From Thiorhodospira sibirica ATCC 700588 (GTDB lineage: Bacteria; Pseudomonadota; Gammaproteobacteria; Ectothiorhodospirales; Ectothiorhodospiraceae): a stretch of 64,000 nt of DNA. The stretch covers positions 1,186,424 to 1,250,423 of the forward strand of contig NZ_MU255056.1 in NCBI RefSeq assembly GCF_000227725.2, read 5' to 3'. A program made the translations under genes and the position numbers. This document shows, one piece after another, positions 1-64,000 of the stretch. Numbering within the stretch: the stretch's first letter is position 1; each line of letters opens with the position of its first letter. A model generated the notes under the pieces. The model worked only from the letters and a program-made list of their open reading frames with translations. It did no database searches and had not been told where the DNA came from.

Positions 1-60
1 AAAAAAAACAGGGATCACCCTGCCATGAGCCGCCAGGGCTGGATTGAGGCGGAGGGTCCG

Positions 61-78
61 CGCTAACGTTTGTTAGCG
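61..78. other. Perfect 7-bp palindrome upstream of the first gene
   Basis: CGCTAAC and GTTAGCG are separated by a 4-base loop about 80 bases before the glycosyltransferase start. There is no T run after it, so an intrinsic terminator is unlikely. An operator or the end of a small repeat would fit. No role is proven. Confidence 0.3.
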
Positions 79-157
79 AAACTCGATCAGGGGGCTTAAA
101 ACTGCCACGCATTTGCGATATGCTGCATCCAGTGAAGCGACCCCAGATGGAAACGCC

Positions 158-1345
158 ATGTCCAAACCCGCGCTGTTGCTTGTTACCCGTAATCTGCCAC
201 CCCATGTTGGTGGCATGGAGCGGCTTATCTGGCACTGCATTGATGAACTGGCGCAGGATTTTAATGTACATGTGATCGGGCCTACCGGGTGTCGTGCGCA
301 TTTGCCGGCGGATATGGGGGTTACAGAAATCCCAATTCAACCGCTCCCCTGGTTTTTGCTGCGGGTAAAATTGGCCACCCTGTGGCAAGGTTTGCGGGTG
401 CGACCAGCGGTTTGTTTTGCGGGTAGTGGCCTGACAGCGCCGTTTACCTGGCTCGCTGCGAAGCTGAACCGGGCGCAGAGTGTGGTGTATTTACACGGTC
501 TGGACATCGAAGCCAATAATCACCCAGTTTATCGCATCGTCTGGCATTGGTTTTTGCGCCGCGTGGATACTGCGCTGGTTAACAGCCATTTCACCCGCAA
601 ACTGGCGCTTGATATTGGCGTACCCGCATCGCGTCTGCACGTCATACATCCCGGAGTTCACCTGCCGGATCACGAATGCGCTCAGGAAAGGCGTCAGGCA
701 TTCAGAGCACATCACGGCCTGACGGATACCACGCCCATCATGCTGTATGTAGGCCGTATCACGCAACGCAAGGGGCTTTCTGTTTTTGTGCAACATAGCC
801 TGCCGCAAGTCATGCAACACTGCCCTGATGCAAAACTGGTAGTAGTGGGGGATGAATCCAGAAGCGCCTTACTGAAAAATACCGGACAAATGGCACAAAT
901 CCAGCAATCGCTCAAAGACAACGAGATAAGCTCGGCGGTTTTGTTTCTTGGCGAGAAAGCAAAAGATGACCCAGAATTAACCTCCGCTTACTTTGCCGCT
1001 GATGTCTTGATATTTCCCGTGCAGTCTCAAGCACATGATAACGAAGGTTTCGGGATGGTCGCCATTGAAGCCGCCGCCCACGGTTTACCCACCGTTGCCT
1101 TTGCCGCAGGCGGGGTGGTCGATGCCATCTGTGATGATCAATCCGGTACTCTGGTCGCCGCGAATGATCATCTCGCCATGCAACAGGCTGTGCTGCGCTA
1201 TCTGCTGCATGAGCATCCACATGTGACGCCAGCAAGCTGTCGTGCCTTTGCCGAGGCTTTTAGTTGGCAGCACTTCGGCCAACAGCTACGCCAAGTGTGT
1301 CGTCATTCGCTATCGCACTCACTTAATGGCGAGACAATACAATGA
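158..1345 (+). CDS. GT4-family glycosyltransferase
   Basis: Likely transfers a sugar from a nucleotide-sugar donor onto a growing surface polysaccharide or LPS glycan at the cytoplasmic face of the membrane. The N-terminal part has the GGMERLIWH pattern of GT-B enzymes. The C-terminal half carries the Rossmann start LYVGRITQRKG and the donor-binding E-x7-E signature in NEGFGMVAIEAA. About 395 residues is normal for GT4. The ATG at 158 (MSKPALLL) is preferred over an in-frame start at 113 because family alignment begins there. The stop overlaps the next start in ATGA, so the two genes are probably translationally coupled. Family is clear; acceptor and sugar are unknown. Confidence 0.85.
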   Translation: MSKPALLLVTRNLPPHVGGMERLIWHCIDELAQDFNVHVIGPTGCRAHLPADMGVTEIPIQPLPWFLLRVKLATLWQGLRVRPAVCFAGSGLTAPFTWLAAKLNRAQSVVYLHGLDIEANNHPVYRIVWHWFLRRVDTALVNSHFTRKLALDIGVPASRLHVIHPGVHLPDHECAQERRQAFRAHHGLTDTTPIMLYVGRITQRKGLSVFVQHSLPQVMQHCPDAKLVVVGDESRSALLKNTGQMAQIQQSLKDNEISSAVLFLGEKAKDDPELTSAYFAADVLIFPVQSQAHDNEGFGMVAIEAAAHGLPTVAFAAGGVVDAICDDQSGTLVAANDHLAMQQAVLRYLLHEHPHVTPASCRAFAEAFSWQHFGQQLRQVCRHSLSHSLNGETIQ

Positions 1346-2052
1346 GTCAGGATGAGCATCAGAAAATCGCAGAATTCTACAATAATATCTATTATCGTGA
1401 GTTGGGTAATGCCCATATGTGCCCCTCACGCCATGCCGTGCAACTGGCACAGCGCTTAGGCATTAGCCCAGGACTGAAATTGCTGGATGTCGCTTGTGGT
1501 TCGGGTAATTGGCTAGCAGCTGCCGCGCAGCGTGGCGCAGATGTCAGCGGAATTGATATATCAGAGCGAGCTATTGCAGTATGTCGCCGTCGGCTACCTG
1601 ACGGTCATTTTTATACAGGTGTTGCCGAACAATTACCTTTTGATAATCACACTTTTGATCTCGTCAGTTGTTTGGGTTCACTAGAACATTTCCTCGACCA
1701 ACCCAAAGCTCTAAAAGAAATGCGTCGCGTTGCAAAACCAGATGCCAGACTTTTAATCTTGGTGCCTAATTCAGACTTTCTGACTTATCGGCTTGGGCTG
1801 TACCGAGGCACTCAACAGCAAGCTGTCCGTGAAACAATCAGGTCACTTAATGAATGGCAGGCTTTGCTTGCTGATGCAGGACTGGAAGTCATGCAACGCT
1901 GGAAGGATTTGCACATACTAAGCCGAAATTGGATTATCCGACCACCTTATTATTTCATACCGTTACGACTAATACAGGCGTTGTCCCTCACTGTTTGGCC
2001 ACTATCCTGGCAGTATCAGGTATACCATTTATGCCAATTACGTTCGTCATGA
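1342..2052 (+). CDS. Class I SAM-dependent methyltransferase
   Basis: A 236-residue methyltransferase with motif I LLDVACGSGNW near residue 48, the acidic motif II residue in SGIDISERAI, and the post-I segment FDLVSCLGSLEHF typical of the Methyltransf_11 group. The C-terminus is rich in aromatic and proline residues (IIRPPYYFIPLRL) and may contact membrane or a lipid-linked glycan. It overlaps the upstream glycosyltransferase by 4 bases, so it probably methylates a sugar or glycan in the same pathway. The substrate is inferred from context only. Confidence 0.8.
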   Translation: MSQDEHQKIAEFYNNIYYRELGNAHMCPSRHAVQLAQRLGISPGLKLLDVACGSGNWLAAAAQRGADVSGIDISERAIAVCRRRLPDGHFYTGVAEQLPFDNHTFDLVSCLGSLEHFLDQPKALKEMRRVAKPDARLLILVPNSDFLTYRLGLYRGTQQQAVRETIRSLNEWQALLADAGLEVMQRWKDLHILSRNWIIRPPYYFIPLRLIQALSLTVWPLSWQYQVYHLCQLRSS

Positions 2053-2240
2053 ATCATATTACTCGTCTCCCTGTGGTTGGTTTTGCTCCTTACCGCCTGA
2101 ACGACTCCGTCAAGCTTGATCTATGCGCTTGATATATTTAAGAAGACCAAAGCTTGACTACGGCTTGAGTGATTTCGGTACCCGGATAGCGGGAAGGCCT
2201 AACTGGCAGGTTTTAATTGTTTGCGAAAATCATTCTAAAA

Positions 2241-2525
2241 ATGCATCCATTGATTCAAGCATATCGTAATGACCTCAAGGCCCTGGCTTTGCGTCATGGG
2301 CTGGCGAATATTTCTGTATTCGGTTCCATGGCGCGGGGTGATGCCGATGCAGACAGCGATGTGGATCTGCTTGTCGATGCGCCTGCGGGTATATCAGCAT
2401 TCGTTTTGGGCGAGATGCTTATGGATGCCCAAGATCTGCTCGGACGGCGGGTGGATATTGTCACACGAGCCGCATTACATCCTATGATGCGGGAACGAGT
2501 GCTTGAAGAAGCGCAACCATTGTGA
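2241..2525 (+). CDS. MNT-type minimal nucleotidyltransferase (MntA/antitoxin-like)
   Basis: A small nucleotidyltransferase of the MNT group with the catalytic pattern GSMARG followed by SDVDLLVD (G-S-x-x-x-G then D-x-D). The family usually pairs with a HEPN-domain partner, in which the MNT enzyme AMPylates and neutralises the HEPN RNase. The start at 2241 (MHPLIQAYRN) is preferred over 2217. No intact HEPN gene follows: the next 248 bases have only a short open stretch (2503-2715) that does not resemble one. The gene is therefore probably an orphan left by decay of a HEPN/MNT pair. Confidence 0.75.
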   Translation: MHPLIQAYRNDLKALALRHGLANISVFGSMARGDADADSDVDLLVDAPAGISAFVLGEMLMDAQDLLGRRVDIVTRAALHPMMRERVLEEAQPL

Positions 2526-2773
2526 TAACAAAGGGCAGGGCTTGAAGCGACCGATAGCAGCCTTGTTCGGCGTATCTCATGAAAATTTAGCTGCCTTGCC
2601 TATGGCAATCGGTGGCCAATCAATGAATTCGTGGCTTAGATTCGCGACCATGACGCTACTCTTAAGCACCACCACGGCTTTTTGCAGTTGCATGGCTTTA
2701 TCTTGGTGGTGCTAGGGTTGAACCAGATAGTCTTGTTCCATTATCAGTTTAATTAAGATGAGGCAAATGAACG

Positions 2774-3025
2774 ATGCGTGCTATTGAATTTGAAACCGTT
2801 GCACACGACCACAAAGTTAGCCTGCCAGATCAGATACCTGATGGGGTTAAGCTAAGGGTTTTGATTTTGATGGAAGAACAGCCTGAATGTGTTATAGATT
2901 CTGAACTGCCAGGGTTCGATGGTGTGCTTAACAAGCCTTCACCAAAGCTTGCAGGTTCGGTTGTCATGCGTGATGACCTGCTTGCACCTGCCATGCCCGA
3001 GGAAGCCTGGAGTGCTTTGCGTTGA
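2774..3025 (+). CDS. Antitoxin of a PIN-domain toxin pair
   Basis: An 83-residue protein, MRAIEFETVAHDH at the start and LPDQIPDGVKLRVLIL in the middle, resembling the small beta-rich antitoxins found directly before PIN toxins. Its TGA overlaps the TTG start of the PIN gene by 3 bases, the usual translational coupling of type II toxin-antitoxin pairs. It probably binds the toxin and autoregulates the operon, but no recognisable DNA-binding motif can be assigned by eye. The call rests mostly on size and context. Confidence 0.65.
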   Translation: MRAIEFETVAHDHKVSLPDQIPDGVKLRVLILMEEQPECVIDSELPGFDGVLNKPSPKLAGSVVMRDDLLAPAMPEEAWSALR

Positions 3026-3417
3026 TCTTGCTTGATACGCATATCTGGGTACGTTGGGTTGATCCAAGCGCCAATCCATTGCCAGTAAACATCGTGGCTA
3101 AAATCGAGCGTGCAGAGCAATTGGCTGTCAGCGCCATCACGTGTTGGGAAGTAGCTTGGCTCGTGCGGCGTGGTCGCTTGGAGCTGAATTTAAGTCTTTC
3201 AGATTGGCTGGATCAGGCACTGGATGGATCAGGTGTTATCTGCCTGCCAATCAATCGATCCATTGCTGTTCGAGCTGCTGCGCTTCCAGAGTATCATCGT
3301 GATCCTGCCGATCGCTTGATCATTGCAACAGCCATGGAACGGAATGCGGTATTGATTAGCCTGGATGGGGCATTTGCAGATTATTTTGAGTTGCCAGATA
3401 TGTTGATTAATGAATGA
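3022..3417 (+). CDS. PIN-domain toxin (VapC-like RNase)
   Basis: A 131-residue PIN-domain protein, probably a Mg-dependent RNase that cuts tRNA or other structured RNA when its antitoxin is lost. Visible core acidic positions are the N-terminal D of LLDTHIWVRW, E of CWEVAWLVRRG, and the paired residues of HRDPADRLIIATA, with a later D in ISLDGAF. All four acidic positions of the PIN fold appear to be kept, so the toxin looks active. The start is TTG, overlapping the antitoxin stop. It sits as cargo between glycosyltransferase genes. Confidence 0.85.
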   Translation: MILLDTHIWVRWVDPSANPLPVNIVAKIERAEQLAVSAITCWEVAWLVRRGRLELNLSLSDWLDQALDGSGVICLPINRSIAVRAAALPEYHRDPADRLIIATAMERNAVLISLDGAFADYFELPDMLINE

Positions 3418-3745
3418 AAACTAACCATGTATTTGAAATATAAATAATTTCAAAATCAAAGCAAAAAGTGTAAAAATTTAAAAAATAATATAAATCAAAG
3501 TCTTAAAAATTTTACATCACAGATTTGCATCAAATTGTTTCTAGAAAATCTTTGTAATCCATTGTTTATAAGCTCAAATAAAACTTAGCATAGCCTGAGT
3601 AGTTACTAAAAATGGTTGGATTCAGTTAAGTGCAAGGCTTTGGATTTGGGGTGTATCCATTCCTGAATTTTATGCAACCCTTGATGGAAAAAATTGACCC
3701 GTGGCACTGTCATCAGATGGTTTTTATAGCCAGGAAATAAAAAAA
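3418..3745. promoter_or_regulatory. AT-rich intergenic region before the second glycosyltransferase
   Basis: About 330 bases, much richer in A and T than the surroundings, with many A and T runs. No ORF, RNA gene or repeat is recognised. It probably carries the promoter of the gene starting at 3746, whose ribosome-binding site is AGGAAA just upstream of the ATG. The composition shift also fits a transfer junction. Confidence 0.4.
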
Positions 3746-4753
3746 ATGAAAATTTGGTTACCCTATATTAAGGCCGGAACCGGTGCAGATGTGTCCACGC
3801 AATATCTTGCCGCTGGCTTGCGTGCTCGGGGGCACTGTGTTCATGAACAGGGATTTTCTCGCCACTACGAATTTGCTCCCTGGCTACTGAAAAATGTAAT
3901 ACCACCTCAAGGGTGTGAAGCGATAATCACCAATACCTGGAATGGTTTTGCTTTTGCTCGCCCTGGCATTCCCATGATGACCGTGGATCGTTTGTTCGTC
4001 CTTGATCCCACGCTGGAGCCATACAAGAGTCCTGCCCAACGACTGTACCATCGCCTGTTTGTCCAAAACTTTCTCAAACATAGTGCCCGGACAGCAGATC
4101 GGGTGGTTGCCGTCAGTGCATACACCGCTGATACTTTTGCCCAAAAGCTGGGATTACCCCGGCCAAAGGTCATCCTGAACGCGGTGGATACGGACTTTTT
4201 CAGCCCACCGTCACAGCCCCGCCGCATTGACCCGAACCAACCCCGCCGACTGCTGTATGTCGGCACTCTCTCTCGGCGCAAGGGGGCTGATCTGCTGGCA
4301 CCGATCATGCGCCGACTGGGGGATACCTATCAGCTTTATTACACAGGCAGCGCTGATGCACCCATATTAGGGAAAAATCGCCCCCCCAACATGCATACCT
4401 TGGGACGACTTAATCAAGATCAGATGCGTGAACAGTACCGACAGGCTTATCTTCTGGTGTTTCCCAGTCGCGGGGAGGGGCTGGCGCGAGCGATCATGGA
4501 GGCACTGGCCTGTGGTACGCCTGTGGTGGCGGCAAACATTTCCTCCATGCCCGAGGCAGTGGACAGTCAGGTCGGACGCCTATGTCCGCCGGATGATGTG
4601 GCGGCATTTGTAGAGGCTGTCACCGCTGTTACGGAACAGGATAATATCTGGCAACAATACTCCAGTGCAGCAAGGCAAAGGGCTGAGGAACGATTCTGTC
4701 TCAAGCGTCTGCTGGATGAGTTTGAGGCGTTGCTTGCCGAGATGGTGCAATAA
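3746..4753 (+). CDS. GT4-family glycosyltransferase
   Basis: A GT-B fold glycosyltransferase of about 335 residues, probably in polysaccharide assembly. It has the central LLYVGTLSRRKGADLL strand-loop and the donor-site signature GEGLARAIMEALACGTPVVA near residue 250 (E-x7-E). The N-terminal segment PYIKAGTGADVSTQYLA is the usual acceptor-side glycine-rich loop. The start at 3746 (MKIWLPY) is chosen because it has AGGAAA 8 bases upstream; an earlier in-frame start at 3701 has none. The last 33 bases before the stop codon are repeated at 6866-6898. It overlaps the next gene by one base. Confidence 0.85.
   Translation: MKIWLPYIKAGTGADVSTQYLAAGLRARGHCVHEQGFSRHYEFAPWLLKNVIPPQGCEAIITNTWNGFAFARPGIPMMTVDRLFVLDPTLEPYKSPAQRLYHRLFVQNFLKHSARTADRVVAVSAYTADTFAQKLGLPRPKVILNAVDTDFFSPPSQPRRIDPNQPRRLLYVGTLSRRKGADLLAPIMRRLGDTYQLYYTGSADAPILGKNRPPNMHTLGRLNQDQMREQYRQAYLLVFPSRGEGLARAIMEALACGTPVVAANISSMPEAVDSQVGRLCPPDDVAAFVEAVTAVTEQDNIWQQYSSAARQRAEERFCLKRLLDEFEALLAEMVQ
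4715..4747. repeat. 33-bp direct repeat, copy 1
   Basis: The final coding bases of the glycosyltransferase ending at 4753 are identical over 33 bases to 6866-6898. Here they encode a natural-looking C-terminus (DEFEALLAEMV), so this copy is probably the original. The two copies bracket about 2.1 kb of toxin-antitoxin genes and gene fragments. Confidence 0.85.
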
Positions 4754-5043
4754 TGCACTATCCTGTTGCTATTGAGTGGAGCGACGAAAATACGGCCACC
4801 GGTATGGTTTTTCCCGATATTCCCGGTGCCATCAGTGCGGGGGATACTCCCGAAGAAGCCTATAACAATGCCATCGAGGCTGCACACATCGTGCTTGAAG
4901 ATTTAGTAGATCGTGGTGAATGTGTGCCTAGACCGGGCACGATTGACGAACATTGCCGCAACCCGGATTTTGAAGGCTGGGATTGGGAGTTGATTGATAT
5001 CGATCTCGCGCCTTATCTTGGCAAGGTAAGAACAGTGGGTTAG
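4753..5043 (+). CDS. HicB-family antitoxin, C-terminally truncated
   Basis: A 96-residue HicB-like protein with the degraded RNase-H-like fold PVAIEWSDENTATG, FPDIPGAISAGDTPEEA and a DLAPYLGKV segment. Full HicB proteins of this subtype normally continue about 35-40 residues past YLGK into a ribbon-helix-helix or HTH DNA-binding tail. Here the frame stops eight bases after that point, and a duplicated piece of the neighbouring antitoxin gene begins within a few bases. No hicA is present upstream. It is most likely a truncated orphan that may still bind a HicA-type toxin but not DNA. Confidence 0.7.
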   Translation: MHYPVAIEWSDENTATGMVFPDIPGAISAGDTPEEAYNNAIEAAHIVLEDLVDRGECVPRPGTIDEHCRNPDFEGWDWELIDIDLAPYLGKVRTVG

Positions 5044-5047
5044 CAGG

Positions 5048-5103
5048 AGATGACGGCTCATATCGCGCACGCTATCGAGCAAGTCGGCACAGTTTTTTTC
5101 ATC
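5048..5103 (-). pseudogene. Duplicated 56-bp fragment of the HTH antitoxin gene
   Basis: This stretch matches 5375-5430, the 5' coding end of the HTH antitoxin gene, at about 52 of 56 positions and in the same orientation. No further homology is seen beyond it. It appears to be the remnant of a second antitoxin copy joined to the truncated end of the HicB gene. Confidence 0.7.
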
Positions 5104-5142
5104 GTGCAGAAAGCCGGTGTCGTGGATGTGAAAACGGCGTAA

Positions 5143-5436
5143 TCAGGTGTGAATCGAGTTCAGTGCATCGGGATTGGCTTCAACAATCTTGAGCAGCGCG
5201 CGCGCAGGCCCAGCCGGACGAACACGCTTTTGTTCCCAGTTTTGTAGTGTCTTGGGCTTGACACCGATCAGATAGGCAAACTGGCTTTGCGAAAGCCCCG
5301 TGCGCTCGCGGATCGCTTTCACATCCGGCTCGGGAAACTCGCGCACAATAGTGCCTGCAACCTTCTCTCCACGCAGATGACGGCCCATATCGCGCACGCT
5401 ATCGAGCAGTTCGGCAAAGTTTTTTTCATCCATCAC
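5143..5436 (-). CDS. HTH antitoxin, NadS/HigA-like
   Basis: A 97-residue XRE-type helix-turn-helix protein. Residues about 40-75 hold the HTH (RERTGLSQSQFAYLIGVK then KTLQNWEQKRVRP). The N-terminal LLDSVRDMGRHLRGE segment is typical of NadS/HigA antitoxins paired with a downstream-acting RelE-type toxin. The toxin gene lies upstream and overlaps this start by 11 bases, the reverse gene order that is usual for higBA. It probably represses its own operon. Both parts of the pair appear intact. Confidence 0.85.
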   Translation of the reverse strand: MMDEKNFAELLDSVRDMGRHLRGEKVAGTIVREFPEPDVKAIRERTGLSQSQFAYLIGVKPKTLQNWEQKRVRPAGPARALLKIVEANPDALNSIHT

Positions 5437-5749
5437 GCACCTCCGAATTCATCAAGGCCGCCAAGCGTTGCAACTGATCTTTCGTTAAATCAGCGGTCGT
5501 GTTCTTCGCGTAGGCGTAGATTAAATAGCACTGGGATTGGCTCAACCAGTGGTAATAGATCACACGCGCACCGCCGCGCTTACCTCGTCCGGGCAGTGGC
5601 GCACGCAATTTACGCAAACCACGACCGCCCGGAATCAGATCGCCTGCAGCGGGGTTTTCTAGCAAGATACGCTGTATCCCCGCTAAATCATCATCCGTGA
5701 ACAACTCGGCCGCACAGTGGATGAAGATCGGGAGTTCGACGAAAACCAT
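5426..5749 (-). CDS. RelE/HigB-like toxin
   Basis: A 107-residue RelE/ParE-superfamily toxin, probably a ribosome-dependent mRNA interferase. It has the fold signature ELFTDDDLAGIQRILLENP, GGRGLRKLRAPLPGRGKRGGARVIYYH and the C-terminal YAYAKNTTADLTKDQ. The basic GRGKRGGARVIYY strand is the usual RNA-contact region. The stop overlaps the start of the HTH antitoxin, supporting a bicistronic higBA-type unit read leftward. No frameshift or truncation is seen. Confidence 0.85.
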   Translation of the reverse strand: MVFVELPIFIHCAAELFTDDDLAGIQRILLENPAAGDLIPGGRGLRKLRAPLPGRGKRGGARVIYYHWLSQSQCYLIYAYAKNTTADLTKDQLQRLAALMNSEVRDG

Positions 5750-5814
5750 GGTCGTACACTATACGCTAAAAATGCAATGGCGGTCGCACTCGTCGAATAG
5801 GTCGATTAAGGCTC

Positions 5815-6102
5815 TCATACCGCTTCACTGATCCGTTGCGCCTGTTCTTGAATCGCCGAGGGGGTCGGTAATTCTACCAGCACATCAATTTTTTGGTCAC
5901 CCAGCTCGCGCCGCAGTTCGGCACAAAAACGCATCCGCCGGGGAACCGATTCCTCGGCAGACCAAGGGCCGGGAATAAATAAATCAATATCTCCGCCGCG
6001 TTGCGTATCGTTCAGCCGCGATCCAAACACACGCGGGATCACGCCAAAATGACGCAATCCCGCTTCACGGATAATATGGCGTTGTTGGTCGGTTAAGCGC
6101 AT
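5815..6102 (-). CDS. MNT-like nucleotidyltransferase-domain protein
   Basis: A small nucleotidyltransferase-fold protein with the pattern RVFGSRLNDTQRGGDIDLFIPG, matching G-S then D-x-D, and a later acidic residue in QKIDVLVE. Such proteins occur beside DUF86/HEPN-like partners. The ATG at 6102 (MRLTDQQRH) is preferred; a GTG at 6138 would add 12 residues of unlike sequence. It lies directly downstream of a glycosyltransferase fragment and a broken PIN gene on the same strand. No HEPN partner is visible, so its function as an antitoxin is uncertain. Confidence 0.65.
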   Translation of the reverse strand: MRLTDQQRHIIREAGLRHFGVIPRVFGSRLNDTQRGGDIDLFIPGPWSAEESVPRRMRFCAELRRELGDQKIDVLVELPTPSAIQEQAQRISEAV

Positions 6103-6147
6103 CGAATAGGGTAGTGTCTGTGACGATTCGTTATGCACAATCGATTT

Positions 6148-6316
6148 TTACCGCAGCCGGTCATACACCGCCCGATACTGTGCCGCAACCACCGGATTCG
6201 CAAATCGCTCTACCGCCCGCGCTCGTGCATGAGTGTGCAGATCGACGCTCTCGCTATGCCCCAGCACCCAAGCGATGCCCTTGTGCCAGACCTTCGGTGT
6301 CAAACGGCTGAGCCAG
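6148..6316 (-). pseudogene. Glycosyltransferase C-terminal fragment
   Basis: The minus strand reads AQPFDTEGLAQG in one frame and, after a one-step frame change, GIAWVLGHSES then ARARAVERFANPVVAAQYRAVY in the next. This is the standard C-terminal end of a GT4 glycosyltransferase. Only about 55 codons remain, with at least one frameshift, and no start or catalytic region. The fragment follows directly on the stop of the broken PIN gene, so it was joined there by recombination. It cannot be functional. Confidence 0.7.
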
Positions 6317-6531
6317 TTAAAAACGAGCCACTTTGAAACCCATGCTGGTTGCGGCATTGGTCATGACCACATCGGCAGTGGCCAGCTCTACAATGCCAAC
6401 ATCCATAGCAATGGTCAAATGCAGCGCATCAAGTGTGCGCAATGGATGCTCGGGATATCGCGTGATCACTCATTGAGATACCACTTTGCCAGCGCACTGG
6501 TATCCAGATAAGCGCGGCGCTCAGCGCTCAT
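6317..6531 (-). pseudogene. PIN-domain toxin gene (VapC-like) with internal deletion
   Basis: The gene begins by overlapping the Phd-type antitoxin stop and encodes the PIN N-terminus YLDTSALAKWYLNE, then hits a TGA at 6466-6468. In another frame it resumes with RYPEHPLRTLDALHLTIA and ELATADVVMTNAA, the C-terminal half of the same toxin family, to a stop at 6317-6319. About 60 central codons and the frame are lost. The N-terminal D and the later D residues survive, but the gene cannot make a whole toxin. This explains why its antitoxin now stands alone. Confidence 0.8.
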
Positions 6532-6748
6532 CTCTTTCCGCACGGATCAGGTCGGCCGAGGGGGTCTGCAACCGCGCCATCCGCTGGCGCAGATCGGCAT
6601 GGTCGGGAAATGAACGATGCTCCGACATGGGCAAAATGCGGGCAATGGGCTGGCCACGACGACTGATCACCAACTCGCCCTCGGCGGCCACCAGTTCATC
6701 TAATCGCCCCATGTTGGCGCGCATCTCTCGAATAGTAAGTTCTTTCAT
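6521..6748 (-). CDS. Phd/YefM-family antitoxin
   Basis: A 75-residue antitoxin with the Phd/YefM N-terminal fold MKELTIREMRANMGRLDELVA, then GELVISRRGQPIARILPM, which is diagnostic of the family. The C-terminal part (about residues 45-75) is the flexible toxin-binding tail. It reads into the damaged PIN toxin gene with overlapping stop and start. The antitoxin itself is intact. It may persist as an anti-addiction factor or simply be decaying. Family members normally bind operator DNA at their own promoter, which would lie in 6749-6848. Confidence 0.8.
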   Translation of the reverse strand: MKELTIREMRANMGRLDELVAAEGELVISRRGQPIARILPMSEHRSFPDHADLRQRMARLQTPSADLIRAERDER

Positions 6749-6848
6749 GGCTGCTGCTTATTGTGCTGCAAATACGAAATTTGTAGCACACATGCCTGTG
6801 ACCGTCAAACAACACTGGCAGGGATTCACGGAGATTTAACCATTATAC

Positions 6849-8021
6849 TTAAAAGGTAAAGGGCTGATGAGTTTGAGGCGTTGCTTGCCGAGATGGTGGC
6901 AGGCTATCCATATCGTAGCCAGCCAGCTCCAGATACCGGCGAGTTGCTTTTTCCACGCTGAACTCTGCGGCTCTGGCTTGCAGGATATCCGGTTCAACCC
7001 AAAATTCACCGTTCAATGATTGCTCAATGGCCGCTGCCAGTGCTTCAGGATTGCCTACCGGCACCAGTTGCCCGTAGCGGCCATCTTCCAAAATTTCTGC
7101 AGGACCGTGTGGGCAGTTTGTGGAGACTACCTGGATACCGCAGGCCATAGCCTCAATCAACACATTGCCAAGCCCTTCAAAACGAGAGGGCAAGACCAAT
7201 ACTCCACTTCCCGCCATTAATGGCAATGGATTTTGCACCATGCCTACCAATCGTACCGACTGCGCAAGCCCCATTGCCTTGATCTGTGTCTCGATCATGG
7301 GGCGTTCAGGCCCATCACCTGCGATCAGTACATCCAGATGTCGTCGTTGTTTCAGGATTACACAGGCCGCCAACAAGTTGGGAATGTCTTTTTGGGAAAC
7401 AAGGCGACCCACAAACAGCACAGTTTGTTTGGATACGGTATGTGTGGCAGGCAGGCAGGTACGATCATGAAAACCGGAATCTATGACTGGATTATAGATG
7501 ACCTCAATGGATTCTCTGGGAATGCAAAGTGAATGGCTTAAATCATCTGCTACCCCATTAGATACTGCCACGACACTTCTTGCTCGTCTGAATGCCCACG
7601 GTAATGTATGTTTTAGTACAAAATATTTTGTTTTTTCTAACTCTTTAGCTTCAGAAATAACGACAGCAAATGTATTATGGTTACTGAGTAGAACGGGTGT
7701 GCTTGATCTAGCCAAAGCTCTTGCCACCATAACCATGAGGTTCACATCATCAAAAGCGCTGATGATGCAGGCGGGTGGTTGACTGCGAATCAGTTTTGCT
7801 AAGCGTAAGGGAAAGGCAAATTTATAGGGCTGCCCAAGGCAGGTCACAGGTACCTGTGGTGGGATATCTTGCAGTAACTCGCCTTTACATTCCAAAAGAA
7901 TTAAATGAACATTAATACCCCATTGTAAGCATTGATTGATTAGCTTGAGCCGATTGCGTTCAATGCCACCCATTTGTAGCTTGGCAAGGACAAACCAGAC
8001 TTGCTGTCGGTCTTTATCCAT
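6849..8021 (-). CDS. GT4-family glycosyltransferase
   Basis: A glycosyltransferase of about 390 residues. It starts with VWFVLAKLQMGGIERN (the glycine-rich acceptor loop), has VLFVGRLVSQKDIPNLL at the second Rossmann domain, and the donor-site segment PSRFEGLGNVLIEAMACGIQVVS with E-x7-E. The start at 8021 overlaps the upstream stop by 8 bases; a longer form from 8144 would run deep into that gene. The last 15 or so residues derive from the antisense of another glycosyltransferase gene end (repeat 6866-6898), so the native C-terminus was replaced. The catalytic core is whole. Confidence 0.85.
   Translation of the reverse strand: MDKDRQQVWFVLAKLQMGGIERNRLKLINQCLQWGINVHLILLECKGELLQDIPPQVPVTCLGQPYKFAFPLRLAKLIRSQPPACIISAFDDVNLMVMVARALARSSTPVLLSNHNTFAVVISEAKELEKTKYFVLKHTLPWAFRRARSVVAVSNGVADDLSHSLCIPRESIEVIYNPVIDSGFHDRTCLPATHTVSKQTVLFVGRLVSQKDIPNLLAACVILKQRRHLDVLIAGDGPERPMIETQIKAMGLAQSVRLVGMVQNPLPLMAGSGVLVLPSRFEGLGNVLIEAMACGIQVVSTNCPHGPAEILEDGRYGQLVPVGNPEALAAAIEQSLNGEFWVEPDILQARAAEFSVEKATRRYLELAGYDMDSLPPSRQATPQTHQPFTF
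6866..6898. repeat. 33-bp direct repeat, copy 2
   Basis: Identical to 4715-4747. Here the repeat lies antisense inside the 3' end of a minus-strand glycosyltransferase and forms its unusual tail (PPSRQATPQTHQP). It therefore looks like the derived copy, left by a duplication or recombination event at the edge of the toxin-antitoxin block. Confidence 0.85.
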
Positions 8022-8925
8022 GATTTTCAGTTTGTCTTTCTTGCCACGGCTGGCGGCCTTCAAATATTCTGTCAAAAATGTTGATAGCTGCTTCTTTAGT
8101 AAATAGACCATCGACAACATGTGGCCAGTAGCTGGAATCTTCACGACGCACGATCATTGGTAAGTTGTAAAACAATCTCACTGGCACAGTAATCAAACCA
8201 AGCACACTTAACACGCTGCTACGATGCTGGCCTCCGCCACCAATCAATATGCACCAGTCATTGTTACTCAACATCAGGGTGCCACGGATATCACCGTCAT
8301 TAGTGCTGTTGCGTTGATAGCCTTTATTCTTTATGGATGTATAGGCACCAATAAGACGCCGATGCTCATGTTCACTTGATTCTGATGTTGCCGGACCGAA
8401 GAGATGCCAGCGATTTTGAGTTTGTTTGATTTTTCCGTAAGGGGATGAACTAGCCTTTCTAATTACATGATTAACCGTTTCACCATAACTTTTTGGATCA
8501 TTTCTGCTCCATGGAAAGACTCCCTCGGTTGCTTGCAGTTCTCTTAGTTTTTCACATCTTGGAATGTCATCAACACCCAAATACTCCGCCGCATTCTTCG
8601 GCTGCCAATTCTGGTAAAATCGCTCCAATGCCGAACCGGCATAAGTACGCACCTTGCCGGACTCGTAGTCCATCAGTGTTTCAATGAAGGGGTGTCCGCT
8701 ATCCTGCGTACAAGGAAAAGCCGCACTACCCAGTCCTCTCAGTTTGGACAGCGGAACGTCCATGAGCACTGGCTGATAGCGTCCGGCACGATACCAGGCC
8801 TCAATCGGGTGTATATCGCACCCACGCAGATCAAGGGGCTTGGCTCGGGCAAGGGTAACGCCCATACGATCAGCCAAGCGCACTGCCCAACGATCCGCCC
8901 AGCGATAAAAATGATTTTTAATCAA
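8014..8925 (-). CDS. Conserved unknown protein with a ParB-like G-x-HR segment
   Basis: A 303-residue protein that I cannot place with certainty. It begins at TTG with GAGGA 8-9 bases upstream. Visible features are DIHPIEAWYRAGRYQPVLMDVP near residue 40, GHPFIETLMDYESG near 80, and ILIGGGGQHRSSVLSVLG near 220, which resembles the G-x-HR nucleotide-binding box of ParB/sulfiredoxin-like folds. No signal peptide or membrane segment is seen. It overlaps the downstream glycosyltransferase and lies in a polysaccharide cluster, so a role in glycan synthesis or its control is inferred. The ParB-like reading is a hypothesis. Confidence 0.55.
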   Translation of the reverse strand: MIKNHFYRWADRWAVRLADRMGVTLARAKPLDLRGCDIHPIEAWYRAGRYQPVLMDVPLSKLRGLGSAAFPCTQDSGHPFIETLMDYESGKVRTYAGSALERFYQNWQPKNAAEYLGVDDIPRCEKLRELQATEGVFPWSRNDPKSYGETVNHVIRKASSSPYGKIKQTQNRWHLFGPATSESSEHEHRRLIGAYTSIKNKGYQRNSTNDGDIRGTLMLSNNDWCILIGGGGQHRSSVLSVLGLITVPVRLFYNLPMIVRREDSSYWPHVVDGLFTKEAAINIFDRIFEGRQPWQERQTENHG

Positions 8926-8939
8926 TATCTAATCCTCTG

Positions 8940-9182
8940 TCAGGCATTGTCAAAGTCGGTATGAAGTTCTTCTTCATCCAGATCAATCAGCAGAACACCG
9001 TACTGGCTGAGTTGCAAAAGAAACTCAATCCGTTCCAGCCCGGCAATTTGCGCCGCCATGCCAGAAGATAGCTTACCCATTTCATAAAGTTTCGTGGCCA
9101 TCGCCATCTTGGCCTGATACCTGAATTCTGTAGGCGAGCAGTGCATAATGTCCACGAGTTGTCGAGGGGTTTCAAGAACCAA
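8940..9182 (-). CDS. UPF0175 family protein (putative antitoxin)
   Basis: An 80-residue UPF0175 protein with the family core ATKLYEMGKLSSGMAAQIAGLERIEFL followed by YGVLLIDLDEEEL. UPF0175 proteins often accompany PIN-domain toxins as antitoxin-like HTH proteins. The TTG start follows the DUF29 stop directly, so the two genes form one unit read leftward. No PIN gene follows; the next gene is in the glycan cluster. It is intact by length. Confidence 0.75.
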   Translation of the reverse strand: MVLETPRQLVDIMHCSPTEFRYQAKMAMATKLYEMGKLSSGMAAQIAGLERIEFLLQLSQYGVLLIDLDEEELHTDFDNA

Positions 9183-9635
9183 TCATGGCAAAAATTCACC
9201 ATCCAAAATAGCATCAAGCCCATAAGGACAGTGCTCTGGAAATACCGCACGGGTCAATCCCGTTTCATGGCAGGCATCGCGGACTGCCTTGGGATACACC
9301 GACTCCAGCAATTCCGCCAGTATCGGCCTTAGACTCGGACTGTCCAACAGCAGGGCTTCGATTTCATCCCGCTGATGACTGATGATTGTCAGCCAACGGG
9401 TGCTCTGGCGTTCAGGCTGATAGTGCCACTTAAGCAGATGCACCACCAATACCTGTAAGTGGCTGCGTAATTGGCGCACATCGCGCTTGCCCATGCTTTC
9501 CAGCTCCTCGGCAATATGCTTTGCATCAATTTCTGACAAACGCCCGGCACGCAACAGTTCAACGTTGCGCACAATCCAATGATGAAAATCGAGATCATAG
9601 TCTAAGGTATTCGACATAGTGGTTAAATTGCTCAT
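9183..9635 (-). CDS. DUF29 domain-containing protein
   Basis: A 150-residue DUF29 protein, recognised by YDLDFHHWIVRNVELLRAG, AEELESMGKRDVRQLRSHL, LLKWHYQPERQS and the end CPYGLDAILDGEFLP. DUF29 proteins are common in genomes rich in toxin-antitoxin and mobile genes; their biochemical role is unknown to me. Translation may start at 9635 or at an internal ATG at 9617. It stands directly before the UPF0175 gene with no gap. Confidence 0.8.
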   Translation of the reverse strand: MSNLTTMSNTLDYDLDFHHWIVRNVELLRAGRLSEIDAKHIAEELESMGKRDVRQLRSHLQVLVVHLLKWHYQPERQSTRWLTIISHQRDEIEALLLDSPSLRPILAELLESVYPKAVRDACHETGLTRAVFPEHCPYGLDAILDGEFLP

Positions 9636-9658
9636 ACAGTGTCGTGGCTATCTCTATT

Positions 9659-11410
9659 TTAACTCGGCACTCTGATGCCATCGGTCAAGCGAATGCTGTT
9701 GTCGCAAAGAGTAAAAATTTGGTCGCACCGCTTTACCGTACTCATTCGATGCGCCACAATTAAAATGGTTTTCTGCCCCTGCAGGGCATCGATTGCCGCC
9801 TGCACTTCTTTCTCGGTATTCACATCTAGCGCACTGGTGGCCTCATCTAGTATTAGTACCGACGGATTGTGATACAGTGCTCGCGCTATCCCAATGCGCT
9901 GCCGCTGCCCGCCTGAGAGCCGAATACCGCGTTCACCCACTGTCGTTGCATAACCCTGGGGCAGTTCGTTGACGATAAAATCATGAATCTGAGCCGCCTT
10001 GGCTGCCGCTTCCAATGCCGCTTGATCTGTTTCATTCGGGCGCAACCCTAACGCAATATTAGCGGCCACCGTATTGTCAAGCAAATAAATCTCCTGCGGT
10101 ACATAACCAATAGCTCGATGCCAAGCCGATAGGCGTTCAGCAGTTAACGGCAGATCATCAATCAATATGTGTCCTGTTGTCGGTTCTAGCAAACCCAAAA
10201 TCAGATCCAGCAAGGTGGATTTACCCGAACCCGTCGCGCCAATAATCCCGATGGTGTGATTAACGGGAATGTGCAGATTGATGTCCTTGAGCACGGGGCG
10301 GTTCTCGCTGCCGGGGTAGGCATAAGACACGGCAGCAAGTCGAATATGCCGCTCAGGTTTCCAAGGGCTTGGGGCTGGAACACGGGGACGTTGGGGCAGA
10401 TGCAAATCGCGATGGATATGATCTAGCGCAGCAGCCCCAAAACGCAATCGGGCAAAGCCGCGATAGACAATCTGGGCAGCGGGCAACATGCGATAGGCCG
10501 CAAAACCATACAGACCAATCACCGGCAAGATTTGTCCTAGATCATCACCTCGCCAAGCTAATACCAGCACTAGCGCCACCAGTCCTGCATAGCCGGTAGC
10601 CTCTACCAGATACAGCGGCACCTGACCCAGGGTATCGTTGGCGGCTAGATGCCGAGAATAGGTGCGTGAAGGGTGGCGGAATCGGGCTAAATACGTGCTT
10701 GCTCTACCAGTGAGCGTGATGGCCTTGATGCCACCCAAGGCTTCCGAGGCGGCTTGGAAACGTTCGCTGTTGGCCTCCCGGCGCTCCCTGCCAATGCGAC
10801 CCAACCGCACGCGCACCACTCGATAAATGGTGAAATACAAGCTGCCAATAATGCCAGCGGCTAGTAGCGCCATGAACGGATCGTAGACCATCAACAACAA
10901 CAGCATAGCCAAAATGACCATGCCATGCGCAATCATCTGGATCACAGGTAACAGTAAGTTGTTACCCAATTGATCCACTTCTGACAACATGGTTTTGGAA
11001 AGCCCCGCGCTGTTTCTGCTTAAGAACCAAGCATAAGGCTGTTGCAGATAGGTTTGCAGCAATCGGGTGCTGATGTCATGGCGCTGGAGATGGGCAAAGC
11101 GATACAAGGTGTAGGTGGTAATAGATTTAAACAGTGAGGCCACAGCAACTACCGCAGCGGAGATAACACCCAAAACTACGATGAATTGTATCGGGGTATC
11201 AAAGCCCAGCCATTGATAAACCGCCGCCAGTTGGGGCTGTTCAGTCACCAGATCCGGATTACCTAATACTGCCAGAAACGGCATGATGGACACCACTCCA
11301 GCGGTTTCAATGGCCGTCATGACCAATACCAGCAACAGCACCGCCACAAAGCGCCGCCGAGCTTGCGGGGTGAGGATACCCCAGAGTTGTCTGAAGGTGT
11401 TGATCATCAT
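9659..11410 (-). CDS. ABC exporter, MsbA/PglK-like (glycan or lipid flippase)
   Basis: A fused half-transporter of about 583 residues: an N-terminal transmembrane domain with six probable helices and a C-terminal nucleotide-binding domain. The latter has Walker A GATGSGKST, a Q-loop VPQEIYL, the signature LSGGQRQRIGIAR, Walker B SVLILDEATSALD and the switch H of IVAHRMS. Its closest family type is the lipid or lipid-linked oligosaccharide flippases near polysaccharide genes. It probably moves a glycolipid across the inner membrane for this cluster. The ATG at 11410 (MMINTFRQ) is preferred over an upstream start at 11464 that would overlap the neighbouring pseudogene. Confidence 0.85.
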   Translation of the reverse strand: MMINTFRQLWGILTPQARRRFVAVLLLVLVMTAIETAGVVSIMPFLAVLGNPDLVTEQPQLAAVYQWLGFDTPIQFIVVLGVISAAVVAVASLFKSITTYTLYRFAHLQRHDISTRLLQTYLQQPYAWFLSRNSAGLSKTMLSEVDQLGNNLLLPVIQMIAHGMVILAMLLLLMVYDPFMALLAAGIIGSLYFTIYRVVRVRLGRIGRERREANSERFQAASEALGGIKAITLTGRASTYLARFRHPSRTYSRHLAANDTLGQVPLYLVEATGYAGLVALVLVLAWRGDDLGQILPVIGLYGFAAYRMLPAAQIVYRGFARLRFGAAALDHIHRDLHLPQRPRVPAPSPWKPERHIRLAAVSYAYPGSENRPVLKDINLHIPVNHTIGIIGATGSGKSTLLDLILGLLEPTTGHILIDDLPLTAERLSAWHRAIGYVPQEIYLLDNTVAANIALGLRPNETDQAALEAAAKAAQIHDFIVNELPQGYATTVGERGIRLSGGQRQRIGIARALYHNPSVLILDEATSALDVNTEKEVQAAIDALQGQKTILIVAHRMSTVKRCDQIFTLCDNSIRLTDGIRVPS

Positions 11411-11441
11411 ATTATCATTGATGCTGTTGCACCAATAGATG

Positions 11442-12458
11442 TCAGTCACCCAACAACGCTTCAAGGCTGTCTGCCGTTAAAATCCGCGCTACCCACACAT
11501 CCAGTTGCGCATCACTGGCCTGGCTTAAACGCGCATCTGCCCAGGGCGGTAATTCACCAAATTTCAGGGTAATCAGTTTACGCAGGGTGCCTTGAATACC
11601 CTTGTGTTCCCCTTTTTGCTCGCCTTCTTTAAACCCCTTCTCCATGCCGACCCGTTCTGCGGTATTGATGTAAGGCATTTTCTTATCCTCCTCGATGGCA
11701 TAAATCGTTTGTAAAAAGGCGTGTTCTAAGTCTTTGGGTAATTCAATCATCCAGTCGATGACGTTGAACAGTCGGAGTATCTGTTCCCGACGATAGCCCC
11801 GTTCATACAGGATGCGGATCAGGGCGATTTTGGCGGCTTTGCGCGCAGCGCCGTGTTTGAGTCGCTTGGCTTTGATTTGCGCCATGACCACCAGGGCAAA
11901 GACATTATCGCTGCTTTCCAGTTCTGTCCAGCGCGCTTCCCAGTCGATCAGTTTGACCGTGGGGAATTCAAAGAGTAACTGACAGCCCCAGCGGGCATAG
12001 TGGTAGCTTTGGGGGCGAAACGTGCGGTGGGTGTCGGTCAGTACGGCGATACTGACGATGTCGACCCCATAGCGGTCACGCAGCCGATACTGGTAGCGCT
12101 ACATCCGCGCCGGAAAGCCGCTGTCGGGTGTGCCTTGTACCTCGGCATGGATGAGTACCCAGGTTTCTTGCCCTTGCAAGGCATACACTTTGACCAGTTT
12201 ATCGGCGTGATGGCGCCCGGTTTGGGCATCGGCGGTGATTTGTTGCAGTTCTTTGTCAAGAAAGCTGTAGCCTTTGGACCAGTCAATCTGGGCATGAATG
12301 GCGGGAAACAGCAGCTGCAGGCATTCTTCGAAATAATATTCCAGCGCGTCTTTCCACGGGCTGTCGTGATCGGTGCGGGGGGCTTCGGCGGGCGGTTCAG
12401 TGGTCACTGTAAGATACCTTATGCTTTGGCAAGGTGATGTAGGGGGCGTCAATGGCAA
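11442..12458 (-). pseudogene. Rpn/DUF4351-type nuclease-transposase gene with one amber stop
   Basis: Reading leftward, the frame encodes DALEYYFEECLQLLFP, WSKGYSFLDKELQQI and WVLIHAEVQG, the N-terminal PD-(D/E)XK-like part of Rpn/YhgA-like proteins. A TAG lies at 12099-12101. The same frame goes on directly after the stop with RYQYRLRDRYGVDIVSIAVLTD, YHYARWGCQLLFEF, a coiled KEGEQKGEHKG region and the DUF4351 end LITLKFGELPPWADARL. Nothing else is lost: about 338 codons in one frame with a single nonsense codon. It is a recent pseudogene, a sequencing error, or a gene read through at UAG. Confidence 0.8.
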
Positions 12459-12555
12459 AGCGGGAGTTGGTCGTGGGCTTCATACGTTATTCGGTGCATC
12501 AAGCAATAGATCAATCTCACGGCGGATCACAATGACTAAGGGGCTATCCAAACGG

Positions 12556-12787
12556 TTATGTGTCCCAAATCCGTGCTAAACGCAAAATAAATCCCGGCAG
12601 GACTTCCTCGCCTGGCAGCGTCTCTGGCATGAAGAGCGTTTCCGGCAACCGCCCTGCACGATACACCTCAACCTGCTGCTGTGTGACACCTCAACCTGCT
12701 GCTGTGTGAGATCAATTAACCAGCCCAGCCGGGCGCCGTTGGCTAAATATTCCTGCATTTTATCCCGCAAGCGGGTGATATCATCAC
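12556..12787 (-). pseudogene. Uma2-family endonuclease, C-terminal fragment
   Basis: The minus strand reads TRLRDKMQEYLANGARLGWLID and QQQVEV, then after a frame change YRAGRLPETLFMPETLPG and GFILRLARIWDT, the C-terminal third of an Uma2-type restriction-like nuclease. The frame is broken by a 23-bp tandem duplication at 12665-12710. The N-terminal two thirds are gone, cut off by the IS630-type insertion whose edge lies near 12788. The fragment is not functional. Confidence 0.75.
12665..12710. repeat. 23-bp tandem duplication
   Basis: A 23-base unit at 12665-12687 is repeated at 12688-12710 with one mismatch at the last base. Because 23 is not a multiple of three, it shifts the Uma2 reading frame. 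A replication-slippage duplication is the simplest explanation. Confidence 0.9.
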
Positions 12788-13918
12788 TAGTACTCAAAGC
12801 TGAAACTATCATGGATAATAGCGAACCGACTTCCAGCCACGTTCAGACGAGGAGAAGACGATCGCCCGCCCAGCCCCTTTGATTGATCTCTCAGCCGAAC
12901 AACGTGCCTTGCTGGAAGGCTTGGCGCGCCGTCGCGAAACATCCCACAGCCTGGTGCAACGGGCGCAGCGGGTGCTGCGCGCCGCCGATGGTGAAGCCAA
13001 CACCCAGATCGCTGCCGCCGTGGGTCTGGGTGAGGACGCTGTCGGGCTGCCCGGGTGAATTCACGTCCGAGCAGATTTGCCAGGTCATCGCGCGGGCGTG
13101 TGAGCAGCCACCGCCGCCGTTGACCCACTGGACACGCCAGGATCTGGCGCGCGAGCGCATCGCACCCGCTACGGGCTCAATCCCCACATCACCGATGAGG
13201 CTACCTTCCGTCAGGAGGTTCGCACGGTCTGTACGCGGTACCATCAGGCAACGCCGTTGCATGAACACTGGGTTCATCTCAAAAACCGGCATCCAGGCCA
13301 TAGAGGCGATCCACCCGTCTCACCCGATGCAGCCCGGCCATCCTGAGGCCGTGGCGTTCGCGTACAAACGCCACGGTACTCAGACTCTGATCGCCCATTT
13401 CGAGGTCGCCACCGGGCGCGTGATCACCCCCTCCATCGGCGACACCCGCACCGAGGCGGACTTCGTGGCCCACATCGCCGCCACCGTGGACACCGATCCA
13501 CACGGCGAATGGAGCTTCGTCTGTGATCCGCTCAACACCCATCAATCGGCCAGCCTGGTGGAATTCATCGCCCAACGCTGCGCCATCGACACAGAACTCG
13601 GCCGCAAGAGAAAGACGGGAATCCTCGCCAACATGTCCTCTCGGGCCGCCTTTCTCCAGGATCCCTCGCATCGTATCCGGTTCGTCTATACCCCCAGGCA
13701 CTGCGCTTGGCTCAACCCGGTCGAGATCGGGTTCGCTATCCTGACCCGGCGACGGCTCCGGCGGGGGCGCTTTGCCTCCACCCAGGCGCTCAAACAACGC
13801 CTCCTTGAGTTCATCGCCTTCTTTAACCAGACGCTCGCCAAGCCGTTTCGCTGGACCTACATCGGGAAATCGCTGATGGCGTAAGTTATCCAGAGTATTT
13901 CTGGTGCACGGTACTAGT
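12788..13918 (+). mobile_element. Decayed IS630-family element
   Basis: The transposase is spread over several frames. From about 12855 comes the N-terminal HTH part (SAEQRALLEGLARRRETSHS, RAQRVLRAADGEANTQIAA), then a small deletion near 13040, then GEFTSEQICQVIARACEQ. After further shifts comes the DDE domain GIQAIEAIHPSHP, FEVATGRVITP, VCDPLNTHQSASLVEF, FVYTPRHCAWLNPVEIGF and PFRWTYIGKSL, ending at 13884. The second D and the E are seen, but the segment that should hold the first D is damaged. CTAG occurs at both edges (about 12787 and 13915), as expected for an IS630 element entering a TA target. Terminal inverted repeats are poor beyond a few bases. Confidence 0.75.
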
Positions 13919-14756
13919 CGGAGGGACATTGAGTGTGGATGATAGCACGCTGGACAAACCCTACAGCCAGCACATGGCGTTGGTGGGGTATTTCTGGTCA
14001 GGCAAACACCACCGGGTGGTCAAGGGGCTGAACCTGATCACGCTGTATTACAGCGACTCGCAAGGGCGTAGTTTGCCGGTCAACTCTCGGGGGTACGACA
14101 AAACCGACGGCAAGACCAAGAATGATTATTTCCTCGACAGGCTGGCGGAAGTCTTGGCATGGAGGTTGCGCCCTGCTTTGATAACGGGGGATAGCGGGTA
14201 TTCCTGTGCAGGTAACCTCAAGAGGGTGAGAAACCACCCAATGGGGTTCCTGTTCGCGGTGGAAAGCAACCGCCGAGTATCTATTGAAAAGGGTTCATGG
14301 GTACAGGTACAAAAACTGGACATCCCTTCCGATGAGCTGAAGGTCTGGTTACGTGAATTTGGCGAGGTAAAGCTATTTCGGACGCAGTTAAAAGACCAAC
14401 AGCGCCATTATGTGGTTTTCCTGCCGGATACCGATGCCTATGATGACTTCCGGTCAACCCACTTTCAGACCCTGCATGACCAACACTGGCAGATTGAGCA
14501 ATACCACCGCATGATCAAACAGCTCTGCCATATCGAGAAATTCCAGGTGCGCGGTAAGGTGCCGATACGCAATCCTATCTTTGCCGCTTTGTGCAGTTAT
14601 GTCCACCTCCAGCAGATGAAGTTCGTTGACATGATCAGCAATGCTTACCCATGGCAATGCCATTTGTACACCCAGGTAGTCGCCGCTTTCGTCCGCAACT
14701 TCATGCAAGGTAAGCAGCACCTTAACCCACAATTTCAGTCCACCGTCAATGCGTAA
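13917..14756 (+). pseudogene. Transposase, IS4/IS701-like DDE type, N-terminally truncated
   Basis: A 275-residue C-terminal part of a DDE transposase. It has the first catalytic region SVDDSTLDKPYS, SGKHHRVVKGLNLITL, the second D in ALITGDSGYS, and the E-containing HDQHWQIEQYHRMIKQ region. The usual first 100 or more residues are missing. Their place is taken by the IS630-type element, and the sequence left of that element belongs to Uma2, so the 5' part was deleted rather than just interrupted. All visible catalytic acids survive, but the truncated protein is unlikely to transpose. Confidence 0.75.
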
Positions 14757-14767
14757 GTCCTACTTAA

Positions 14768-15874
14768 TTAGTCATTGCAACTCTGCTTTGTCAGGACTGC
14801 CTGATACACCGCACGATTGCCTGCGACCATGGCGGTAATGGAGAAGTGTTCGCTGACGTGCTGTCGTCCCCGTTGCCCCATGGCGGTGCGGCGGGGGGGA
14901 TCGGCAAGTAATGTATTTACCGCGTGGACCAGAGCGTGAGGGTTGGCGGGGGGAATCAATAGCCCATTGTCTGCGCCCACCACCTCGGGCAGGCCTCCGG
15001 CTTCGGTGGCGACAATGGCGCACCCGGCACTGGCGGCTTGTAACAGGGCTACGCCTAAACCTTCTTTATCCGCCGGATGAACCACCAGATCCAGACAAGG
15101 CAGAATTTTTTGCAGATCCTGACGAAAGCCGGCAAAGATGATCCGCTGATTCAGGCCCTGGGCTGTAGCCTGCGCCTGTAATGTGTGCGCCAGCGGTCCC
15201 TGGCCGAAAAACAGTGCATAGGCGTCGGGATGTGCCCGTAAAATCTCGGGCAGGGCGGCGAGTAAATGGCGGTGCCCTTTGCGTTCGATCAGTTGTGCAA
15301 TCACGCCCAGACACAGCGCAGTTTCAGGCAGATTGAATTCGCGTAGAAACCAGTCCCGTTCACAGGGTTGTTGATAGCGCGTGGTGTCTACCGCACTAGG
15401 GACGCAGACCAGACGCTGCGGCGCAACCCCGGCGTCTTGCAAAATCTGGTAAATGGCGCGTGAGATGGTGATGGTACGAGCGTAGAAGCGGTATTTGTAG
15501 CGAGACAACGCCGTTTCAGGATGATCCACCCGCCGGGATAACACCGCCGGAATGCCCAGCGCACGGGCGGCCAGCCCTCCCCACCAATCGGCGCCCCGGC
15601 GGCTGTGTACATGCACCAGATCCGGGCGCAGCGTGCGCAGCAGGGTCTTGAGTCGCGGGTAAAACCGCAGATCCCACTCCCCGCGCATCGGCAGGATATG
15701 TAACTGTTGGCAAAACGGCTGGGCGGCAGCTGCGATGGCGCTATCGGCGACGCAGAGCAAGTGATTTTCCAGCGTTGCATCCTGCTGTAGCCCTTCCAGC
15801 AAATACAGCACTTGCTGCGCCCCACCGTAGAGATGGCGCCCGGTTTCGATGTGCAGGATGCGTCTTGGCCTCAC
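14768..15874 (-). CDS. GT4-family glycosyltransferase
   Basis: A 368-residue glycosyltransferase. The acceptor loop is HLYGGAQQVLYLL near residue 15, followed by DLVHVHSRRGADWWGG, the linker VPSAVDTTRY and the second-domain start LGVIAQLIERKGHRHLL. The donor-site region KEGLGVALLQAASAGCAIVA keeps the first E of E-x7-E but has Q where the second is expected, a common variation in the family. It overlaps the upstream methyltransferase by 4 bases. It likely acts on a lipid-linked or LPS glycan. Confidence 0.85.
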   Translation of the reverse strand: MRPRRILHIETGRHLYGGAQQVLYLLEGLQQDATLENHLLCVADSAIAAAAQPFCQQLHILPMRGEWDLRFYPRLKTLLRTLRPDLVHVHSRRGADWWGGLAARALGIPAVLSRRVDHPETALSRYKYRFYARTITISRAIYQILQDAGVAPQRLVCVPSAVDTTRYQQPCERDWFLREFNLPETALCLGVIAQLIERKGHRHLLAALPEILRAHPDAYALFFGQGPLAHTLQAQATAQGLNQRIIFAGFRQDLQKILPCLDLVVHPADKEGLGVALLQAASAGCAIVATEAGGLPEVVGADNGLLIPPANPHALVHAVNTLLADPPRRTAMGQRGRQHVSEHFSITAMVAGNRAVYQAVLTKQSCND

Positions 15875-16458
15875 GACTGTAGCGCCAGTGCAACCGTGTA
15901 GTCGCGTCCTTGCTTGAGTTTGTCGTAGTTGCCGAAGACCTCTTTGCAGGCGCGTTCAATGAAACGGCGCAGACCGGTAATGGTTACCAGATACAGGCGT
16001 CCGCCGGGATTAAGGCAGGCTTGCGCGTCGTACAGATACAGATACAGAAGTTCTTTGCCGACCTTGGCCGGAAGGTTGGCGGCAATGACATCAAAGCGCT
16101 GCCCTTTTAGGGCGCTAAAGCCGTTGCTTAACAAAGCGCTGCAATGGCTCAGACCATTGAGCCGGGCATTTTTGTCCGCGTATTCCACGGCGACAAAATC
16201 CTTATCAACCAGGCAGGTTTTGCCAAGCGGTGCCAGACGTGCCAGGGTCAGGCCAATCGGCCCATAACCGCAGCCCATGTCCAGGCAGTCATCCGTAGGG
16301 TCTATCGTGACATGATCAAGCAACAATTTGCTGCCCGCATCCACGCCACGCGGGGAAAACAGCCCCCAGGTGCTGTGAAAGGTGAAGGGATGGCCGCATA
16401 AGGTCTCGTTGAACACGATATCCTCGCGCAGGCTTTGAATATACTGGCGCTTGTCCAC
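15871..16458 (-). CDS. Class I methyltransferase, MTS/RsmC-like
   Basis: A 195-residue methyltransferase-small (MTS) domain protein. It has motif I CLDMGCGYGPIGLTLA near residue 58, the acidic CLVDKDFVAVEYA, and the catalytic NLPAK in place of the NPPF/Y motif of rRNA and protein N-methyltransferases. The FHSTWGLFSPRGVDAGSKLLL segment is typical of RsmC/RlmG relatives. It probably methylates a base or side-chain nitrogen, perhaps in rRNA. It lies between gcvPA and the glycosyltransferase, where gcvPB might have been expected. Confidence 0.8.
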   Translation of the reverse strand: MDKRQYIQSLREDIVFNETLCGHPFTFHSTWGLFSPRGVDAGSKLLLDHVTIDPTDDCLDMGCGYGPIGLTLARLAPLGKTCLVDKDFVAVEYADKNARLNGLSHCSALLSNGFSALKGQRFDVIAANLPAKVGKELLYLYLYDAQACLNPGGRLYLVTITGLRRFIERACKEVFGNYDKLKQGRDYTVALALQS

Positions 16459-16502
16459 GCAAAGTCCTCAAAAAAATCCGGGAAGGGTTAATGGTGGCGG
16501 CC

Positions 16503-17879
16503 TCATCCTGAGGCCGCAGCCAGGCACTGTCCTAACACCTCGACATAGCGGGCGATGTCAGCCTCGGTTTTGGTTTCGGTGGCGCACACCAGCAGGGCAT
16601 CGGCTAGCTGGGGGTCGTGTTGTCCCAGGGCATAGCCGCCGAGCACGCCGTGGGCGGCCATGCGTTCCAGCAAAGGGATAACCGGCACCGGCAGGCGCAG
16701 GGCCATTTCATGAAAGTGTGCGCCGCTAAAGACCGCTTGCACCCCTAGCGTCTGCTGTAGCGCATCGGCCAGGGCGTGGGTGTTGGCATGACACTGCCGG
16801 GCCACGTCTGCCAGCCCTTGCGCACCCAGCAGGGCCAGGTGAATGGTGGCGGCGGTGACCATCAGCCCTTGATTGGTGCAGATATTGGAGGTGGCCTTGG
16901 AGCGGCGGATGTGCTGTTCCCGGGCTTGCAGGGTGAGCACAAAACCGGCTTTGCCATCGGCATCAACCGTGCGCCCGACAATTCGCCCTGGCATTTGCCG
17001 GGCATGGACGCGCCGGGTACACATGAAGCCGAAATACGGCCCGCCCGAGGACAGAGGGGCGCCCAGCGGCTGACCGTCACCAACCACGATATCGGCGCCC
17101 TGCGTGCCCCATTGGCCGGGCGGTTTGAGCAAAGCCAGACTTAAGGGATTCACCACGCCGATGACCAGCAAGCCGTGTTGCTCCGCCCAGTGGGTCAGCG
17201 CGTCAACCTCTTCGAGTACGCCGAAAAAATTCGGCTGAGGGATCACCAGCGCGACCAGATCATCGGCGGCATAAGCCTCCAGACTTTGTGGCAAGATATG
17301 GCCCTGCTGCGGACAATAGGGCAGCTCGGTGAGCGCGATACCCTGGGCAGCAACCGTGGTGCGCACCACCTCACGGTAGGCCGGATGCACAGTGGCAGGC
17401 AGCAAAACCCGTCGCCCCGCCTGCTTACGCTGTGTACGCACGGCCATCAAAATCGCCTCAGCCAGCGCAGAGGCCCCGTCATACAGCGAGGCATTGCTGA
17501 CCTCCATGTGCGTCAGGGCACTCATCATGCTCTGGTATTCATACAGCAGCTGCAAGGTGCCTTGACTGGCCTCGGCCTGATAGGGCGTGTAGGCGCTGTA
17601 AAATTCTCCCCGGCTGGCCAGTTCCCAGACCGGGGCCGGGATATGATGCTCATAGGCCCCGGCACCGATAAAATTCAGGGCCACCTGATCACGACTGGCG
17701 TAAGCCTGCATCAGGCGGCTTAATGCCATTTCATTGAGGGCTGGCGGCAAGGCATCGAGGGCGTGCTCTGCGGTGCGCAATTCTGGCGGGATTTCAGCAA
17801 ACAGATCCGGGATATCCGCAACGCCGATGCAGTCAAGCATGGCACGGACATCCTCTGCGGTATGCGGTATAAAAGGCAT
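16503..17879 (-). CDS. gcvPA: Glycine dehydrogenase (decarboxylating) subunit 1
   Basis: The first half of a split P protein. With subunit 2 it decarboxylates glycine on pyridoxal phosphate and passes the aminomethyl group to lipoyl-GcvH. Recognisable parts are [15 protein letters not shown] at the start, [21 protein letters not shown], the nucleophile-free [14 protein letters not shown] region, and [22 protein letters not shown] near the C-terminus. About 458 residues fits the family. The PLP lysine is in subunit 2, which is not encoded next to it. The ATG at 17879 is preferred over an upstream start at 17948. It is the last gene of gcvT-gcvH-gcvPA. Confidence 0.95.
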
Positions 17880-17968
17880 GGCGGGCGTATCGTGTTGGGC
17901 AGTCTTAACAGCAAACACGCCAGACCATTCAGGCCTGGCGCGAATCAAACAGCGAGGCTTAGCGCGCT

Positions 17969-18364
17969 TTAGCTATCATCGGCGTCAAGGCTGGCCTCAT
18001 AGCCTTCGGCATCCAGTAAATTTTCCACCTCATCTAAATCCGCTGCCTTGATTTTGAAAATCCAGCCCTGGCCATAGGGATCGGAGTTAATCAGTTCCGG
18101 GCTGTCGCTGAGCAGGCTATTGACCTCGACAATCTCGCCACTGATCGGGGCATAGACATCCGAGGCGGCCTTGACCGATTCCACCACGGCACAGGCCCCG
18201 CCAGCAGTGACCTGGCTATCAACCTGTGGCGTCTCCACAAATACCAGATCGCCCAGCAGCGCCTGAGCGTGGTCACTGATACCGACCGTGACCGTACCAT
18301 CGTCTTCAACCCGCACCCATTCATGGGAGGGGGCATAGCGTAATTCAGCAGGAAAATCGCTCAT
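17969..18364 (-). CDS. gcvH: Glycine cleavage system H protein
   Basis: The lipoyl carrier of the glycine cleavage complex. It has [20 protein letters not shown] at the start and the lipoylation site [12 protein letters not shown], where the K carries lipoic acid, at about residue 64. The end [14 protein letters not shown] is slightly longer than usual. It lies between gcvT and gcvPA with short gaps, so the three are probably one transcript. Confidence 0.97.
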
Positions 18365-18392
18365 CAGGGTCTGACCTTTTTGTTAAAAATCG

Positions 18393-19505
18393 TTAAATAT
18401 CGACTAAAATTTCACCAAAGCGCACAAACGGCGGTTTGACCACGCGGGCGATGCCGATGCGTCCGCGCAGATCGACCTCCACGCGCTCAGCACAGTGCAA
18501 GGGCACCCGCGCCAGGGCAATGGAGCGCTCCAGGGTCGGCGCAAAGCCACCGCTGGTGATCACCCCATGTTCACCATTTGCGGTTAGCAGTGGCATCCCG
18601 CTGCGTAACACCCCACGCGTTTGCAGAATCAGCCCCACCATCTTATGCCGTGCCCCGGCGGCCTTGCGTTGCAGGAGCGCCTGCCGACCGATAAACTCCC
18701 GCGTCTCCGGCTGCCACGCCACCGTCCAGCCCAGCCCACAATCCAGCGGGCTTAAGGATTCGTCCATATCATGGCCATACAGATGCATTCCGGCCTCCAG
18801 ACGCAAGGTATCACGCGCCCCCAGACCGATGGGAGTGATACCGGCAGCCCGCAGGCGCCCCCAAAAATCGGCGGCCTGGCTGGCCGGTAACATCACCTCA
18901 AAACCATCTTCTCCAGTGTAGCCGGTGCAAGCCAGCATCCAGTCATCGGCCCAGACCGCGCTAAAGGGCTTGAGCGCCTGCGTGTGATGGCGCAAGCTTA
19001 CGGGTAATAATGGCGGTAACACGGTGCGAGCGTGTGGCCCTTGAATCGCCAGCATGGCCAGATCCTGACGGTGAATCACCCGCGCCGCATAGCCCTGCAG
19101 CGCAGCGCGCATAAATTCCAGATCACGCGCCGCCGTCGCTGCATTCACCACCAGGCGATAAGCCCCCTTCCCCAGCGCATAGACCAGCAGATCGTCAAGA
19201 ATGCCGCCGTCATGCTGCAGCAGGCAACTATACAAAGCCTGGCCGGGGCCATCCAGACGCGCCACGTCATTGGCCAGCAAACCCCGCAGATAGCTGTGCG
19301 CCTGTGGCCCGACAATGTCCACAATGCCCATGTGGGAGACATCGAACACCCCAACCGCCCGGCGCACCTGACGGTGTTCCTCAAGCTGCGAACCATAATG
19401 CAGCGGCATCATAAAACCGGCAAATTCTACCATGCGCCCGCCCGCTGCTACATGGCTTTGATACAGTGCCGTCTGTCTGGGTGTCTGACTGGGAGGAGAT
19501 TGCAT
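18393..19505 (-). CDS. gcvT: Glycine cleavage T protein (aminomethyltransferase)
   Basis: Transfers the aminomethyl carbon from GcvH to tetrahydrofolate, releasing ammonia. The family segments RMVEFAGFMMPLHYGSQ, VGVFDVSHMGIVDIVG, YTGEDGFEVMLP and LGARDTLRLEAGMHLYG are present. About 370 residues is normal. The ATG at 19505 (MQSPPSQTP) is preferred over one six codons upstream. It is the first gene of the gcv operon. No glycine riboswitch is seen upstream. Confidence 0.96.
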   Translation of the reverse strand: MQSPPSQTPRQTALYQSHVAAGGRMVEFAGFMMPLHYGSQLEEHRQVRRAVGVFDVSHMGIVDIVGPQAHSYLRGLLANDVARLDGPGQALYSCLLQHDGGILDDLLVYALGKGAYRLVVNAATAARDLEFMRAALQGYAARVIHRQDLAMLAIQGPHARTVLPPLLPVSLRHHTQALKPFSAVWADDWMLACTGYTGEDGFEVMLPASQAADFWGRLRAAGITPIGLGARDTLRLEAGMHLYGHDMDESLSPLDCGLGWTVAWQPETREFIGRQALLQRKAAGARHKMVGLILQTRGVLRSGMPLLTANGEHGVITSGGFAPTLERSIALARVPLHCAERVEVDLRGRIGIARVVKPPFVRFGEILVDI

Positions 19506-19568
19506 AAAGAAGAGGCCTATCAATAAAACAAGATCACACGGTTCCCTGACGGGAATGTCAGGCGGGAT

Positions 19569-19598
19569 AGTTTACTCGACTTTGAGTATTTTTCCCAA
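19569..19598 (-). promoter_or_regulatory. Possible sigma-70 promoter of gcvT
   Basis: On the minus strand TTGGGA (19598-19593) and TAAACT (19574-19569) are 18 bases apart, about 65 bases before the gcvT start. The -10 is weak. The rest of 19506-19700 is AT-rich with no gene. This is a motif match by eye only. Confidence 0.35.
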
Positions 19599-19700
19599 CA
19601 TAAAAATCTTTTTAAATCATTTATTTAATACTTTTTTGCAAAATAACGAGCCAGCCACTCCGGGGATGCCGGCCTTCTGTTCTTGGTGGCCCCGCAAATG

Positions 19701-20337
19701 GTAGTGATAAACAGTGGTAAGATGTAGCGGTCATTGAGTCAAAGCGTAAAAAGCCATGCCGTGTCCTTCGTGTCATTCAGAGAAGGTGATTAAAAATGGC
19801 CGTATCCATAACCACACGCCGAAATTCGCGTGCAAGGCGTGCAGCCGACACTGTGTCGAGAATCCCCAGAATCGAATCGGTAGGGAAGCGTGTGATCCCA
19901 TGCGATGCGCTGTGGTCTTTTGTGGGAAATAAGCATCATAAACCCTGGGTTGGTGATCGATCGATCAAGAGATAGGCGAAAGGGTCGGCGTGTGTGTCGG
20001 GGATCGAAGTCGGCAAGGGGCCCAAGGGCTTTGGGAGTCGTTACCTGCGGTGTATCGTCAATGCGCGGTGTGTTACACCGATTTTTGGGAGGCCTATCTG
20101 GGGGTATTGCCTACACAACGCCATCGGGCCGTTGGAAAAGAAACCGGCAAAACCTCTAAAATTGAGCGCTTCAATGCCACATTAAGACAACGTGTATCTC
20201 GCTTCGTCAGAAAAACCCTGTCATTTTCAAAAAAGCTCGAAAACCACATCGGCGCTATCTGGTATTTCGTTCACCATTACAATGAAACCTTGTCTGTCGC
20301 TGCTGATTGACTATTCACTATCTTGTGCAGGACTACC
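19701..20337 (+). mobile_element. Decayed IS1-like element
   Basis: Starts with a zinc-finger InsA-like part from ATG 19756 (MPCPSCHSEKVIKNGR, FACKACSRHC), which is fused by deletion to an InsB-like DDE part. The latter reads LWSFVGNKHHKPWV, then in another frame CYTDFWEAYLGVLP, KIERFNATLRQRVSRFVRK and YFVHHYNETL to a stop at 20310. The D of CYTDFW and the E of KIERFN are seen. At least two frameshifts and an internal deletion leave it dead. Both edges show GGTAGT (19701) and its complement (20332-20337), probably the tips of the inverted repeats. Confidence 0.75.
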
Positions 20338-20574
20338 AAAATATCAAGACGGATTCAGGGTCCGTTGTGTAGCTTTTTAAGGGATTCGATAGGTAAAAAC
20401 AGCGGGTGATGTGTGTGACAACGCTCCTTCGTTAGGGGAAGTTTTTAAAGATACACCAATCTTAAAGATAGTCCACCTTCAAGCAAATTTCTATTTATTT
20501 TTGTCAATAATTATGTAGATTTTTAGCAAGAAAGGGTGTCCCGACTGGGCGAGCAAAACTCGGCGCTCCCCGTG

Positions 20575-20682
20575 GCGGCATCATCTTGATGCCGCTGCCT
20601 GTAGCGACACCTTCCAGGTGTCGCTTGAAAACCAGCAAACGCAAGATGCGTCCGCCACATGTCAGCATCTTCCAGATGTCAC
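20575..20682. repeat. Cluster of REP-like palindromes
   Basis: Three hairpins stand close together. GCGGCATCA/TGATGCCGC (20575-20595) has a 3-base loop. AGCGACACCT/AGGTGTCGCT (20603-20625) has a perfect 10-bp stem. An imperfect copy built on CATCTTCCAGATG lies at about 20661-20682. The middle hairpin shares its stem core with the two at 24196-24259. They resemble short dispersed intergenic palindromes rather than terminators, since no T runs follow. The remaining bases in 20338-20574 show nothing recognisable. Confidence 0.6.
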
Positions 20683-20728
20683 TGCAAACGAGTGTTGACA
20701 AGCCTGCGCCGGGGTTTTAGAGTGCCTT

Positions 20729-20917
20729 TCAGGAGACTGAAAACTCCCACATAGCGGTTCCCACGCCTGTCAGCCGTGGTTTTTTTGTGCCCGAATACCC
20801 AAGGCGCGCTGTTTGTGCGCGCCTTTTGTCATCTGTTTAGGGTCGGGAGGGGACGAATACAACACCCGCAAGGGAAATCAGTCCGCCGAACTATGTGCGG
20901 TTTTCAGCCTCCTGACC
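20729..20917 (+). ncRNA. C4-type antisense RNA leader (phage immunity RNA)
   Basis: The core 20841-20917 is closed by GGTCGGGAGG/CCTCCTGACC (10 bp, one G-U) and contains CACCCGCAAGGG and a CCGCC...GCGG stem, the layout I recall for C4 antisense RNAs of P1/P7-type phages. The strand 20891-20915 is complementary, with few mismatches, to 20729-20754 upstream. It is also complementary over about 14 of 18 bases to 20945-20962, just before the ATG of the Rha-type gene. This gives the a/a' pairing expected of C4, which blocks translation of a downstream anti-repressor. A strong hairpin (GGCGCGC/GCGCGCC plus TTTT, about 20802-20826) lies inside the leader. The Rfam match has not been run. Confidence 0.6.
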
Positions 20918-20964
20918 GCCTTCGCATTGAAGGCGTGTCAACCTACTGAAAAGGTCACATAGTC

Positions 20965-21511
20965 ATGTCCATATATTCTGCCTGTGCGCCATTGCACACC
21001 TTAAGCATGTCCTCGCGAGAAATTGCCACACTCACCGATAAACGTCATGCAGATGTTATGCGTGATATCCGGGTGATGCTGGAGCAGCTCCCCAAATTTG
21101 GGTTATCAAGAAATTCAAGGCATTAGCCCTGAGTATTGCCCACAGACCAAACGCCTTGCCGGGTATCATCTCGACCGCCGTCATACGGAAATTCTTATCA
21201 CCGGCTACGACATCAAACGCCGGGCGGCGGTGATTGATCGCTGGTACGAACTGGAAAGCGGCCAGGCCCAGCCGCGTTATGCCACCCCGCCAGACCCCGA
21301 CCCGCTGCACCGCCCTGACTTCATCCGCGCTTACATCCGCCTCACCGCCTTAAACCTCTGTCTGGATCATCTCTCGCTTAACGACACCACCAAGCGACAA
21401 CTGATTGAACAAGCCGTGCGCAGTCTGGGCGAAGATGCCGCTTTGGCGGCGGATTGGTGTGTATTTGCGCTAAGTCTGGGAGCGCTCCCAGGGGTTGCCG
21501 CCAGCTTTTAA
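20965..21511 (+). pseudogene. Rha-family phage regulatory protein, frameshifted
   Basis: The first frame from ATG 20965 encodes MSSREIATLTDKRHADVMRDI and RVMLEQLPKFG, the N-terminal Rha/KilA-N-like DNA-binding domain of phage regulators. A +1 shift near 21090-21100 moves to the frame that reads GYQEIQGISPEYCPQTKR, YHLDRRHTEILITGYDIKRRA and VIDRWYELE, the second half of the same domain. After that come about 85 residues of unrecognised C-terminal part ending at 21511. In phages such genes act as anti-repressors or regulators under C4-type RNA control, which fits the leader just upstream. A single-base indel explains the break. Confidence 0.75.
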
Positions 21512-21638
21512 AGATTTGACCTTAGGCATTCTCAGTAAAGTACAATGAAAGTTACAGAGCGCATAGATCACGGCGCGTTAAATACACGCATGAGGTGGTC
21601 GCCACGGCAAGGTTTGTGACGGCTGCGCATGTACGAAA

Positions 21639-21815
21639 GTGGTCGCACAAAGCCAGACATGGCTTGAATCCGTTGATGAACCGCAGCAATTGGAGCAGCT
21701 GTTTGAGCATATAATCGACCGTCCTGACGGTGAAGCCTGGCTGCACGGTTTAAAAATTATCGTCGATGAGCGCACCGCCTGCGGCCTAAATCCTAAACCA
21801 GAGAGCGAACAATGA
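21639..21815 (+). CDS. Small ORF coupled to the next gene, function unknown
   Basis: A 58-codon frame from GTG 21639 with acidic content (WLESVDEPQQLEQLFEHI, WLHGLKIIVDERT). Its TGA overlaps the ATG of the large exported protein in ATGA, the usual sign of translational coupling. No good ribosome-binding site and no family are recognised. It may instead be the 3' remnant of a longer gene, as the open frame extends upstream only to a TGA near 21590. Treat as tentative. Confidence 0.35.
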   Translation: MVAQSQTWLESVDEPQQLEQLFEHIIDRPDGEAWLHGLKIIVDERTACGLNPKPESEQ

Positions 21816-24193
21816 TCAAAGACATCCCCCATTATCTGCGCTATGCAGTGCTTGGTGTACTGCTTTTAGCCGTATGGAATAGCCCGCTGTGGGCCCGCGA
21901 TGATCTGGGTACCCTGGCGGTGATTGAAGTCAATGGCGCGCTGGAATATGCCCAGGAGCCGGTTGAATTATTGCGTTTGCTGGCGGAGGGGCCGTTGACG
22001 CTACGCGCCTTGCGGGCCTTTGACCGCCTGCCCGATGCCGCCAATACGCTGGCTCTGGAGCTGCGCCGCCAGGGTATTGATCTGTTCAGCGCTGACCGCG
22101 CAGCCTTGCAGGATTATCTGCAGCGTATTGAAGCAGGTACGCTTGCAGCACAGCCAGAAAGCATGGAGTCCCTGCTGTTGCATCTTGAGACGTATGCCTA
22201 TCTTGATTGGCATCCCTTGACGCCCGGTCAGCAGTTGGAGCCAGAGTCATTGGCCTGGGTGCGCGGGAGCGGTGAGGCGATCTTACGCGCACAGGCCGAT
22301 GAGACGCTGTGGCAGATGTCGCTAACCGGTGATGTGCAGGCTCTGGATGTGGGCAATATGCTGGTTGCTCTGACCAAGCCTGAGACACACGCCGCTGCGC
22401 CTTTCGCTGAATCTGAGTCCATGACCGAGACACCGACAGCGGATGATTCTGCCGCTGAAATCCCAGCGCTTGCCGCATTGTCTGCGTCTGCACAGGCTTT
22501 GCATGAAGGCTTTTTAGGCTGGCTTGCCGGGGATGAGAGTTTCCGCGTTGTTGCTACGGAGCTGGCCGTGGAGGAGGCCCCCGATGGGACGCTGAACTGG
22601 CACAGCCCTCATGCCCTCCTGCATATAAGCCCGGACGGTGAAGACGGCGAATCGTTCAGTCTGGATCTGGGGGAAGTGACGGCGACCCTAAGACCGCAAG
22701 ACGATGGCGCTTATTCCTTGGCGATTGATCTGTCACCGACGCAGCACCTGCTGGATGAAGACGGCGAGGTGATGGCGACGCTGCACAGTCAGGAGCGCGC
22801 CCTGCACGGGCTGTGGGATGCTGGCACGCAGAGCTTACCCGCGCTGGATGTTGTATTCACGGGGCTGGACGTGGTGGCCGGGGCATCAGCGCCCGATACA
22901 CAGACTCCATCGGGTAGCTATGCGCCGACACGGCCACATGATTTCTATCGGGCGCATATCGAGCAATTGCGTCTGGCAAGTCAGACGACTCTCGATGATC
23001 AGGGGCATCAGGCTGGCACCGGGACGCTAGATCTGGAGGGGGTACAGATGTTTTCGCTGTCCGGGCATGAGGTGGTCAAGCTGGCAAATATTAGCCTGCA
23101 GACCCAGCATGATGCACTGGATGAGCAGGTATTCACGGGATTACTGAATGAGCTGACCGAGCAGGCTGTTTCGCTGGATCCGCTGGCCTGGATGCAAAAG
23201 CTGCTGGAAGCCAGTGGTTTGCTGTCCTTCAGTCTGGCGCTGGAGAAACTGGCCGTGCAAGAGCCTGATGGCGAGGACTATATTCGGCTTGATGGCTTTC
23301 TGGCCAAGTTGCGTTTGACGCCTTCCGATAATGCCGACCGCCAGCGTGATCTCAGTGTGCAGTACCGTGCTGACGGTCTGGAGTTTCTGGTCGACGAGAT
23401 GACCGGGGCACTGGCATCGCTTGACTGGAAAATGCAGCTGCAGCAGCTGGCACCGCTGGCCTGGGTACAGTTGTTTAGTGAGGGGCCAGGCGCCGATCCG
23501 GGCACCTTTGCGCAATCTCTGCTGCGTCAGCTCACGCTGTCCAGTCAGTTGCAGGGTTTGAGTCTGCGCCAGCCGGGAGAGAGCGCCGAAACGCTTACGC
23601 AGATGGAGCTACAGTTTTCATTGAATGCACTGGATACGCAAACGCCCAGCGCCGAACTGCAATATCTACAGCACGGTACGCTGAGCATGGATGAAAATCT
23701 GCCCGCTGAACTCAATCCGCATACCGTGGCCTTTGATATCGCCTTGCAGCGCCTGCCGTTGAGCGCTCTGCTCACTCAAGCCATGTCAGACGGGATGCTA
23801 AACCCGGAATTTGCCCTGCAAAGCCTGCTGGCACATGCCACGCAATTAGACATCCGCGAATGGCGCTGGGAGTTTCCATTAAGCACCCTGCTCATGCAGG
23901 CTAACGCACAAGCCCAGGCGGCGGCCGCAGATGTCGCGCCGCACTTGCAGGCCGAGGCGCGCATTGATCTGCATGATCTGGAACGCATGGGGCAATGGGC
24001 GGCAGGCTTTGAGGCCGATCCCATGCTGGCCGAGCAGCTGCGGGCAATGATCGCCATGCTGGGAATCATTGGGGAGAAAAAAACCGATGCGGATGGCAAA
24101 CTTTACCATCACTATCACATCGAGGCGGACAGCCTGGGGCAGATGAAGCTTAATGGCAATGACATGAGCGCCTTGATGTCGATGATGCCCTAA
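21812..24193 (+). CDS. Large exported protein of unknown function
   Basis: A 793-residue protein with a signal peptide (YAVLGVLLLAVWNSPLWA, cleavage likely before RDDLG) and no later membrane segment. The N-terminal part is leucine- and alanine-rich and helical. The middle is acidic with beta-strand spacing (HALLHISPDGEDGESFSLDL). The C-terminus ends KLYHHYHIEADSLGQMKLNG followed by DMSALMSMMP. The last part recalls DUF945/YdgA-like periplasmic proteins, but I am not certain. It is followed at once by a terminator hairpin, so it ends a transcript. Its likely location is the periplasm; the role is unknown. Confidence 0.7.
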   Translation: MIKDIPHYLRYAVLGVLLLAVWNSPLWARDDLGTLAVIEVNGALEYAQEPVELLRLLAEGPLTLRALRAFDRLPDAANTLALELRRQGIDLFSADRAALQDYLQRIEAGTLAAQPESMESLLLHLETYAYLDWHPLTPGQQLEPESLAWVRGSGEAILRAQADETLWQMSLTGDVQALDVGNMLVALTKPETHAAAPFAESESMTETPTADDSAAEIPALAALSASAQALHEGFLGWLAGDESFRVVATELAVEEAPDGTLNWHSPHALLHISPDGEDGESFSLDLGEVTATLRPQDDGAYSLAIDLSPTQHLLDEDGEVMATLHSQERALHGLWDAGTQSLPALDVVFTGLDVVAGASAPDTQTPSGSYAPTRPHDFYRAHIEQLRLASQTTLDDQGHQAGTGTLDLEGVQMFSLSGHEVVKLANISLQTQHDALDEQVFTGLLNELTEQAVSLDPLAWMQKLLEASGLLSFSLALEKLAVQEPDGEDYIRLDGFLAKLRLTPSDNADRQRDLSVQYRADGLEFLVDEMTGALASLDWKMQLQQLAPLAWVQLFSEGPGADPGTFAQSLLRQLTLSSQLQGLSLRQPGESAETLTQMELQFSLNALDTQTPSAELQYLQHGTLSMDENLPAELNPHTVAFDIALQRLPLSALLTQAMSDGMLNPEFALQSLLAHATQLDIREWRWEFPLSTLLMQANAQAQAAAADVAPHLQAEARIDLHDLERMGQWAAGFEADPMLAEQLRAMIAMLGIIGEKKTDADGKLYHHYHIEADSLGQMKLNGNDMSALMSMMP

Positions 24194-24195
24194 CG

Positions 24196-24259
24196 ACGTG
24201 GCGACACCTTCCAAGGTGTCGCTTTTTTTGCAGCGACATCAAGAGGATGTCGCCACGTT
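24196..24259 (+). terminator. Intrinsic terminator within a double REP-like palindrome
   Basis: GCGACACCTT/AAGGTGTCGC (24201-24222) is followed by seven T residues, a strong Rho-independent terminator for the exported-protein gene. A second hairpin, GCGACAT/ATGTCGC (about 24233-24252), follows. The outer arms ACGTGGCGACA and TGTCGCCACGT pair across the whole unit. The stem core is shared with the hairpin at 20603-20625. Confidence 0.8.
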
Positions 24260-24292
24260 AATCCACCCTTAGCCAATTAAATAAATGCCTTT

Positions 24293-25582
24293 ATGAGCCA
24301 AGCCACTCAAGAACTGCACAATGTGGGCTTTGTCGCCAGCCCCTTTCCTACCACCGAGCCCACCGCTGCTCACTGGACCCCCCCGCTGGCCGCGCCGCGT
24401 GACCGTGATCTGTGTACGGATTGCGGTATCTCACGCACCGCTAATCCCGAGCGTTGCGCCCGCGCCTGTCAGTTCGTCAAGCCAGATTATGCCGCCCTGG
24501 AAAAGCGCGTCCACGGACGCGAGCGCAACCCGCAAGACGATGAGCTGTTTTTTGGCCCCTATACGGCGATGTATCAGGCCGCCTTGATCCATGAACGGCC
24601 CGGTGCCCAGTGGACGGGAATCACCACGCGCATTGCCGAACGGCTGCTGGAAACCCAGGCCGTCGATGCCGTGCTGACCGTGGCCCCTGATCCGCAGGAT
24701 TCCTGGCGTCCGGTGCCGGTGCTGGTCACAGACCCTGCCGCCTTGCGTGAGTGTCGCGGCATGCGCATGGGCTATGCACCGTTGCTGGCACTGCTAGAGC
24801 CTGCCTTGGCGCAAGGCTATACCCGGCTGGCCGTTATTGCTGTGCCCTGTCAGGTACATGCCTTGCGGGTTTTGGAGCCAGAACTGGGATTTGAGCGCCT
24901 GGAGGTGATCGGCATCCCCTGTTCGGATAACACCACCACCGCGCATTTCCATCACTTTCTCAGTCTGCTCGACCCGCATCCCGAGCAGATCACCTATCTG
25001 GAATTTCGTGCTGATTATCAGGTAGAGCTGCGTTTTACCGATGGCCAGAAGCGCACCATTCCCTTCCTGCAACTGCCCCTGTCTACGCTGTCGCCGCATT
25101 TTTTCCCCCTGCCCTGCAAGACCTGCGTGGATTACACCAACAGCCTTGCCGATATTACCGTAGGCTATATGGGCGGACGCGGCGAACAATGGCTGCTGGT
25201 GCGCAATACCAAAGGGCAGGCTTTATTGCAACAGGTTGACGGCGAACTGCGCAAAAAAGACCCCAGCAGCGAAGGCAAGCGGCACACCGCCGTGCGCGGC
25301 TTTATTCAGAACACACAACGAGCGGCGGGGGGCCTGCCGTTACGCAGTACGCCGAAATGGATTCGCCCGCTGGTCGCCTGGCTGATGCCCAAAATCGGCC
25401 CCAAGGGTCTGGAATTTGCTCGCGCCCGGGTTGAGATGAAAGCCGCCGAAAGCGTGCTGCACCTGCGCCGCGCCCGCCCCAACCGGGTAGCCCAGATGAT
25501 CCCGCCCCACCTGTGGACAATCCTCAAACCCTACCCGATTGAAGCAAACCCCAGCGAAAGCCAGAAGATAGCGCTTGATTGA
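24293..25582 (+). CDS. bciB: 8-vinyl (bacterio)chlorophyllide reductase, ferredoxin-dependent type
   Basis: Reduces the C8 vinyl group of divinyl (proto)chlorophyllide in bacteriochlorophyll synthesis. The 429-residue protein belongs to the F420-hydrogenase beta-subunit-like flavin/iron-sulfur family. CTDCG at 41-45 with C55 and C59 forms the first cluster ligand set. Later come RGMRMGYAPLLALLEPAL, VIAVPCQVHALRVLE, IPCSDNTTTAHFHHFL and the second cysteine group CKTCVDYTNSLADI. The end pattern MPPHLW-like (IPPHLWTILKPY) is also typical. It stands alone between a terminator and rpmB. Its presence marks the host as an anoxygenic phototroph. Confidence 0.9.
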   Translation: MSQATQELHNVGFVASPFPTTEPTAAHWTPPLAAPRDRDLCTDCGISRTANPERCARACQFVKPDYAALEKRVHGRERNPQDDELFFGPYTAMYQAALIHERPGAQWTGITTRIAERLLETQAVDAVLTVAPDPQDSWRPVPVLVTDPAALRECRGMRMGYAPLLALLEPALAQGYTRLAVIAVPCQVHALRVLEPELGFERLEVIGIPCSDNTTTAHFHHFLSLLDPHPEQITYLEFRADYQVELRFTDGQKRTIPFLQLPLSTLSPHFFPLPCKTCVDYTNSLADITVGYMGGRGEQWLLVRNTKGQALLQQVDGELRKKDPSSEGKRHTAVRGFIQNTQRAAGGLPLRSTPKWIRPLVAWLMPKIGPKGLEFARARVEMKAAESVLHLRRARPNRVAQMIPPHLWTILKPYPIEANPSESQKIALD

Positions 25583-25651
25583 CGTTGTGCTAATCAGCTA
25601 GAATCACCGGCTTTCGTCGGAAATATAGCCGAATTTTTGGAGAATCCCCCC

Positions 25652-25888
25652 ATGGCCCGAGTGTGTCAGATCACGGGTAAGCGCCCGATGACCGGCAATA
25701 ACGTATCCCATGCCAACAACAAGACACGGCGCCGTTTCTTGCCCAATTTGCATACCCATCGTTTTTGGGTGGAAAGCGAAAATCGCTGGGTGAAGCTGCG
25801 TTTGTCCAGCAAAGGCATGAGAATCATTGACAAGAAAGGCATTGATGCAGTCCTTGCAGATATGCGCTCGCGTGGCGAGAAATTTTAA
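25652..25888 (+). CDS. rpmB: 50S ribosomal protein L28
   Basis: A component of the large ribosomal subunit. The sequence [20 protein letters not shown], then [13 protein letters not shown] and the end DMRSRGEKF, is a plain gammaproteobacterial L28 of 78 residues. The ATG at 25652 (MARVC) is the family start. A GGAG lies 10 bases upstream. It is followed by rpmG after 12 bases, the usual rpmBG operon. Confidence 0.98.
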
Positions 25889-25900
25889 GGAGACCGCCTC

Positions 25901-26068
25901 ATGGCTAAAGGTGTGCGTGACAAAATCAGACTGGTATCCAGCGCCGGTACGGGTCATTTCTATACCACGACCAAAAACAAGCGCAATACCCCTGACAAGA
26001 TGGAAATCAAGAAGTTTGATCCGGTGATACGCCAACACGTTGCGTATAAGGAAGCCAAGATCAAGTGA
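25901..26068 (+). CDS. rpmG: 50S ribosomal protein L33
   Basis: A 55-residue L33: [39 protein letters not shown] and the end YKEAKIK. It lacks the zinc-binding cysteines, as in the cysteine-free form common in this group. Start AAGGAG lies 8 bases upstream. The TGA stop coincides with the right end of the IS605-type element, so the element entered at the very end of the gene without changing the protein. Confidence 0.97.
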
Positions 26069-27314
26069 CATCCTCCCCGCGCCTTTTGGACGGGGATTCC
26101 TACGGCGCTCAGGCGGCAATCGCCTGAGTCGCTTCGGTGGGTTCCTGCTGCTGGCGGCATTACCGCACCGCTCACTTCACAGGCGAACCGGGCGTGTCCC
26201 GCCCTTAGAACATTGATCGCGCCGACCACATCGGCGTTTTCCTCAAAGCCACACTCGACGCATAGAAACTGCGCCTGCGTCTGCCGGTTGTCCGCAGAGA
26301 CGTGGCCGCAGCACGGGCATGTCTGACTGGTGTACTGCGGCGGCACGGCGACGAGCCAGCCGCCGTTCCACGCCAGCTTGTATCCAGTTGGCGGCGGAAC
26401 TCGAACCAGCCCTGATCGAGGATGCTCTTGTTCAGTCCGGATTTGGCCCAAACGTTTCTTCCCGGCTTTTCGGTACTGCCTGCCGCCGACCTGGACATGT
26501 TCCGTACCTGCAAGTCCTCGATACATACCATCGCGTGGTTTTTGCTGATCGTGGTCGTGGCCTTGTGCAGATAGTCGCGGCGGGCGTTGGCGATGCGCGT
26601 GTGAATACGCTGGACGCGGGCTTTCGCCTTCTTCCAGTTGCTACTGAATTTGACCTTACGGCTCATGCGGCGCTGATAGCGTGCCAGCCGATGCTGATGT
26701 TTCTTGAAGCTGTTGAGCGGCTTGAAGACCGTGCCATCCGAAAGCGTGGCAAAGCGGGCAATGCCCATATCGATCCCAATGGCGCCACCATGGGGAACCG
26801 GCGGCTCGACTTCGCGCTCGGTCTGGATCGACACGAACCACTTGCCGCCTGTCTGGCTGACGGTCGCGTTTTTGATTTCGCCCAACACGTCACGGCTGTT
26901 GCGATAGCGCAGCCAGCCGAGTTTCGGCAGGAAGATGCGGCTATTGCCTTGGTCGAGCTTGATGCCCTGTGGGTAGCGGAAGCGGTCTGATACGCCTTTT
27001 TTCTTGAAGCGCGGGAAGTCGGCACGCTTTTCGAAGAAGTTTTGGTAGGCGCGTTCGAGATTCTTGAGCGCCTGCTGCAAGGCTTGGCTGGGCGTTTCGT
27101 TCAGCCAGCACGTTTGCGGTTGCGCCTTCCACTCGGTGAGCGCCTTGCAGAGTGCCGCGTAGCCGAGCTTCTTTTCTCCCGCCTCGCGTCGATCCTGTTG
27201 CAACGCCAGCGCCTTGTTGTAGACGAACCGGCACGAGCCAGCAAATCGACGCATGAGGCGCCGTTGCTTGCCGTTGGGCTTTAGCGCAAATCGGTAGGCT
27301 TGAAGACGTTGCAT
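26069..27314 (-). pseudogene. TnpB/InsQ RNA-guided nuclease gene with one-base frameshift
   Basis: From ATG 27314 the frame encodes MQRLQAYRFALKPNGKQRR, the RuvC-I region GIDMGIARFATLSDG, a basic helical region, and RuvC-II CIEDLQVRNMSR. Near 26384-26386 one G is missing, and the frame moves to YKLAWNGGWLVAVPPQYTSQ. The zinc ribbon CPCCGH...CVECG and RuvC-III ADVVGAINVLRAGH follow, and then the frame has no stop before the element end. All three catalytic acids and the zinc cysteines survive. TnpB cuts DNA guided by an RNA read from this end of the element, so the guide region would be about 26066-26200. Confidence 0.85.
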
Positions 27315-27361
27315 GTCGCATAGTATAAGTTTGGTTTGTTAAAGAAAACAACGACAGTCGG

Positions 27362-27394
27362 CGCGTTTGGCACTGTCTGACAGTGCCAAACGCG
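27362..27394. repeat. Perfect 15-bp fold-back palindrome
   Basis: CGCGTTTGGCACTGT and its exact complement are separated by three bases. The right arm lies in the coding frame of the TnpA remnant (DSAKR), while the left arm has replaced its natural upstream sequence. This looks like an inverted duplication made when the tnpA 5' part was lost. It could also fold into a hairpin in transcripts from either side. Confidence 0.8.
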
Positions 27395-27506
27395 TCTACT
27401 ACAAAGGCGTTCTGTGGTCGCCGTCCTACTTCGCGGCCTGTTGTGGCGGCGCGGCCTCTCAGCATCATGCGCCAATACATTGAGCAGCAGGCGACGCCAG
27501 CTTAAC
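27380..27506 (+). pseudogene. TnpA (Y1 HUH transposase) C-terminal remnant
   Basis: The plus strand reads DSAKRVYYKGVLWSPSYFAA then, after a frame change, APLSIMRQYIEQQATPA and a stop. This is the end of an IS200/IS605-type Y1 transposase. The HUH motif and, probably, the catalytic tyrosine are gone with the deleted N-terminal part. Only about 40 codons remain. Confidence 0.7.
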
Positions 27507-27714
27507 GACGACAAAGGCGTCCTGCGGACGCCGCGCTATCCATCCCCGGCCTGAACGCCGGGGCTTTTCGCGCTAACTGGTAAGCAAAAGCCCGGTTCAC
27601 GACCGAGTTTTTTGTTTTTGCGGGACGGGCCGGTTAGCGTGCCGTCGATCTGCCGCTTTAACCGTGAAATGCACCACGACCGCCGTATAAAATACGCCTC
27701 ACAGGTAAATCCGC

Positions 27715-28515
27715 TTGGATCTCGTGCAAACCCTGGTGCTGGCGCTGATTCAGGGCTTGACCGAGTTTTTGCCCATCTCCAGCGCCGCCCATCTGATTTT
27801 AGTGCCGGAATTAACCGACTGGGCCGATCAGGGCTTAAGCTTTGATGTGGCTACCCACCTAGGCTCGCTGGTGGCGGTGATGCTGTATTTTCGTCGCGAG
27901 CTGTATGCCATGAGCGCCGCCTGGCTGGATTCTGTGCGCGGGCGTGGACTCAGCCCGGATGCCCGCCTGGCCTGGGCGGTCTTATTCGGCACCCTGCCGG
28001 CGGCGCTGGCGGGGTGGTTATTGCATGATCTGATTGCTACCCATCTGCGTTCGGCGCAAGTCATTGCGGTGACCACTATCGTCTTTGCGCTGCTTTTGGG
28101 GTATGCCGACTGGCGTGGCAAGCGCACCCGCCATGAGCGCTCGATCGGCTGGAAAGATGTGCTGCTCATCGGCATTGCGCAAGCCTTTGCGCTGATTCCC
28201 GGCACCTCGCGCTCCGGCGTGACCATCACCGCCGGTTTGCTGCTGGGGCTGACCCGTCAAGCCGCTGCCCGTTATTCCTTTCTCCTGTCCATTCCCATTA
28301 TCGCCCTAGCCGGGGGCTTTGAAACCCTCAATCTGCTGCAAGCACCGCCGACCGAGGTCGATTGGGGGGCGATTATGCTGGGTGCCGTGGTTGCAGGGAT
28401 CAGCGCCTATCTGTGTATCCACTTCTTCCTCAAGCTACTGGCGCGTATAGGGATGTTACCCTTTGTGGTCTATCGCCTGCTGCTGGGGGGCTTTTTGGTC
28501 TTTTTATTCTGGTGA
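27715..28515 (+). CDS. uppP: Undecaprenyl-diphosphatase
   Basis: An inner-membrane phosphatase of 266 residues that recycles the undecaprenyl carrier lipid for peptidoglycan, O-antigen and other glycans. The motifs are GLTEFLPISSAAHL near residue 14 and the second region ALIPGTSRSGVTITAGLLLGL. About eight membrane segments can be traced. The start is TTG with CAGGTA upstream. It precedes rnhB by 6 bases. The carrier it recycles is used by the polysaccharide genes at the start of the window. Confidence 0.95.
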   Translation: MDLVQTLVLALIQGLTEFLPISSAAHLILVPELTDWADQGLSFDVATHLGSLVAVMLYFRRELYAMSAAWLDSVRGRGLSPDARLAWAVLFGTLPAALAGWLLHDLIATHLRSAQVIAVTTIVFALLLGYADWRGKRTRHERSIGWKDVLLIGIAQAFALIPGTSRSGVTITAGLLLGLTRQAAARYSFLLSIPIIALAGGFETLNLLQAPPTEVDWGAIMLGAVVAGISAYLCIHFFLKLLARIGMLPFVVYRLLLGGFLVFLFW

Positions 28516-28521
28516 GGCGCG

Positions 28522-29109
28522 GTGACACAGCCCCTGTCGTTGATTGCCGGTGTCGATGAGGCCGGTCGCGGGCCACTGGCCGGGCCGGTGGTCGCCGCTG
28601 CGGTGATCTTGCCAGCACATTACACGCTGCCCGGTCTCACCGATTCCAAAAAGCTCAGCGCCAAACGTCGCACCACCTTGGCCACGGCAATAACACAGCA
28701 GGCCCTGGCCTATGCCATTGCCCAGGCCAGTGTCGCAGAGATTGATCAGCTCAATATCCTGCAGGCCACCCTGCTGGCGATGCAGCGGGCAGTCAACGCG
28801 CTCGCCCTGGTGCCGGATGTCGTATGGGTTGACGGCAATCGCTGCCCTGAACTGGCTATCCCGGTGCAGGCCATCATTCGCGGCGATCAAACGGTTCCGG
28901 CCATCAGCGCGGCGTCCATTCTGGCCAAAGTCTCCCGCGATGCCCTGATGGATGCGCTGGATGTACAGTATCCCGGCTATGGCCTTGCCCAGCATAAAGG
29001 CTATGGCACCCAGGCCCACCGCGAAGCCCTCACCCGTCTCGGCCCCAGCCCCTGCCATCGGCGCAGCTTTGCCCCGGTACAGGCCGCTTTGCCGCTCTCG
29101 CTGCGCTAA
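28522..29109 (+). CDS. rnhB: Ribonuclease HII
   Basis: Removes ribonucleotides and RNA primers from DNA-RNA hybrids. Motifs include [19 protein letters not shown] at residues 10-28 with the catalytic D and [19 protein letters not shown] and the downstream [13 protein letters not shown]. The end [21 protein letters not shown] is typical. 195 residues with a GTG start at 28522. It is probably co-transcribed with uppP. The 247 bases after it hold no clear gene. Confidence 0.97.
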
Positions 29110-29356
29110 TCAGGCGAGCGCGTATAAACTTCTGCAAAAGGCAATGTCCGGCTATCCTCACCGCCATCTGTGTATGCGTTTGCTGTAACGAAAGCCCTCC
29201 AGGCTGGGTATGTCGAAGAAACACCACAAGGTTTCTTGGGATGATGACTATCGCACGAATATCCCCTTTGGTTTAAGAATTTATACGCGCCAGCCCTGTG
29301 AGCAAGGGATGGATAATCATGCCCGTTACGGGTATAGTTTTGAAGGTAGATGAGGT

Positions 29357-29767
29357 ATGAATGTCTTGAAACGAAAGGACTTCGCACGTTGGCAGGCAAG
29401 CGAGAAGCTGTCCGATACGGCCCTGTGCAGGGCAGTCCAGGAAATGGAAAGCGGACTGATTGATGCTGATTTGGGCGGCAACCTCTATAAAAAGCGGGTC
29501 GCCCGTCCCGGTGCGGGTAAGAGCGGTGGCTACCGTACCTTGTTATCAGCCCGTGTTGGTCACCGTTATGTATTCCTGCATGGGTTCCCGAAAAGCGACA
29601 AGGCGAACATCACGCGGGATGAGAAAAAAGCGTTGCAATATGCCGGCAAGGTATTTCTAGCGTTATCGGCCAAAGATCTGGCGAAGGCATTGCAGGCGGG
29701 TGTTCTATTGGAGCAAAAAACAGTTCTTGATTTTTTCTTCATTGTTTATCAGAATTCTCCATTGTAG
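29357..29767 (+). CDS. RelE/HigB-type toxin with replaced C-terminus
   Basis: A type II toxin recognised by RKDFARWQASEKLSDTALCRAV, QEMESGLIDADLGGNLYKKRVA and GKSGGYRTLLSARVG followed by HGFPKSDKANITRDE. Family members end soon after the LAKALQAG segment. Here codon LLE is followed by 331 bases of an inserted miniature element, which supplies a foreign tail (KTVLDFFFIVYQ) and a stop. If the insert is removed, the frame reads on as VCCDEQNH and stops within the antitoxin start, the usual overlap. The body of the toxin is whole, so it may still be active. GAGGT precedes the ATG. Confidence 0.75.
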   Translation: MNVLKRKDFARWQASEKLSDTALCRAVQEMESGLIDADLGGNLYKKRVARPGAGKSGGYRTLLSARVGHRYVFLHGFPKSDKANITRDEKKALQYAGKVFLALSAKDLAKALQAGVLLEQKTVLDFFFIVYQNSPL

Positions 29768-30041
29768 ATAGGTTATCTACAAGCGCGAAGGTTTCGCGTT
29801 CCATGGTCGGGGTCTAAGTCGAATCGCAAAGTTGTTCTCTGTTCAGGATGAACGCCGAGGCCACTTTTATGGCGCAAGCTGGGTTTCGACGGCTGAAACC
29901 GCCCATGTTGCCGGTGTTGACCGGCCATTCGGTTGGGACTGCTCAACCAGGACTCCAGTTGCTCGCCCGCAAGGGTGTTATCAACGGAGAGCGAAGTGCC
30001 TAAAAATCGCATAAGCAACTTTGTTTAGGTTTTTAGGAGCA
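29711..30041 (+). mobile_element. Non-autonomous IS607-derived miniature element, copy A
   Basis: 331 bases bounded by GGAGCA on each side, 4 mismatches from copy B at 30375-30705. The left end resembles the left end of the complete IS607-type element (about 33080-33124, other strand). The right half matches the 3' end of its tnpB (LGLLNQDSSCSP region and AGGTTTTTAGGAGC). It holds no transposase, so it must have been moved by the serine recombinase of a full element. It is inserted in the 3' end of a toxin gene. Confidence 0.8.
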
Positions 30042-30055
30042 GCAGCAGGTGTGTT

Positions 30056-30361
30056 GTGACGAGCAAAATCATTGAATCCTTGCGCGCTGACCTGGCCGCA
30101 TTGCACGATGCTGGCGCGATCAGCAAGGTGACGATGCGTGAATTCGACGTGATTTGTCCGCCTCCAGTGCGGGAGTTCAGTGCCGACGACATTAAACACC
30201 TGCGTGAGGCGCTGCACTTCAGCCAGCCCGTGTTTGCCCATCACCTGCATACCACTGCCTCGACGGTACGCAAGTGGGAACAGGGGGAAACGCGTCCATC
30301 CGGCCCGGCACTCAAACTACTCAACATCATCGCCGACAAGGGCTTGCAGGCCATTATTTGA
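30056..30361 (+). CDS. HTH antitoxin, HigA-like
   Basis: A 101-residue antitoxin partner of the toxin at 29357. It begins SKIIESLRADLAALHDAG and carries an XRE-type HTH in LREALHFSQPVFAHHLHTTASTVRKWEQG, then RPSGPALKLLNIIADKGL. The GTG at 30056 originally overlapped the toxin's stop; the miniature element now separates the genes by 331 bases. The protein is intact, and any promoter in the insert would uncouple it from the toxin. Confidence 0.85.
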   Translation: MTSKIIESLRADLAALHDAGAISKVTMREFDVICPPPVREFSADDIKHLREALHFSQPVFAHHLHTTASTVRKWEQGETRPSGPALKLLNIIADKGLQAII

Positions 30362-30374
30362 TGCAAGCGCGGCG

Positions 30375-30705
30375 GAGCAAAAAACAGTTCTTGATTTTTT
30401 CTTCATTGTTTATCAGAATTATCCATTGTAGATAGGTTATCTACAAACGCGAAGGTTTCGCGTTCTATGGTCGGGGTCGAAGTCGAATCGCAAAGTTGTT
30501 CTCTGTTCAGGATGAACGCCGAGGCCACTTTTATGGCGCAAGCTGGGTTTCGACGGCTGAAACCGCCCATGTTGCCGGTGTTGACCGGCCATTCGGTTGG
30601 GACTGCTCAACCAGGACTCCAGTTGCTCGCCCGCAAGGGTGTTATCAACGGAGAGCGAAGTGCCTAAAAATCGCATAAGCAACTTTGTTTAGGTTTTTAG
30701 GAGCA
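30375..30705 (+). mobile_element. Non-autonomous IS607-derived miniature element, copy B
   Basis: Same length and orientation as copy A, with 327 of 331 bases identical by eye and GGAGCA at both edges. It lies 14 bases after the antitoxin stop and ends about 90 bases before the trpC stop. The toxin-antitoxin remnant is thus bracketed by two copies that could recombine with each other. No gene is encoded. Confidence 0.8.
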
Positions 30706-30792
30706 GATACAGATACTGGCATCACGAATTGCCGTATTTGATCAGCGTTTCCCAAACGGTTATACGCGATTGCCCTGTGTTTGCTGGAGCGC

Positions 30793-31599
30793 TCAATGCG
30801 TAAAAAACAGTTCTTTGAGTTTGGCGCCGGGGTCTGGGGCGCGCATGAAGGCTTCGCCGACCAGGAAGGCATGTACCCCGCTGGTGCGCATCAGCTTGAC
30901 ATCGGCGAGGGTATGGATGCCGCTTTCGGTGACGACCAGCCGATCATAGGGGATGATGTCGAGAAGGTTTAGGGTGGTATCCAGGCGGGTTTCAAAGGTG
31001 TGCAGGCTGCGGTTGTTGATGCCGATCAGCATGACATCCAGGTCCAGGGCGCGTTCCAGCTCCTGGCGATCGTGCACCTCGACCAGCGCATTCATACCCA
31101 GCTCATGGGTGAGCGCCAGTAATTCACGCACCAGGGGATCACCCAGCGCCGCCATGATCAGCAAGACCGCATCGGCACCCATGACCCGCGCCTCATAGAT
31201 CTGATACGGATCAATGATAAAGTCTTTGCGCAACACCGGCAGTTCACAGGCCGCCCGTGCCTCTTCCAGATAGGCCTCATGGCCCTGGAAAAAATCGTGG
31301 TCGGTGAGCACCGACAGACAGGCCGCACCGGCAGCGGCATAGCTTTGTGCAATCTCTGCCGGATTAAAATCCTCGCGTAACACGCCTTTGCTTGGACTGG
31401 CCTTTTTGATCTCGGCAATCACGGCCGCCTGATCTTGGGCCAGGCGGCTTTGCAGGGCCTGCAAAAAGGGACGGGGCGCGGGGGCAGCTTCTACAAATTT
31501 AGCCAGCGCGGCTAAGGGCGTCTGCACGGAGCGTTCCGCCAGCTCATCCCATTTACGCCGCAGGATCTGGTTGAGAATATCAGCGTGGGGTTCGCGCAT
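30793..31599 (-). CDS. trpC: Indole-3-glycerol phosphate synthase
   Basis: Converts CdRP to indole-3-glycerol phosphate in tryptophan synthesis. Segments [83 protein letters not shown] and [13 protein letters not shown] mark the family. 268 residues is normal. Its ribosome-binding site AGGAGCAGGA spans the edge of the IS607-type element, so the IS now supplies part of it. It was presumably transcribed from upstream trpGD before the insertion. Confidence 0.97.
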
Positions 31600-31610
31600 T
31601 AGTCCTGCTC

Positions 31611-32444
31611 CTAAAAACCTGAAAAAAGTTGCTCAGGATGGTTTTTCGGTAATTCGCTCTCCGTTGATAGCGCCCCGAAGGGCGAGCAACTGGAGTCCTG
31701 GTTGAGCAGTCCCAACCGGAGGCGCTCAGTCCGTTCCAGCAAGATCGCCTTGACCCGCTTGAACGGGGTAAACCGCTCAATGTCCGGGTCTGATAACCTC
31801 GCCAGCACGTTTCGCGCAGCGTTTTGGTCTGCCTGCAACACAACCCCGTCGGAACAGTAAAATTGATCCCCTTGCCGTTTGCCGTCAAGGCATCCAGTTC
31901 GAGAATCCATTTGCGATGTGTAAGCCGGATTGACCAGAACGACCGTCGAACCTCGACGGCTTGAAACACTGTCAAGTGCTTGGGCAATAACACCTTTCGT
32001 CCAGCTTGCCAGCCGACGATTGGCATTCTTGCCGAAGGACTTGCTCGCCATGGGGGCGGTTAAATCTTCTGCCGCGATCACGGCGGCTTTATCGACCACC
32101 TTGTGAACGGATTGAAATACAATGTCGCGGATGCGCGCATGGGTTTTGCTCATCTGCCGGTTGAGCTTCTTGCGCCCCAAGTTGAACTGGCGAATGTGTT
32201 GACGCTTGCGCGGGTTGCGGGTGTTGTTGGCGAGTGCCCGCAGCTTGGCGCGACGCTGGTATTTGATCTTGAGTTTGTCGGATTGGTCGGTGAGGATCGC
32301 GCCCAGTTCCTGGCCGTGGTGGTCGCCGTCGGAATCGACCAAGACTTCGGAGCGCACCTGCCCGAGTCGCTGCGCCTGTTCGCGCAACGCCCCGACTTTG
32401 CCCTGGTTCGGGCGCTTGGCGCACAAAATCCGCGTGACTTTCAT
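31611..32444 (-). pseudogene. IS607-type TnpB with internal deletion
   Basis: The N-terminus MKVTRILCAKRPNQGKVGAL is normal. After LGQVRSEV it jumps to VLVDSDGDHHGQELGAIL, a segment that normally lies just after the RuvC-I motif. About 150 residues are thus missing, including the first catalytic D. The later parts survive: VIAAEDLTAPMASKSFGKN with RuvC-II E, the degenerate zinc-ribbon region SQMDSRTGCLDGKRQGD, and QADQNAARNVLARL with RuvC-III D. The frame stays open, so the deletion is in frame. The protein cannot cut DNA but might still bind its guide RNA. Confidence 0.8.
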
Positions 32445-33070
32445 TCGCACAAATCCTTGGGCTGGCGAACGGGCATCTCTGCAAAGTCCTCCTTGATGGA
32501 TTGTTTGTATTTGCGCATCCCGTACAGCCGACAAGAAAAGGTATGCACAATCGCCAATAAATCCTCGACCATTTCCTGCTCGGGCGAGAGCGATTCCTGG
32601 TTAACCACCACGATCTTGCAGCCGTTTTCATCCGCCAGGTGCGCAAAGAGATCAAAGCCAAAGCGCATCAACCGATCTTTGTGCGCCACCAGCAGCAGGC
32701 GCACTTCACCACGCTGAATCCGATCAACCAAGCCAAGAAACCGCTGGCGCTTGAAGTTCATTCCGCCACCGATCTCTTGAATCCACTCATCCACCGCAAT
32801 TCCCGCGCCCAGGCAGTAGGTTTCCATTGCTTGGACCTGCGAAGCGAGATCGTCTTTCTGTCCGGCACTAGAAACCCGGCAATAGACCACGACATCCCGC
32901 TCACGGGGCGCCCCACCGAGCATCAAGCGCACATCCGCTTCGTCAAAATAGCGATGTCCGGACGCATGGCGCTTTGCGACGAGCTTCCCCTCGCGCTCCC
33001 AGCGCCGAATTGTCGAGGGTGCTTTTCCGATCCGTTTCGCAAACTCGTTAATGCGATATATCTTACTCAT
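32441..33070 (-). CDS. IS607 serine recombinase TnpA
   Basis: A 209-residue transposase: an N-terminal MerR-type HTH (YRINEFAKRIGKAPSTIRRWEREG), then the resolvase-like catalytic domain with the active serine in VVYCRVSSAGQKDDLASQV and RIQRGEVRLLLVAHKDRLMRFG. All key residues appear present. The ATG at 33070 is the family start. It overlaps tnpB in ATGA. It is intact and could act on its own element and on the two miniature copies, which share its ends. Confidence 0.92.
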   Translation of the reverse strand: MSKIYRINEFAKRIGKAPSTIRRWEREGKLVAKRHASGHRYFDEADVRLMLGGAPRERDVVVYCRVSSAGQKDDLASQVQAMETYCLGAGIAVDEWIQEIGGGMNFKRQRFLGLVDRIQRGEVRLLLVAHKDRLMRFGFDLFAHLADENGCKIVVVNQESLSPEQEMVEDLLAIVHTFSCRLYGMRKYKQSIKEDFAEMPVRQPKDLCE

Positions 33071-33102
33071 GTAAGCAATTATAGATATTTGCAGAAAAAA
33101 AA

Positions 33103-34143
33103 TCAAGCAACAGTTTTTAGCTCCGCTCGCAGGGATTGTGTCAGACGGGCCAGGGATTCCAGACGCTGCATGGCCATGCCGCTGTCGATGGCCTGGCGCG
33201 CCTGTTCGATGCCCTCTCCCAGGTTGGATACCAGACCGGCGACATAAATCGCCGCCCCGGCATTGAGTATCACTATGTCGCGGGCCGGTCCCAAGGCCCC
33301 GGAAAATACCTCGCGAATGATCGCCAGACTTTCCTCGGCACTGGATACGCGCAAGGTGTCTAGCGCCGTGCGGGCAATGCCAAAGGCCTCTGGGGCAATC
33401 TGGTAGCACTGGATCTCGCCATCCCGCAATTCCGCCACGGTGGTGGCTGCGCCGATACTGATTTCATCCAGGCCATCTTGGGCGTGTACCACCATGACAT
33501 GCCGACTACCCAGTTTATGCAGCACCTGCGCCAGCGGTTCCACCCATTGATCACTAAACACGCCCAAGACCTGATTTTTTGCCCCGGCTGGATTGGTCAG
33601 CGGCCCCAGCACATTGAACAGGGTGCGCACACCCATCTCGCGGCGCGGGCCGATGGCATGTTTCATCGCCCCATGGTGCAAGGGCGCAAACAAAAAGCCC
33701 ACCCCCACCTCATCAATACACCGGCCCACCTGTTGCGGGGTAAGCTCCAGATGAATCCCGGCGGCTTCCAGCACATCGGCACTGCCGGAGCGACTGGAGA
33801 CGGAGCGGTTGCCGTGCTTGGCCACATGCCCCCCGGCGGCGGCCACCACAAAGGCACTGGCGGTGGAGATATTAAAGGTATTGGAGGCATCCCCGCCGGT
33901 GCCGCAGGTATCTACCAGATAGTCTTTTTGCACCGCCACGGGCGTGGCCAGTTCGCGCATCACGCGGGCGGCGGCGGCGACCTCCTCTACGGTTTCGCCT
34001 TTCATGCGCAGACCGATCAGAAAACCGCCGATCTGGGCAGGTGTGGCGCTTCCGGTCATGATGCTTTGCATCACGGCGTACATCGCCTCGGCATTGAGAT
34101 CCTGGCGTTCAGTGACGGCGCGAATCGCAGATTGTATCTCCAT
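33103..34143 (-). CDS. trpD: Anthranilate phosphoribosyltransferase
   Basis: Joins anthranilate and PRPP in tryptophan synthesis. Motifs are [20 protein letters not shown] (PRPP loop), [19 protein letters not shown] and [18 protein letters not shown]. 346 residues is normal. The last codons after SLRAEL (KTVA and the stop) come from the left end of the IS607-type element, so the native last residues were replaced by a very similar length. Function is probably not harmed. It follows trpG with a 27-base gap. Confidence 0.96.
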
Positions 34144-34170
34144 CAGGCAACTCCTCTGACAAAAGTGGGC

Positions 34171-34755
34171 TTAGGCTGTGCGTGCTATAAAATTGCGCAA
34201 TAAGGCATGGCCATGCTGGCTTAAAATCGATTCCGGGTGAAACTGCACGCCTTCAATCGCCAGACTGCGATGGCGCACCCCCATGATCTCATCACGCGCA
34301 CCGCTGGCGGTCTGCGTCCAGGCCGTAACCTGCAGACACTCGGGCACGCAATCCTGGGCAATTACCAGCGAATGATAGCGCGTGGCCTCAAAGGGATTGG
34401 ACAGTCCGGAAAAAACGCCTTCATTGGTGTGGTGAATCATTGAGGTCTTGCCGTGCATGATCTCGCGGGCATGGATAATGCGCCCGCCAAAAGCCTGACC
34501 GATGGCCTGATGCCCCAGACACACCCCCAGAATGGGGATTTTACCGGCAAAGTGCTGAATCGCCGCCAGCGAAATGCCCGCCTCATCGGGGGTACACGGC
34601 CCCGGCGAGATCATCAGATGCGAGGGTGCCAGCCGGGCAATGTCTGCAAGACTTAAGGCATCGTTGCGAAATACCCGCACCTCAACCCCAAGCTCCCCCA
34701 GATATTGCACCAGGTTATAGGTGAAGGAATCATAATTATCAATCATCAACAACAT
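34171..34755 (-). CDS. trpG: Anthranilate synthase glutamine amidotransferase subunit
   Basis: Supplies ammonia from glutamine to Trp[21 protein letters not shown] at the start, the nucleophile cysteine in [15 protein letters not shown], and the H-E pair in [10 protein letters not shown] define the class I amidotransferase triad. 194 residues. It is the first trp gene in this leftward set; trpE is not in the window. It may also serve as the PabA subunit in folate synthesis, as in many bacteria. Confidence 0.96.
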
Positions 34756-34877
34756 AAATGGGGCCCTGGCTGTGTGGCTGCGGTGGTTTTCGAAGAATGG
34801 GCGCTATTGTAGCGCAGGCCACCATCACTGCGCAGGTAGATCGTGTCGTGCAACACGGCGGGTTGATATGGGCCACG

Positions 34878-35777
34878 CTAAAGACTGGCCAGCAGACGCC
34901 GTGCCTGCAGCAGCGTCTGCTGGGCATAACCGCCGCCAAACAGATTGAAATGATTGAGCAGATGATAGAGGTTATACAGATCCTTGCGCAGCGCGTATCC
35001 CGGATCAATCGGCCAGGCCGCATCATAGGCACGAAAGAAGGCACTACCAGGGCTGCCAAAGAGCTCCATCATCGCCAGATCAGCTTCACGATCACCAAAA
35101 TACACTGCCGGATCATAGATCACCGGCTGATGGTGTGCATCCGCGCCCCAATTACCGCTCCACAAATCCCCGTGCAATAACGAAGGTTCTGGGGCATAGC
35201 CCACAAAAAAAGCCTCCAGACGCGCCTGTAAGGCTTCAACCTCAGCCAGCATGGCCGTATCGGCACCGCGCCTTTGCGCCAAGGCCCATTGATGGCCTAA
35301 ACGCTGTGTGCGAAAAAACGCGATCCAATCCGCCTGCCAGGGATTGGGCTGCGGTGTGCTACCCAAGGTATTATCCCGCACCCAGCCAAAGGCCGCCGCG
35401 CTGTGGCGATGCAATTGCGCCAGCTGTTCGGCAAAACGCACCGCATCCAGCCGCCCGCTCAACTCAATATATTCCAGCGCCAAAAAAGCGCGCTGCGGGG
35501 AAGCAATACCCCAACATAAAGGCTTGGGTACCCGAATTGCCTGCGCCGCCGCCAGTGCCTCCAGCCCCAAGGCCTCGGCCTCAAACATACCAAGCCGTGC
35601 CGCCTGATTCAGTTTGACGAAAAAGCGCTGCCCCTGCTGTGTGTGCAACACCGCCGCCTCATTGATACAGCCACCGCCCAGCGGCTGCACCCGCTGCACA
35701 GTGCATTCAAGATCTTGCGCCTGCGCCAGGGCAGTACAGACCTCTGTCCAAAAAACAGGTGTGTGATTAGCGTGCAT
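34878..35777 (-). CDS. Fructosamine kinase family protein
   Basis: A kinase of the fructosamine/ketosamine-3-kinase group, which phosphorylates sugars attached to protein amines. It has VQPLGGGCINEAAVL, FFVKLN (ATP lysine), the catalytic LLHGDLWSGNWG and YDPAVYFGDREADLAMMELFG. The end YNLYHLLNHFNLFGGGY is typical. The ATG at 35777 (MHANHTPVF) is preferred over 35867. It probably repairs glycated proteins, though bacterial substrates are poorly defined. Confidence 0.85.
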   Translation of the reverse strand: MHANHTPVFWTEVCTALAQAQDLECTVQRVQPLGGGCINEAAVLHTQQGQRFFVKLNQAARLGMFEAEALGLEALAAAQAIRVPKPLCWGIASPQRAFLALEYIELSGRLDAVRFAEQLAQLHRHSAAAFGWVRDNTLGSTPQPNPWQADWIAFFRTQRLGHQWALAQRRGADTAMLAEVEALQARLEAFFVGYAPEPSLLHGDLWSGNWGADAHHQPVIYDPAVYFGDREADLAMMELFGSPGSAFFRAYDAAWPIDPGYALRKDLYNLYHLLNHFNLFGGGYAQQTLLQARRLLASL

Positions 35778-35940
35778 GGAAGTCAGGATAAACGGTCTGG
35801 CTTTATAAGCCAATGAGCGCTTGGGTGATGCGTGATTGGTATTGCGCGCCAAAGGCGACGGCTGCAAGCCGCCGCCATGATGCTGCGCTACGCACGTTTA
35901 ATGCGCCGGGTACCCGTGGTGACACCGTGCAGGCAGGCTA

Positions 35941-37233
35941 TCAGCCCCAGATGTCGTCTGTGATGGAATCGTACCAGCCTTGGGCGTAATAGGCCTCGGT
36001 GCGGCGAAATTCGCGGTCTACATCCATCGGGCTGACGCCGCCCGCGCCGGGCACACCCCGGATGCTGCCGTCAATGTATTTATACACGGCGGCAACGGTA
36101 ATGGCATAGTCAGGGGTGAGCAGGCTATAGCAGGTATTCACCGCTGACAGCTCAACCGATTCCTGCTCGCGCAGACGGCGGATGATATCAACGGCCACCA
36201 CCTTGCCCTGGGTATTGGCAGAGTGCCCGGATTTGGGCATTTCGCCAGCCATGGAGGCATCACCGATGACGTAGATGTCAGCATGTTGGGTGGAGGCAAA
36301 ATTTTTCTGATCCACCGGGCACCAGCCGAGCGGGTCAGTCAGGCCGGAATCGGCGGCAATCTGTCCGGCGCGCTGTGGCGGGATATAGTTGATGACATCG
36401 CCCTTGAACTCGTTAAATCCAGCATCCGAGAACAGGGTTTTATTATTGACATCGATTTCTTCGACCTGGCCGCCTTGTGAGGCAGGCACCCACTCGATCA
36501 TTTCGCCATACAGTTCCTTCCAGCCCTGGACAAACAGCCCCTGTTTGGAGAAGTTTTCTTTATTGTCCAGGATCAATACTTTGGCGCGTGGTTTGTGCTG
36601 CTTGAAATAGTGGGCAACCAGGCTGGCCCGCTCATAAGGCCCCGGCGGGCAGCGGAAAGGATTGCCGGGAGCGACCAGGATAAAGGTGCCGCCATCAGGC
36701 ATGGCCTCCAGCTGCTTGCGTAACAGCACGGTCTGTTCACCGGCCTGATAGGCATGCGGAATGCGCTGGGCGTCCTCTTTGTTGTATCCGGCGACGGCAT
36801 CAAAGCGAAAATCAATGCCGGGCGAGACCACCAGTTTGTCATAGTTAAGGGTCGTGCCACCGGCGAGGCGCACCTGATGTTTGTCGGCCTCAATGGCAAT
36901 GGCCCGATCGCGCACCACCCTAACGCCATATTTATCCTGCAAGTTGCCATAACTTTGGGCAATATCCGCCATCTGCTTGAAGCCGCCGATGACCCAGTTA
37001 CTGCCATAGCAGGTGTGAAAGGTGGCGGTGGGTTCAACCAGCGTCACGCTCAGCGCAGGCTCCAGATGCTTGAGGTATTTGGCCACGGTGGCCCCGCCGG
37101 AGCCGCCGCCGATCACCACCACCTTGGCCGCGCTGTTGTTGCGCTCCTCGCTCATGCTGACACAGCCACTGAGCAATGTCGCCCCGCCGCCGATACCCAG
37201 CGTCTTGATAAAATCCCTACGTGTGAATGCCAT
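35941..37233 (-). CDS. fccB: Flavocytochrome c sulfide dehydrogenase, flavoprotein subunit
   Basis: Oxidises sulfide in the periplasm and passes electrons to the haem subunit. It starts with a Tat signal (TRRDFIKTLG) followed by LLSGC at 20-24, a possible lipobox. The FAD-binding GGGSGGATVAKYL is at 42-55. The cysteine of HTCYGSNW (C75) fits the covalent FAD attachment site known from purple sulfur bacteria, and FRCPPGPYERASLVAHY and NTCYSLL hold the redox cysteines. The end RRTEAYYAQGWYDSI is usual. 430 residues. It forms an operon with fccA upstream. Confidence 0.93.
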   Translation of the reverse strand: MAFTRRDFIKTLGIGGGATLLSGCVSMSEERNNSAAKVVVIGGGSGGATVAKYLKHLEPALSVTLVEPTATFHTCYGSNWVIGGFKQMADIAQSYGNLQDKYGVRVVRDRAIAIEADKHQVRLAGGTTLNYDKLVVSPGIDFRFDAVAGYNKEDAQRIPHAYQAGEQTVLLRKQLEAMPDGGTFILVAPGNPFRCPPGPYERASLVAHYFKQHKPRAKVLILDNKENFSKQGLFVQGWKELYGEMIEWVPASQGGQVEEIDVNNKTLFSDAGFNEFKGDVINYIPPQRAGQIAADSGLTDPLGWCPVDQKNFASTQHADIYVIGDASMAGEMPKSGHSANTQGKVVAVDIIRRLREQESVELSAVNTCYSLLTPDYAITVAAVYKYIDGSIRGVPGAGGVSPMDVDREFRRTEAYYAQGWYDSITDDIWG

Positions 37234-37249
37234 CGTCTGCTCCCCCTCT

Positions 37250-37591
37250 TTATTGTTTTGAGATCATTTCAATGTAGTGCGCCATGATGCGCAATTCTTC
37301 ATCGCTGTAGCCGGTGGCATGGCGCCCCATTACCGTTGAAGGCCGTGAGCCGTCACGGAACGCCTGCATCTGCGAGATCAGGTAATCTGCAGGAAAACCG
37401 CGTATACTGGGCATACCGCCGACACTTTTACCCTCAAAGCCGTGACAGGCAAAGCAGGTAATCGCCAGCAGCGCCCCCTGTGAGACATCGGACGGTTCAT
37501 CTGCCGCTGGGGCTGCGGTACTGCCCAGCAGCAAAAACCCACCCACCAGCAGGGGCAAAAGGCCCATACGCACACCAGGATGTTTGATCAT
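37250..37591 (-). CDS. fccA: Flavocytochrome c sulfide dehydrogenase, monohaem cytochrome subunit
   Basis: A small periplasmic c-type cytochrome of 113 residues with a signal peptide (LLPLLVGGFLLLGSTAAPA) and one haem site CFACH at 46-50, then SIRGFPADYLISQMQAF and GYSDEELRIMAHYI. It should accept electrons from FccB. The best-studied Chromatiaceae enzyme has a dihaem cytochrome subunit about twice this size, so this is the short monohaem form. It lies 16 bases before fccB. Confidence 0.88.
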   Translation of the reverse strand: MIKHPGVRMGLLPLLVGGFLLLGSTAAPAADEPSDVSQGALLAITCFACHGFEGKSVGGMPSIRGFPADYLISQMQAFRDGSRPSTVMGRHATGYSDEELRIMAHYIEMISKQ

Positions 37592-37911
37592 TACAGCCTC
37601 CTTTGTTGGTTTTAATCGTTGTGGCAGGTCGGCAATCTATTGGCCAAGGCCAAGCTATTCTCCCCCTTTTCAGTAGCAGCATCCCCGGTTGGCAACGCGC
37701 TGTAACAGGGATGGCACACGACCATTGAGGCGGTTAAAATGCGCTATCGTGCGCTGCAAAAACAAGACTCTATGCGCTTGCCAAGGCGCGTGGCGCAAAA
37801 GACAGCACCGCTGCGCCTTAAAGTGTACTTGATTACATTTAGTAATTTCCATATAAGAAAAGATTAAGAATTGCTGATTTTCTGAAATAAACAGACTGGT
37901 TTTATACGACC
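37592..37911. promoter_or_regulatory. Divergent intergenic region between fccA and an HDOD gene
   Basis: 320 bases that must carry the promoters for fccA (minus) and the HDOD gene (plus). The right part (about 37830-37910) is AT-rich and the likely promoter zone for the HDOD gene. No ORF, RNA or clear operator is recognised. Confidence 0.4.
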
Positions 37912-38796
37912 TTGAATCTTTACACCGCACAAGGCAGCCGCATCCGCCAGCTCAATGAATTACCACCGATCCCGGTGGTTGCCCAACGCATCCTGACGGC
38001 CCTGTCGCAGGAGGATAAGGTATCCGTGCATACGCTGGCCCAGGAAATTGAGCGTGATCCGGGCTTGACGGCGCGCATCATCGGCGTGGCCAATTCCGCC
38101 TACTTTGCCCGCAACCAGCAGGTTTTTGCGGTGATGGAGGCGATTTCCCGCCTGGGCTTTAACATGGTGCGTCATCTGGCGCTGGGCGTGGTACTCAATG
38201 CGCCGTTTCGGGCAGGCGACTGCGCCCATCTGGATTTGCAGCATTATTGGCTGCGGGCGGTACTGGTGGCGACCCTGGCCAATCTGCTGGCGCCGCGTGT
38301 GCAGGTGGAGCCGGTGAATGCGGGCGCGGCCTATTTATCCGGTCTCTTGCATCGTCTGGGGCTGTTAGTCCTGTGCGCCGTGGAACCTCAACTATCTTCA
38401 CAGGCCTTGAGCCAGTACCTCCAGCAACCCCAGCGCGACGAGGCCACCCTGGCGCAGCACTTAACCGCCGTGTTGGGGATAGAGCATCGCGAGGCCGGTG
38501 CCATTCTCGGGCAGCGCTGGCACTTGCCCAAGGAAAGCATTGCCGTGATCACCCACATTGGCGAGCGGGATTATCAGGGTGAATACTGGCCTTTGGTGCA
38601 ATTGATCAATGCCAGTTGTGACATCATCGATACCCTGCTGGATCATCCTGGTCTGCTCGAACCCGATGCACACACCTTGCATCATCTGCAAAGCGCACTG
38701 GGTATCCCGCGTGAGCCTGCATTGCAATCCATCACCACCTGCAAACAACAACTCGGCCAATTACGCCAGATTGCCGCGCATTTAGCGATGGAGTAG
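37912..38796 (+). CDS. HDOD-domain signalling protein
   Basis: A 294-residue protein made almost wholly of an HDOD domain, a helical fold related to HD phosphohydrolases but usually without metal ligands. It shows LNELPPIPVVAQRILTALSQ at the start, IERDPGLTARIIGVANSAYF, the RLGFNMVRHLALGV helix and the LSGLLHRLGLLVL region where HD would stand. It probably acts in signal transduction with the diguanylate cyclase that follows 5 bases later. The start is TTG. Confidence 0.85.
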   Translation: MNLYTAQGSRIRQLNELPPIPVVAQRILTALSQEDKVSVHTLAQEIERDPGLTARIIGVANSAYFARNQQVFAVMEAISRLGFNMVRHLALGVVLNAPFRAGDCAHLDLQHYWLRAVLVATLANLLAPRVQVEPVNAGAAYLSGLLHRLGLLVLCAVEPQLSSQALSQYLQQPQRDEATLAQHLTAVLGIEHREAGAILGQRWHLPKESIAVITHIGERDYQGEYWPLVQLINASCDIIDTLLDHPGLLEPDAHTLHHLQSALGIPREPALQSITTCKQQLGQLRQIAAHLAME

Positions 38797-38801
38797 CGCT
38801 T

Positions 38802-39998
38802 TTGGACAGACGCCCACTTGCAGAAAGCTTTCGCGAAACCAATCAAAGCCTGCTGGAGCTTTTGGATTTCCTCTCGGCATTGCATGAGTTATCCAGGCTT
38901 GATGCGACGGAAACCGACCGTGCTACGCTGATTGAAGGGGCGCTGAAGGGGCTTACAGATAATCAGGATCTGGAGCGCTGCTCGGTGTTTTTGCTGCAAG
39001 ATGAGCAGTGGCTGGTCAACGCCGCAGGCTGTGACTGGCGTGACCTGATGGGCATCACCCAGGATAAAAAACCGCGTGGCCATTTATTCCCGGTAAGCGA
39101 GGGCCTGATGGGTGCGGCAGTGACGCAGGCCGAGGTGCAATATTGTGCCGATTGCGCCACCGACCCGCGCTTTGTGCATCTGCCGGGAGCGCGCCTGAGC
39201 AGTATCGGCAGCCTGATCTGCCTGCCGATTCAGCAAGGTAAAGAGGTGCTGGGGGTGCTCAATGTCTCACATCCGGAAAAACATCATTTCGGCGAGGCAC
39301 AGCTGCGAATGCTCCGCCTGTTCAGTAAATTTCTGGCCCAACTGCTAAGCAACTGGCAATACCTGCATCAGATGGAACGCCTGGTGCAAAGCCGCACCCA
39401 GGAGCTGGAACGGGCCTTGGAAAAAGCCAAGGAATTGCAGCAAAAATATGAAACCCTGTCGGTGGTTGATGATCTCACCGGCCTGCATAACCGCCGTTTC
39501 TTTTTCCCTGAGGCGCAAGCGGCGCTGTCACGCGCTATCCGCCACCAGCAACCCTTTTCCTTGATCATCTTCGATCTGGATCATTTCAAGCAGATCAATG
39601 ATATCTACGGTCATGCGGCGGGAGACCGGGTTCTCAAAGACCTGGCCGTCAAGGTCAGTGACCAGATTCGCGTAGGCGATATTCTCGCCCGTTTCGGCGG
39701 CGAGGAATTTGTCCTGGCGATGCCCAATACCGACCTGCCGGGTGCCCTGATTCTTGCCAAACGCCTGCGCCAGGCACTGCAGGAACTGAGCTGGACCTTT
39801 TCCCATGACATCATCACCGTCACCGCCAGCATCGGCCTGAGCGCGCTGAGTGCGCGAGTGCCGGAAGGCATTGTGCTCTCGCTGGATTACATCCTCTCCG
39901 AGGCCGATCAAGCGCTGTATTACAGCAAACATGCAGGCCGTGACTGCATCACCATCTTTGACGACATCGCCGAATTCCTGATTGCTGAACACTTCTAA
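38802..39998 (+). CDS. GAF-GGDEF diguanylate cyclase
   Basis: Makes cyclic di-GMP from two GTP. The N-terminal half (about residues 30-180) is a GAF sensor ([34 protein letters not shown]). A coiled-coil linker ([20 protein letters not shown]) joins it to a GGDEF domain with [29 protein letters not shown] and the active-site [12 protein letters not shown]. The catalytic motif is complete. The inhibitory RxxD site is not obvious. Start TTG; operon with the HDOD gene. Confidence 0.92.
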
Positions 39999-40011
39999 AG
40001 GAACCTCACTC

Positions 40012-41064
40012 ATGCGTTTACTGATTACCGGCGGCGCGGGCTTTATCGGCTCGGCGCTGATCCGTTATCTGCTGCAACACACGCCCCATCATGTCATCAA
40101 TCTCGACAAACTCACCTACGCCGGAAATCTGGAATCCTTGGCCAGCGTGGCTGAGCATCCGCGCTATCACTTCATTCAGGCGGATATCAACGACGCCCAG
40201 GCCCTGAGCACCGTATTTACCCAACATCGCCCTGATGCGCTCATGCATCTGGCGGCAGAGTCCCATGTGGATCGTTCGATTGAAGGCCCGGCGGCGTTCA
40301 TCCAGACCAATATTGTGGGCACCTGCACGCTGCTGGAGGCCACCCGCGCCTACTGGCAAGGACTTAATGCCCAGGCCCGCGCCGCCTTCCGCTTTCATCA
40401 CATCTCCACCGATGAGGTCTATGGCAGCCTCGGTGCTGAAGGGCGCTTTTGTGAAACCACGCCCTATCAGCCCAACTCGCCCTATGCCGCCAGCAAGGCA
40501 TCCTCGGATCACCTGGTGCGCGCCTGGCACCACACCTATGGGCTGCCAGTGATCACCAGCAACTGCTCAAACAATTACGGGCCGTTTCAGTTTCCCGAAA
40601 AACTCATCCCGTTGATGATCATTCAGGCACTGGAAGGCAAAGCCCTGCCCGTCTACGGAGATGGTCAAAATGTGCGTGACTGGCTCTATGTAGAAGATCA
40701 TGTGCGGGCGCTGTGGTGCATTCTGCAACACGGCCAGGTCGGCCAGACCTACAATGTCGGCGGCGATGCAGAACGCACCAACCTGGACGTGGTGCATACC
40801 TTGTGCAGCCTGCTGGATGAGCGCCTCCCCCGTGCCCAGGGGCGCTATCAGGATTTAATCACCCCGGTTGCCGACCGTCCCGGCCATGATCGGCGCTATG
40901 CCATTGATGCCAGCAAACTGATGCGCGAACTGGATTGGCAACCGCAGGAAAATTTTGCCAGCGGCCTGGCTAAAACCGTGGACTGGTATCTGGCCAACCG
41001 TAGCTGGTGGGAACGGGTGCGCGATGGGCGCTATCGCGGCGAACGCCTCGGCCTGCTGGCATAA
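40012..41064 (+). CDS. rfbB: dTDP-glucose 4,6-dehydratase
   Basis: Makes dTDP-4-keto-6-deoxyglucose on the way to dTDP-rhamnose, a precursor for O-antigen or exopolysaccharide. It has the NAD-binding [18 protein letters not shown], the substrate region [47 protein letters not shown] and [18 protein letters not shown]. 350 residues. ATG 40012 with AAGGAA upstream is preferred to 39982. The other rfb genes are not nearby. It ends one base before the radC stop on the opposite strand. Confidence 0.95.
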
Positions 41065-41736
41065 CTACACCATGCCGCGCTCGGCCATCGAGACCACCCG
41101 ATCACCCACAATAAAATGATCCAGGATGCGCACATCAATCAGCTCCAGCACCTGCTTGAGTCGCTGGGTGATCATTTGATCTGCTTGTGAGGGCTCGGTG
41201 CAGCCGGAGGGATGATTGTGAACCAGAATCAATGCCGCCGCGTTGAGTTCCATCGCCTTGCGCAGCACCTCGCGCGGATGCACATTGGCGCTGTTAATGG
41301 TGCCCCGAAACATCTCCTCAAAGCAGATCACCCGATGCTGGTTATCCAGAAACACGCAGCCAAAGATCTCAAAAGGATATTCGCGCATTTTTAGCGCCAG
41401 ATACTGCTCCACATCCTTAGGGTTTTGGATCAACTGCCCGCGTCGCACCCCTTCTTCCAGATGACGCCGACCCATCTCCAGCACGGCCTGCAACTGCGCA
41501 TACTTCGCCAGCCCCAAACCCTTGGCTTGGCAAAAACCCTCCTGATCCGCCTTCAACAAGGCACGCAGGCTACCAAATTCCACCAACAAATCCTGCGCCA
41601 GATCCACAGCGGTCTTCCCCGCCACCCCGGTGCGCAGAAAAATCGCCAGCAATTCTGCATCGGAAAGCGCCTGCGCGCCCTGTTCCAGCAACTTCTCACG
41701 GGGCCGCTCACTCGCAGGCCAGTCAGTAATCGGCAT
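41065..41736 (-). CDS. radC: RadC family JAB/MPN-domain protein
   Basis: A 223-residue RadC protein: [20 protein letters not shown] at the start, an HhH-like region ([17 protein letters not shown]), and the JAMM metal site in [13 protein letters not shown] and [16 protein letters not shown]. RadC proteins are not clearly repair enzymes despite the name; their role is unsettled. The ATG at 41736 is the family start. It converges on rfbB with no gap, so transcripts must overlap. Confidence 0.92.
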
Positions 41737-41794
41737 AGAACACGTCCAATGCTTTGGCGACAGCATGCTTAATATCTTTCATGATCGAGGCAAC

Positions 41795-43558
41795 TCATGT
41801 CCTTAATGTGTGAAGGTTAGAAGCGGCCAGCCAGCGTTTCGCTACGACGCAGGCGGTGGACATATCAGAGCAGTAGGTTAATTGCTCGCGGGATTTGTGA
41901 ATGCCAGCGCGGCGCAGCTCGACGATGATGCGCGCTGGCAGTCCGGCAATGATCAGGCGGATGTTTTGCCGCTGAATCTCGCGGATCAGGGCTTGCAGGC
42001 TGACGATGGCGGAAATATCCACGCTGGGCACGTCCTGCATATCCAGGATGATGATCTGCACCTGCCGGTCTACCGTGTGCAGGGTGCTGATGGCTTTGTC
42101 CGCAGCGCCGAAAAACAGCGGCCCGTTGACATCATAAACCGCCACCCGTTCTGCGGGAAGCTCGATACAGTGTCCGCGCTCGGTATGAGTGACGCGGCGT
42201 GACTGGGTCAGATCCGACATGCGCAGAATAAACAGCGCAGCGGCCAGCCCAACGCCAACGCCCACCGCCAGCACCATATCAAAGGTCACCGTCAGAATAA
42301 AACACGTCAGCAAGACGGCCACATCACCACGCGGGGCGCGTAGCAGAATATGGCGGAAATGCTTGGCCTCACTCATATTCCAGGCGACCACCATCAATAA
42401 AGCCGCCAGCGCGGCCATCGGCAGATGCGATAACACCCCCGCCAGCACCGTTACCGAGGCCAGCACCACCAGGGCATGTACCACGGCGGCCACCGGTGAA
42501 CGGGCGCCGGCACGGATATTGGTTGCGGTACGCGCCAGTGCGGCGGTGGCGGTGATGCCCCCGAAAAACGGCGTAATGATGTTGCCGATGCCCTGGCCGA
42601 CCAGTTCGGTATTCGGGCGGTGGCGCGTGCCGGTCAGGCCATCGGCCACCACCGCACACAATAAAGACTCAATCGCCCCGAGCATGGCAATGGCCAGCGC
42701 CGGGCCGAGCAATTCACGAATCAGCGCAAAATTGACCTGCAGCGGTGCGCCATCCGGGCCGGGCAACTGCCAGGGCCAGACCCAGGACGGCGGCAGTGGT
42801 GGGATTCCTTGACCGCTCTGTTCGCCGATGGTCCAGCTAAAGCGCGAGGCAATGGTGTCAATCTCGACCCCGACCAGAAACTGAGTCATCAGCCAGCCTG
42901 CACAGCCCGCCACCGCCAGGGCGACTAAGTGACTGGGAATGCGCGTTGGCAGGCGATTCCAGCCCAGCAACACCACCAAAGTCAGCAGGCCGATACTCAG
43001 CTCCTCCCAGCGCAGGGTGGGTAGGGCCTCAACCAGCAAGACCACATTATCGAGAAAATGCACCTCCCGCTGGGTCACCAGCAAACCCAGAAAATCCTTG
43101 ATCTGCAGGGTGAAAATCACCACCGCAATCCCCGCAGTAAAACCAATCACCACCGGATAGGGGATAAACTGCATCAAGCGCCCCATCCCCGCAGCCCCCA
43201 TGGCCACGAGCAATATTCCCGCCATCAGGGTTGCCAGTAATAAGCCGCCCAGACCATATTGATGGGTAATCGGCAACAAAATCACCACAAAGGCCGCCGT
43301 CGGCCCGGAAACGCTAAAGCGCGAACCACCGGTCAGGGCAATCAAGGTCCCGGCCACAATCGCGGTATATAAGCCATGTTGCGGCGGCACATCCACCGCA
43401 ATAGCCAGGGCCATCGCCAGCGGAATCGCCACAATGCCTACCGTGGTGCCCGCCATCACATCAGCGCGAAACCCCGCCCAGCCGTAGCCCGCACGCCAGG
43501 CATCCAAAAAGCTCAACAGGGGTAATAATTCGCGTAAACGGTTGGACATTTTCGCCAA
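41795..43558 (-). CDS. dauA: SulP-family anion transporter, DauA-like
   Basis: A 587-residue inner-membrane transporter of the SLC26/SulP family with about 12-14 membrane segments and a C-terminal STAS domain (from about residue 440). The family signature IPLAMALAIAVDVPPQHGLYTAIVAG and GGSRFSVSGPTAAFVVIL are near identical to the DauA C4-dicarboxylate transporter, as are MLGAIESLLCAVVADGLTGT and TPFFGGITATAALARTATN. The STAS core is VNGPLFFGAADKA and IILDMQDVPSVDISA. The substrate is likely succinate or a similar anion. Reads toward radC. Confidence 0.88.
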   Translation of the reverse strand: MAKMSNRLRELLPLLSFLDAWRAGYGWAGFRADVMAGTTVGIVAIPLAMALAIAVDVPPQHGLYTAIVAGTLIALTGGSRFSVSGPTAAFVVILLPITHQYGLGGLLLATLMAGILLVAMGAAGMGRLMQFIPYPVVIGFTAGIAVVIFTLQIKDFLGLLVTQREVHFLDNVVLLVEALPTLRWEELSIGLLTLVVLLGWNRLPTRIPSHLVALAVAGCAGWLMTQFLVGVEIDTIASRFSWTIGEQSGQGIPPLPPSWVWPWQLPGPDGAPLQVNFALIRELLGPALAIAMLGAIESLLCAVVADGLTGTRHRPNTELVGQGIGNIITPFFGGITATAALARTATNIRAGARSPVAAVVHALVVLASVTVLAGVLSHLPMAALAALLMVVAWNMSEAKHFRHILLRAPRGDVAVLLTCFILTVTFDMVLAVGVGVGLAAALFILRMSDLTQSRRVTHTERGHCIELPAERVAVYDVNGPLFFGAADKAISTLHTVDRQVQIIILDMQDVPSVDISAIVSLQALIREIQRQNIRLIIAGLPARIIVELRRAGIHKSREQLTYCSDMSTACVVAKRWLAASNLHTLRT

Positions 43559-43581
43559 TTTCAGTTTTCAGTATTTAATGG

Positions 43582-43657
43582 GTCACGCGAAGACGCGAAG
43601 AAGCGAAAAATATCAAAAATCATGTTTCATCCTTCGCGCCCTTCGCGGCTTCGCGTG
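43582..43657. repeat. GCGAAG-rich dispersed palindrome
   Basis: TCACGCGAAG (43582) and CTTCGCGTGA (43648) form a perfect 10-bp inverted repeat around inner arms made of repeated CGCGAAG units. Two short copies of TCAGTTTTCAG flank it. This type of palindrome is a common dispersed repeat in many proteobacteria. It lies upstream of dauA and downstream of the SBBP-repeat gene. Confidence 0.6.
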
Positions 43658-43707
43658 AGATCAACCCTTACCACTTTCAGTTTTCAGGCTGAACACTGAA
43701 AACGCTC

Positions 43708-46700
43708 CTACTGAGAACTGGCGACAGGGGCCACGGGGAAGCTGGCAGTGTCAAGCACCGGCTGCCCCTGGGCATTGAGGTTGACCCGGATACGCTGCAA
43801 GGTACCGTTACCGATGGCAATTTCCGGGCTATGCCCTTGGGCATTGACCGGCAGACTGACCACGAATATGCCGCCCGTACGCATTACCTCAACCCGGCCC
43901 GTGTGCGCATTGAAGCGGTACTGGTAACTCTGGTCAGGATGCAGGCGAAAGCGGGCCTGCGGCGCCAATGCTGAACTGATCAACAGCGAGGCCTGGGCAT
44001 CGGCAAAGCGAATCTCCAACGGTTGGTAATTCACCCCTGGCCGTGGCTCCAGGGAAAGCGCGCCACGCACACTGATGGCGGTCGTCCCGGCATTGACATA
44101 TTGGCGCAGCCGGGGAGGCTGACCGCCCATGACAATCACCTCATCACTGCTGACGCTGACCGGCTGGGCCTGTGGATTACTGGCTACAACCACTGGCCGG
44201 ATACGGCTTGCGCTGTTCTGGCTTTGGCCAAGTGGCACCAGGCTTAGGGTCGCAATCACGCCATCTTGCAGCGGATGGTCATTCAGGCCATACAGTAAAA
44301 TACGCAACCGCCCGTCTCTCAAGGCATTATAGCTTAGGGTTTTACCGGCATTTTGTGCGGCGATGCCTAAACGGGCGGCAGATAACGCATGATTAAAATG
44401 AGCGACATCGTAATAGAGATCTACCGTCATGGCCGAGACGCCCTGCGGCTGCCCCTGCCAGATGAGATCCATATCCAGGGCGCGCCCGTTAGCGCGTACA
44501 TTCGCCAGTTGTAGCTGGGCCCCCTGCGCAGGTGTTGTCGCTGGGCGCGGAGTTCCTATGTGCAGATTGACAATCCGGGTCAGATCCAGCACATCAATGC
44601 GCAGATCCGTGCGCCGGTCTGTCTGCATACAGCGATTGCGCTGGTTGGCTAATACGGCGCTTGCCGCATTTTGTACCTCAAACAGCGCCACCTGTCCGCT
44701 GCAATCACAATCCCCGATCAAGTCATTGCAGGGACGATCCAGCAAAATCCCGCCAGAGACCGCCCGGATAAACACCGTCTGGTTATGGGCATTATTGGCA
44801 GTAGTGTTTGCCTGCTCCATACGAACCGGCAACTGTTTGGACAGGCGAGAGCGGTCCGTCACCGTAAAGTACAACTCCAGCACCCGCGTGTCATTGGCAA
44901 TAGTCCGCACGGGTTGCCTTTGATAGAGCATCCAGATACCCAGCCGTCCGGGTTCCAGCACCTGAACCTCACGGTTATGATCCGGGAGTTGGGCATCATT
45001 CCAGACAATGCCGCGTTGCGGATCAAAATCCAGGGCCTGTGCATCAAAGGTGACCACGCTGGCAAAGCCGGAGATCCCTACCGGAAGGGGGTCGCGCAGG
45101 AACAATTCCAGCTTGACCTGATCGCCCCGGTTGGCGGTATCTTCAGGATACGTGCTGGTATAGCTCAGCTCCAGACGCGGCACGCGGGGATCATAAAGTT
45201 CGTCACGAATCTGTGCGGTGAAAATATTGGTGCTGGTGTTGCGATCATCGCCAAGCAGGTAATACTGGGTATTTTTAGTGGCATCGCTGGGCACCGGAAA
45301 AAGATGGCTGGCATCGCGGGCAGTGGTGCTACCCGCGATAAACACCTGACGGCGGGCATTGGCCCGAGTCGCCAGTGCCCACACGGCATCATCCCTGATC
45401 CCACCAAAAAAGCTGGCATACAGCAGATCCAGCCCGCGTGGATCCAGCTTGGCAATAAACCCGTCACGGCTGCGGGCATCGGCGGCACGCAGATAGCTGT
45501 GACCTTCAATGGCATGGTGGGTGGGGAAATTATGCGACTGGGTTTGGCCCCCCACATAGATATAATGCAGACCCGTATCACGCGCCTGATCAATGGCGAT
45601 GGCATGAGCGCGGTCATCGGCATTACCGCCCAGGTAGGTGGCAAAATGCACAAAGCGCCCGAATTGATCCAGCTTGGCTACAAAGGCGTCGTTATTGCCG
45701 GCCAGAGCTGGATATAAGGCACTGGTGACCGGGAAATTTTCCGAGTTGGTATAGCCGGAAATGAACAGATGTGGGTCTTGCGGCGGCCCCAGGACCATAT
45801 CGGTAATCACATCGTTGCGGCTTCCCCCCAGGTAGGTGGCAAAAACCAGCTCGGTGCCTTGTGGGCCGATACGCGCTACAAAGCCGCTGGTACCACCCGG
45901 ATTGGCGGGCTGGAAAGTCCCGGTGGTGGTGGGAAAATCGCGTGAGGCGGTAAAGCCGCTGAGAAAGACGGTGCCGTCATAAATGCCATTGAGCGCCTTG
46001 ATCACCTTCATGCTAACCACGTCGTCATTGCCCGAGCCACCAAAATAGCTGGCGTAATGGACAAACTGGGCCGCCGGGTCGAGTTTAAGCACAAAGGCAC
46101 TCTTGCCGCGTGGATAGCTGGGATACAGCGCATTGCGGGTGGGCAAATCCCCGGAAGCGGTCTCCCCGGCCACATAAATATTACCCGCCGCATCCAGATC
46201 AATGGCCTTGCCCGCATCCACCCCGGAACCGCCCCAATAGCCGGCAAATACCAAGGGGTTGTTTGGCTGATCTAACTGCACTTTAGCGACAAAGGCAGCC
46301 TGCGGACGCCCGCCGGGCAATACCGGATACAATCCCGAAGGGGCCACACCGGAAGGAATGGGAAAATTGGGCGAGTTGGTTTGACCGGTAAGATAGAGAG
46401 AGACCTGTGTGCCCTGTTGCTGCAAGGCAATGGCATTAATCTGTTCGTCATTGCTGCCGCCCAGAATCAGAACATGCTCCAGGCTGCTGGCATCCGGGCT
46501 GAACTGCAAGAGCAGGCCATCGCGGCGGGCGCGTGTCCCCTGCTCGCGGGCGGTACCGGGTAAGGCGCTTGATAAAGTGCTGCCCACGGCAATCACACGG
46601 CCATTGGCAGTGACGGCCATTGCCTTGATCTCATCATTGGCGGCACCGCCAAACACGGCGGAATATTCCACCGACACGGTCGGATCAATCACCAGGGTGC

Positions 46701-47499
46701 GGTTCTCATCATAGTCCCCTAGTGCAAAGGCAATCACATAACGCCCGGCCTCAGGGCTAGCCTCCTCAATGACAAAAGTACCGTCAACCAATTGCCGCCC
46801 TGTCTCATCCTCCTGATAGATCACCGGCACCTGTTGGTGTATCTGAGTGCCATTGGGCAAAGTTGCTAGCAATGCACCTTCGGCGGTGTGGTGCAATTCA
46901 CGGACACCCTCTAAAACCAGGCGAATCTGCGTGGGATCGGCCTGCGGCGCAACCACCCAGTCATAGACCAGATGATGCTCATGGCTACGCAAGACCCAAT
47001 CAATTCCCGGATACACCTGTGTATAGCGTAGTTGCGCATAACTGGGTAACTGACTTTGCCAATGGGCGGGATTGTCGCCGCGCAGATAACTGACCCGGGT
47101 GGGCAAGGCTTTCTCAGGTATCAGCTCGCTGAGATTGCCCTCCAGAGCATATAAACGCACCGCCGCTTCCCTGTCTGCTGCGACACACCTGCCTGCGCCG
47201 CGTGCGTCGCGGCAGGCAGGCGCAGCGCAGGCCTTAGGGTTGCCTTGATCATGCAGATAAAACCCCACGCCCTCCGCGCCAAAAGCCACCTCGGCTCCTT
47301 GTGCCCGGCCTGCATAGCGCACTGTGGCATTCCATTGCCCCTGATTGGGTACAAACAGGGCGGGAAAATCGCTCAGCCCCTTGAGCGTTTGCGGTGTTGG
47401 CAGCGCGGCCTGGGCATAGCCGCTAAACGCCATCAGCCAAAGGCTGAAGCAGAATACAAAGACAGGGTTACGATACAGTCTGTGAATGTGCCATCTCAT
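43708..47499 (-). CDS. Exported SBBP-repeat beta-propeller protein with cohesin- and dockerin-like parts
   Basis: A 1263-residue protein with a signal peptide (FVFCFSLWLMAFSGYAQA). Residues about 40-290 match the N-terminal domain found before SBBP repeats (FVPNQGQWNATVRYAGRA, YPGIDWVLRSHEHHLVYDW). Residues about 290-760 hold at least seven SBBP blades (such as YFGGSGNDDVVSMKV, YLGGNADDRAHAIAID). A cohesin-like region (VKLELFLRDPLPVGISGFAS) follows at about 780-910. Then comes a dockerin-like piece with GDCDCSGQVALFEV and TDLRIDVLDLTRIVNLHIG at about 925-985. A second cohesin-like and a beta-rich end follow. An inserted cysteine-rich loop lies at about 90-110. It is likely a cell-surface or secreted adhesion protein. 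Confidence 0.75.
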   Translation of the reverse strand: MRWHIHRLYRNPVFVFCFSLWLMAFSGYAQAALPTPQTLKGLSDFPALFVPNQGQWNATVRYAGRAQGAEVAFGAEGVGFYLHDQGNPKACAAPACRDARGAGRCVAADREAAVRLYALEGNLSELIPEKALPTRVSYLRGDNPAHWQSQLPSYAQLRYTQVYPGIDWVLRSHEHHLVYDWVVAPQADPTQIRLVLEGVRELHHTAEGALLATLPNGTQIHQQVPVIYQEDETGRQLVDGTFVIEEASPEAGRYVIAFALGDYDENRTLVIDPTVSVEYSAVFGGAANDEIKAMAVTANGRVIAVGSTLSSALPGTAREQGTRARRDGLLLQFSPDASSLEHVLILGGSNDEQINAIALQQQGTQVSLYLTGQTNSPNFPIPSGVAPSGLYPVLPGGRPQAAFVAKVQLDQPNNPLVFAGYWGGSGVDAGKAIDLDAAGNIYVAGETASGDLPTRNALYPSYPRGKSAFVLKLDPAAQFVHYASYFGGSGNDDVVSMKVIKALNGIYDGTVFLSGFTASRDFPTTTGTFQPANPGGTSGFVARIGPQGTELVFATYLGGSRNDVITDMVLGPPQDPHLFISGYTNSENFPVTSALYPALAGNNDAFVAKLDQFGRFVHFATYLGGNADDRAHAIAIDQARDTGLHYIYVGGQTQSHNFPTHHAIEGHSYLRAADARSRDGFIAKLDPRGLDLLYASFFGGIRDDAVWALATRANARRQVFIAGSTTARDASHLFPVPSDATKNTQYYLLGDDRNTSTNIFTAQIRDELYDPRVPRLELSYTSTYPEDTANRGDQVKLELFLRDPLPVGISGFASVVTFDAQALDFDPQRGIVWNDAQLPDHNREVQVLEPGRLGIWMLYQRQPVRTIANDTRVLELYFTVTDRSRLSKQLPVRMEQANTTANNAHNQTVFIRAVSGGILLDRPCNDLIGDCDCSGQVALFEVQNAASAVLANQRNRCMQTDRRTDLRIDVLDLTRIVNLHIGTPRPATTPAQGAQLQLANVRANGRALDMDLIWQGQPQGVSAMTVDLYYDVAHFNHALSAARLGIAAQNAGKTLSYNALRDGRLRILLYGLNDHPLQDGVIATLSLVPLGQSQNSASRIRPVVVASNPQAQPVSVSSDEVIVMGGQPPRLRQYVNAGTTAISVRGALSLEPRPGVNYQPLEIRFADAQASLLISSALAPQARFRLHPDQSYQYRFNAHTGRVEVMRTGGIFVVSLPVNAQGHSPEIAIGNGTLQRIRVNLNAQGQPVLDTASFPVAPVASSQ

Positions 47500-47577
47500 G
47501 TGAACATTTCCTTAAGGTTTAGACGAGGTGTCTGTGTAGCGACTTTGTGCCTATATGCGAAAACAGTGCCAGCAGGC

Positions 47578-49125
47578 TTAGGGCGGTGGCCGTGCATCGG
47601 CGGCAAGTGCTTGGCTGTGGTGCTGGCATAAAAAGCGGATTTCGCTGACAGAGATCCGCAGCGGCAAAAAGATGCCGCCATTGGGGCGGGGAGTGTGATT
47701 GAGCTGTTGCAGGGTCACTCTATAGGCGCGCCGCGCCAGATCAATATTTTGCAAGGCACGATAGGATTCCGCCAGATAATAATGGGCAATCCAGCAGTCG
47801 TGACAGGTGTAGACCGCCTGTTTGAAGCAGCGAAGCGCCTGCTCATGGTCGGGCACCGGTTGCCATTTGGCACAAAGCCCCAAGAGCATAAAGGCATCCA
47901 CATTCCAGGCATCGTCGGCCAGCACCGCCTGGGCACGCTGCGCCGCCTGAGCAAACTGGCGCGTGTGCAGCTCAATATAGGCCAGCAAGAGCCGGGCCGG
48001 GATGCTGTGCGGCTGCTGCGTTAAGTGCGCGTGCAGACGCTTCTCGGCCTCCTGATAACGCTCCTCGCGGATCAGTGCGCTTAAGGCCTCGCTGTCCAGT
48101 GGAGGGGGTGCGGATGTCTGGACGCTGACGGGGGGCGCGGTTTCTGGCGGCTGGGCGGGTTTGGCCGGTGCTGGAGGCGCTGGCGGTGTGATGATTTTTG
48201 CCGGGCTGATAGACGCTGCGGCTGGACGTGCAGGTATCACGGGCGCACGGTGTTGCCAGGTCTCTGCTGCTGGCTTGCGCAATGCCGGCGGACGGGCGGG
48301 CTGTGTCGGGGTGTCGCTTTTTTTGAAATAAAAAAGCTGAAAATCCTCAACGAGCTGGAAGATACCCAAGTCATTGGCCATGGATTCTGCGCTGCCGACA
48401 ATAAAGACCCCGCCGTCGTTGAGTAGGCGATGCAGATTGTGTTGCACGGTGCGCCGCGTGGCGGTGTCAAAATAGATCGACACATTGCGAAAAAAGATCA
48501 CATCCTGACCACCCATCAAGGCCATCGAAGGCGGTTCTTCCAGCAGATTGAAACGCACAAATTGCACCCGTGAGCGAATCTCGGCGTGCAGGCAGTAGAG
48601 ATTATGCCCCAGCGGCTGAAAATACTGGCGCTGACGCTGCGGCGAAAGCCCACGAAAGGAAAAGCTATTGTACGTTGCCGCCCGTGCCCGTTCCAGGGCC
48701 TTGTGATCAATATCCGCGCCCATCAGGGTGACCTGTTGCCAGATGTCTTCACCAAAGGCCTCCTGCAGCGCCATCGCAATGGAGTACGGCTCTTCGCCGG
48801 TGGAGCAGCCCGCACTGAGAATGCGAATGCTCGCTGGTGATGAACGGCTACGCAGCAGGGGAGGGAGCACCGATTCGGTCAGCAGCCGGAAATGTTCGGC
48901 CTCCCGGAAAAAATAGGTTTCATTGATGGTCAGGCGCGTGACCAGTTCGTGAAATTCCTCGTCATGGCGTTGCAGATACGCTAAATAGGCGCTGACCTCA
49001 TCCAGCCCGCGCAAGGCCATGCGTTCGACCACCGCATCGGCCAGATTGGCAATATTGCTCTGATCAAACACCAGCCCGCAGCGGCGTTTAACCAGGGCGC
49101 TGAAATCATCCAGGCGGGTGATCAT
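47578..49125 (-). CDS. cheR: CheR-type chemoreceptor methyltransferase with TPR tail
   Basis: Methylates glutamates of chemoreceptors. The N-terminal 275 residues are a CheR domain: LTINETYFFREAEHFRLL, the SAM site ILSAGCSTGEEPYSIAMAL, MGADIDHKALERA and FFRNVSIYFD. A proline-rich linker (about 280-345) joins a TPR-like domain (ARLLLAYIELHTRQFAQAAQ, AHYYLAESYRALQNIDLA). CheR-TPR proteins belong to Wsp- or alternative-type chemosensory systems. Its start overlaps the cheB stop by 4 bases. The N in FFRNVSIY replaces the usual FCRNVLIY, with the N kept. Confidence 0.9.
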   Translation of the reverse strand: MITRLDDFSALVKRRCGLVFDQSNIANLADAVVERMALRGLDEVSAYLAYLQRHDEEFHELVTRLTINETYFFREAEHFRLLTESVLPPLLRSRSSPASIRILSAGCSTGEEPYSIAMALQEAFGEDIWQQVTLMGADIDHKALERARAATYNSFSFRGLSPQRQRQYFQPLGHNLYCLHAEIRSRVQFVRFNLLEEPPSMALMGGQDVIFFRNVSIYFDTATRRTVQHNLHRLLNDGGVFIVGSAESMANDLGIFQLVEDFQLFYFKKSDTPTQPARPPALRKPAAETWQHRAPVIPARPAAASISPAKIITPPAPPAPAKPAQPPETAPPVSVQTSAPPPLDSEALSALIREERYQEAEKRLHAHLTQQPHSIPARLLLAYIELHTRQFAQAAQRAQAVLADDAWNVDAFMLLGLCAKWQPVPDHEQALRCFKQAVYTCHDCWIAHYYLAESYRALQNIDLARRAYRVTLQQLNHTPRPNGGIFLPLRISVSEIRFLCQHHSQALAADARPPP

Positions 49126-50219
49126 GCGTCCATGCCTGCCAGCCGCAGCATCTGTTCGGGGATGGCCTCCAGCGGTACAACGTGCTCAACCACGCCTTCC
49201 TCAATGGCGATACGGTTCATGCCGAAGATCACAGAGGTTGCCTCATCCTGTGCCAGGGTGTGTCCGCCCGCCCCGTGAATGGCGCGCATCCCGCGCACCC
49301 CGTCTTTACCCATGCCGGTGAGGATAATCCCCACGCTGTTGTGTTGATACACCTTGGCGACACTTTCCAGCAACAGGTCGCAGGAGGGGTGATAGATATC
49401 CTGGGCGGCCCGTTCAATCAGCGCCAGCCGATGCGCGGTGGTGATCTGCAGATGATATTCCGAAGGGGCCAGGGTAATGCGTCCGGGGCGCAGCGGCTCA
49501 CCGGCACAGGCCAGCGTCACGGGCAAGGGACACAGTACATTGAGCCATTCAGCCATGCCCGCTGCAAAGCCATCGGAGATATGCTGGGCAATGAGAACGG
49601 GGGAAGGAAAATTCACCGGCAGGCGCGGCAGAATCGTGGCCAATGCCTGTGGCCCCCCGGTGGAACAGGCGATCACAAATACGCTGCGGGCAGCGCACTC
49701 ATCCACACACGGCGGCGGTGGCCAGGACGACCACGCCGAGGGTTTGGCGCTGACCGGGGCAGGCTGCGGCAGGCTGTTAAGCTCCGCCGGGGGCTTGAGG
49801 CTTTCCAGGGTGCGCAGATGGGTGATCACGCGAATCTTTGCCGCCATGCGCGCCTTGGCGAGAAATTCCACCCAGTCGGCAGGATCGCGGCTTGGCTTGT
49901 TAACCACATCCACCGCTCCCAGACTTACGGCGGTATAGGCATTTTTGGCATCGGCCACACTGCTGACCACCAGAATCGGCACCGCCCGGCTGCACATGAT
50001 CTCGCGGATGGCATCAAAGCCACTCATCACCGGCATTTCCAGATCCATGGTAATCAGATCGGGATGCTGCTCCTTGGCAAGCCTGACCGCGTCTTGTCCG
50101 TTGAGCGCCTCGCCGACCACCTCAAAGCCGCCATCTTCTTCAAAGATGAAGCGCAACATGCCCCGGGCGATGGCGCTGTCATCTGCCAATACTACGCGAA
50201 TTTTTGCATCGGTACTCAC
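49122..50219 (-). CDS. cheB: Chemotaxis response regulator protein-glutamate methylesterase
   Basis: Removes methyl groups from chemoreceptors when phosphorylated. The receiver domain is at residues 8-125 (VVLADDSAIARGML, phospho-D in LITMDLEMPVMSG). The esterase domain is at about 180-360 with the catalytic S in ACSTGGPQALA, H in LIAQHISDGFAAGMAEWL and D in TGMGKDGVRGMRAI. The start is GTG. It is upstream of cheR in an operon; other che genes are not in the window. Confidence 0.95.
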   Translation of the reverse strand: MSTDAKIRVVLADDSAIARGMLRFIFEEDGGFEVVGEALNGQDAVRLAKEQHPDLITMDLEMPVMSGFDAIREIMCSRAVPILVVSSVADAKNAYTAVSLGAVDVVNKPSRDPADWVEFLAKARMAAKIRVITHLRTLESLKPPAELNSLPQPAPVSAKPSAWSSWPPPPCVDECAARSVFVIACSTGGPQALATILPRLPVNFPSPVLIAQHISDGFAAGMAEWLNVLCPLPVTLACAGEPLRPGRITLAPSEYHLQITTAHRLALIERAAQDIYHPSCDLLLESVAKVYQHNSVGIILTGMGKDGVRGMRAIHGAGGHTLAQDEATSVIFGMNRIAIEEGVVEHVVPLEAIPEQMLRLAGMDA

Positions 50220-50250
50220 GCCTGCCTACTCATGCCTGTGCCAAAGATCA

Positions 50251-51183
50251 TCATGCCTTGCCCGGCAACCACCACGCAATAGCCGCGCCCAACAAGGCCG
50301 AGGCCAGTACAAAGATATGCAGGTTAATGGCGCCCTGCAAGGCGCTGTCCCAAGGGACGCCCAAAGGCACCAACACTGCCAGGGCGCCGGCCTCAAAACT
50401 GCCCATGCCGGCAATGCCATGCACCGGCAAAATGCTGCTAAGGTCCGCGCCAATGACGGCCAGCCAGGCTATCGACATCTCCGTAGACACAAACAGCAAA
50501 AAGACCCAGACAAAGACCCCAAGCTTGACCAGCCAGTTAAGCAGGGTGAGCAACCAGGCGCGAACAAATGGCTTGGCCTCGCTCGGCAGGGCATGAAAAG
50601 CCTGGCTCAGTATCTGTTGCAGGCGCGACGGGGGGCGCTGCGCCAGCCATCGGCTCATCACTGGCGCAAGGCGCCACAGCGGCCATAAAAGTGATAGCCA
50701 GAGCAGGGCAATGAGTCCAGCGCTGAGCGCTCCCCAAAAAAAGCCACCCAGTGCGATGCAGGCAAACAAGGCCAGGGTATGCAGATCAAGCAGCCTGAAC
50801 CACAGTAAAACGCCGATGGAATCGGGGGCAGGGATGGCAAAATAGCGCGCCATCAATAGCGGAAAGCTGAGTTCTCCGGTGCGCATCGGCAATAGATTAT
50901 TCAGGGCATTATGCAGCAGCGTAAGGCGCACACAGGCCAGAAAGCGTCCGCGCATGCGTGTTTGATAATAATCATAGACCCGCCAGGCGCGCAGGCCATA
51001 GGTCAGCAGGGTGAGCAAAATCGCCAGACTGAGATGCTGCCAGGACAGTGCCAGCCAGGGATTTAGCAGCCAGGCCCAGCCGAGCAAAAACTCAACGCCA
51101 AGAATAAACCCCGCCGAGATCAGCAGGGCGATGAGGGTCTTGCGGGTTAACAGGACGTGGACGCCGTGCGAGCACTGTGCCAC
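50251..51183 (-). CDS. UPF0104 / lysylphosphatidylglycerol-synthase-type membrane protein
   Basis: A 310-residue integral membrane protein with about 8 hydrophobic helices of the flippase-like UPF0104 group (N-terminal domain of MprF). Diagnostic segments are LRAWRVYDYYQTRMRG, LTLLHNALNNLLPMRTGELSFPLLM and LPVHGIAGMGSFEAGAL. Such proteins are thought to move lipids or lipid-linked sugars. The start overlaps the preceding gene by 37 bases; an internal GTG a few codons on would shorten the overlap. Confidence 0.8.
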   Translation of the reverse strand: MAQCSHGVHVLLTRKTLIALLISAGFILGVEFLLGWAWLLNPWLALSWQHLSLAILLTLLTYGLRAWRVYDYYQTRMRGRFLACVRLTLLHNALNNLLPMRTGELSFPLLMARYFAIPAPDSIGVLLWFRLLDLHTLALFACIALGGFFWGALSAGLIALLWLSLLWPLWRLAPVMSRWLAQRPPSRLQQILSQAFHALPSEAKPFVRAWLLTLLNWLVKLGVFVWVFLLFVSTEMSIAWLAVIGADLSSILPVHGIAGMGSFEAGALAVLVPLGVPWDSALQGAINLHIFVLASALLGAAIAWWLPGKA

Positions 51184-51710
51184 ATGCGCTCTGCGTGGCC
51201 TTGTGCGGTTGCGATGATGCGGGCGCAGACAAACAACAGATCAGACAGGCGATTCATATAGGCCACCAATGGCTCAGACAGGTTGCGGCTATGGCTCAGA
51301 GTGATCAATTGGCGCTCGGCGCGCCGACACACCGCCCGCGCCAGATGACAAAAGGTAGCCGTCTGCCCGCCCCCCGGAAGAATGAACTCCTTGAGCGGGG
51401 CAAGCTGTGCATTGAACTGGTCAATCTGCGTCTCCAGCCAAGTGATGCGCGCCATCTGTAGACGCTGGGCGTGGGGTACGGCCAATTCCCCACCCAGATC
51501 AAACAGGTCGTTTTGGACGGCCAGCAAGACCTCGGTGACGGCGGGTGGCAATTCGGCGGCCAGCACCACCCCCAGCAGGCTGTTGAGTTCGTCCACATCG
51601 CCCAGCGCCTGGATCAGCGGCGCATCCTTGGGGATGCGCTCGCCGTCAGCCAGCCGGGTTTTACCATCGTCGCCCATGCGGGTATACAGCTTGCTAAGTC
51701 GATATCCCAT
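51147..51710 (-). CDS. Cob(I)alamin adenosyltransferase, PduO type
   Basis: Adds the adenosyl group from ATP to cob(I)alamin, making coenzyme B12. The family pattern is YTRMGDDGKTRLADGERIPKD at residues 9-29 (ATP site), LGDVDELNSLLG, LFDLGGELAVP, FILPGGGQTATFCHLARAVCRRAERQ and LSDLLFVCARI. 187 residues. It follows the polyphosphate kinase-like gene by 10 bases and overlaps the UPF0104 gene. The host uses B12 in many phototrophy-linked reactions. Confidence 0.93.
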   Translation of the reverse strand: MGYRLSKLYTRMGDDGKTRLADGERIPKDAPLIQALGDVDELNSLLGVVLAAELPPAVTEVLLAVQNDLFDLGGELAVPHAQRLQMARITWLETQIDQFNAQLAPLKEFILPGGGQTATFCHLARAVCRRAERQLITLSHSRNLSEPLVAYMNRLSDLLFVCARIIATAQGHAERMWHSARTASTSC

Positions 51711-51720
51711 GATCTAATGC

Positions 51721-53229
51721 CTAATGCGCTGCTTTGGGGTTTAGGGCCTGATGTAAACGCTCGCAGACGGTTTCCAGCACCGTCACACGGCCCAGGCGTT
51801 TGTCATTGCCTGGTACCAGGGTCCAGGGGGCGTATTCGGTGCTGGTGCGAATCACCATCTCATTGACCGCCGCTTTATAGGCTGGCCATTGCTCCCGGTT
51901 GCGCCAGTCTTCCTCCGTGATCTTATGGCGTTTATAGGGCACCTGTTCCCGTTCACGAAAGCGGCGGAGTTGTTCGTCTTCGCCGATATGCAGCCAGAAT
52001 TTGATCAGCACAATGCCGTGCTCACTGAGCTGCTGCTCGAATTCATTGATCTCATGATAGGCACGCTGCCATTGATCCGCACGGGCGAAAGACTCCACCC
52101 GCTCCACCAGCACACGCCCATACCAGGAACGGTCAAACAGCGTCATGCGGCCATCTTCCGGGATATGTCGCCAAAAGCGCCAGAGATAATGATGCGCTTT
52201 TTCCTCATCGGTGGGCGCGGCAATCGGCACCACCCGATGCAGGCGAGCATCAATGCCCTTGGTCAGACGACGAATCGCGCCCCCTTTGCCGGCGGCATCC
52301 CAGCCTTCAAACACCACCACACACGCCCGCTGCTGTTCATGGGCCTGCCAGGTCAGCTGACGCAGCCGGGCCTGCGCCTGTCCCAAGCGCAGCGAATAAT
52401 CATCCGCCTCCAGGCGGGCCTCCAGATCGACATGATCCAGAATGGTCAGGCGCGCGGCCTCGCCTTCTGGCAGGCAGGGGGCATGGGAGACCAGCGACGG
52501 TTCTTCCATATAGCGCCCTTTGTTGGCCAGCTTTTCCTTGATGGCATGGAGCAGGGTCCGCCCGACGGTGAGATCACGATAGCGTACATCCGCCGCCTCA
52601 ATCAGATACCAGGGTGCCAGGCCGCAGTCCGTACCACGAATCACCCGCTCGGCAACGCCTACAAAGGTGTTGTAATCTTTGCTCAGGGTGCCCTTGCCCG
52701 GTCGTTGATACCAGCGGCTGGCCGGGTCTTTGAAGCGTTTTTTCAGGCGTTTTTTTTGCGCTTTGCGCGACAGATGAAACCAGAATTTGATGATCAGGGT
52801 GTCATCTTGCGCCAGCATCCGCTCCAGATCCTGAATGCGCCCCAACTCGGCGTCCAGACGCGCCTCCTGCCAGTCCTGGCTGAGTCGCCGTCGCAGCGGC
52901 TCGGCATACCAGGCACTGAAAAAGATGCCGATATTGCCGCGTGGGGGCAGGGCGCGCCAATAGCGCCAATACGGTGGATGATCCTGCTCCTCGCTGGAGA
53001 CATCCCAGAAGGCATGGGTTTCAACGCCGCGTCCATCCAGCCAGGCGTTGAGGCGGTTAACCACCTCGCCGCGCCCCACGCCTTCCACCCCGGCGACAAT
53101 GACAATCACCGAGACATGGCTATCGCGTAAGGCCCGCTGTGCTTCCAGTAAGGCCGCGCGCAATTCCGGCATCTGGGCCTTGAATTCTTCTTTGGAGACC
53201 TTGCGCCCCAGCTCGGCTGCTTCAAACAT
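51721..53229 (-). CDS. pap: Polyphosphate:AMP phosphotransferase
   Basis: A 502-residue PPK2-family enzyme with two fused PPK2 domains (class II), which phosphorylates AMP to ADP with polyphosphate. The first domain has a degenerate P-loop (VAGVEGVGRGEVVNRL). The second has the full Walker A FEGWDAAGKGGAIRRL near residue 310 and the lid and Walker B region LFDRSWYGRVLVERVE. Both copies have the family's FWFHLSRKAQKKRLKKR or FWLHIGEDEQLRRFRER helix. The second is expected to be catalytic. It reads toward the adenosyltransferase. Confidence 0.93.
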   Translation of the reverse strand: MFEAAELGRKVSKEEFKAQMPELRAALLEAQRALRDSHVSVIVIVAGVEGVGRGEVVNRLNAWLDGRGVETHAFWDVSSEEQDHPPYWRYWRALPPRGNIGIFFSAWYAEPLRRRLSQDWQEARLDAELGRIQDLERMLAQDDTLIIKFWFHLSRKAQKKRLKKRFKDPASRWYQRPGKGTLSKDYNTFVGVAERVIRGTDCGLAPWYLIEAADVRYRDLTVGRTLLHAIKEKLANKGRYMEEPSLVSHAPCLPEGEAARLTILDHVDLEARLEADDYSLRLGQAQARLRQLTWQAHEQQRACVVVFEGWDAAGKGGAIRRLTKGIDARLHRVVPIAAPTDEEKAHHYLWRFWRHIPEDGRMTLFDRSWYGRVLVERVESFARADQWQRAYHEINEFEQQLSEHGIVLIKFWLHIGEDEQLRRFREREQVPYKRHKITEEDWRNREQWPAYKAAVNEMVIRTSTEYAPWTLVPGNDKRLGRVTVLETVCERLHQALNPKAAH

Positions 53230-53231
53230 GG

Positions 53232-53807
53232 CTAGCGTATCCGCTGCACGACACTGAAAGCGCCGCGAATCTGGCCTTCTGTATAATCAACGGCCTGATC
53301 CGCCGGATACAGCGTTGCTAAGATCTCGCTGATCTCGGGGGCCAGATCCGCTGCGCTGCCATGACAATTTAGACACAGGCCGATGGTGGGAATGGCCTTC
53401 ATATAGCGAAATTCACTGCGCCACAGATGGCGTCTAAGCTTGGTATATTCCAGGTCCTGGGGATTTTCACCCGCAGCCAGACGCGCCTCAAAGTCCTTGA
53501 GCACCGCCTGCTGCCAGGGGCGAGGCACACTGTCGGGATTGCGCGGTTTGAGGCTCACGCGGGTCACGAGCAAGCCCGTTTCCTCGGATAATGCCTGGGC
53601 GATTTTCGGGGCCTGGGTATGACAGATCTCAATGGCCTGCACCGGACCTTGGCTTTGCACGGCAGTTTGTAGCTGGGTCATCAATTGTTGGGCAAAGGCT
53701 TGCACCACCGCCTGACTGGCCTGCAGGTGCTCACTGTGTTCACTGGCCTTGAGAGGGCTTACACAACATAAGGCGAAAAGGCATAAAATACGAAGGCTTG
53801 TTTGCAT
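53232..53807 (-). CDS. DUF3365 protein with one c-type haem motif
   Basis: A 191-residue exported protein: signal peptide ILCLFALCCVSPLKA, then a DUF3365-type region (AIEICHTQAPKIAQALSE, RVSLKPRNPDSVPRPWQ, YTKLRRHLWRSEFRYMKAIP) and one haem-binding motif CLNCHG near residue 143, followed by GQIRGAFSVV at the end. DUF3365 proteins are haem-based sensor-like or redox proteins in the periplasm. Its stop is 2 bases from the pap start. Confidence 0.82.
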   Translation of the reverse strand: MQTSLRILCLFALCCVSPLKASEHSEHLQASQAVVQAFAQQLMTQLQTAVQSQGPVQAIEICHTQAPKIAQALSEETGLLVTRVSLKPRNPDSVPRPWQQAVLKDFEARLAAGENPQDLEYTKLRRHLWRSEFRYMKAIPTIGLCLNCHGSAADLAPEISEILATLYPADQAVDYTEGQIRGAFSVVQRIR

Positions 53808-53887
53808 CAGAATTCCTCGAATAGATCAAAAATTAAATGCCCGTCCATCAGACTGAACAGGGTGTCGTAACCATGCGGTATCCGGGA

Positions 53888-55111
53888 TCACGGTGGAGGG
53901 TCAGGCAAGAATGGCGTATGCAGCGACGCTGAGAAGGCCTCATAAGACAAGGGCCTGGAAAATAAAAATCCCTGCCCATAATGGGCGCCGTACTGGCACA
54001 GCAACTCCATTTCTTCCGTGCGTTCAATGCCCTCGGCAATCACCGACATATCCAGGCTGCTCGCCATACTGACCAGGGCATGTACAATCTTGGCACTGCG
54101 CTTATCATCCAGCATGGACGACACAAAGGCCCGATCAATTTTTAAAGTATCAATGGGATAGCGGTGCAGGTAGCTGAAACTGGAATAGCCGGTGCCAAAA
54201 TCATCAATGGCAATGCTAAAGCCGCGTTCCTTGAAACCTTTGAGCACCTCAGCGGCGGCGGCGGGATTGCTGATCAACAGGCTTTCGGTGACTTCCAGCT
54301 TGATGCGGCGCGGCGAGACGCCGGCGCTGCGCACAATTTCTTCAATCCGATCAACCAGATGCGGCTGTTCAAACTGCCGCCCCGAGAGATTCACGCTCAT
54401 ATATAAGGGCGGCAGGTGCGCATCCTTGTGCAAATGATGGCGGGTATGATTGAACTGGATCAAATCCTCACAGGCACGGCTTAAAATCCATTCGCCGATG
54501 GGCAGGATCAGGCCGGTGTCTTCAGCAATTTCAATGAAATTGGCCGGCATGATCAAACCCCGTTCCGGGTGACGCCAGCGCAGCAAGGCTTCACAACCGG
54601 CCAGCTGCCGGGTATTCAAGTCAATGATAGGCTGGTAAAACAGCACCAGATAACCGGATACCAGAGCCTCGCGCAGCCCCACATCGACCTCCACCCGATG
54701 GGTGGTCAGATCCAGATCGTGCAGATACAGGGCGTGCGGGCTGGGAGCAGGGGTGGGCAGGCTGTGCGACAAGGTATTGCGGTAGCGCTCCAGAATGACG
54801 CGCACAAAGCAGGCCACCAGCGGGTCTGTCTGCGAGAGCTTTTGTTCTACATAGTCACGATGAATGCCCAGCAGCTCCACCCGATCCATCGCACTGGCAC
54901 TGGCGGTGCGCGGCTTGCTGTCCACCAGTGCCATTTCGCCAAAAATCTCGCCTTTGGACAAGGTGGCCAGGATCACCCGATCATCATTGGAATGGATAGA
55001 CAGCTCCACATGCCCCTGCTGGATGATGTAGGCATAATCCCCGCCATCCCCCTCAGCGAAGATTTGTTCACCCGGCTCAAAGGTCACGCGATAGGTGGTT
55101 TGTGCTGACAT
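53888..55111 (-). CDS. Cyclic nucleotide-binding domain plus EAL phosphodiesterase
   Basis: A 407-residue signalling protein: residues about 1-115 are a cNMP-binding domain (FEPGEQIFAEGDGGDYAYII, GEIFGEMALVDSKPRTASASA). Residues about 150-400 are an EAL domain with FYQPIIDLNTRQLAGCEALLRWRHP, VNLSGRQFE, LEVTESLLI, IDDFGTGYSSFSYL and the IAEGIER end. The catalytic ExL and DD(F)GTG motifs are complete, so it should hydrolyse cyclic di-GMP. ATG 55111 (MSAQTTYR) is preferred over one three codons up. Confidence 0.92.
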   Translation of the reverse strand: MSAQTTYRVTFEPGEQIFAEGDGGDYAYIIQQGHVELSIHSNDDRVILATLSKGEIFGEMALVDSKPRTASASAMDRVELLGIHRDYVEQKLSQTDPLVACFVRVILERYRNTLSHSLPTPAPSPHALYLHDLDLTTHRVEVDVGLREALVSGYLVLFYQPIIDLNTRQLAGCEALLRWRHPERGLIMPANFIEIAEDTGLILPIGEWILSRACEDLIQFNHTRHHLHKDAHLPPLYMSVNLSGRQFEQPHLVDRIEEIVRSAGVSPRRIKLEVTESLLISNPAAAAEVLKGFKERGFSIAIDDFGTGYSSFSYLHRYPIDTLKIDRAFVSSMLDDKRSAKIVHALVSMASSLDMSVIAEGIERTEEMELLCQYGAHYGQGFLFSRPLSYEAFSASLHTPFLPDPPP

Positions 55112-55186
55112 GATTGCCAATCCCCATCAGAGTAGAATGCCAGTCACCCGACCGGCCTGAACCCGGTTGCAGGCTGCTTTGCGGCC

Positions 55187-55573
55187 TTATGCGCCGAGCA
55201 CCAAAATGGCATCCATTTCCACGGCGGCATTTTTGGGCAGACTGGCCACACCAATGGCGGCCCGTGCCGGGTACGGGGTGGTGAAGTATTGCGCCATCAC
55301 CTCATTGACCAGGGGAAAATGGGCCAAATCGGTTAAAAACACATTGAGTTTGACGATATCCTGCAGGGAGCCACCCGCCGCGTGCGCCACCGCCTGCAGA
55401 TTATCAAAGACCTGACGGATCTGCGCCTCCATGCTACCATCGACCATCTCCATGGTCTGCGGATCCAGCGGAATCTGGCCGGACAAATACACCGTGTCGC
55501 CGACCTTGACTGCCTGGGAATAGGTCCCGATGGCCTGCGGGGCCTGTGAAGTTGCAATGATTTCGCGAGACAT
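55187..55573 (-). CDS. ridA: RidA family enamine/imine deaminase
   Basis: Hydrolyses reactive enamine and imine intermediates such as 2-aminoacrylate. The sequence [49 protein letters not shown] and [22 protein letters not shown] has the arginine (R of PARAA) and other active-site residues. About 129 residues. The ATG at 55573 (MSREII) is chosen. It lies just after the phosphorylase gene (minus strand). Confidence 0.95.
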
Positions 55574-55600
55574 AGCCAGCACCTGTTATTTGCTTTTGCG

Positions 55601-56347
55601 TTATAAGCGAGGGATGACGGTTTCAAGCAGTGCGCGCACATCCGTCATGGCCTTGGTGACATTTTCGCCGACTTCTTCCATGGTGATCTCACCCTCACCG
55701 CGCCCGGCTGCCCAGTTGGCCACCACCGCACAGGTGGCATAACACAGGCCCAATTCACGCGCCAGCGCCGTTTCCGGCATCCCGGTCATGCCGACCAGAT
55801 CACAGCCATCACGCTCCAGGCGGTTGATCTCGGCGCGGCTTTCCAGGCGTGGCCCCTGGGTGGCAGCATAGGTGGCCTGTTCTACCGCATCCAGACCAAT
55901 ATCGCGGGCCGATGCGATGAAGACCTCACGCAAGGCCTGACAATAGGGCTCAGTAAAATCAATATGCGTGACATGGGTCAGGTCTTCTTCAAAAAAGGTG
56001 TGCGAGCGTGACCAGGTGTAATCCACGATTTGATCCGGGAACACAATACGACATGGGCGCATCTCGGGGGTGATCCCACCGACAGCGGCCACGGCAATGA
56101 CCCGCTCCACGCCGGCATGATGCAAGGCCCACAGATTGGCGCGATAATTCACACAATGCGGCGGAATGGTATGGCGATACCCGTGGCGCGCAAGAAACAC
56201 CACATCATGCCCCGACAGGCGCCCGAAGGTCAGCGGCCCGGAGGGTTCACCAAAAGGGGTATGCATGACTTCCCGACGGGTAATCTCCAGTCCGTTTAAC
56301 GAGGTCAGGCCGGTGCCGCCAATAATGGCAATGGTTGTATCGGTCAT
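55601..56347 (-). CDS. S-methyl-5'-thioinosine phosphorylase (MtnP-like)
   Basis: Cleaves methylthioinosine (or methylthioadenosine) to the base and methylthioribose-1-phosphate, recycling products of polyamine synthesis. AIIGGTGLTSLNGLEI at the start, FLARHGYRHTIPPHCVNYRANLWAL, VAAVGGITPEMRPC and ATQGPRLESRAEINRLERDGCDLVGMTGMPE place it in the MTAP/PNP family. The gene pair with hypoxanthine phosphoribosyltransferase, as in Pseudomonas, favours the thioinosine enzyme. The ATG at 56347 is chosen. Confidence 0.88.
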   Translation of the reverse strand: MTDTTIAIIGGTGLTSLNGLEITRREVMHTPFGEPSGPLTFGRLSGHDVVFLARHGYRHTIPPHCVNYRANLWALHHAGVERVIAVAAVGGITPEMRPCRIVFPDQIVDYTWSRSHTFFEEDLTHVTHIDFTEPYCQALREVFIASARDIGLDAVEQATYAATQGPRLESRAEINRLERDGCDLVGMTGMPETALARELGLCYATCAVVANWAAGRGEGEITMEEVGENVTKAMTDVRALLETVIPRL

Positions 56348-56386
56348 TGTAATGTTGCGCCCCTTTAGGCAATTCATTTAAATATT

Positions 56387-56463
56387 AGGAGTTACGCAGT
56401 TAGCTGATTGATTTTGCTAGGTTCGATTTTATATTTTTCGCGTCTCCAACCTGCGTAACTCCT
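56387..56463. repeat. 77-bp MITE-like repeat with 13-bp inverted ends
   Basis: AGGAGTTACGCAG at 56387 and its exact complement CTGCGTAACTCCT at 56451 bound about 50 AT-rich bases. The ends look like transposon tips, and nothing is encoded. No target duplication is clear. As RNA it could form a long hairpin between hpt and the phosphorylase gene. Confidence 0.65.
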
Positions 56464-56495
56464 GTTAAATATGAAGAAAAACGGTGGTATGCGTA

Positions 56496-57065
56496 TCAGT
56501 GCTCTTTGACCGCATAGATTCCTGGGGCATTGCGCAGATATTCCTTATAGTCCATGCCATAGCCAAAGACATAGCGATCGGCAACCTCCAGCCCGATAAA
56601 ATCGGCCTGGAGGCCCGGCACACAGCGATCATGCAGCTTGCGCACCAACACCGCACAATACACCGCCTGCGCCCCTTGTTCCCGGCAATCCTGCAAAATC
56701 CCTGCTAAGGTATGTCCTTCGTCGAGAATATCATCCACCACCAGCACCACCCGGTCTTTAAGCGGTGTGCGTGGCCGGGCCAGCCAATGCAAGGTATCCG
56801 CCCCGCTAAGCTGTCCCCGGTAGCGGGTGGCGTGCAGATAATCCAGCTCCAGCGGAAAATCCAGCCGGGTCAGCAGGTGTCCTGCGGCGACAATACCGCC
56901 ACTCAGGACGCACAGCACCAACGGATTTTGCCCCGCCAGACGCTGGTTGATAGCCTGCGCCATCCGATCCAGCGCCGTATCAACGGCCTGGGTTGGGTGC
57001 AGACAGTCCGCCTCGGCAAGTACCTGGGCGGCATGATTTGGATCAACAGTCATGATGTTTGCCAT
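56496..57065 (-). CDS. hpt: Hypoxanthine-guanine phosphoribosyltransferase
   Basis: Salvages hypoxanthine and guanine to IMP and GMP. LVLCVLSGGIVAAGHLLTRL and the PRPP loop VVLVVDDILDEGHTLAGIL near residue 100 are diagnostic. The end DYKEYLRNAPGIYAVKE is usual. About 190 residues with a start at 57065 or 57053; neither has a strong ribosome-binding site. It lies with the thioinosine phosphorylase, which yields hypoxanthine. Confidence 0.9.
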   Translation of the reverse strand: MANIMTVDPNHAAQVLAEADCLHPTQAVDTALDRMAQAINQRLAGQNPLVLCVLSGGIVAAGHLLTRLDFPLELDYLHATRYRGQLSGADTLHWLARPRTPLKDRVVLVVDDILDEGHTLAGILQDCREQGAQAVYCAVLVRKLHDRCVPGLQADFIGLEVADRYVFGYGMDYKEYLRNAPGIYAVKEH

Positions 57066-57066
57066 G

Positions 57067-57101
57067 AAAAGCCCGCGCCCCACATCGCGGCGCGAGCTTT
57101 T
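57067..57101 (-). terminator. Terminator between the DsrE gene and hpt
   Basis: AAAAGCCCGCGCC and GGCGCGAGCTTTT form a 12-of-13-bp stem with a 9-base loop, with T residues on each side. It may work in both directions. It ends the DsrE-family transcript read leftward. Confidence 0.75.
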
Positions 57102-57135
57102 CAGTCCCCTCAAAAATTTAGGATTACCGTTGCGC

Positions 57136-57504
57136 TCAATAGGTAAATGTCACAGTATCGTCGTCCATCGCCTCGCTGATGACATAGGCCCCGCCTACCG
57201 TTTCCTCAATCTCGGGAATCAGATCATCGCCCCACAGCTCCAGGGTCGGCGTGCAAATCTTGAATTTCACCCCGGCCTCGTGCGCATCTTTAATAAAGTC
57301 ATAGACCGACTTGCTGCTGCCATCCTGCACAAACAGGTTCTCCGCCACGCCCTTTTTCGCCAGTTCACCAGCCCGGCCAGTCATGACCACCTCAACATCA
57401 AACTCCATCGCCGCCGCCACGGTGGCCTGAAAAAATGGTGCGCCTAACTCGGTGGGATTATGTGGGTCGGTATTGACCATCACAATCATTAGTTTATTGG
57501 CCAT
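57136..57504 (-). CDS. DsrE-family protein
   Basis: A 122-residue cytoplasmic protein of the DsrE/DsrF-like fold: LMIVMVNTDPHNPTELGAPF, VEVVMTGRAGELAKKG, DFIKDAHEAGVKFKICTPTLELWG. The C of KICTPTL is at the usual sulfur-carrier position. DsrE-family proteins carry sulfur or are structural relatives; in sulfur oxidisers they feed the Dsr or sulfur relay pathways. Its own role here is not known. A terminator follows and no partner gene is close. Confidence 0.8.
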   Translation of the reverse strand: MANKLMIVMVNTDPHNPTELGAPFFQATVAAAMEFDVEVVMTGRAGELAKKGVAENLFVQDGSSKSVYDFIKDAHEAGVKFKICTPTLELWGDDLIPEIEETVGGAYVISEAMDDDTVTFTY

Positions 57505-57937
57505 AAAAACAAGCTCCTAACATTCTGATTATCATTGAATTATGCTGCTTCGCCCACAATGCGCCCGGAAAAAACTGGCACTGCATTATAGGCAGCTACC
57601 ACAGACCAAGCCAAGCCCCTGGATCGGGATCTTGGCCGGGTGTATAAGCCTATAATTAAAATCTCATAAAAACCAGTGTTTAACCGATAGCGACTCGTCC
57701 AGCCTATTGACCTGATGCTGATCTTGGGTGAATCTATGCGTTTTTTGCACGCAACATGGCGGATTTAAACTTGACGCAAAGCGGGCAATATGTACGTTTG
57801 GCGTCAATTTCACCCTGTGTCTTGCTATACTGTAGCGGCAAAATGTGTCCTGGTTTCTGATGGTAAAACTCATGGGGTCAGCATCAGAGTCCAGCGTTTA
57901 CATGTAAATTAAGCTAAAAATTTTGGAGACTTAGTGA
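57505..57937. promoter_or_regulatory. Intergenic region before petABC
   Basis: About 430 bases between divergent genes. It should contain the promoter of petABC on the plus strand and that of the DsrE gene on the minus strand. A TATACT at about 57826, after a TTGGCG and TTGACG zone, is a possible -10 region, but spacing is imperfect. No ORF or RNA is recognised. Confidence 0.4.
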
Positions 57938-58534
57938 ATGGCTAACGAAGACGTTGACCAGGAGCGGCGCCGTTTCCTGGTAACGGCAACGAGTGTGGTC
58001 GGTGGTGCCGGCGTTGTGGCCCTAGGCTACCCTTTTGTCGCTTCCTGGAAACCCAGCGCCCAGGCACAGGCAGCCGGTGCTCCGGTTGAAGTAAATATCG
58101 GCCAGATGGAGCCTGGCCAGCTGATTCGTGTGCAATGGCGCGGTCAGCCGGTGTGGATTTTAAAGCGTAGCGAAGAGATGCTCGCCACCCTGCCAAAACT
58201 GGAGCCACGTCTGGCAGATCCTCACTCCGCCGTGGTTTCACAACAACCCGCCTATGCGCAGAATCAACATCGCTCTCTCAAACCTGAAATTGCCGTGATG
58301 ATCGGGCTTTGCACCCACCTGGGTTGCACCCCGAATTATCGTCCGGATGTTGCCCCGGATGATTTAGGCCCGGATTGGCTGGGTGGATTTTTCTGCGCGT
58401 GTCATGGTTCCTTTTTTGACTATGCAGGCCGCGTCTATCGCAATAATCCGGCCCCCACGAATCTCCCTATTCCGCCCCACATGTACTTGTCTGACACCAC
58501 GATCCTGATTGGTGAAGACGAAGGAGTTGCATGA
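57938..58534 (+). CDS. petA: Ubiquinol-cytochrome c reductase iron-sulfur subunit (Rieske)
   Basis: Carries electrons from quinol to cytochrome c1 in the bc1 complex. An N-terminal Tat-like RRRFLVTATSVVGGAG and membrane anchor precede the Rieske domain with CTHLGC at 125-130 and CACHGS at 153-158, the four cluster ligands and disulfide. 198 residues. Its stop overlaps the petB start (ATGATG). Confidence 0.97.
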   Translation: MANEDVDQERRRFLVTATSVVGGAGVVALGYPFVASWKPSAQAQAAGAPVEVNIGQMEPGQLIRVQWRGQPVWILKRSEEMLATLPKLEPRLADPHSAVVSQQPAYAQNQHRSLKPEIAVMIGLCTHLGCTPNYRPDVAPDDLGPDWLGGFFCACHGSFFDYAGRVYRNNPAPTNLPIPPHMYLSDTTILIGEDEGVA

Positions 58535-59925
58535 TGCATAAAGCTTTTAGTGCGCTTCTGAGTTGGGTGTTTGCTCGCTACCCGGTCGAAAAACCGTGGA
58601 ATGAGCACATGGCGCAATACTACACCCCCAAAAACCTCAATTTCTGGTATTACTTCGGCTCGCTGTCAATTCTGGTGCTGGTGATCCAGATTGTCACCGG
58701 TATCTGGCTGACTATGTTCTATAAGCCTGATGCCGAGCTGGCCTTTGCCTCGATTGAGTTCATCATGCGCGATGTGGAGTGGGGCTGGTTTATCCGCTAC
58801 ATGCACACCGTGGGTGCCTCGGCCTTCTTCATTATCATCTATCTGCATATGTTCAAGGCGCTGCTGTATGGTTCGTATAAAGAGCCGCGTGAACTTTTGT
58901 GGATCAATGGGGTGCTGATTTACCTGGTGCTGATGGGCATTGCCTTTACCGGTTACATGCTGCCCTGGGGGCAGATGTCTTACTGGGGGGCGCAGGTGAT
59001 CGTTAATCTGTTCCAGACCATCCCCATCATCGGGCCTGATCTGGTGATCTGGATTCGCGGTGACTTTTTGATCTCGGATGCCACCCTCACCCGCTTCTAT
59101 GCGCTGCATATCGTGGCCTTGCCGCTGGTGCTGTTTTTGCTGGTATTTATGCATATTGTCGCCTTGCATGCGGTGGGTTCCAATAACCCAGACGGCGTGG
59201 AAATCAAGGAAAAGAAAGACAAAACCGGCAAGCCGCTGGATGGCATTCCTTTCCACCCCTATTTCACGGTCAAGGATCTGGTCGGCTTCGGGGTGTTCCT
59301 GATTGCCTTCTTTGCCATCATTTTCTTTATCCCCGATGGCGGCGGTTACTTCCTGGAAAAACCCAACTATGAACCGGCCAACCCCTTGGTCACCCCGGAT
59401 CATATTGCCCCGCTGTGGTTCTTTACGGCATGGTATACCGTGCTGCGCGCTGTACCGGATCCATTCCTGGGCGTGGTGGCGATGTTTGGGGCGGTGTTGA
59501 TTCTGTTCCTGCTGCCCTGGCTGGATCGCAACCCCATCAAGTCGATTCGCTATCGCAGCGACCTGCACAAGTTCAATATCGCCGTCTTTGCGTTCACTTT
59601 CCTGGTCTTGAGCTATCTGGGCACCCAGCCGCCCGAGCCGTTTTTGGGTGAGATGGGGCTGCGCTTTAGTCTGGTGTACTTCCTGTTCTTCTTCGTGATC
59701 TGGTTCCACAGCCAGCCGCGTTCCAGGGTGTTTAGCTACGCGGCCTTTGTCCTGCTGGTCGGGCTGTATACCATCTATGACTATCTGCGCCTGGAAACCC
59801 GTGAGGTACAGCTGATTATGATGAGCTGGCTGATCCCGACGGGTTATCTGGCGCTGTGTTTGTTGGGGCCATTGTTTACCCGCCTGAATGAGGAAAAACC
59901 TGTTCCCGACAGAGTGACCTCATAA
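58531..59925 (+). CDS. petB: Cytochrome b subunit of bc1 complex
   Basis: Binds two b haems and both quinol sites. WGWFIRYMHTVGASAFFI, GYMLPWGQMSYWGAQV, FYALHIVALPLVLFLLVFMHIVALH and PDHIAPLWFFTAWYTVLRAVPDP carry the haem histidines and the PEWY-like region, here APLWFF. Near the C-terminus, after FSLVYFLFFFVIWFH, about 50 residues with two more hydrophobic segments precede the usual final KPVPDRVT. This makes 464 residues, longer than most. The core is complete. Confidence 0.96.
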   Translation: MMHKAFSALLSWVFARYPVEKPWNEHMAQYYTPKNLNFWYYFGSLSILVLVIQIVTGIWLTMFYKPDAELAFASIEFIMRDVEWGWFIRYMHTVGASAFFIIIYLHMFKALLYGSYKEPRELLWINGVLIYLVLMGIAFTGYMLPWGQMSYWGAQVIVNLFQTIPIIGPDLVIWIRGDFLISDATLTRFYALHIVALPLVLFLLVFMHIVALHAVGSNNPDGVEIKEKKDKTGKPLDGIPFHPYFTVKDLVGFGVFLIAFFAIIFFIPDGGGYFLEKPNYEPANPLVTPDHIAPLWFFTAWYTVLRAVPDPFLGVVAMFGAVLILFLLPWLDRNPIKSIRYRSDLHKFNIAVFAFTFLVLSYLGTQPPEPFLGEMGLRFSLVYFLFFFVIWFHSQPRSRVFSYAAFVLLVGLYTIYDYLRLETREVQLIMMSWLIPTGYLALCLLGPLFTRLNEEKPVPDRVTS

Positions 59926-60173
59926 GCTCAGGATTTTGGTCTGCTACCCGTCGGCCCTTTGCCTGGTTGTCTTTGGTGCTTGAGTACATGGCATGAGTGA
60001 ACAAGGGCAAAGGCTGGCGGCTTGAGGCGATGACATGCCGCTCGGTGTGTCCGGCAACGCCGCATGATCTGGCGGGTAAAAGCCCCTTATACCGAACAAA
60101 GCTGGCCGCGCCCTTGGTGCGGCTTGCGATCCCTCCCTGGCCTTAAAGGCTTGGGTTTCTCGCGGAGAAGCTG

Positions 60174-60911
60174 ATGAACAGATTGTTGATGCTATTACTT
60201 GTGTGGATTTTTCTGGTGCCCGGCGCGGCCTTCGCCGCTGGCCCCAGCGTGCCTTTGGATGCGGTCAAGGTCAATGTACACGATCGCGATGCCTTGCAAC
60301 GCGGCGCCAAGCTTTTTGCGGGTTATTGCATGGCCTGTCACTCGGCGCAATACATGCGCTATACCCACGTTGCCCGTGATCTGGGCTGGAGCGCCGAGGA
60401 AATGCGCGAAAACTTCCTGTTTACGCGCAATCAAGCCGGTGATCCAACCCCGATGGGCGACATGATGCAAGCGGCCATCAGTGACAAAGATGCGGTTGAA
60501 TGGTTTGGTGTGGTGCCGCCGGATCTGACCCTGTCTGCTCGCCTGTACGGTGAAGACTGGATGTACACCTTCCTGCGCAGCTTCTATCTGGATGAATCCC
60601 GTCCTTTGGGGGTTAACAACAGCGTCTTTGCCAGCATCGGGATGCCGCATCCCTTGTGGGAACTGCAGGGCTATCAGGAAAAGGTCGGCTATGAAAACAA
60701 ACGTCCGGTCTTTGAGCTGACCCAGCCCGGCGGCCTCTCACCGGAAGAATACGATTCCGTGGTGCAGGATTTGGTGACCTTCATGACCTATCTGGCCGAA
60801 CCGATCAAGCTGCAGCGTGAAAGTATCGGCCCCTGGGTCTTGTTGTTTTTAGCCGGTCTGACCTTCCTGTTTTATCTGCTGAAGAAAGAATACTGGAAGG
60901 ATGTGCATTGA
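60174..60911 (+). CDS. petC: Cytochrome c1 subunit of bc1 complex
   Basis: The bc1 output cytochrome. Signal peptide MLLLVWIFLVPGAAFA, haem site CMACH at 52-56, the axial methionine region PTPMGDMMQAAI or SIGMPHPLWELQG, and a C-terminal anchor (WVLLFLAGLTFLFYLL). 245 residues. A 248-base gap with no clear gene separates it from petB, which is larger than in most pet operons. Confidence 0.96.
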   Translation: MNRLLMLLLVWIFLVPGAAFAAGPSVPLDAVKVNVHDRDALQRGAKLFAGYCMACHSAQYMRYTHVARDLGWSAEEMRENFLFTRNQAGDPTPMGDMMQAAISDKDAVEWFGVVPPDLTLSARLYGEDWMYTFLRSFYLDESRPLGVNNSVFASIGMPHPLWELQGYQEKVGYENKRPVFELTQPGGLSPEEYDSVVQDLVTFMTYLAEPIKLQRESIGPWVLLFLAGLTFLFYLLKKEYWKDVH

Positions 60912-61157
60912 TTTGCACCCGCGCAGCCTCTGATCCAGCGCTGCGGCCCGGTTAGCGGTCTGCAGGCGCGGCGCATCAAGGCCCAGGATACACGGTATTC
61001 TGGGCCAACGCGGATATGGGGGCTTTAACAGTTGCCGGTTATGCCGTCTTGTCTGTGGTTAGTTCTGCCGCGCCACCACGGACACCCGATCAATGCAAGT
61101 CTGGGTAGCCCCCTCCCTGTGCGGCGTCTTTGATCCTCAACCCGAGTTGCCTTTGCT

Positions 61158-61601
61158 ATGCATGCCCCCTTATCCTCCACACGCCCCTACCTGATCCGCG
61201 CCATTTATCAATGGCTGGTGGATAACGATCTAACCCCTTATCTGTTGGTCGATGCCCGCTTTCCGGATGTCTGTGTGCCGCAACAGTATGTGCAGGACGG
61301 TCGGATTGTCCTTAACCTTGCGCCGATGGCGGTGCATGGTCTGATGCTTGGTAATGAAGAAGTCAGCTTCAGCGCCCGCTTTGGCGGCAAACCGATCAAT
61401 GTCACCGTACCCATTGCCCGGGTTTTGGCGATTTATGCCCGCGAAAATGGCCAGGGCTTGATGCTGGGGGAAAGTGATGACCCCATAAGCACCGATGAGC
61501 CCCACACACCGCTTGAAGAAGCCGCCTCGGCGGATACCCATGCGCCAAACGGAGAAACCCGCCCGCCGCGCAGGGCGCCGAAGTTGCGCGTGATTAAATA
61601 A
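61158..61601 (+). CDS. sspB: ClpXP protease specificity-enhancing factor
   Basis: Delivers ssrA-tagged proteins to ClpXP. RPYLIRAIYQWLVDNDLTPYLLVDA at the start and GRIVLNLAPMAVHGLMLGNEEVSFSARFGG form the substrate-binding domain. The tail ends RRAPKLRVIK, matching the ClpX-binding C-terminal motif. 147 residues. In many gammaproteobacteria sspA stands between petC and sspB; here the 246-base gap holds no sspA. Confidence 0.93.
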   Translation: MHAPLSSTRPYLIRAIYQWLVDNDLTPYLLVDARFPDVCVPQQYVQDGRIVLNLAPMAVHGLMLGNEEVSFSARFGGKPINVTVPIARVLAIYARENGQGLMLGESDDPISTDEPHTPLEEAASADTHAPNGETRPPRRAPKLRVIK

Positions 61602-61729
61602 AAGTACATTGCCCCCGGCAAAACTCCCGGTATTTCGCTACAATGCCGCAGTTTTCAAACTTTTAACCCGTTTGTCATGGTGTCCCCAATATGGCCCAAA
61701 ACGCAGAGCTGTTAAGCAGACCGCAAGCA

Positions 61730-63016
61730 ATGCTTTACACCCTAGGCATCAATCACAAGACCGCACCGGTGGCGATTCGTGAGCGGGTGGTTTTTCCCCC
61801 GGACAAGGTAGAACCGGCATTGCAGGAATTGATCAGCGCGGCCCATTTGCCGGAGGCGGCGATTCTATCCACCTGCAATCGTACCGAGATTTATTTCAGT
61901 CAAAATACTGAAAATGGCGATGATGCGGTGATCCGCTGGCTCGGCGAATACCACAAATTGCGTCTGGATGAATTCCGCCCGTATCTGTATCAGCATGGTG
62001 AGGCAGACGCTGTGCGCCATGTGATGCACGTTGCCTGTGGTCTGGATTCGCTGGTGTTAGGCGAGCCGCAGATTCTTGGGCAGATGAAAACCGCCTATCA
62101 GGCCGCCAATACCGCCGGAACGATGGGACGGGAACTGGGGCGTTTGTTCCAGCATGCCTTCTCGGTGGCCAAGAATGTGCGCACCGCCACCGCCATCGGC
62201 GCCAGCGCGGTGTCTGTGGCCTTTGCTGCGGTCTCTTTGGCGCGGCAGATCTTTGGGGATCTCAAGCCGCTGACCGCAATGATGATCGGTGCCGGTGAAA
62301 CCATCGAACTGGCTGCCCGCCATCTGCATACCAATAAAGTGGGTAAATTGCTGGTTGCCAACCGCACCCTGGAACGTGCCAATGATCTGGCCAGCCAGTT
62401 TGGCGGTGAAGGGCTGACCCTGCAGCAGATTTCTGAACGCCTTGCGGAGTGCGATATCGTCATCTCTTCTACCGCCAGCCCGGTGCCGATTCTGGGGAAA
62501 GGTGCGGTGGAGCGCGCCCTGAAAATCCGCAAACACCGCCCGATTTTCATGGTCGATATTGCCGTACCGCGTGATATTGAACCGGAAGTCAGTGAACTCG
62601 ATGATGTTTATCTGTACACGGTAGACGATCTGGAGGAGGTGATTCAGGAGAATCTGCAGTCACGGCGCGAGGCAGCCACCCAGGCGGCGGAGATGATCGA
62701 GGCTGAAGTGGCCAGTTTTATGGGCTGGCTACGCGCCCAGGAAGCGGTTTGTACCATCCGCGCCTTTCGCCACAAGGCTCACAGCCTGCAGCACGAAGTG
62801 CTCGACAAGGCCCTGCAAATGGCGGCTGCCGGACGCTCTACCGAAGACAGCCTGCGCTATCTGGCGCACACCCTCACCAACAAACTGCTGCATGACCCCT
62901 GTCACCGGATGAACGATGCGGCCCGTCAGGGACGGGTTGAACTGCTAGAAGCCGCACACAGCCTGTTTAATCTGCCGGAATCGGCCTTGGTGCGCCGTGG
63001 TAAAGAGCAACTGTGA
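61730..63016 (+). CDS. hemA: Glutamyl-tRNA reductase
   Basis: The first committed step of C5-pathway tetrapyrrole synthesis (haem, bacteriochlorophyll, B12). It has [16 protein letters not shown], the catalytic cysteine in [28 protein letters not shown] for NADPH, and the C-terminal dimer helix. 428 residues from ATG 61730; an in-frame ATG at 61691 would add 13 residues. It overlaps prfA (GTGA). It supplies the bacteriochlorophyll path that bciB belongs to. Confidence 0.95.
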
Positions 63017-64000
63017 AGGACTCCATCCGCCTAAAGCTTGAGGGCATCAGCGAGCGCTTTGAAGAACTCGGGCGCTTGCTCTCGGATGCGGAAACGATTG
63101 CCCAGCAGGACCGTTTCCGCCGTTTGTCGATGGAATACAGCCAGCTTGAGCCGGTGGTGGCCTGCTGGCAAGACTATCATCGGGTCACCCAGGATCTGGC
63201 CGCCGCACAGGCCATGCGCCGCGATCCCGACCCGGAGGTGCGCGCCCTGGCCGAGGAAGAACTCGGTCTGTGCGAACAGCGCCACGCAGTGCTGGAACTG
63301 GATTTGCAGCGCCACTTATTACCCACGGACCCGCACGATCAAAGCAATATTTTCATCGAAATCCGGGCGGGTACCGGCGGTGATGAGGCTGCCCTGTTTG
63401 CCGGTGATTTATTTCGCATGTATGCGCGCTATGCCGAACAGCGCGGCTGGCAAATGGAGGTGCTGTCGATGAGCGAAAGCGAACAGGGTGGCTATAAGGA
63501 AATCATCGCCCGCATCATCGGCCATGGTGCCTATTCACGCCTGAAATTTGAATCCGGCGCGCATCGGGTGCAGCGGGTGCCGCAAACGGAATCCCAGGGG
63601 CGCATCCACACCTCCGCCGCTACGGTGGTGATCATGCCCGAGCCTGATGAAATCGAGGCCCCGCAAATCAACCCCGCCGATCTGCGCATTGATACCTATC
63701 GCGCCAGCGGTGCTGGCGGTCAGCATGTTAACCGCACCGACTCTGCGGTGCGCCTGACCCATCTGCCCAGCGGCATCGTGGTGGAGTGTCAGGACGAACG
63801 CTCACAGCATAAAAACAAGGCACGCGCCATGAGCCTGCTCGCGGCCAAGCTGTTTGAGGTGGAGCAAAAGCGCCAGCAAGATGCCCAAAGCGCCACGCGC
63901 AAAAGTCTGGTGGGCAGCGGCGACCGCTCCGAGCGCATCCGTACCTACAATTTCCCGCAGGGGCGGGTGACGGATCACCGCATCAACCTGACCCTGTATA
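63013..64000 (+). CDS. prfA: Peptide chain release factor 1, 5' part
   Basis: Recognises UAA and UAG stops. The GTG at 63013 overlaps the hemA stop. The frame is open to the window edge, with [24 protein letters not shown], the GGQ motif in [19 protein letters not shown] and [13 protein letters not shown]. About 329 of an expected 360 residues are seen, so the end lies just outside. The hemA-prfA order is conserved in gammaproteobacteria. Confidence 0.96.

Follow-up and report, generated by a model that had tools for sequence, protein, structure and literature searches.

The C4 antisense RNA of phages P1 and P7 (Rfam RF01695) and its leader (c4-a1b1, RF03163) are grouped in Rfam clan CL00128, which does not include sRNA-Xcc1. 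In the annotated record of phage P1, the elements follow one another as a1/b1/c4/a2/b2, a hairpin with a T-rich run lies between b1 and C4, and the icd gene precedes ant, the whole unit being located within the phage. Two further systems, namely, IsrK/STnc1160-orf45-anrP of Gifsy-1 (RF01394) and the CI RNA of P4 with seqA and seqC, share with the arrangement proposed for the locus examined here a short terminated leader, a read-through mRNA, a processed RNA complementary to both sides and an antirepressor gene (PMC4825925), but differ from it in sequence and in acting inside an active prophage or satellite. Experiments on Gifsy-1 revealed that the short terminated leader activates an inactive read-through mRNA, the processed RNA lying downstream, and the authors compared this system with P4, where termination results from pairing of the CI RNA with seqA and seqC (PMC4825925).

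The sRNA-Xcc1 family (RF02221) was found in Xanthomonas campestris (PMC2996969). The most widespread integron cassette of Xanthomonas carries it 5' of symE (PMC12444791). In Xylella, its members are treated as vesicle-borne RNAs, five clustered copies of a genomic island being discussed as RNAs that would interfere in recipient cells (PMC12189769). In the literature examined, we found no mention of a leader or ribosome-binding site (RBS) code for sRNA-Xcc1; among the papers searched, none linked it with C4 and antirepressors, and the novelty of this link is not certain. Acinetobacter baumannii likewise possesses numerous C4-type RNAs within a single genome, the Group 1 sRNAs, whose loops vary. 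The authors of that study propose foreign or host targets, and the available text of that paper (PMC5320573) contains no report that we could find of pairing with their own leader or gene.

Here, we describe a locus within a window of 64,000 nucleotides of Thiorhodospira sibirica, the window being the whole stretch of DNA that was analysed. We consider it likely that this locus is a self-regulating cassette of the C4 type, that is, a free-standing and self-specific antisense switch comparable to C4, IsrK and P4 CI.

An sRNA-Xcc1 RNA and its complementary sites 5' of a Rha gene

The initial annotation had recognised an RNA core at 20841-20917, with complementary sites at 20729-20754 and 20945-20962, in a C4-like arrangement 5' of a Rha gene. 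The core and both sites are present, and the layout matches that of phage P1. The family assignment is another one, since positions 20841-20925 (forward strand) represent a full-length match to RF02221 (model positions 1-87, 68.4 bits against a gathering threshold of 53, E=2.8e-10 for the window), which is the sole Rfam gathering match within the 64 kb. The C4 model RF01695, proposed as a check on the annotation, gave no match in 20650-21050 even at E<=10. Its leader model RF03163, which matches phage P1, had none in the window at gathering, nor in 20650-21050 at E<=10. The features of the locus are listed below, with element names taken from the annotated phage P1 record (a' for the 3' element, b' for that of the P3 loop).

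20695 to 20723, forward strand: sigma-70-like promoter TTGACA-17-TAGAGT (consensus scan with 10 of 12 matches, for which chance predicts about one occurrence; identical in the paralogue X2)
20732 to 20747, forward strand: leader hairpin GGAG...CTCC, which could expose a1 in its loop (from sequence)
20737 to 20744, forward strand: a1, CTGAAAAC, complementary to a' (sequence, duplex energy; phage P1 nomenclature)
20748 to 20754, forward strand: b1, CACATAG, complementary to b' (sequence, duplex energy)
20760 to 20786, forward strand: terminator-like hairpin CCACGCC-TGTCA-GCCGTGG with a run of seven T behind it
20804 to 20827, forward strand: second terminator-like hairpin directly 5' of the RNA (frequency about that expected by chance in shuffles)
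20841 to 20925, forward strand: sRNA-Xcc1 (RF02221) antisense RNA, stem P1 at 20841-20917 (covariance model; fold z = -2.0)
20891 to 20897, forward strand: b', CTATGTG, P3 loop region (sequence, duplex energy)
20900 to 20907, forward strand: a', GTTTTCAG, between P3 and the 3' arm of stem P1 (sequence, duplex energy)
20946 to 20952, forward strand: a2, CTGAAAA, overlapping the Shine-Dalgarno AAAGG at 20950-20954 (from sequence)
20956 to 20962, forward strand: b2, CACATAG, two bases 5' of the ATG at 20965 (from sequence)
20965 to 21126, forward strand: Rha N-terminal frame, 53 aa, ended by a frameshift (PF09669)
21098 to 21511, forward strand: Rha resumed in a different frame (homology with the intact paralogues extends to about 21444)

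Read from the sequence, the cassette order is a putative promoter, the a1/b1 leader, a predicted terminator, an antisense RNA of the sRNA-Xcc1 family, a2/b2 at the RBS and a phage-type regulator gene. The succession of a1/b1, hairpin with its T-run, RNA, a2/b2 and gene is that of phage P1, as are the location of b' in the P3 loop and of a' 3' of P3, the GG start and the antirepressor-type cargo. In contrast, the core sequence, with a conserved AATACAA.ACCCG.AAGGG.AAT, differs from that of C4 and gives no C4 model match, and the window unit is free-standing and multi-copy. Fold, covariation and comparison with phage P1 place P2 and P3 inside stem P1, with b' in the P3 loop and a' 3' of P3. The GGT at the RNA 5' end (20841) corresponds to the motif at which C4 RNAs are reported to be cleaved by RNase P (PMC5320573). 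The leader hairpin is kept in other copies with different stems (GGGA/TCCC, AGAG/CTCT); folding of the leader alone gives preference to another hairpin (MFE). The IsrK model yielded weak, below-threshold matches to the leaders of phage P1 and of two host C4 copies.

In exact letters, CTATGTG pairs with CACATAG at two sites (20748-20754 and 20956-20962), and so does GTTTTCAG with CTGAAAA(C) (20737-20744 and 20946-20952). The duplex between RNA strand 20885-20918 and leader 20723-20800 (-36.5 kcal/mol) is far beyond chance, dinucleotide shuffles having a mean of -18.6 (sd 3.2) and none out of 2000 reaching it. By energy alone, the duplex with the RBS region is modest (-22.4, shuffle mean -16.7, sd 3.0). 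It is reached by 94 of 2000 shuffles, a figure that would suit an explanation by chance complementarity in GC-rich sequence; the leader duplex and the family-wide tests presented below speak against this explanation, which is refuted at the family level and to which we attribute a negligible probability.

Self-specific code across the family

What the sequences show directly is the anatomy of the cassette, the cognate specificity of its complementarity and the co-variation of its elements. A strict core pattern was found in at least 117 genome and at least 120 viral stretches, from many genera and phages, and once duplicates had been removed, the matches listed comprised 156 loci distinct in loop and a', with 140 loops among them. 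For these 156 listed loci, the loop matches its own leader over 6.8 nt on average, and over at least 7 nt in 69% of cases versus 2.8% for non-cognate leaders (z=32). The match of the loop to its own RBS attains at least 7 nt in 54% versus 1.9% (z=27.5). The a' element displays the same trend towards leader and RBS, with a weaker signal because its sequence is less variable. Among 2000 permutations, which leave kinship between loci in place, none attained any of the four observed match means (loop and a', matches listed); the non-cognate pairs were taken from different loops only.

The arms of stem P1 also co-vary (9.5 for own versus 6.8 for swapped pairs, z=26.7); they were compared in this manner since MAFFT/RNAalifold on 46 cores put the arms out of register. 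In P3, four of five pairs exhibit changes on both sides. Compensatory changes in homologues, left by the initial annotation as a point to be checked, are thus abundant in the 156 guides of the matches listed, in the P1 arms and in P3. At a finer scale, the window copy and X2 have promoter, leader flanks and frameshift region in common but diverge in concert at all six pairing elements (a1, b1, a', b', a2, b2), with complementarity kept. X1 combines a of one with b of the other and again matches its RBS, with one G-U pair (leader masked). Within genomes, six of six Rhodanobacter copies match their own leader over at least 6 nt, with two cross-matches of at least 7 nt in 30, and the corresponding figures for Xanthomonas hortorum are 11 of 13 copies and 6 of 156. 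In the host genome, 11 of 240 cross-pairs attain 7 nt; same-loop copies aside, these are located by eye on the promoter-proximal GAGTAGC and GCCGTTA, outside the a1/b1 place.

These data bear on the possibility that the RNA acts in trans on unlinked genes, as proposed for sRNA-Xcc1 in Xanthomonas, the neighbouring complementarity being incidental. X. campestris sRNA-Xcc1 resembles the window RNA by its full-length covariance-model match and its multi-copy nature, but is described as trans-acting, under HrpG/HrpX according to a title cited in PMC12444791, with many predicted targets (PMC2996969), and most Xanthomonadaceae copies lack an RBS match. However, the guides are variable and fit the leader and RBS of their own locus rather than those of others, and the published target lists are predictions. 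A purely trans-acting function appears improbable, additional trans targets being possible.

With regard to cargo, 106 loci among the matches listed match their RBS by the loop over at least 6 nt, and their genes are mostly of antirepressor type. For 81 of these RBS-matching loci (matches listed), they comprise Bro-N (29), Rha (11), P22_AR_C (9), AntA (8), KilA-N (8), ORF6N (7) and SymE (2). Another 41 of the 156 listed loci, mainly from Xanthomonadaceae, match the leader only, and RBS blocking therefore cannot be the whole mechanism. Among 31 of the latter that were scanned (matches listed), 23 carry XAC0095-family proteins, and SymE was seen in one checked case. Copy numbers range from 3 to 13 in five Xanthomonas genomes and from 1 to 6 in three Rhodanobacter-like genomes. 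In the C4-family copies of the host, the P3 loop matches the leader only, and the RBS match lies by eye in a' and the P1 arm. Whether sRNA-Xcc1 RNAs in general represent free-standing, self-specific antisense switches, most chromosomal copies having a private code in leader, RNA and often RBS, and one branch, its RBS target lost, acting through the leader only with non-antirepressor cargo (XAC0095-family, SymE), seems to us an evenly balanced proposition.

Proposed switch and predicted leader terminator

We infer the function of the RNA, together with transcription, processing, repression and the direction of the leader effect, as follows. Read-through past the terminator would give a transcript carrying the RNA, which would be excised, probably by RNase P by analogy with C4. 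Through b' in its P3 loop and through a', the RNA would then pair with the leader and RBS of its own transcript and keep the gene off, while the short terminated leader could titrate the RNA, as IsrK in Gifsy-1, so that the balance between leader and RNA would set the switch. The private code of most copies would result in little silencing between paralogues. The cassette is read in this sense, with the RNA as the off signal through RBS and leader and the free leader as its counter, because of the IsrK experiments, the comparison with P4 CI RNA and the weak IsrK-model matches.

Among the 131 listed loci with a leader match, 106 have a hairpin and T-run between b1 and the RNA, with the T-run 27-30 nt 3' of b1, compared with 1.8 in shuffles. 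In folding calculations, occupation of a1/b1 raises terminator probability from 0.44 to 0.68. This spacing and this increase, together with a leader match that is commoner than the RBS match and is the sole match in most Xanthomonadaceae copies, would fit an RNA that is mainly transcriptional, binding nascent a1/b1 and promoting termination like P4 CI RNA, with RBS blocking secondary or absent. Nevertheless, any blocking would raise the probability, and native leaders behave as shuffled ones. We view this mode of action as a tentative possibility, deserving serious attention but somewhat doubtful. A simple antiterminator model found no support, since native and shuffled leaders give equal terminator probability on folding. 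Of the 131 leaders (matches listed), 44 also carry a CCGAYA motif in the region of the terminator hairpin, versus one in shuffles.

The self-specific antisense switch proposed here would provide a specific cis mechanism for a family whose members have been described as virulence sRNAs acting in trans, and would link sRNA-Xcc1 with the C4, IsrK and P4 CI systems. It would also suggest another interpretation of the Xanthomonas and Xylella copies, and the five copies of the Xylella genomic island may represent C4-type switches. Many near-orthogonal copies of the unit are present in a chromosome where phage-packaging genes were not detected, and the cassettes would constitute a naturally occurring collection of RNA switches whose codes are separate.

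Cassettes of the host genome and state of the window copy

The survey of the host genome revealed eight RF02221 places and 11 RF01695 matches (10 above cut-off), with no overlap between the two, amounting to about 18 RNA-plus-gene units with about 15 different keys counted by loop sequence. The genes 3' of these RNAs code for Rha, AntA with ORF6N, AntA, KilA-N and Bro-N proteins. All eight Bro-N genes stand behind an RNA, as do five of the seven Rha matches, a sixth being behind an apparent 3' remnant of one: the Rha gene at 245261 of the contig labelled C4 is preceded by what appears to be an sRNA-Xcc1 RNA reduced to its 3' half. One RF02221 copy (X8) lacks the 5' arm, which is replaced by a GCATCATCTTGATGC-type repeat also found near window position 20580, the gene behind it being intact; another (X5) has no long reading frame behind the RNA. 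Homology among the copies (Blast) is confined to leader, RNA and gene, over about 0.6-1.25 kb, with unrelated flanks that, judged by sequence, resemble housekeeping genes (his, gcv and others). A PHROGs tally of the flanks is weak evidence by itself because it mostly returned unnamed families. RF02221 is present in two of 58 related genomes, the host's own included, and its distribution is therefore patchy. Plasmids and phages compared with the window element by BLAST gave short core matches only.

The location outside any prophage, as initially annotated, is borne out by window flanks coding for GcvPHT, an FrhB-like protein and transposases (Pfam) and by the absence of four portal/terminase families (Portal, TerL_ATPase, Terminase_6N and GpA_ATPase) from the whole host genome, families that several control genomes possess. 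Likewise, two photosynthetic reaction-centre genes (PF00124) agree with the description of the host as a phototroph. The transposon-related sequences around the locus comprise an IS1-type transposase fragment (19990-20307), a DDE transposase (13929-14753) and IS605 OrfB (26208-27311), and directly 3' of the locus, 21812-24190 codes for a 793-aa protein without Pfam match.

The window gene is indeed a Rha gene with one frameshift (PF09669, 33.6 bits for the N-terminal frame against a cut-off of 29.9, and 50.3 with X over the frameshift). Since homology to the intact paralogues stops at about 21444, its C-terminal domain is also lost; in this copy, the RNA part is intact and the gene broken. The frameshift is also present in X2, whereas X1 and X8 are intact. 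It is the same in the window copy (20965-21126) and X2 although the rest differs by about 8%, for which gene conversion or recoding are possible explanations.

Frameshift, truncation and the nearby IS1-like fragment and other transposases would be expected if the window unit were a dead phage remnant and its RNA a passive leftover. However, all pairing elements are intact and differ from X2 in concert, and most host cassettes carry intact genes under purifying selection, with dN/dS values of 0.09-0.58 between intact paralogous genes. The suggestion of a relic in the initial annotation fits the window gene, but the unit is one of about 18 cassettes with mostly intact genes, and it does not fit the family; for the window unit with its RNA, we deem a passive remnant rather unlikely.

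Two further observations concern the host proteins and copies. A near-identical C-terminal domain (RHSVQVVNRALVRLGWLQDIRRETPRGLKRVKQLVGEGLCYGRN...), without Pfam model match, is common to Rha and Bro-N proteins whose N-terminal domains differ. The C4-family copies C9 and C10 share 99% identity over 923 bases, and the Rha gene of C10 is broken.
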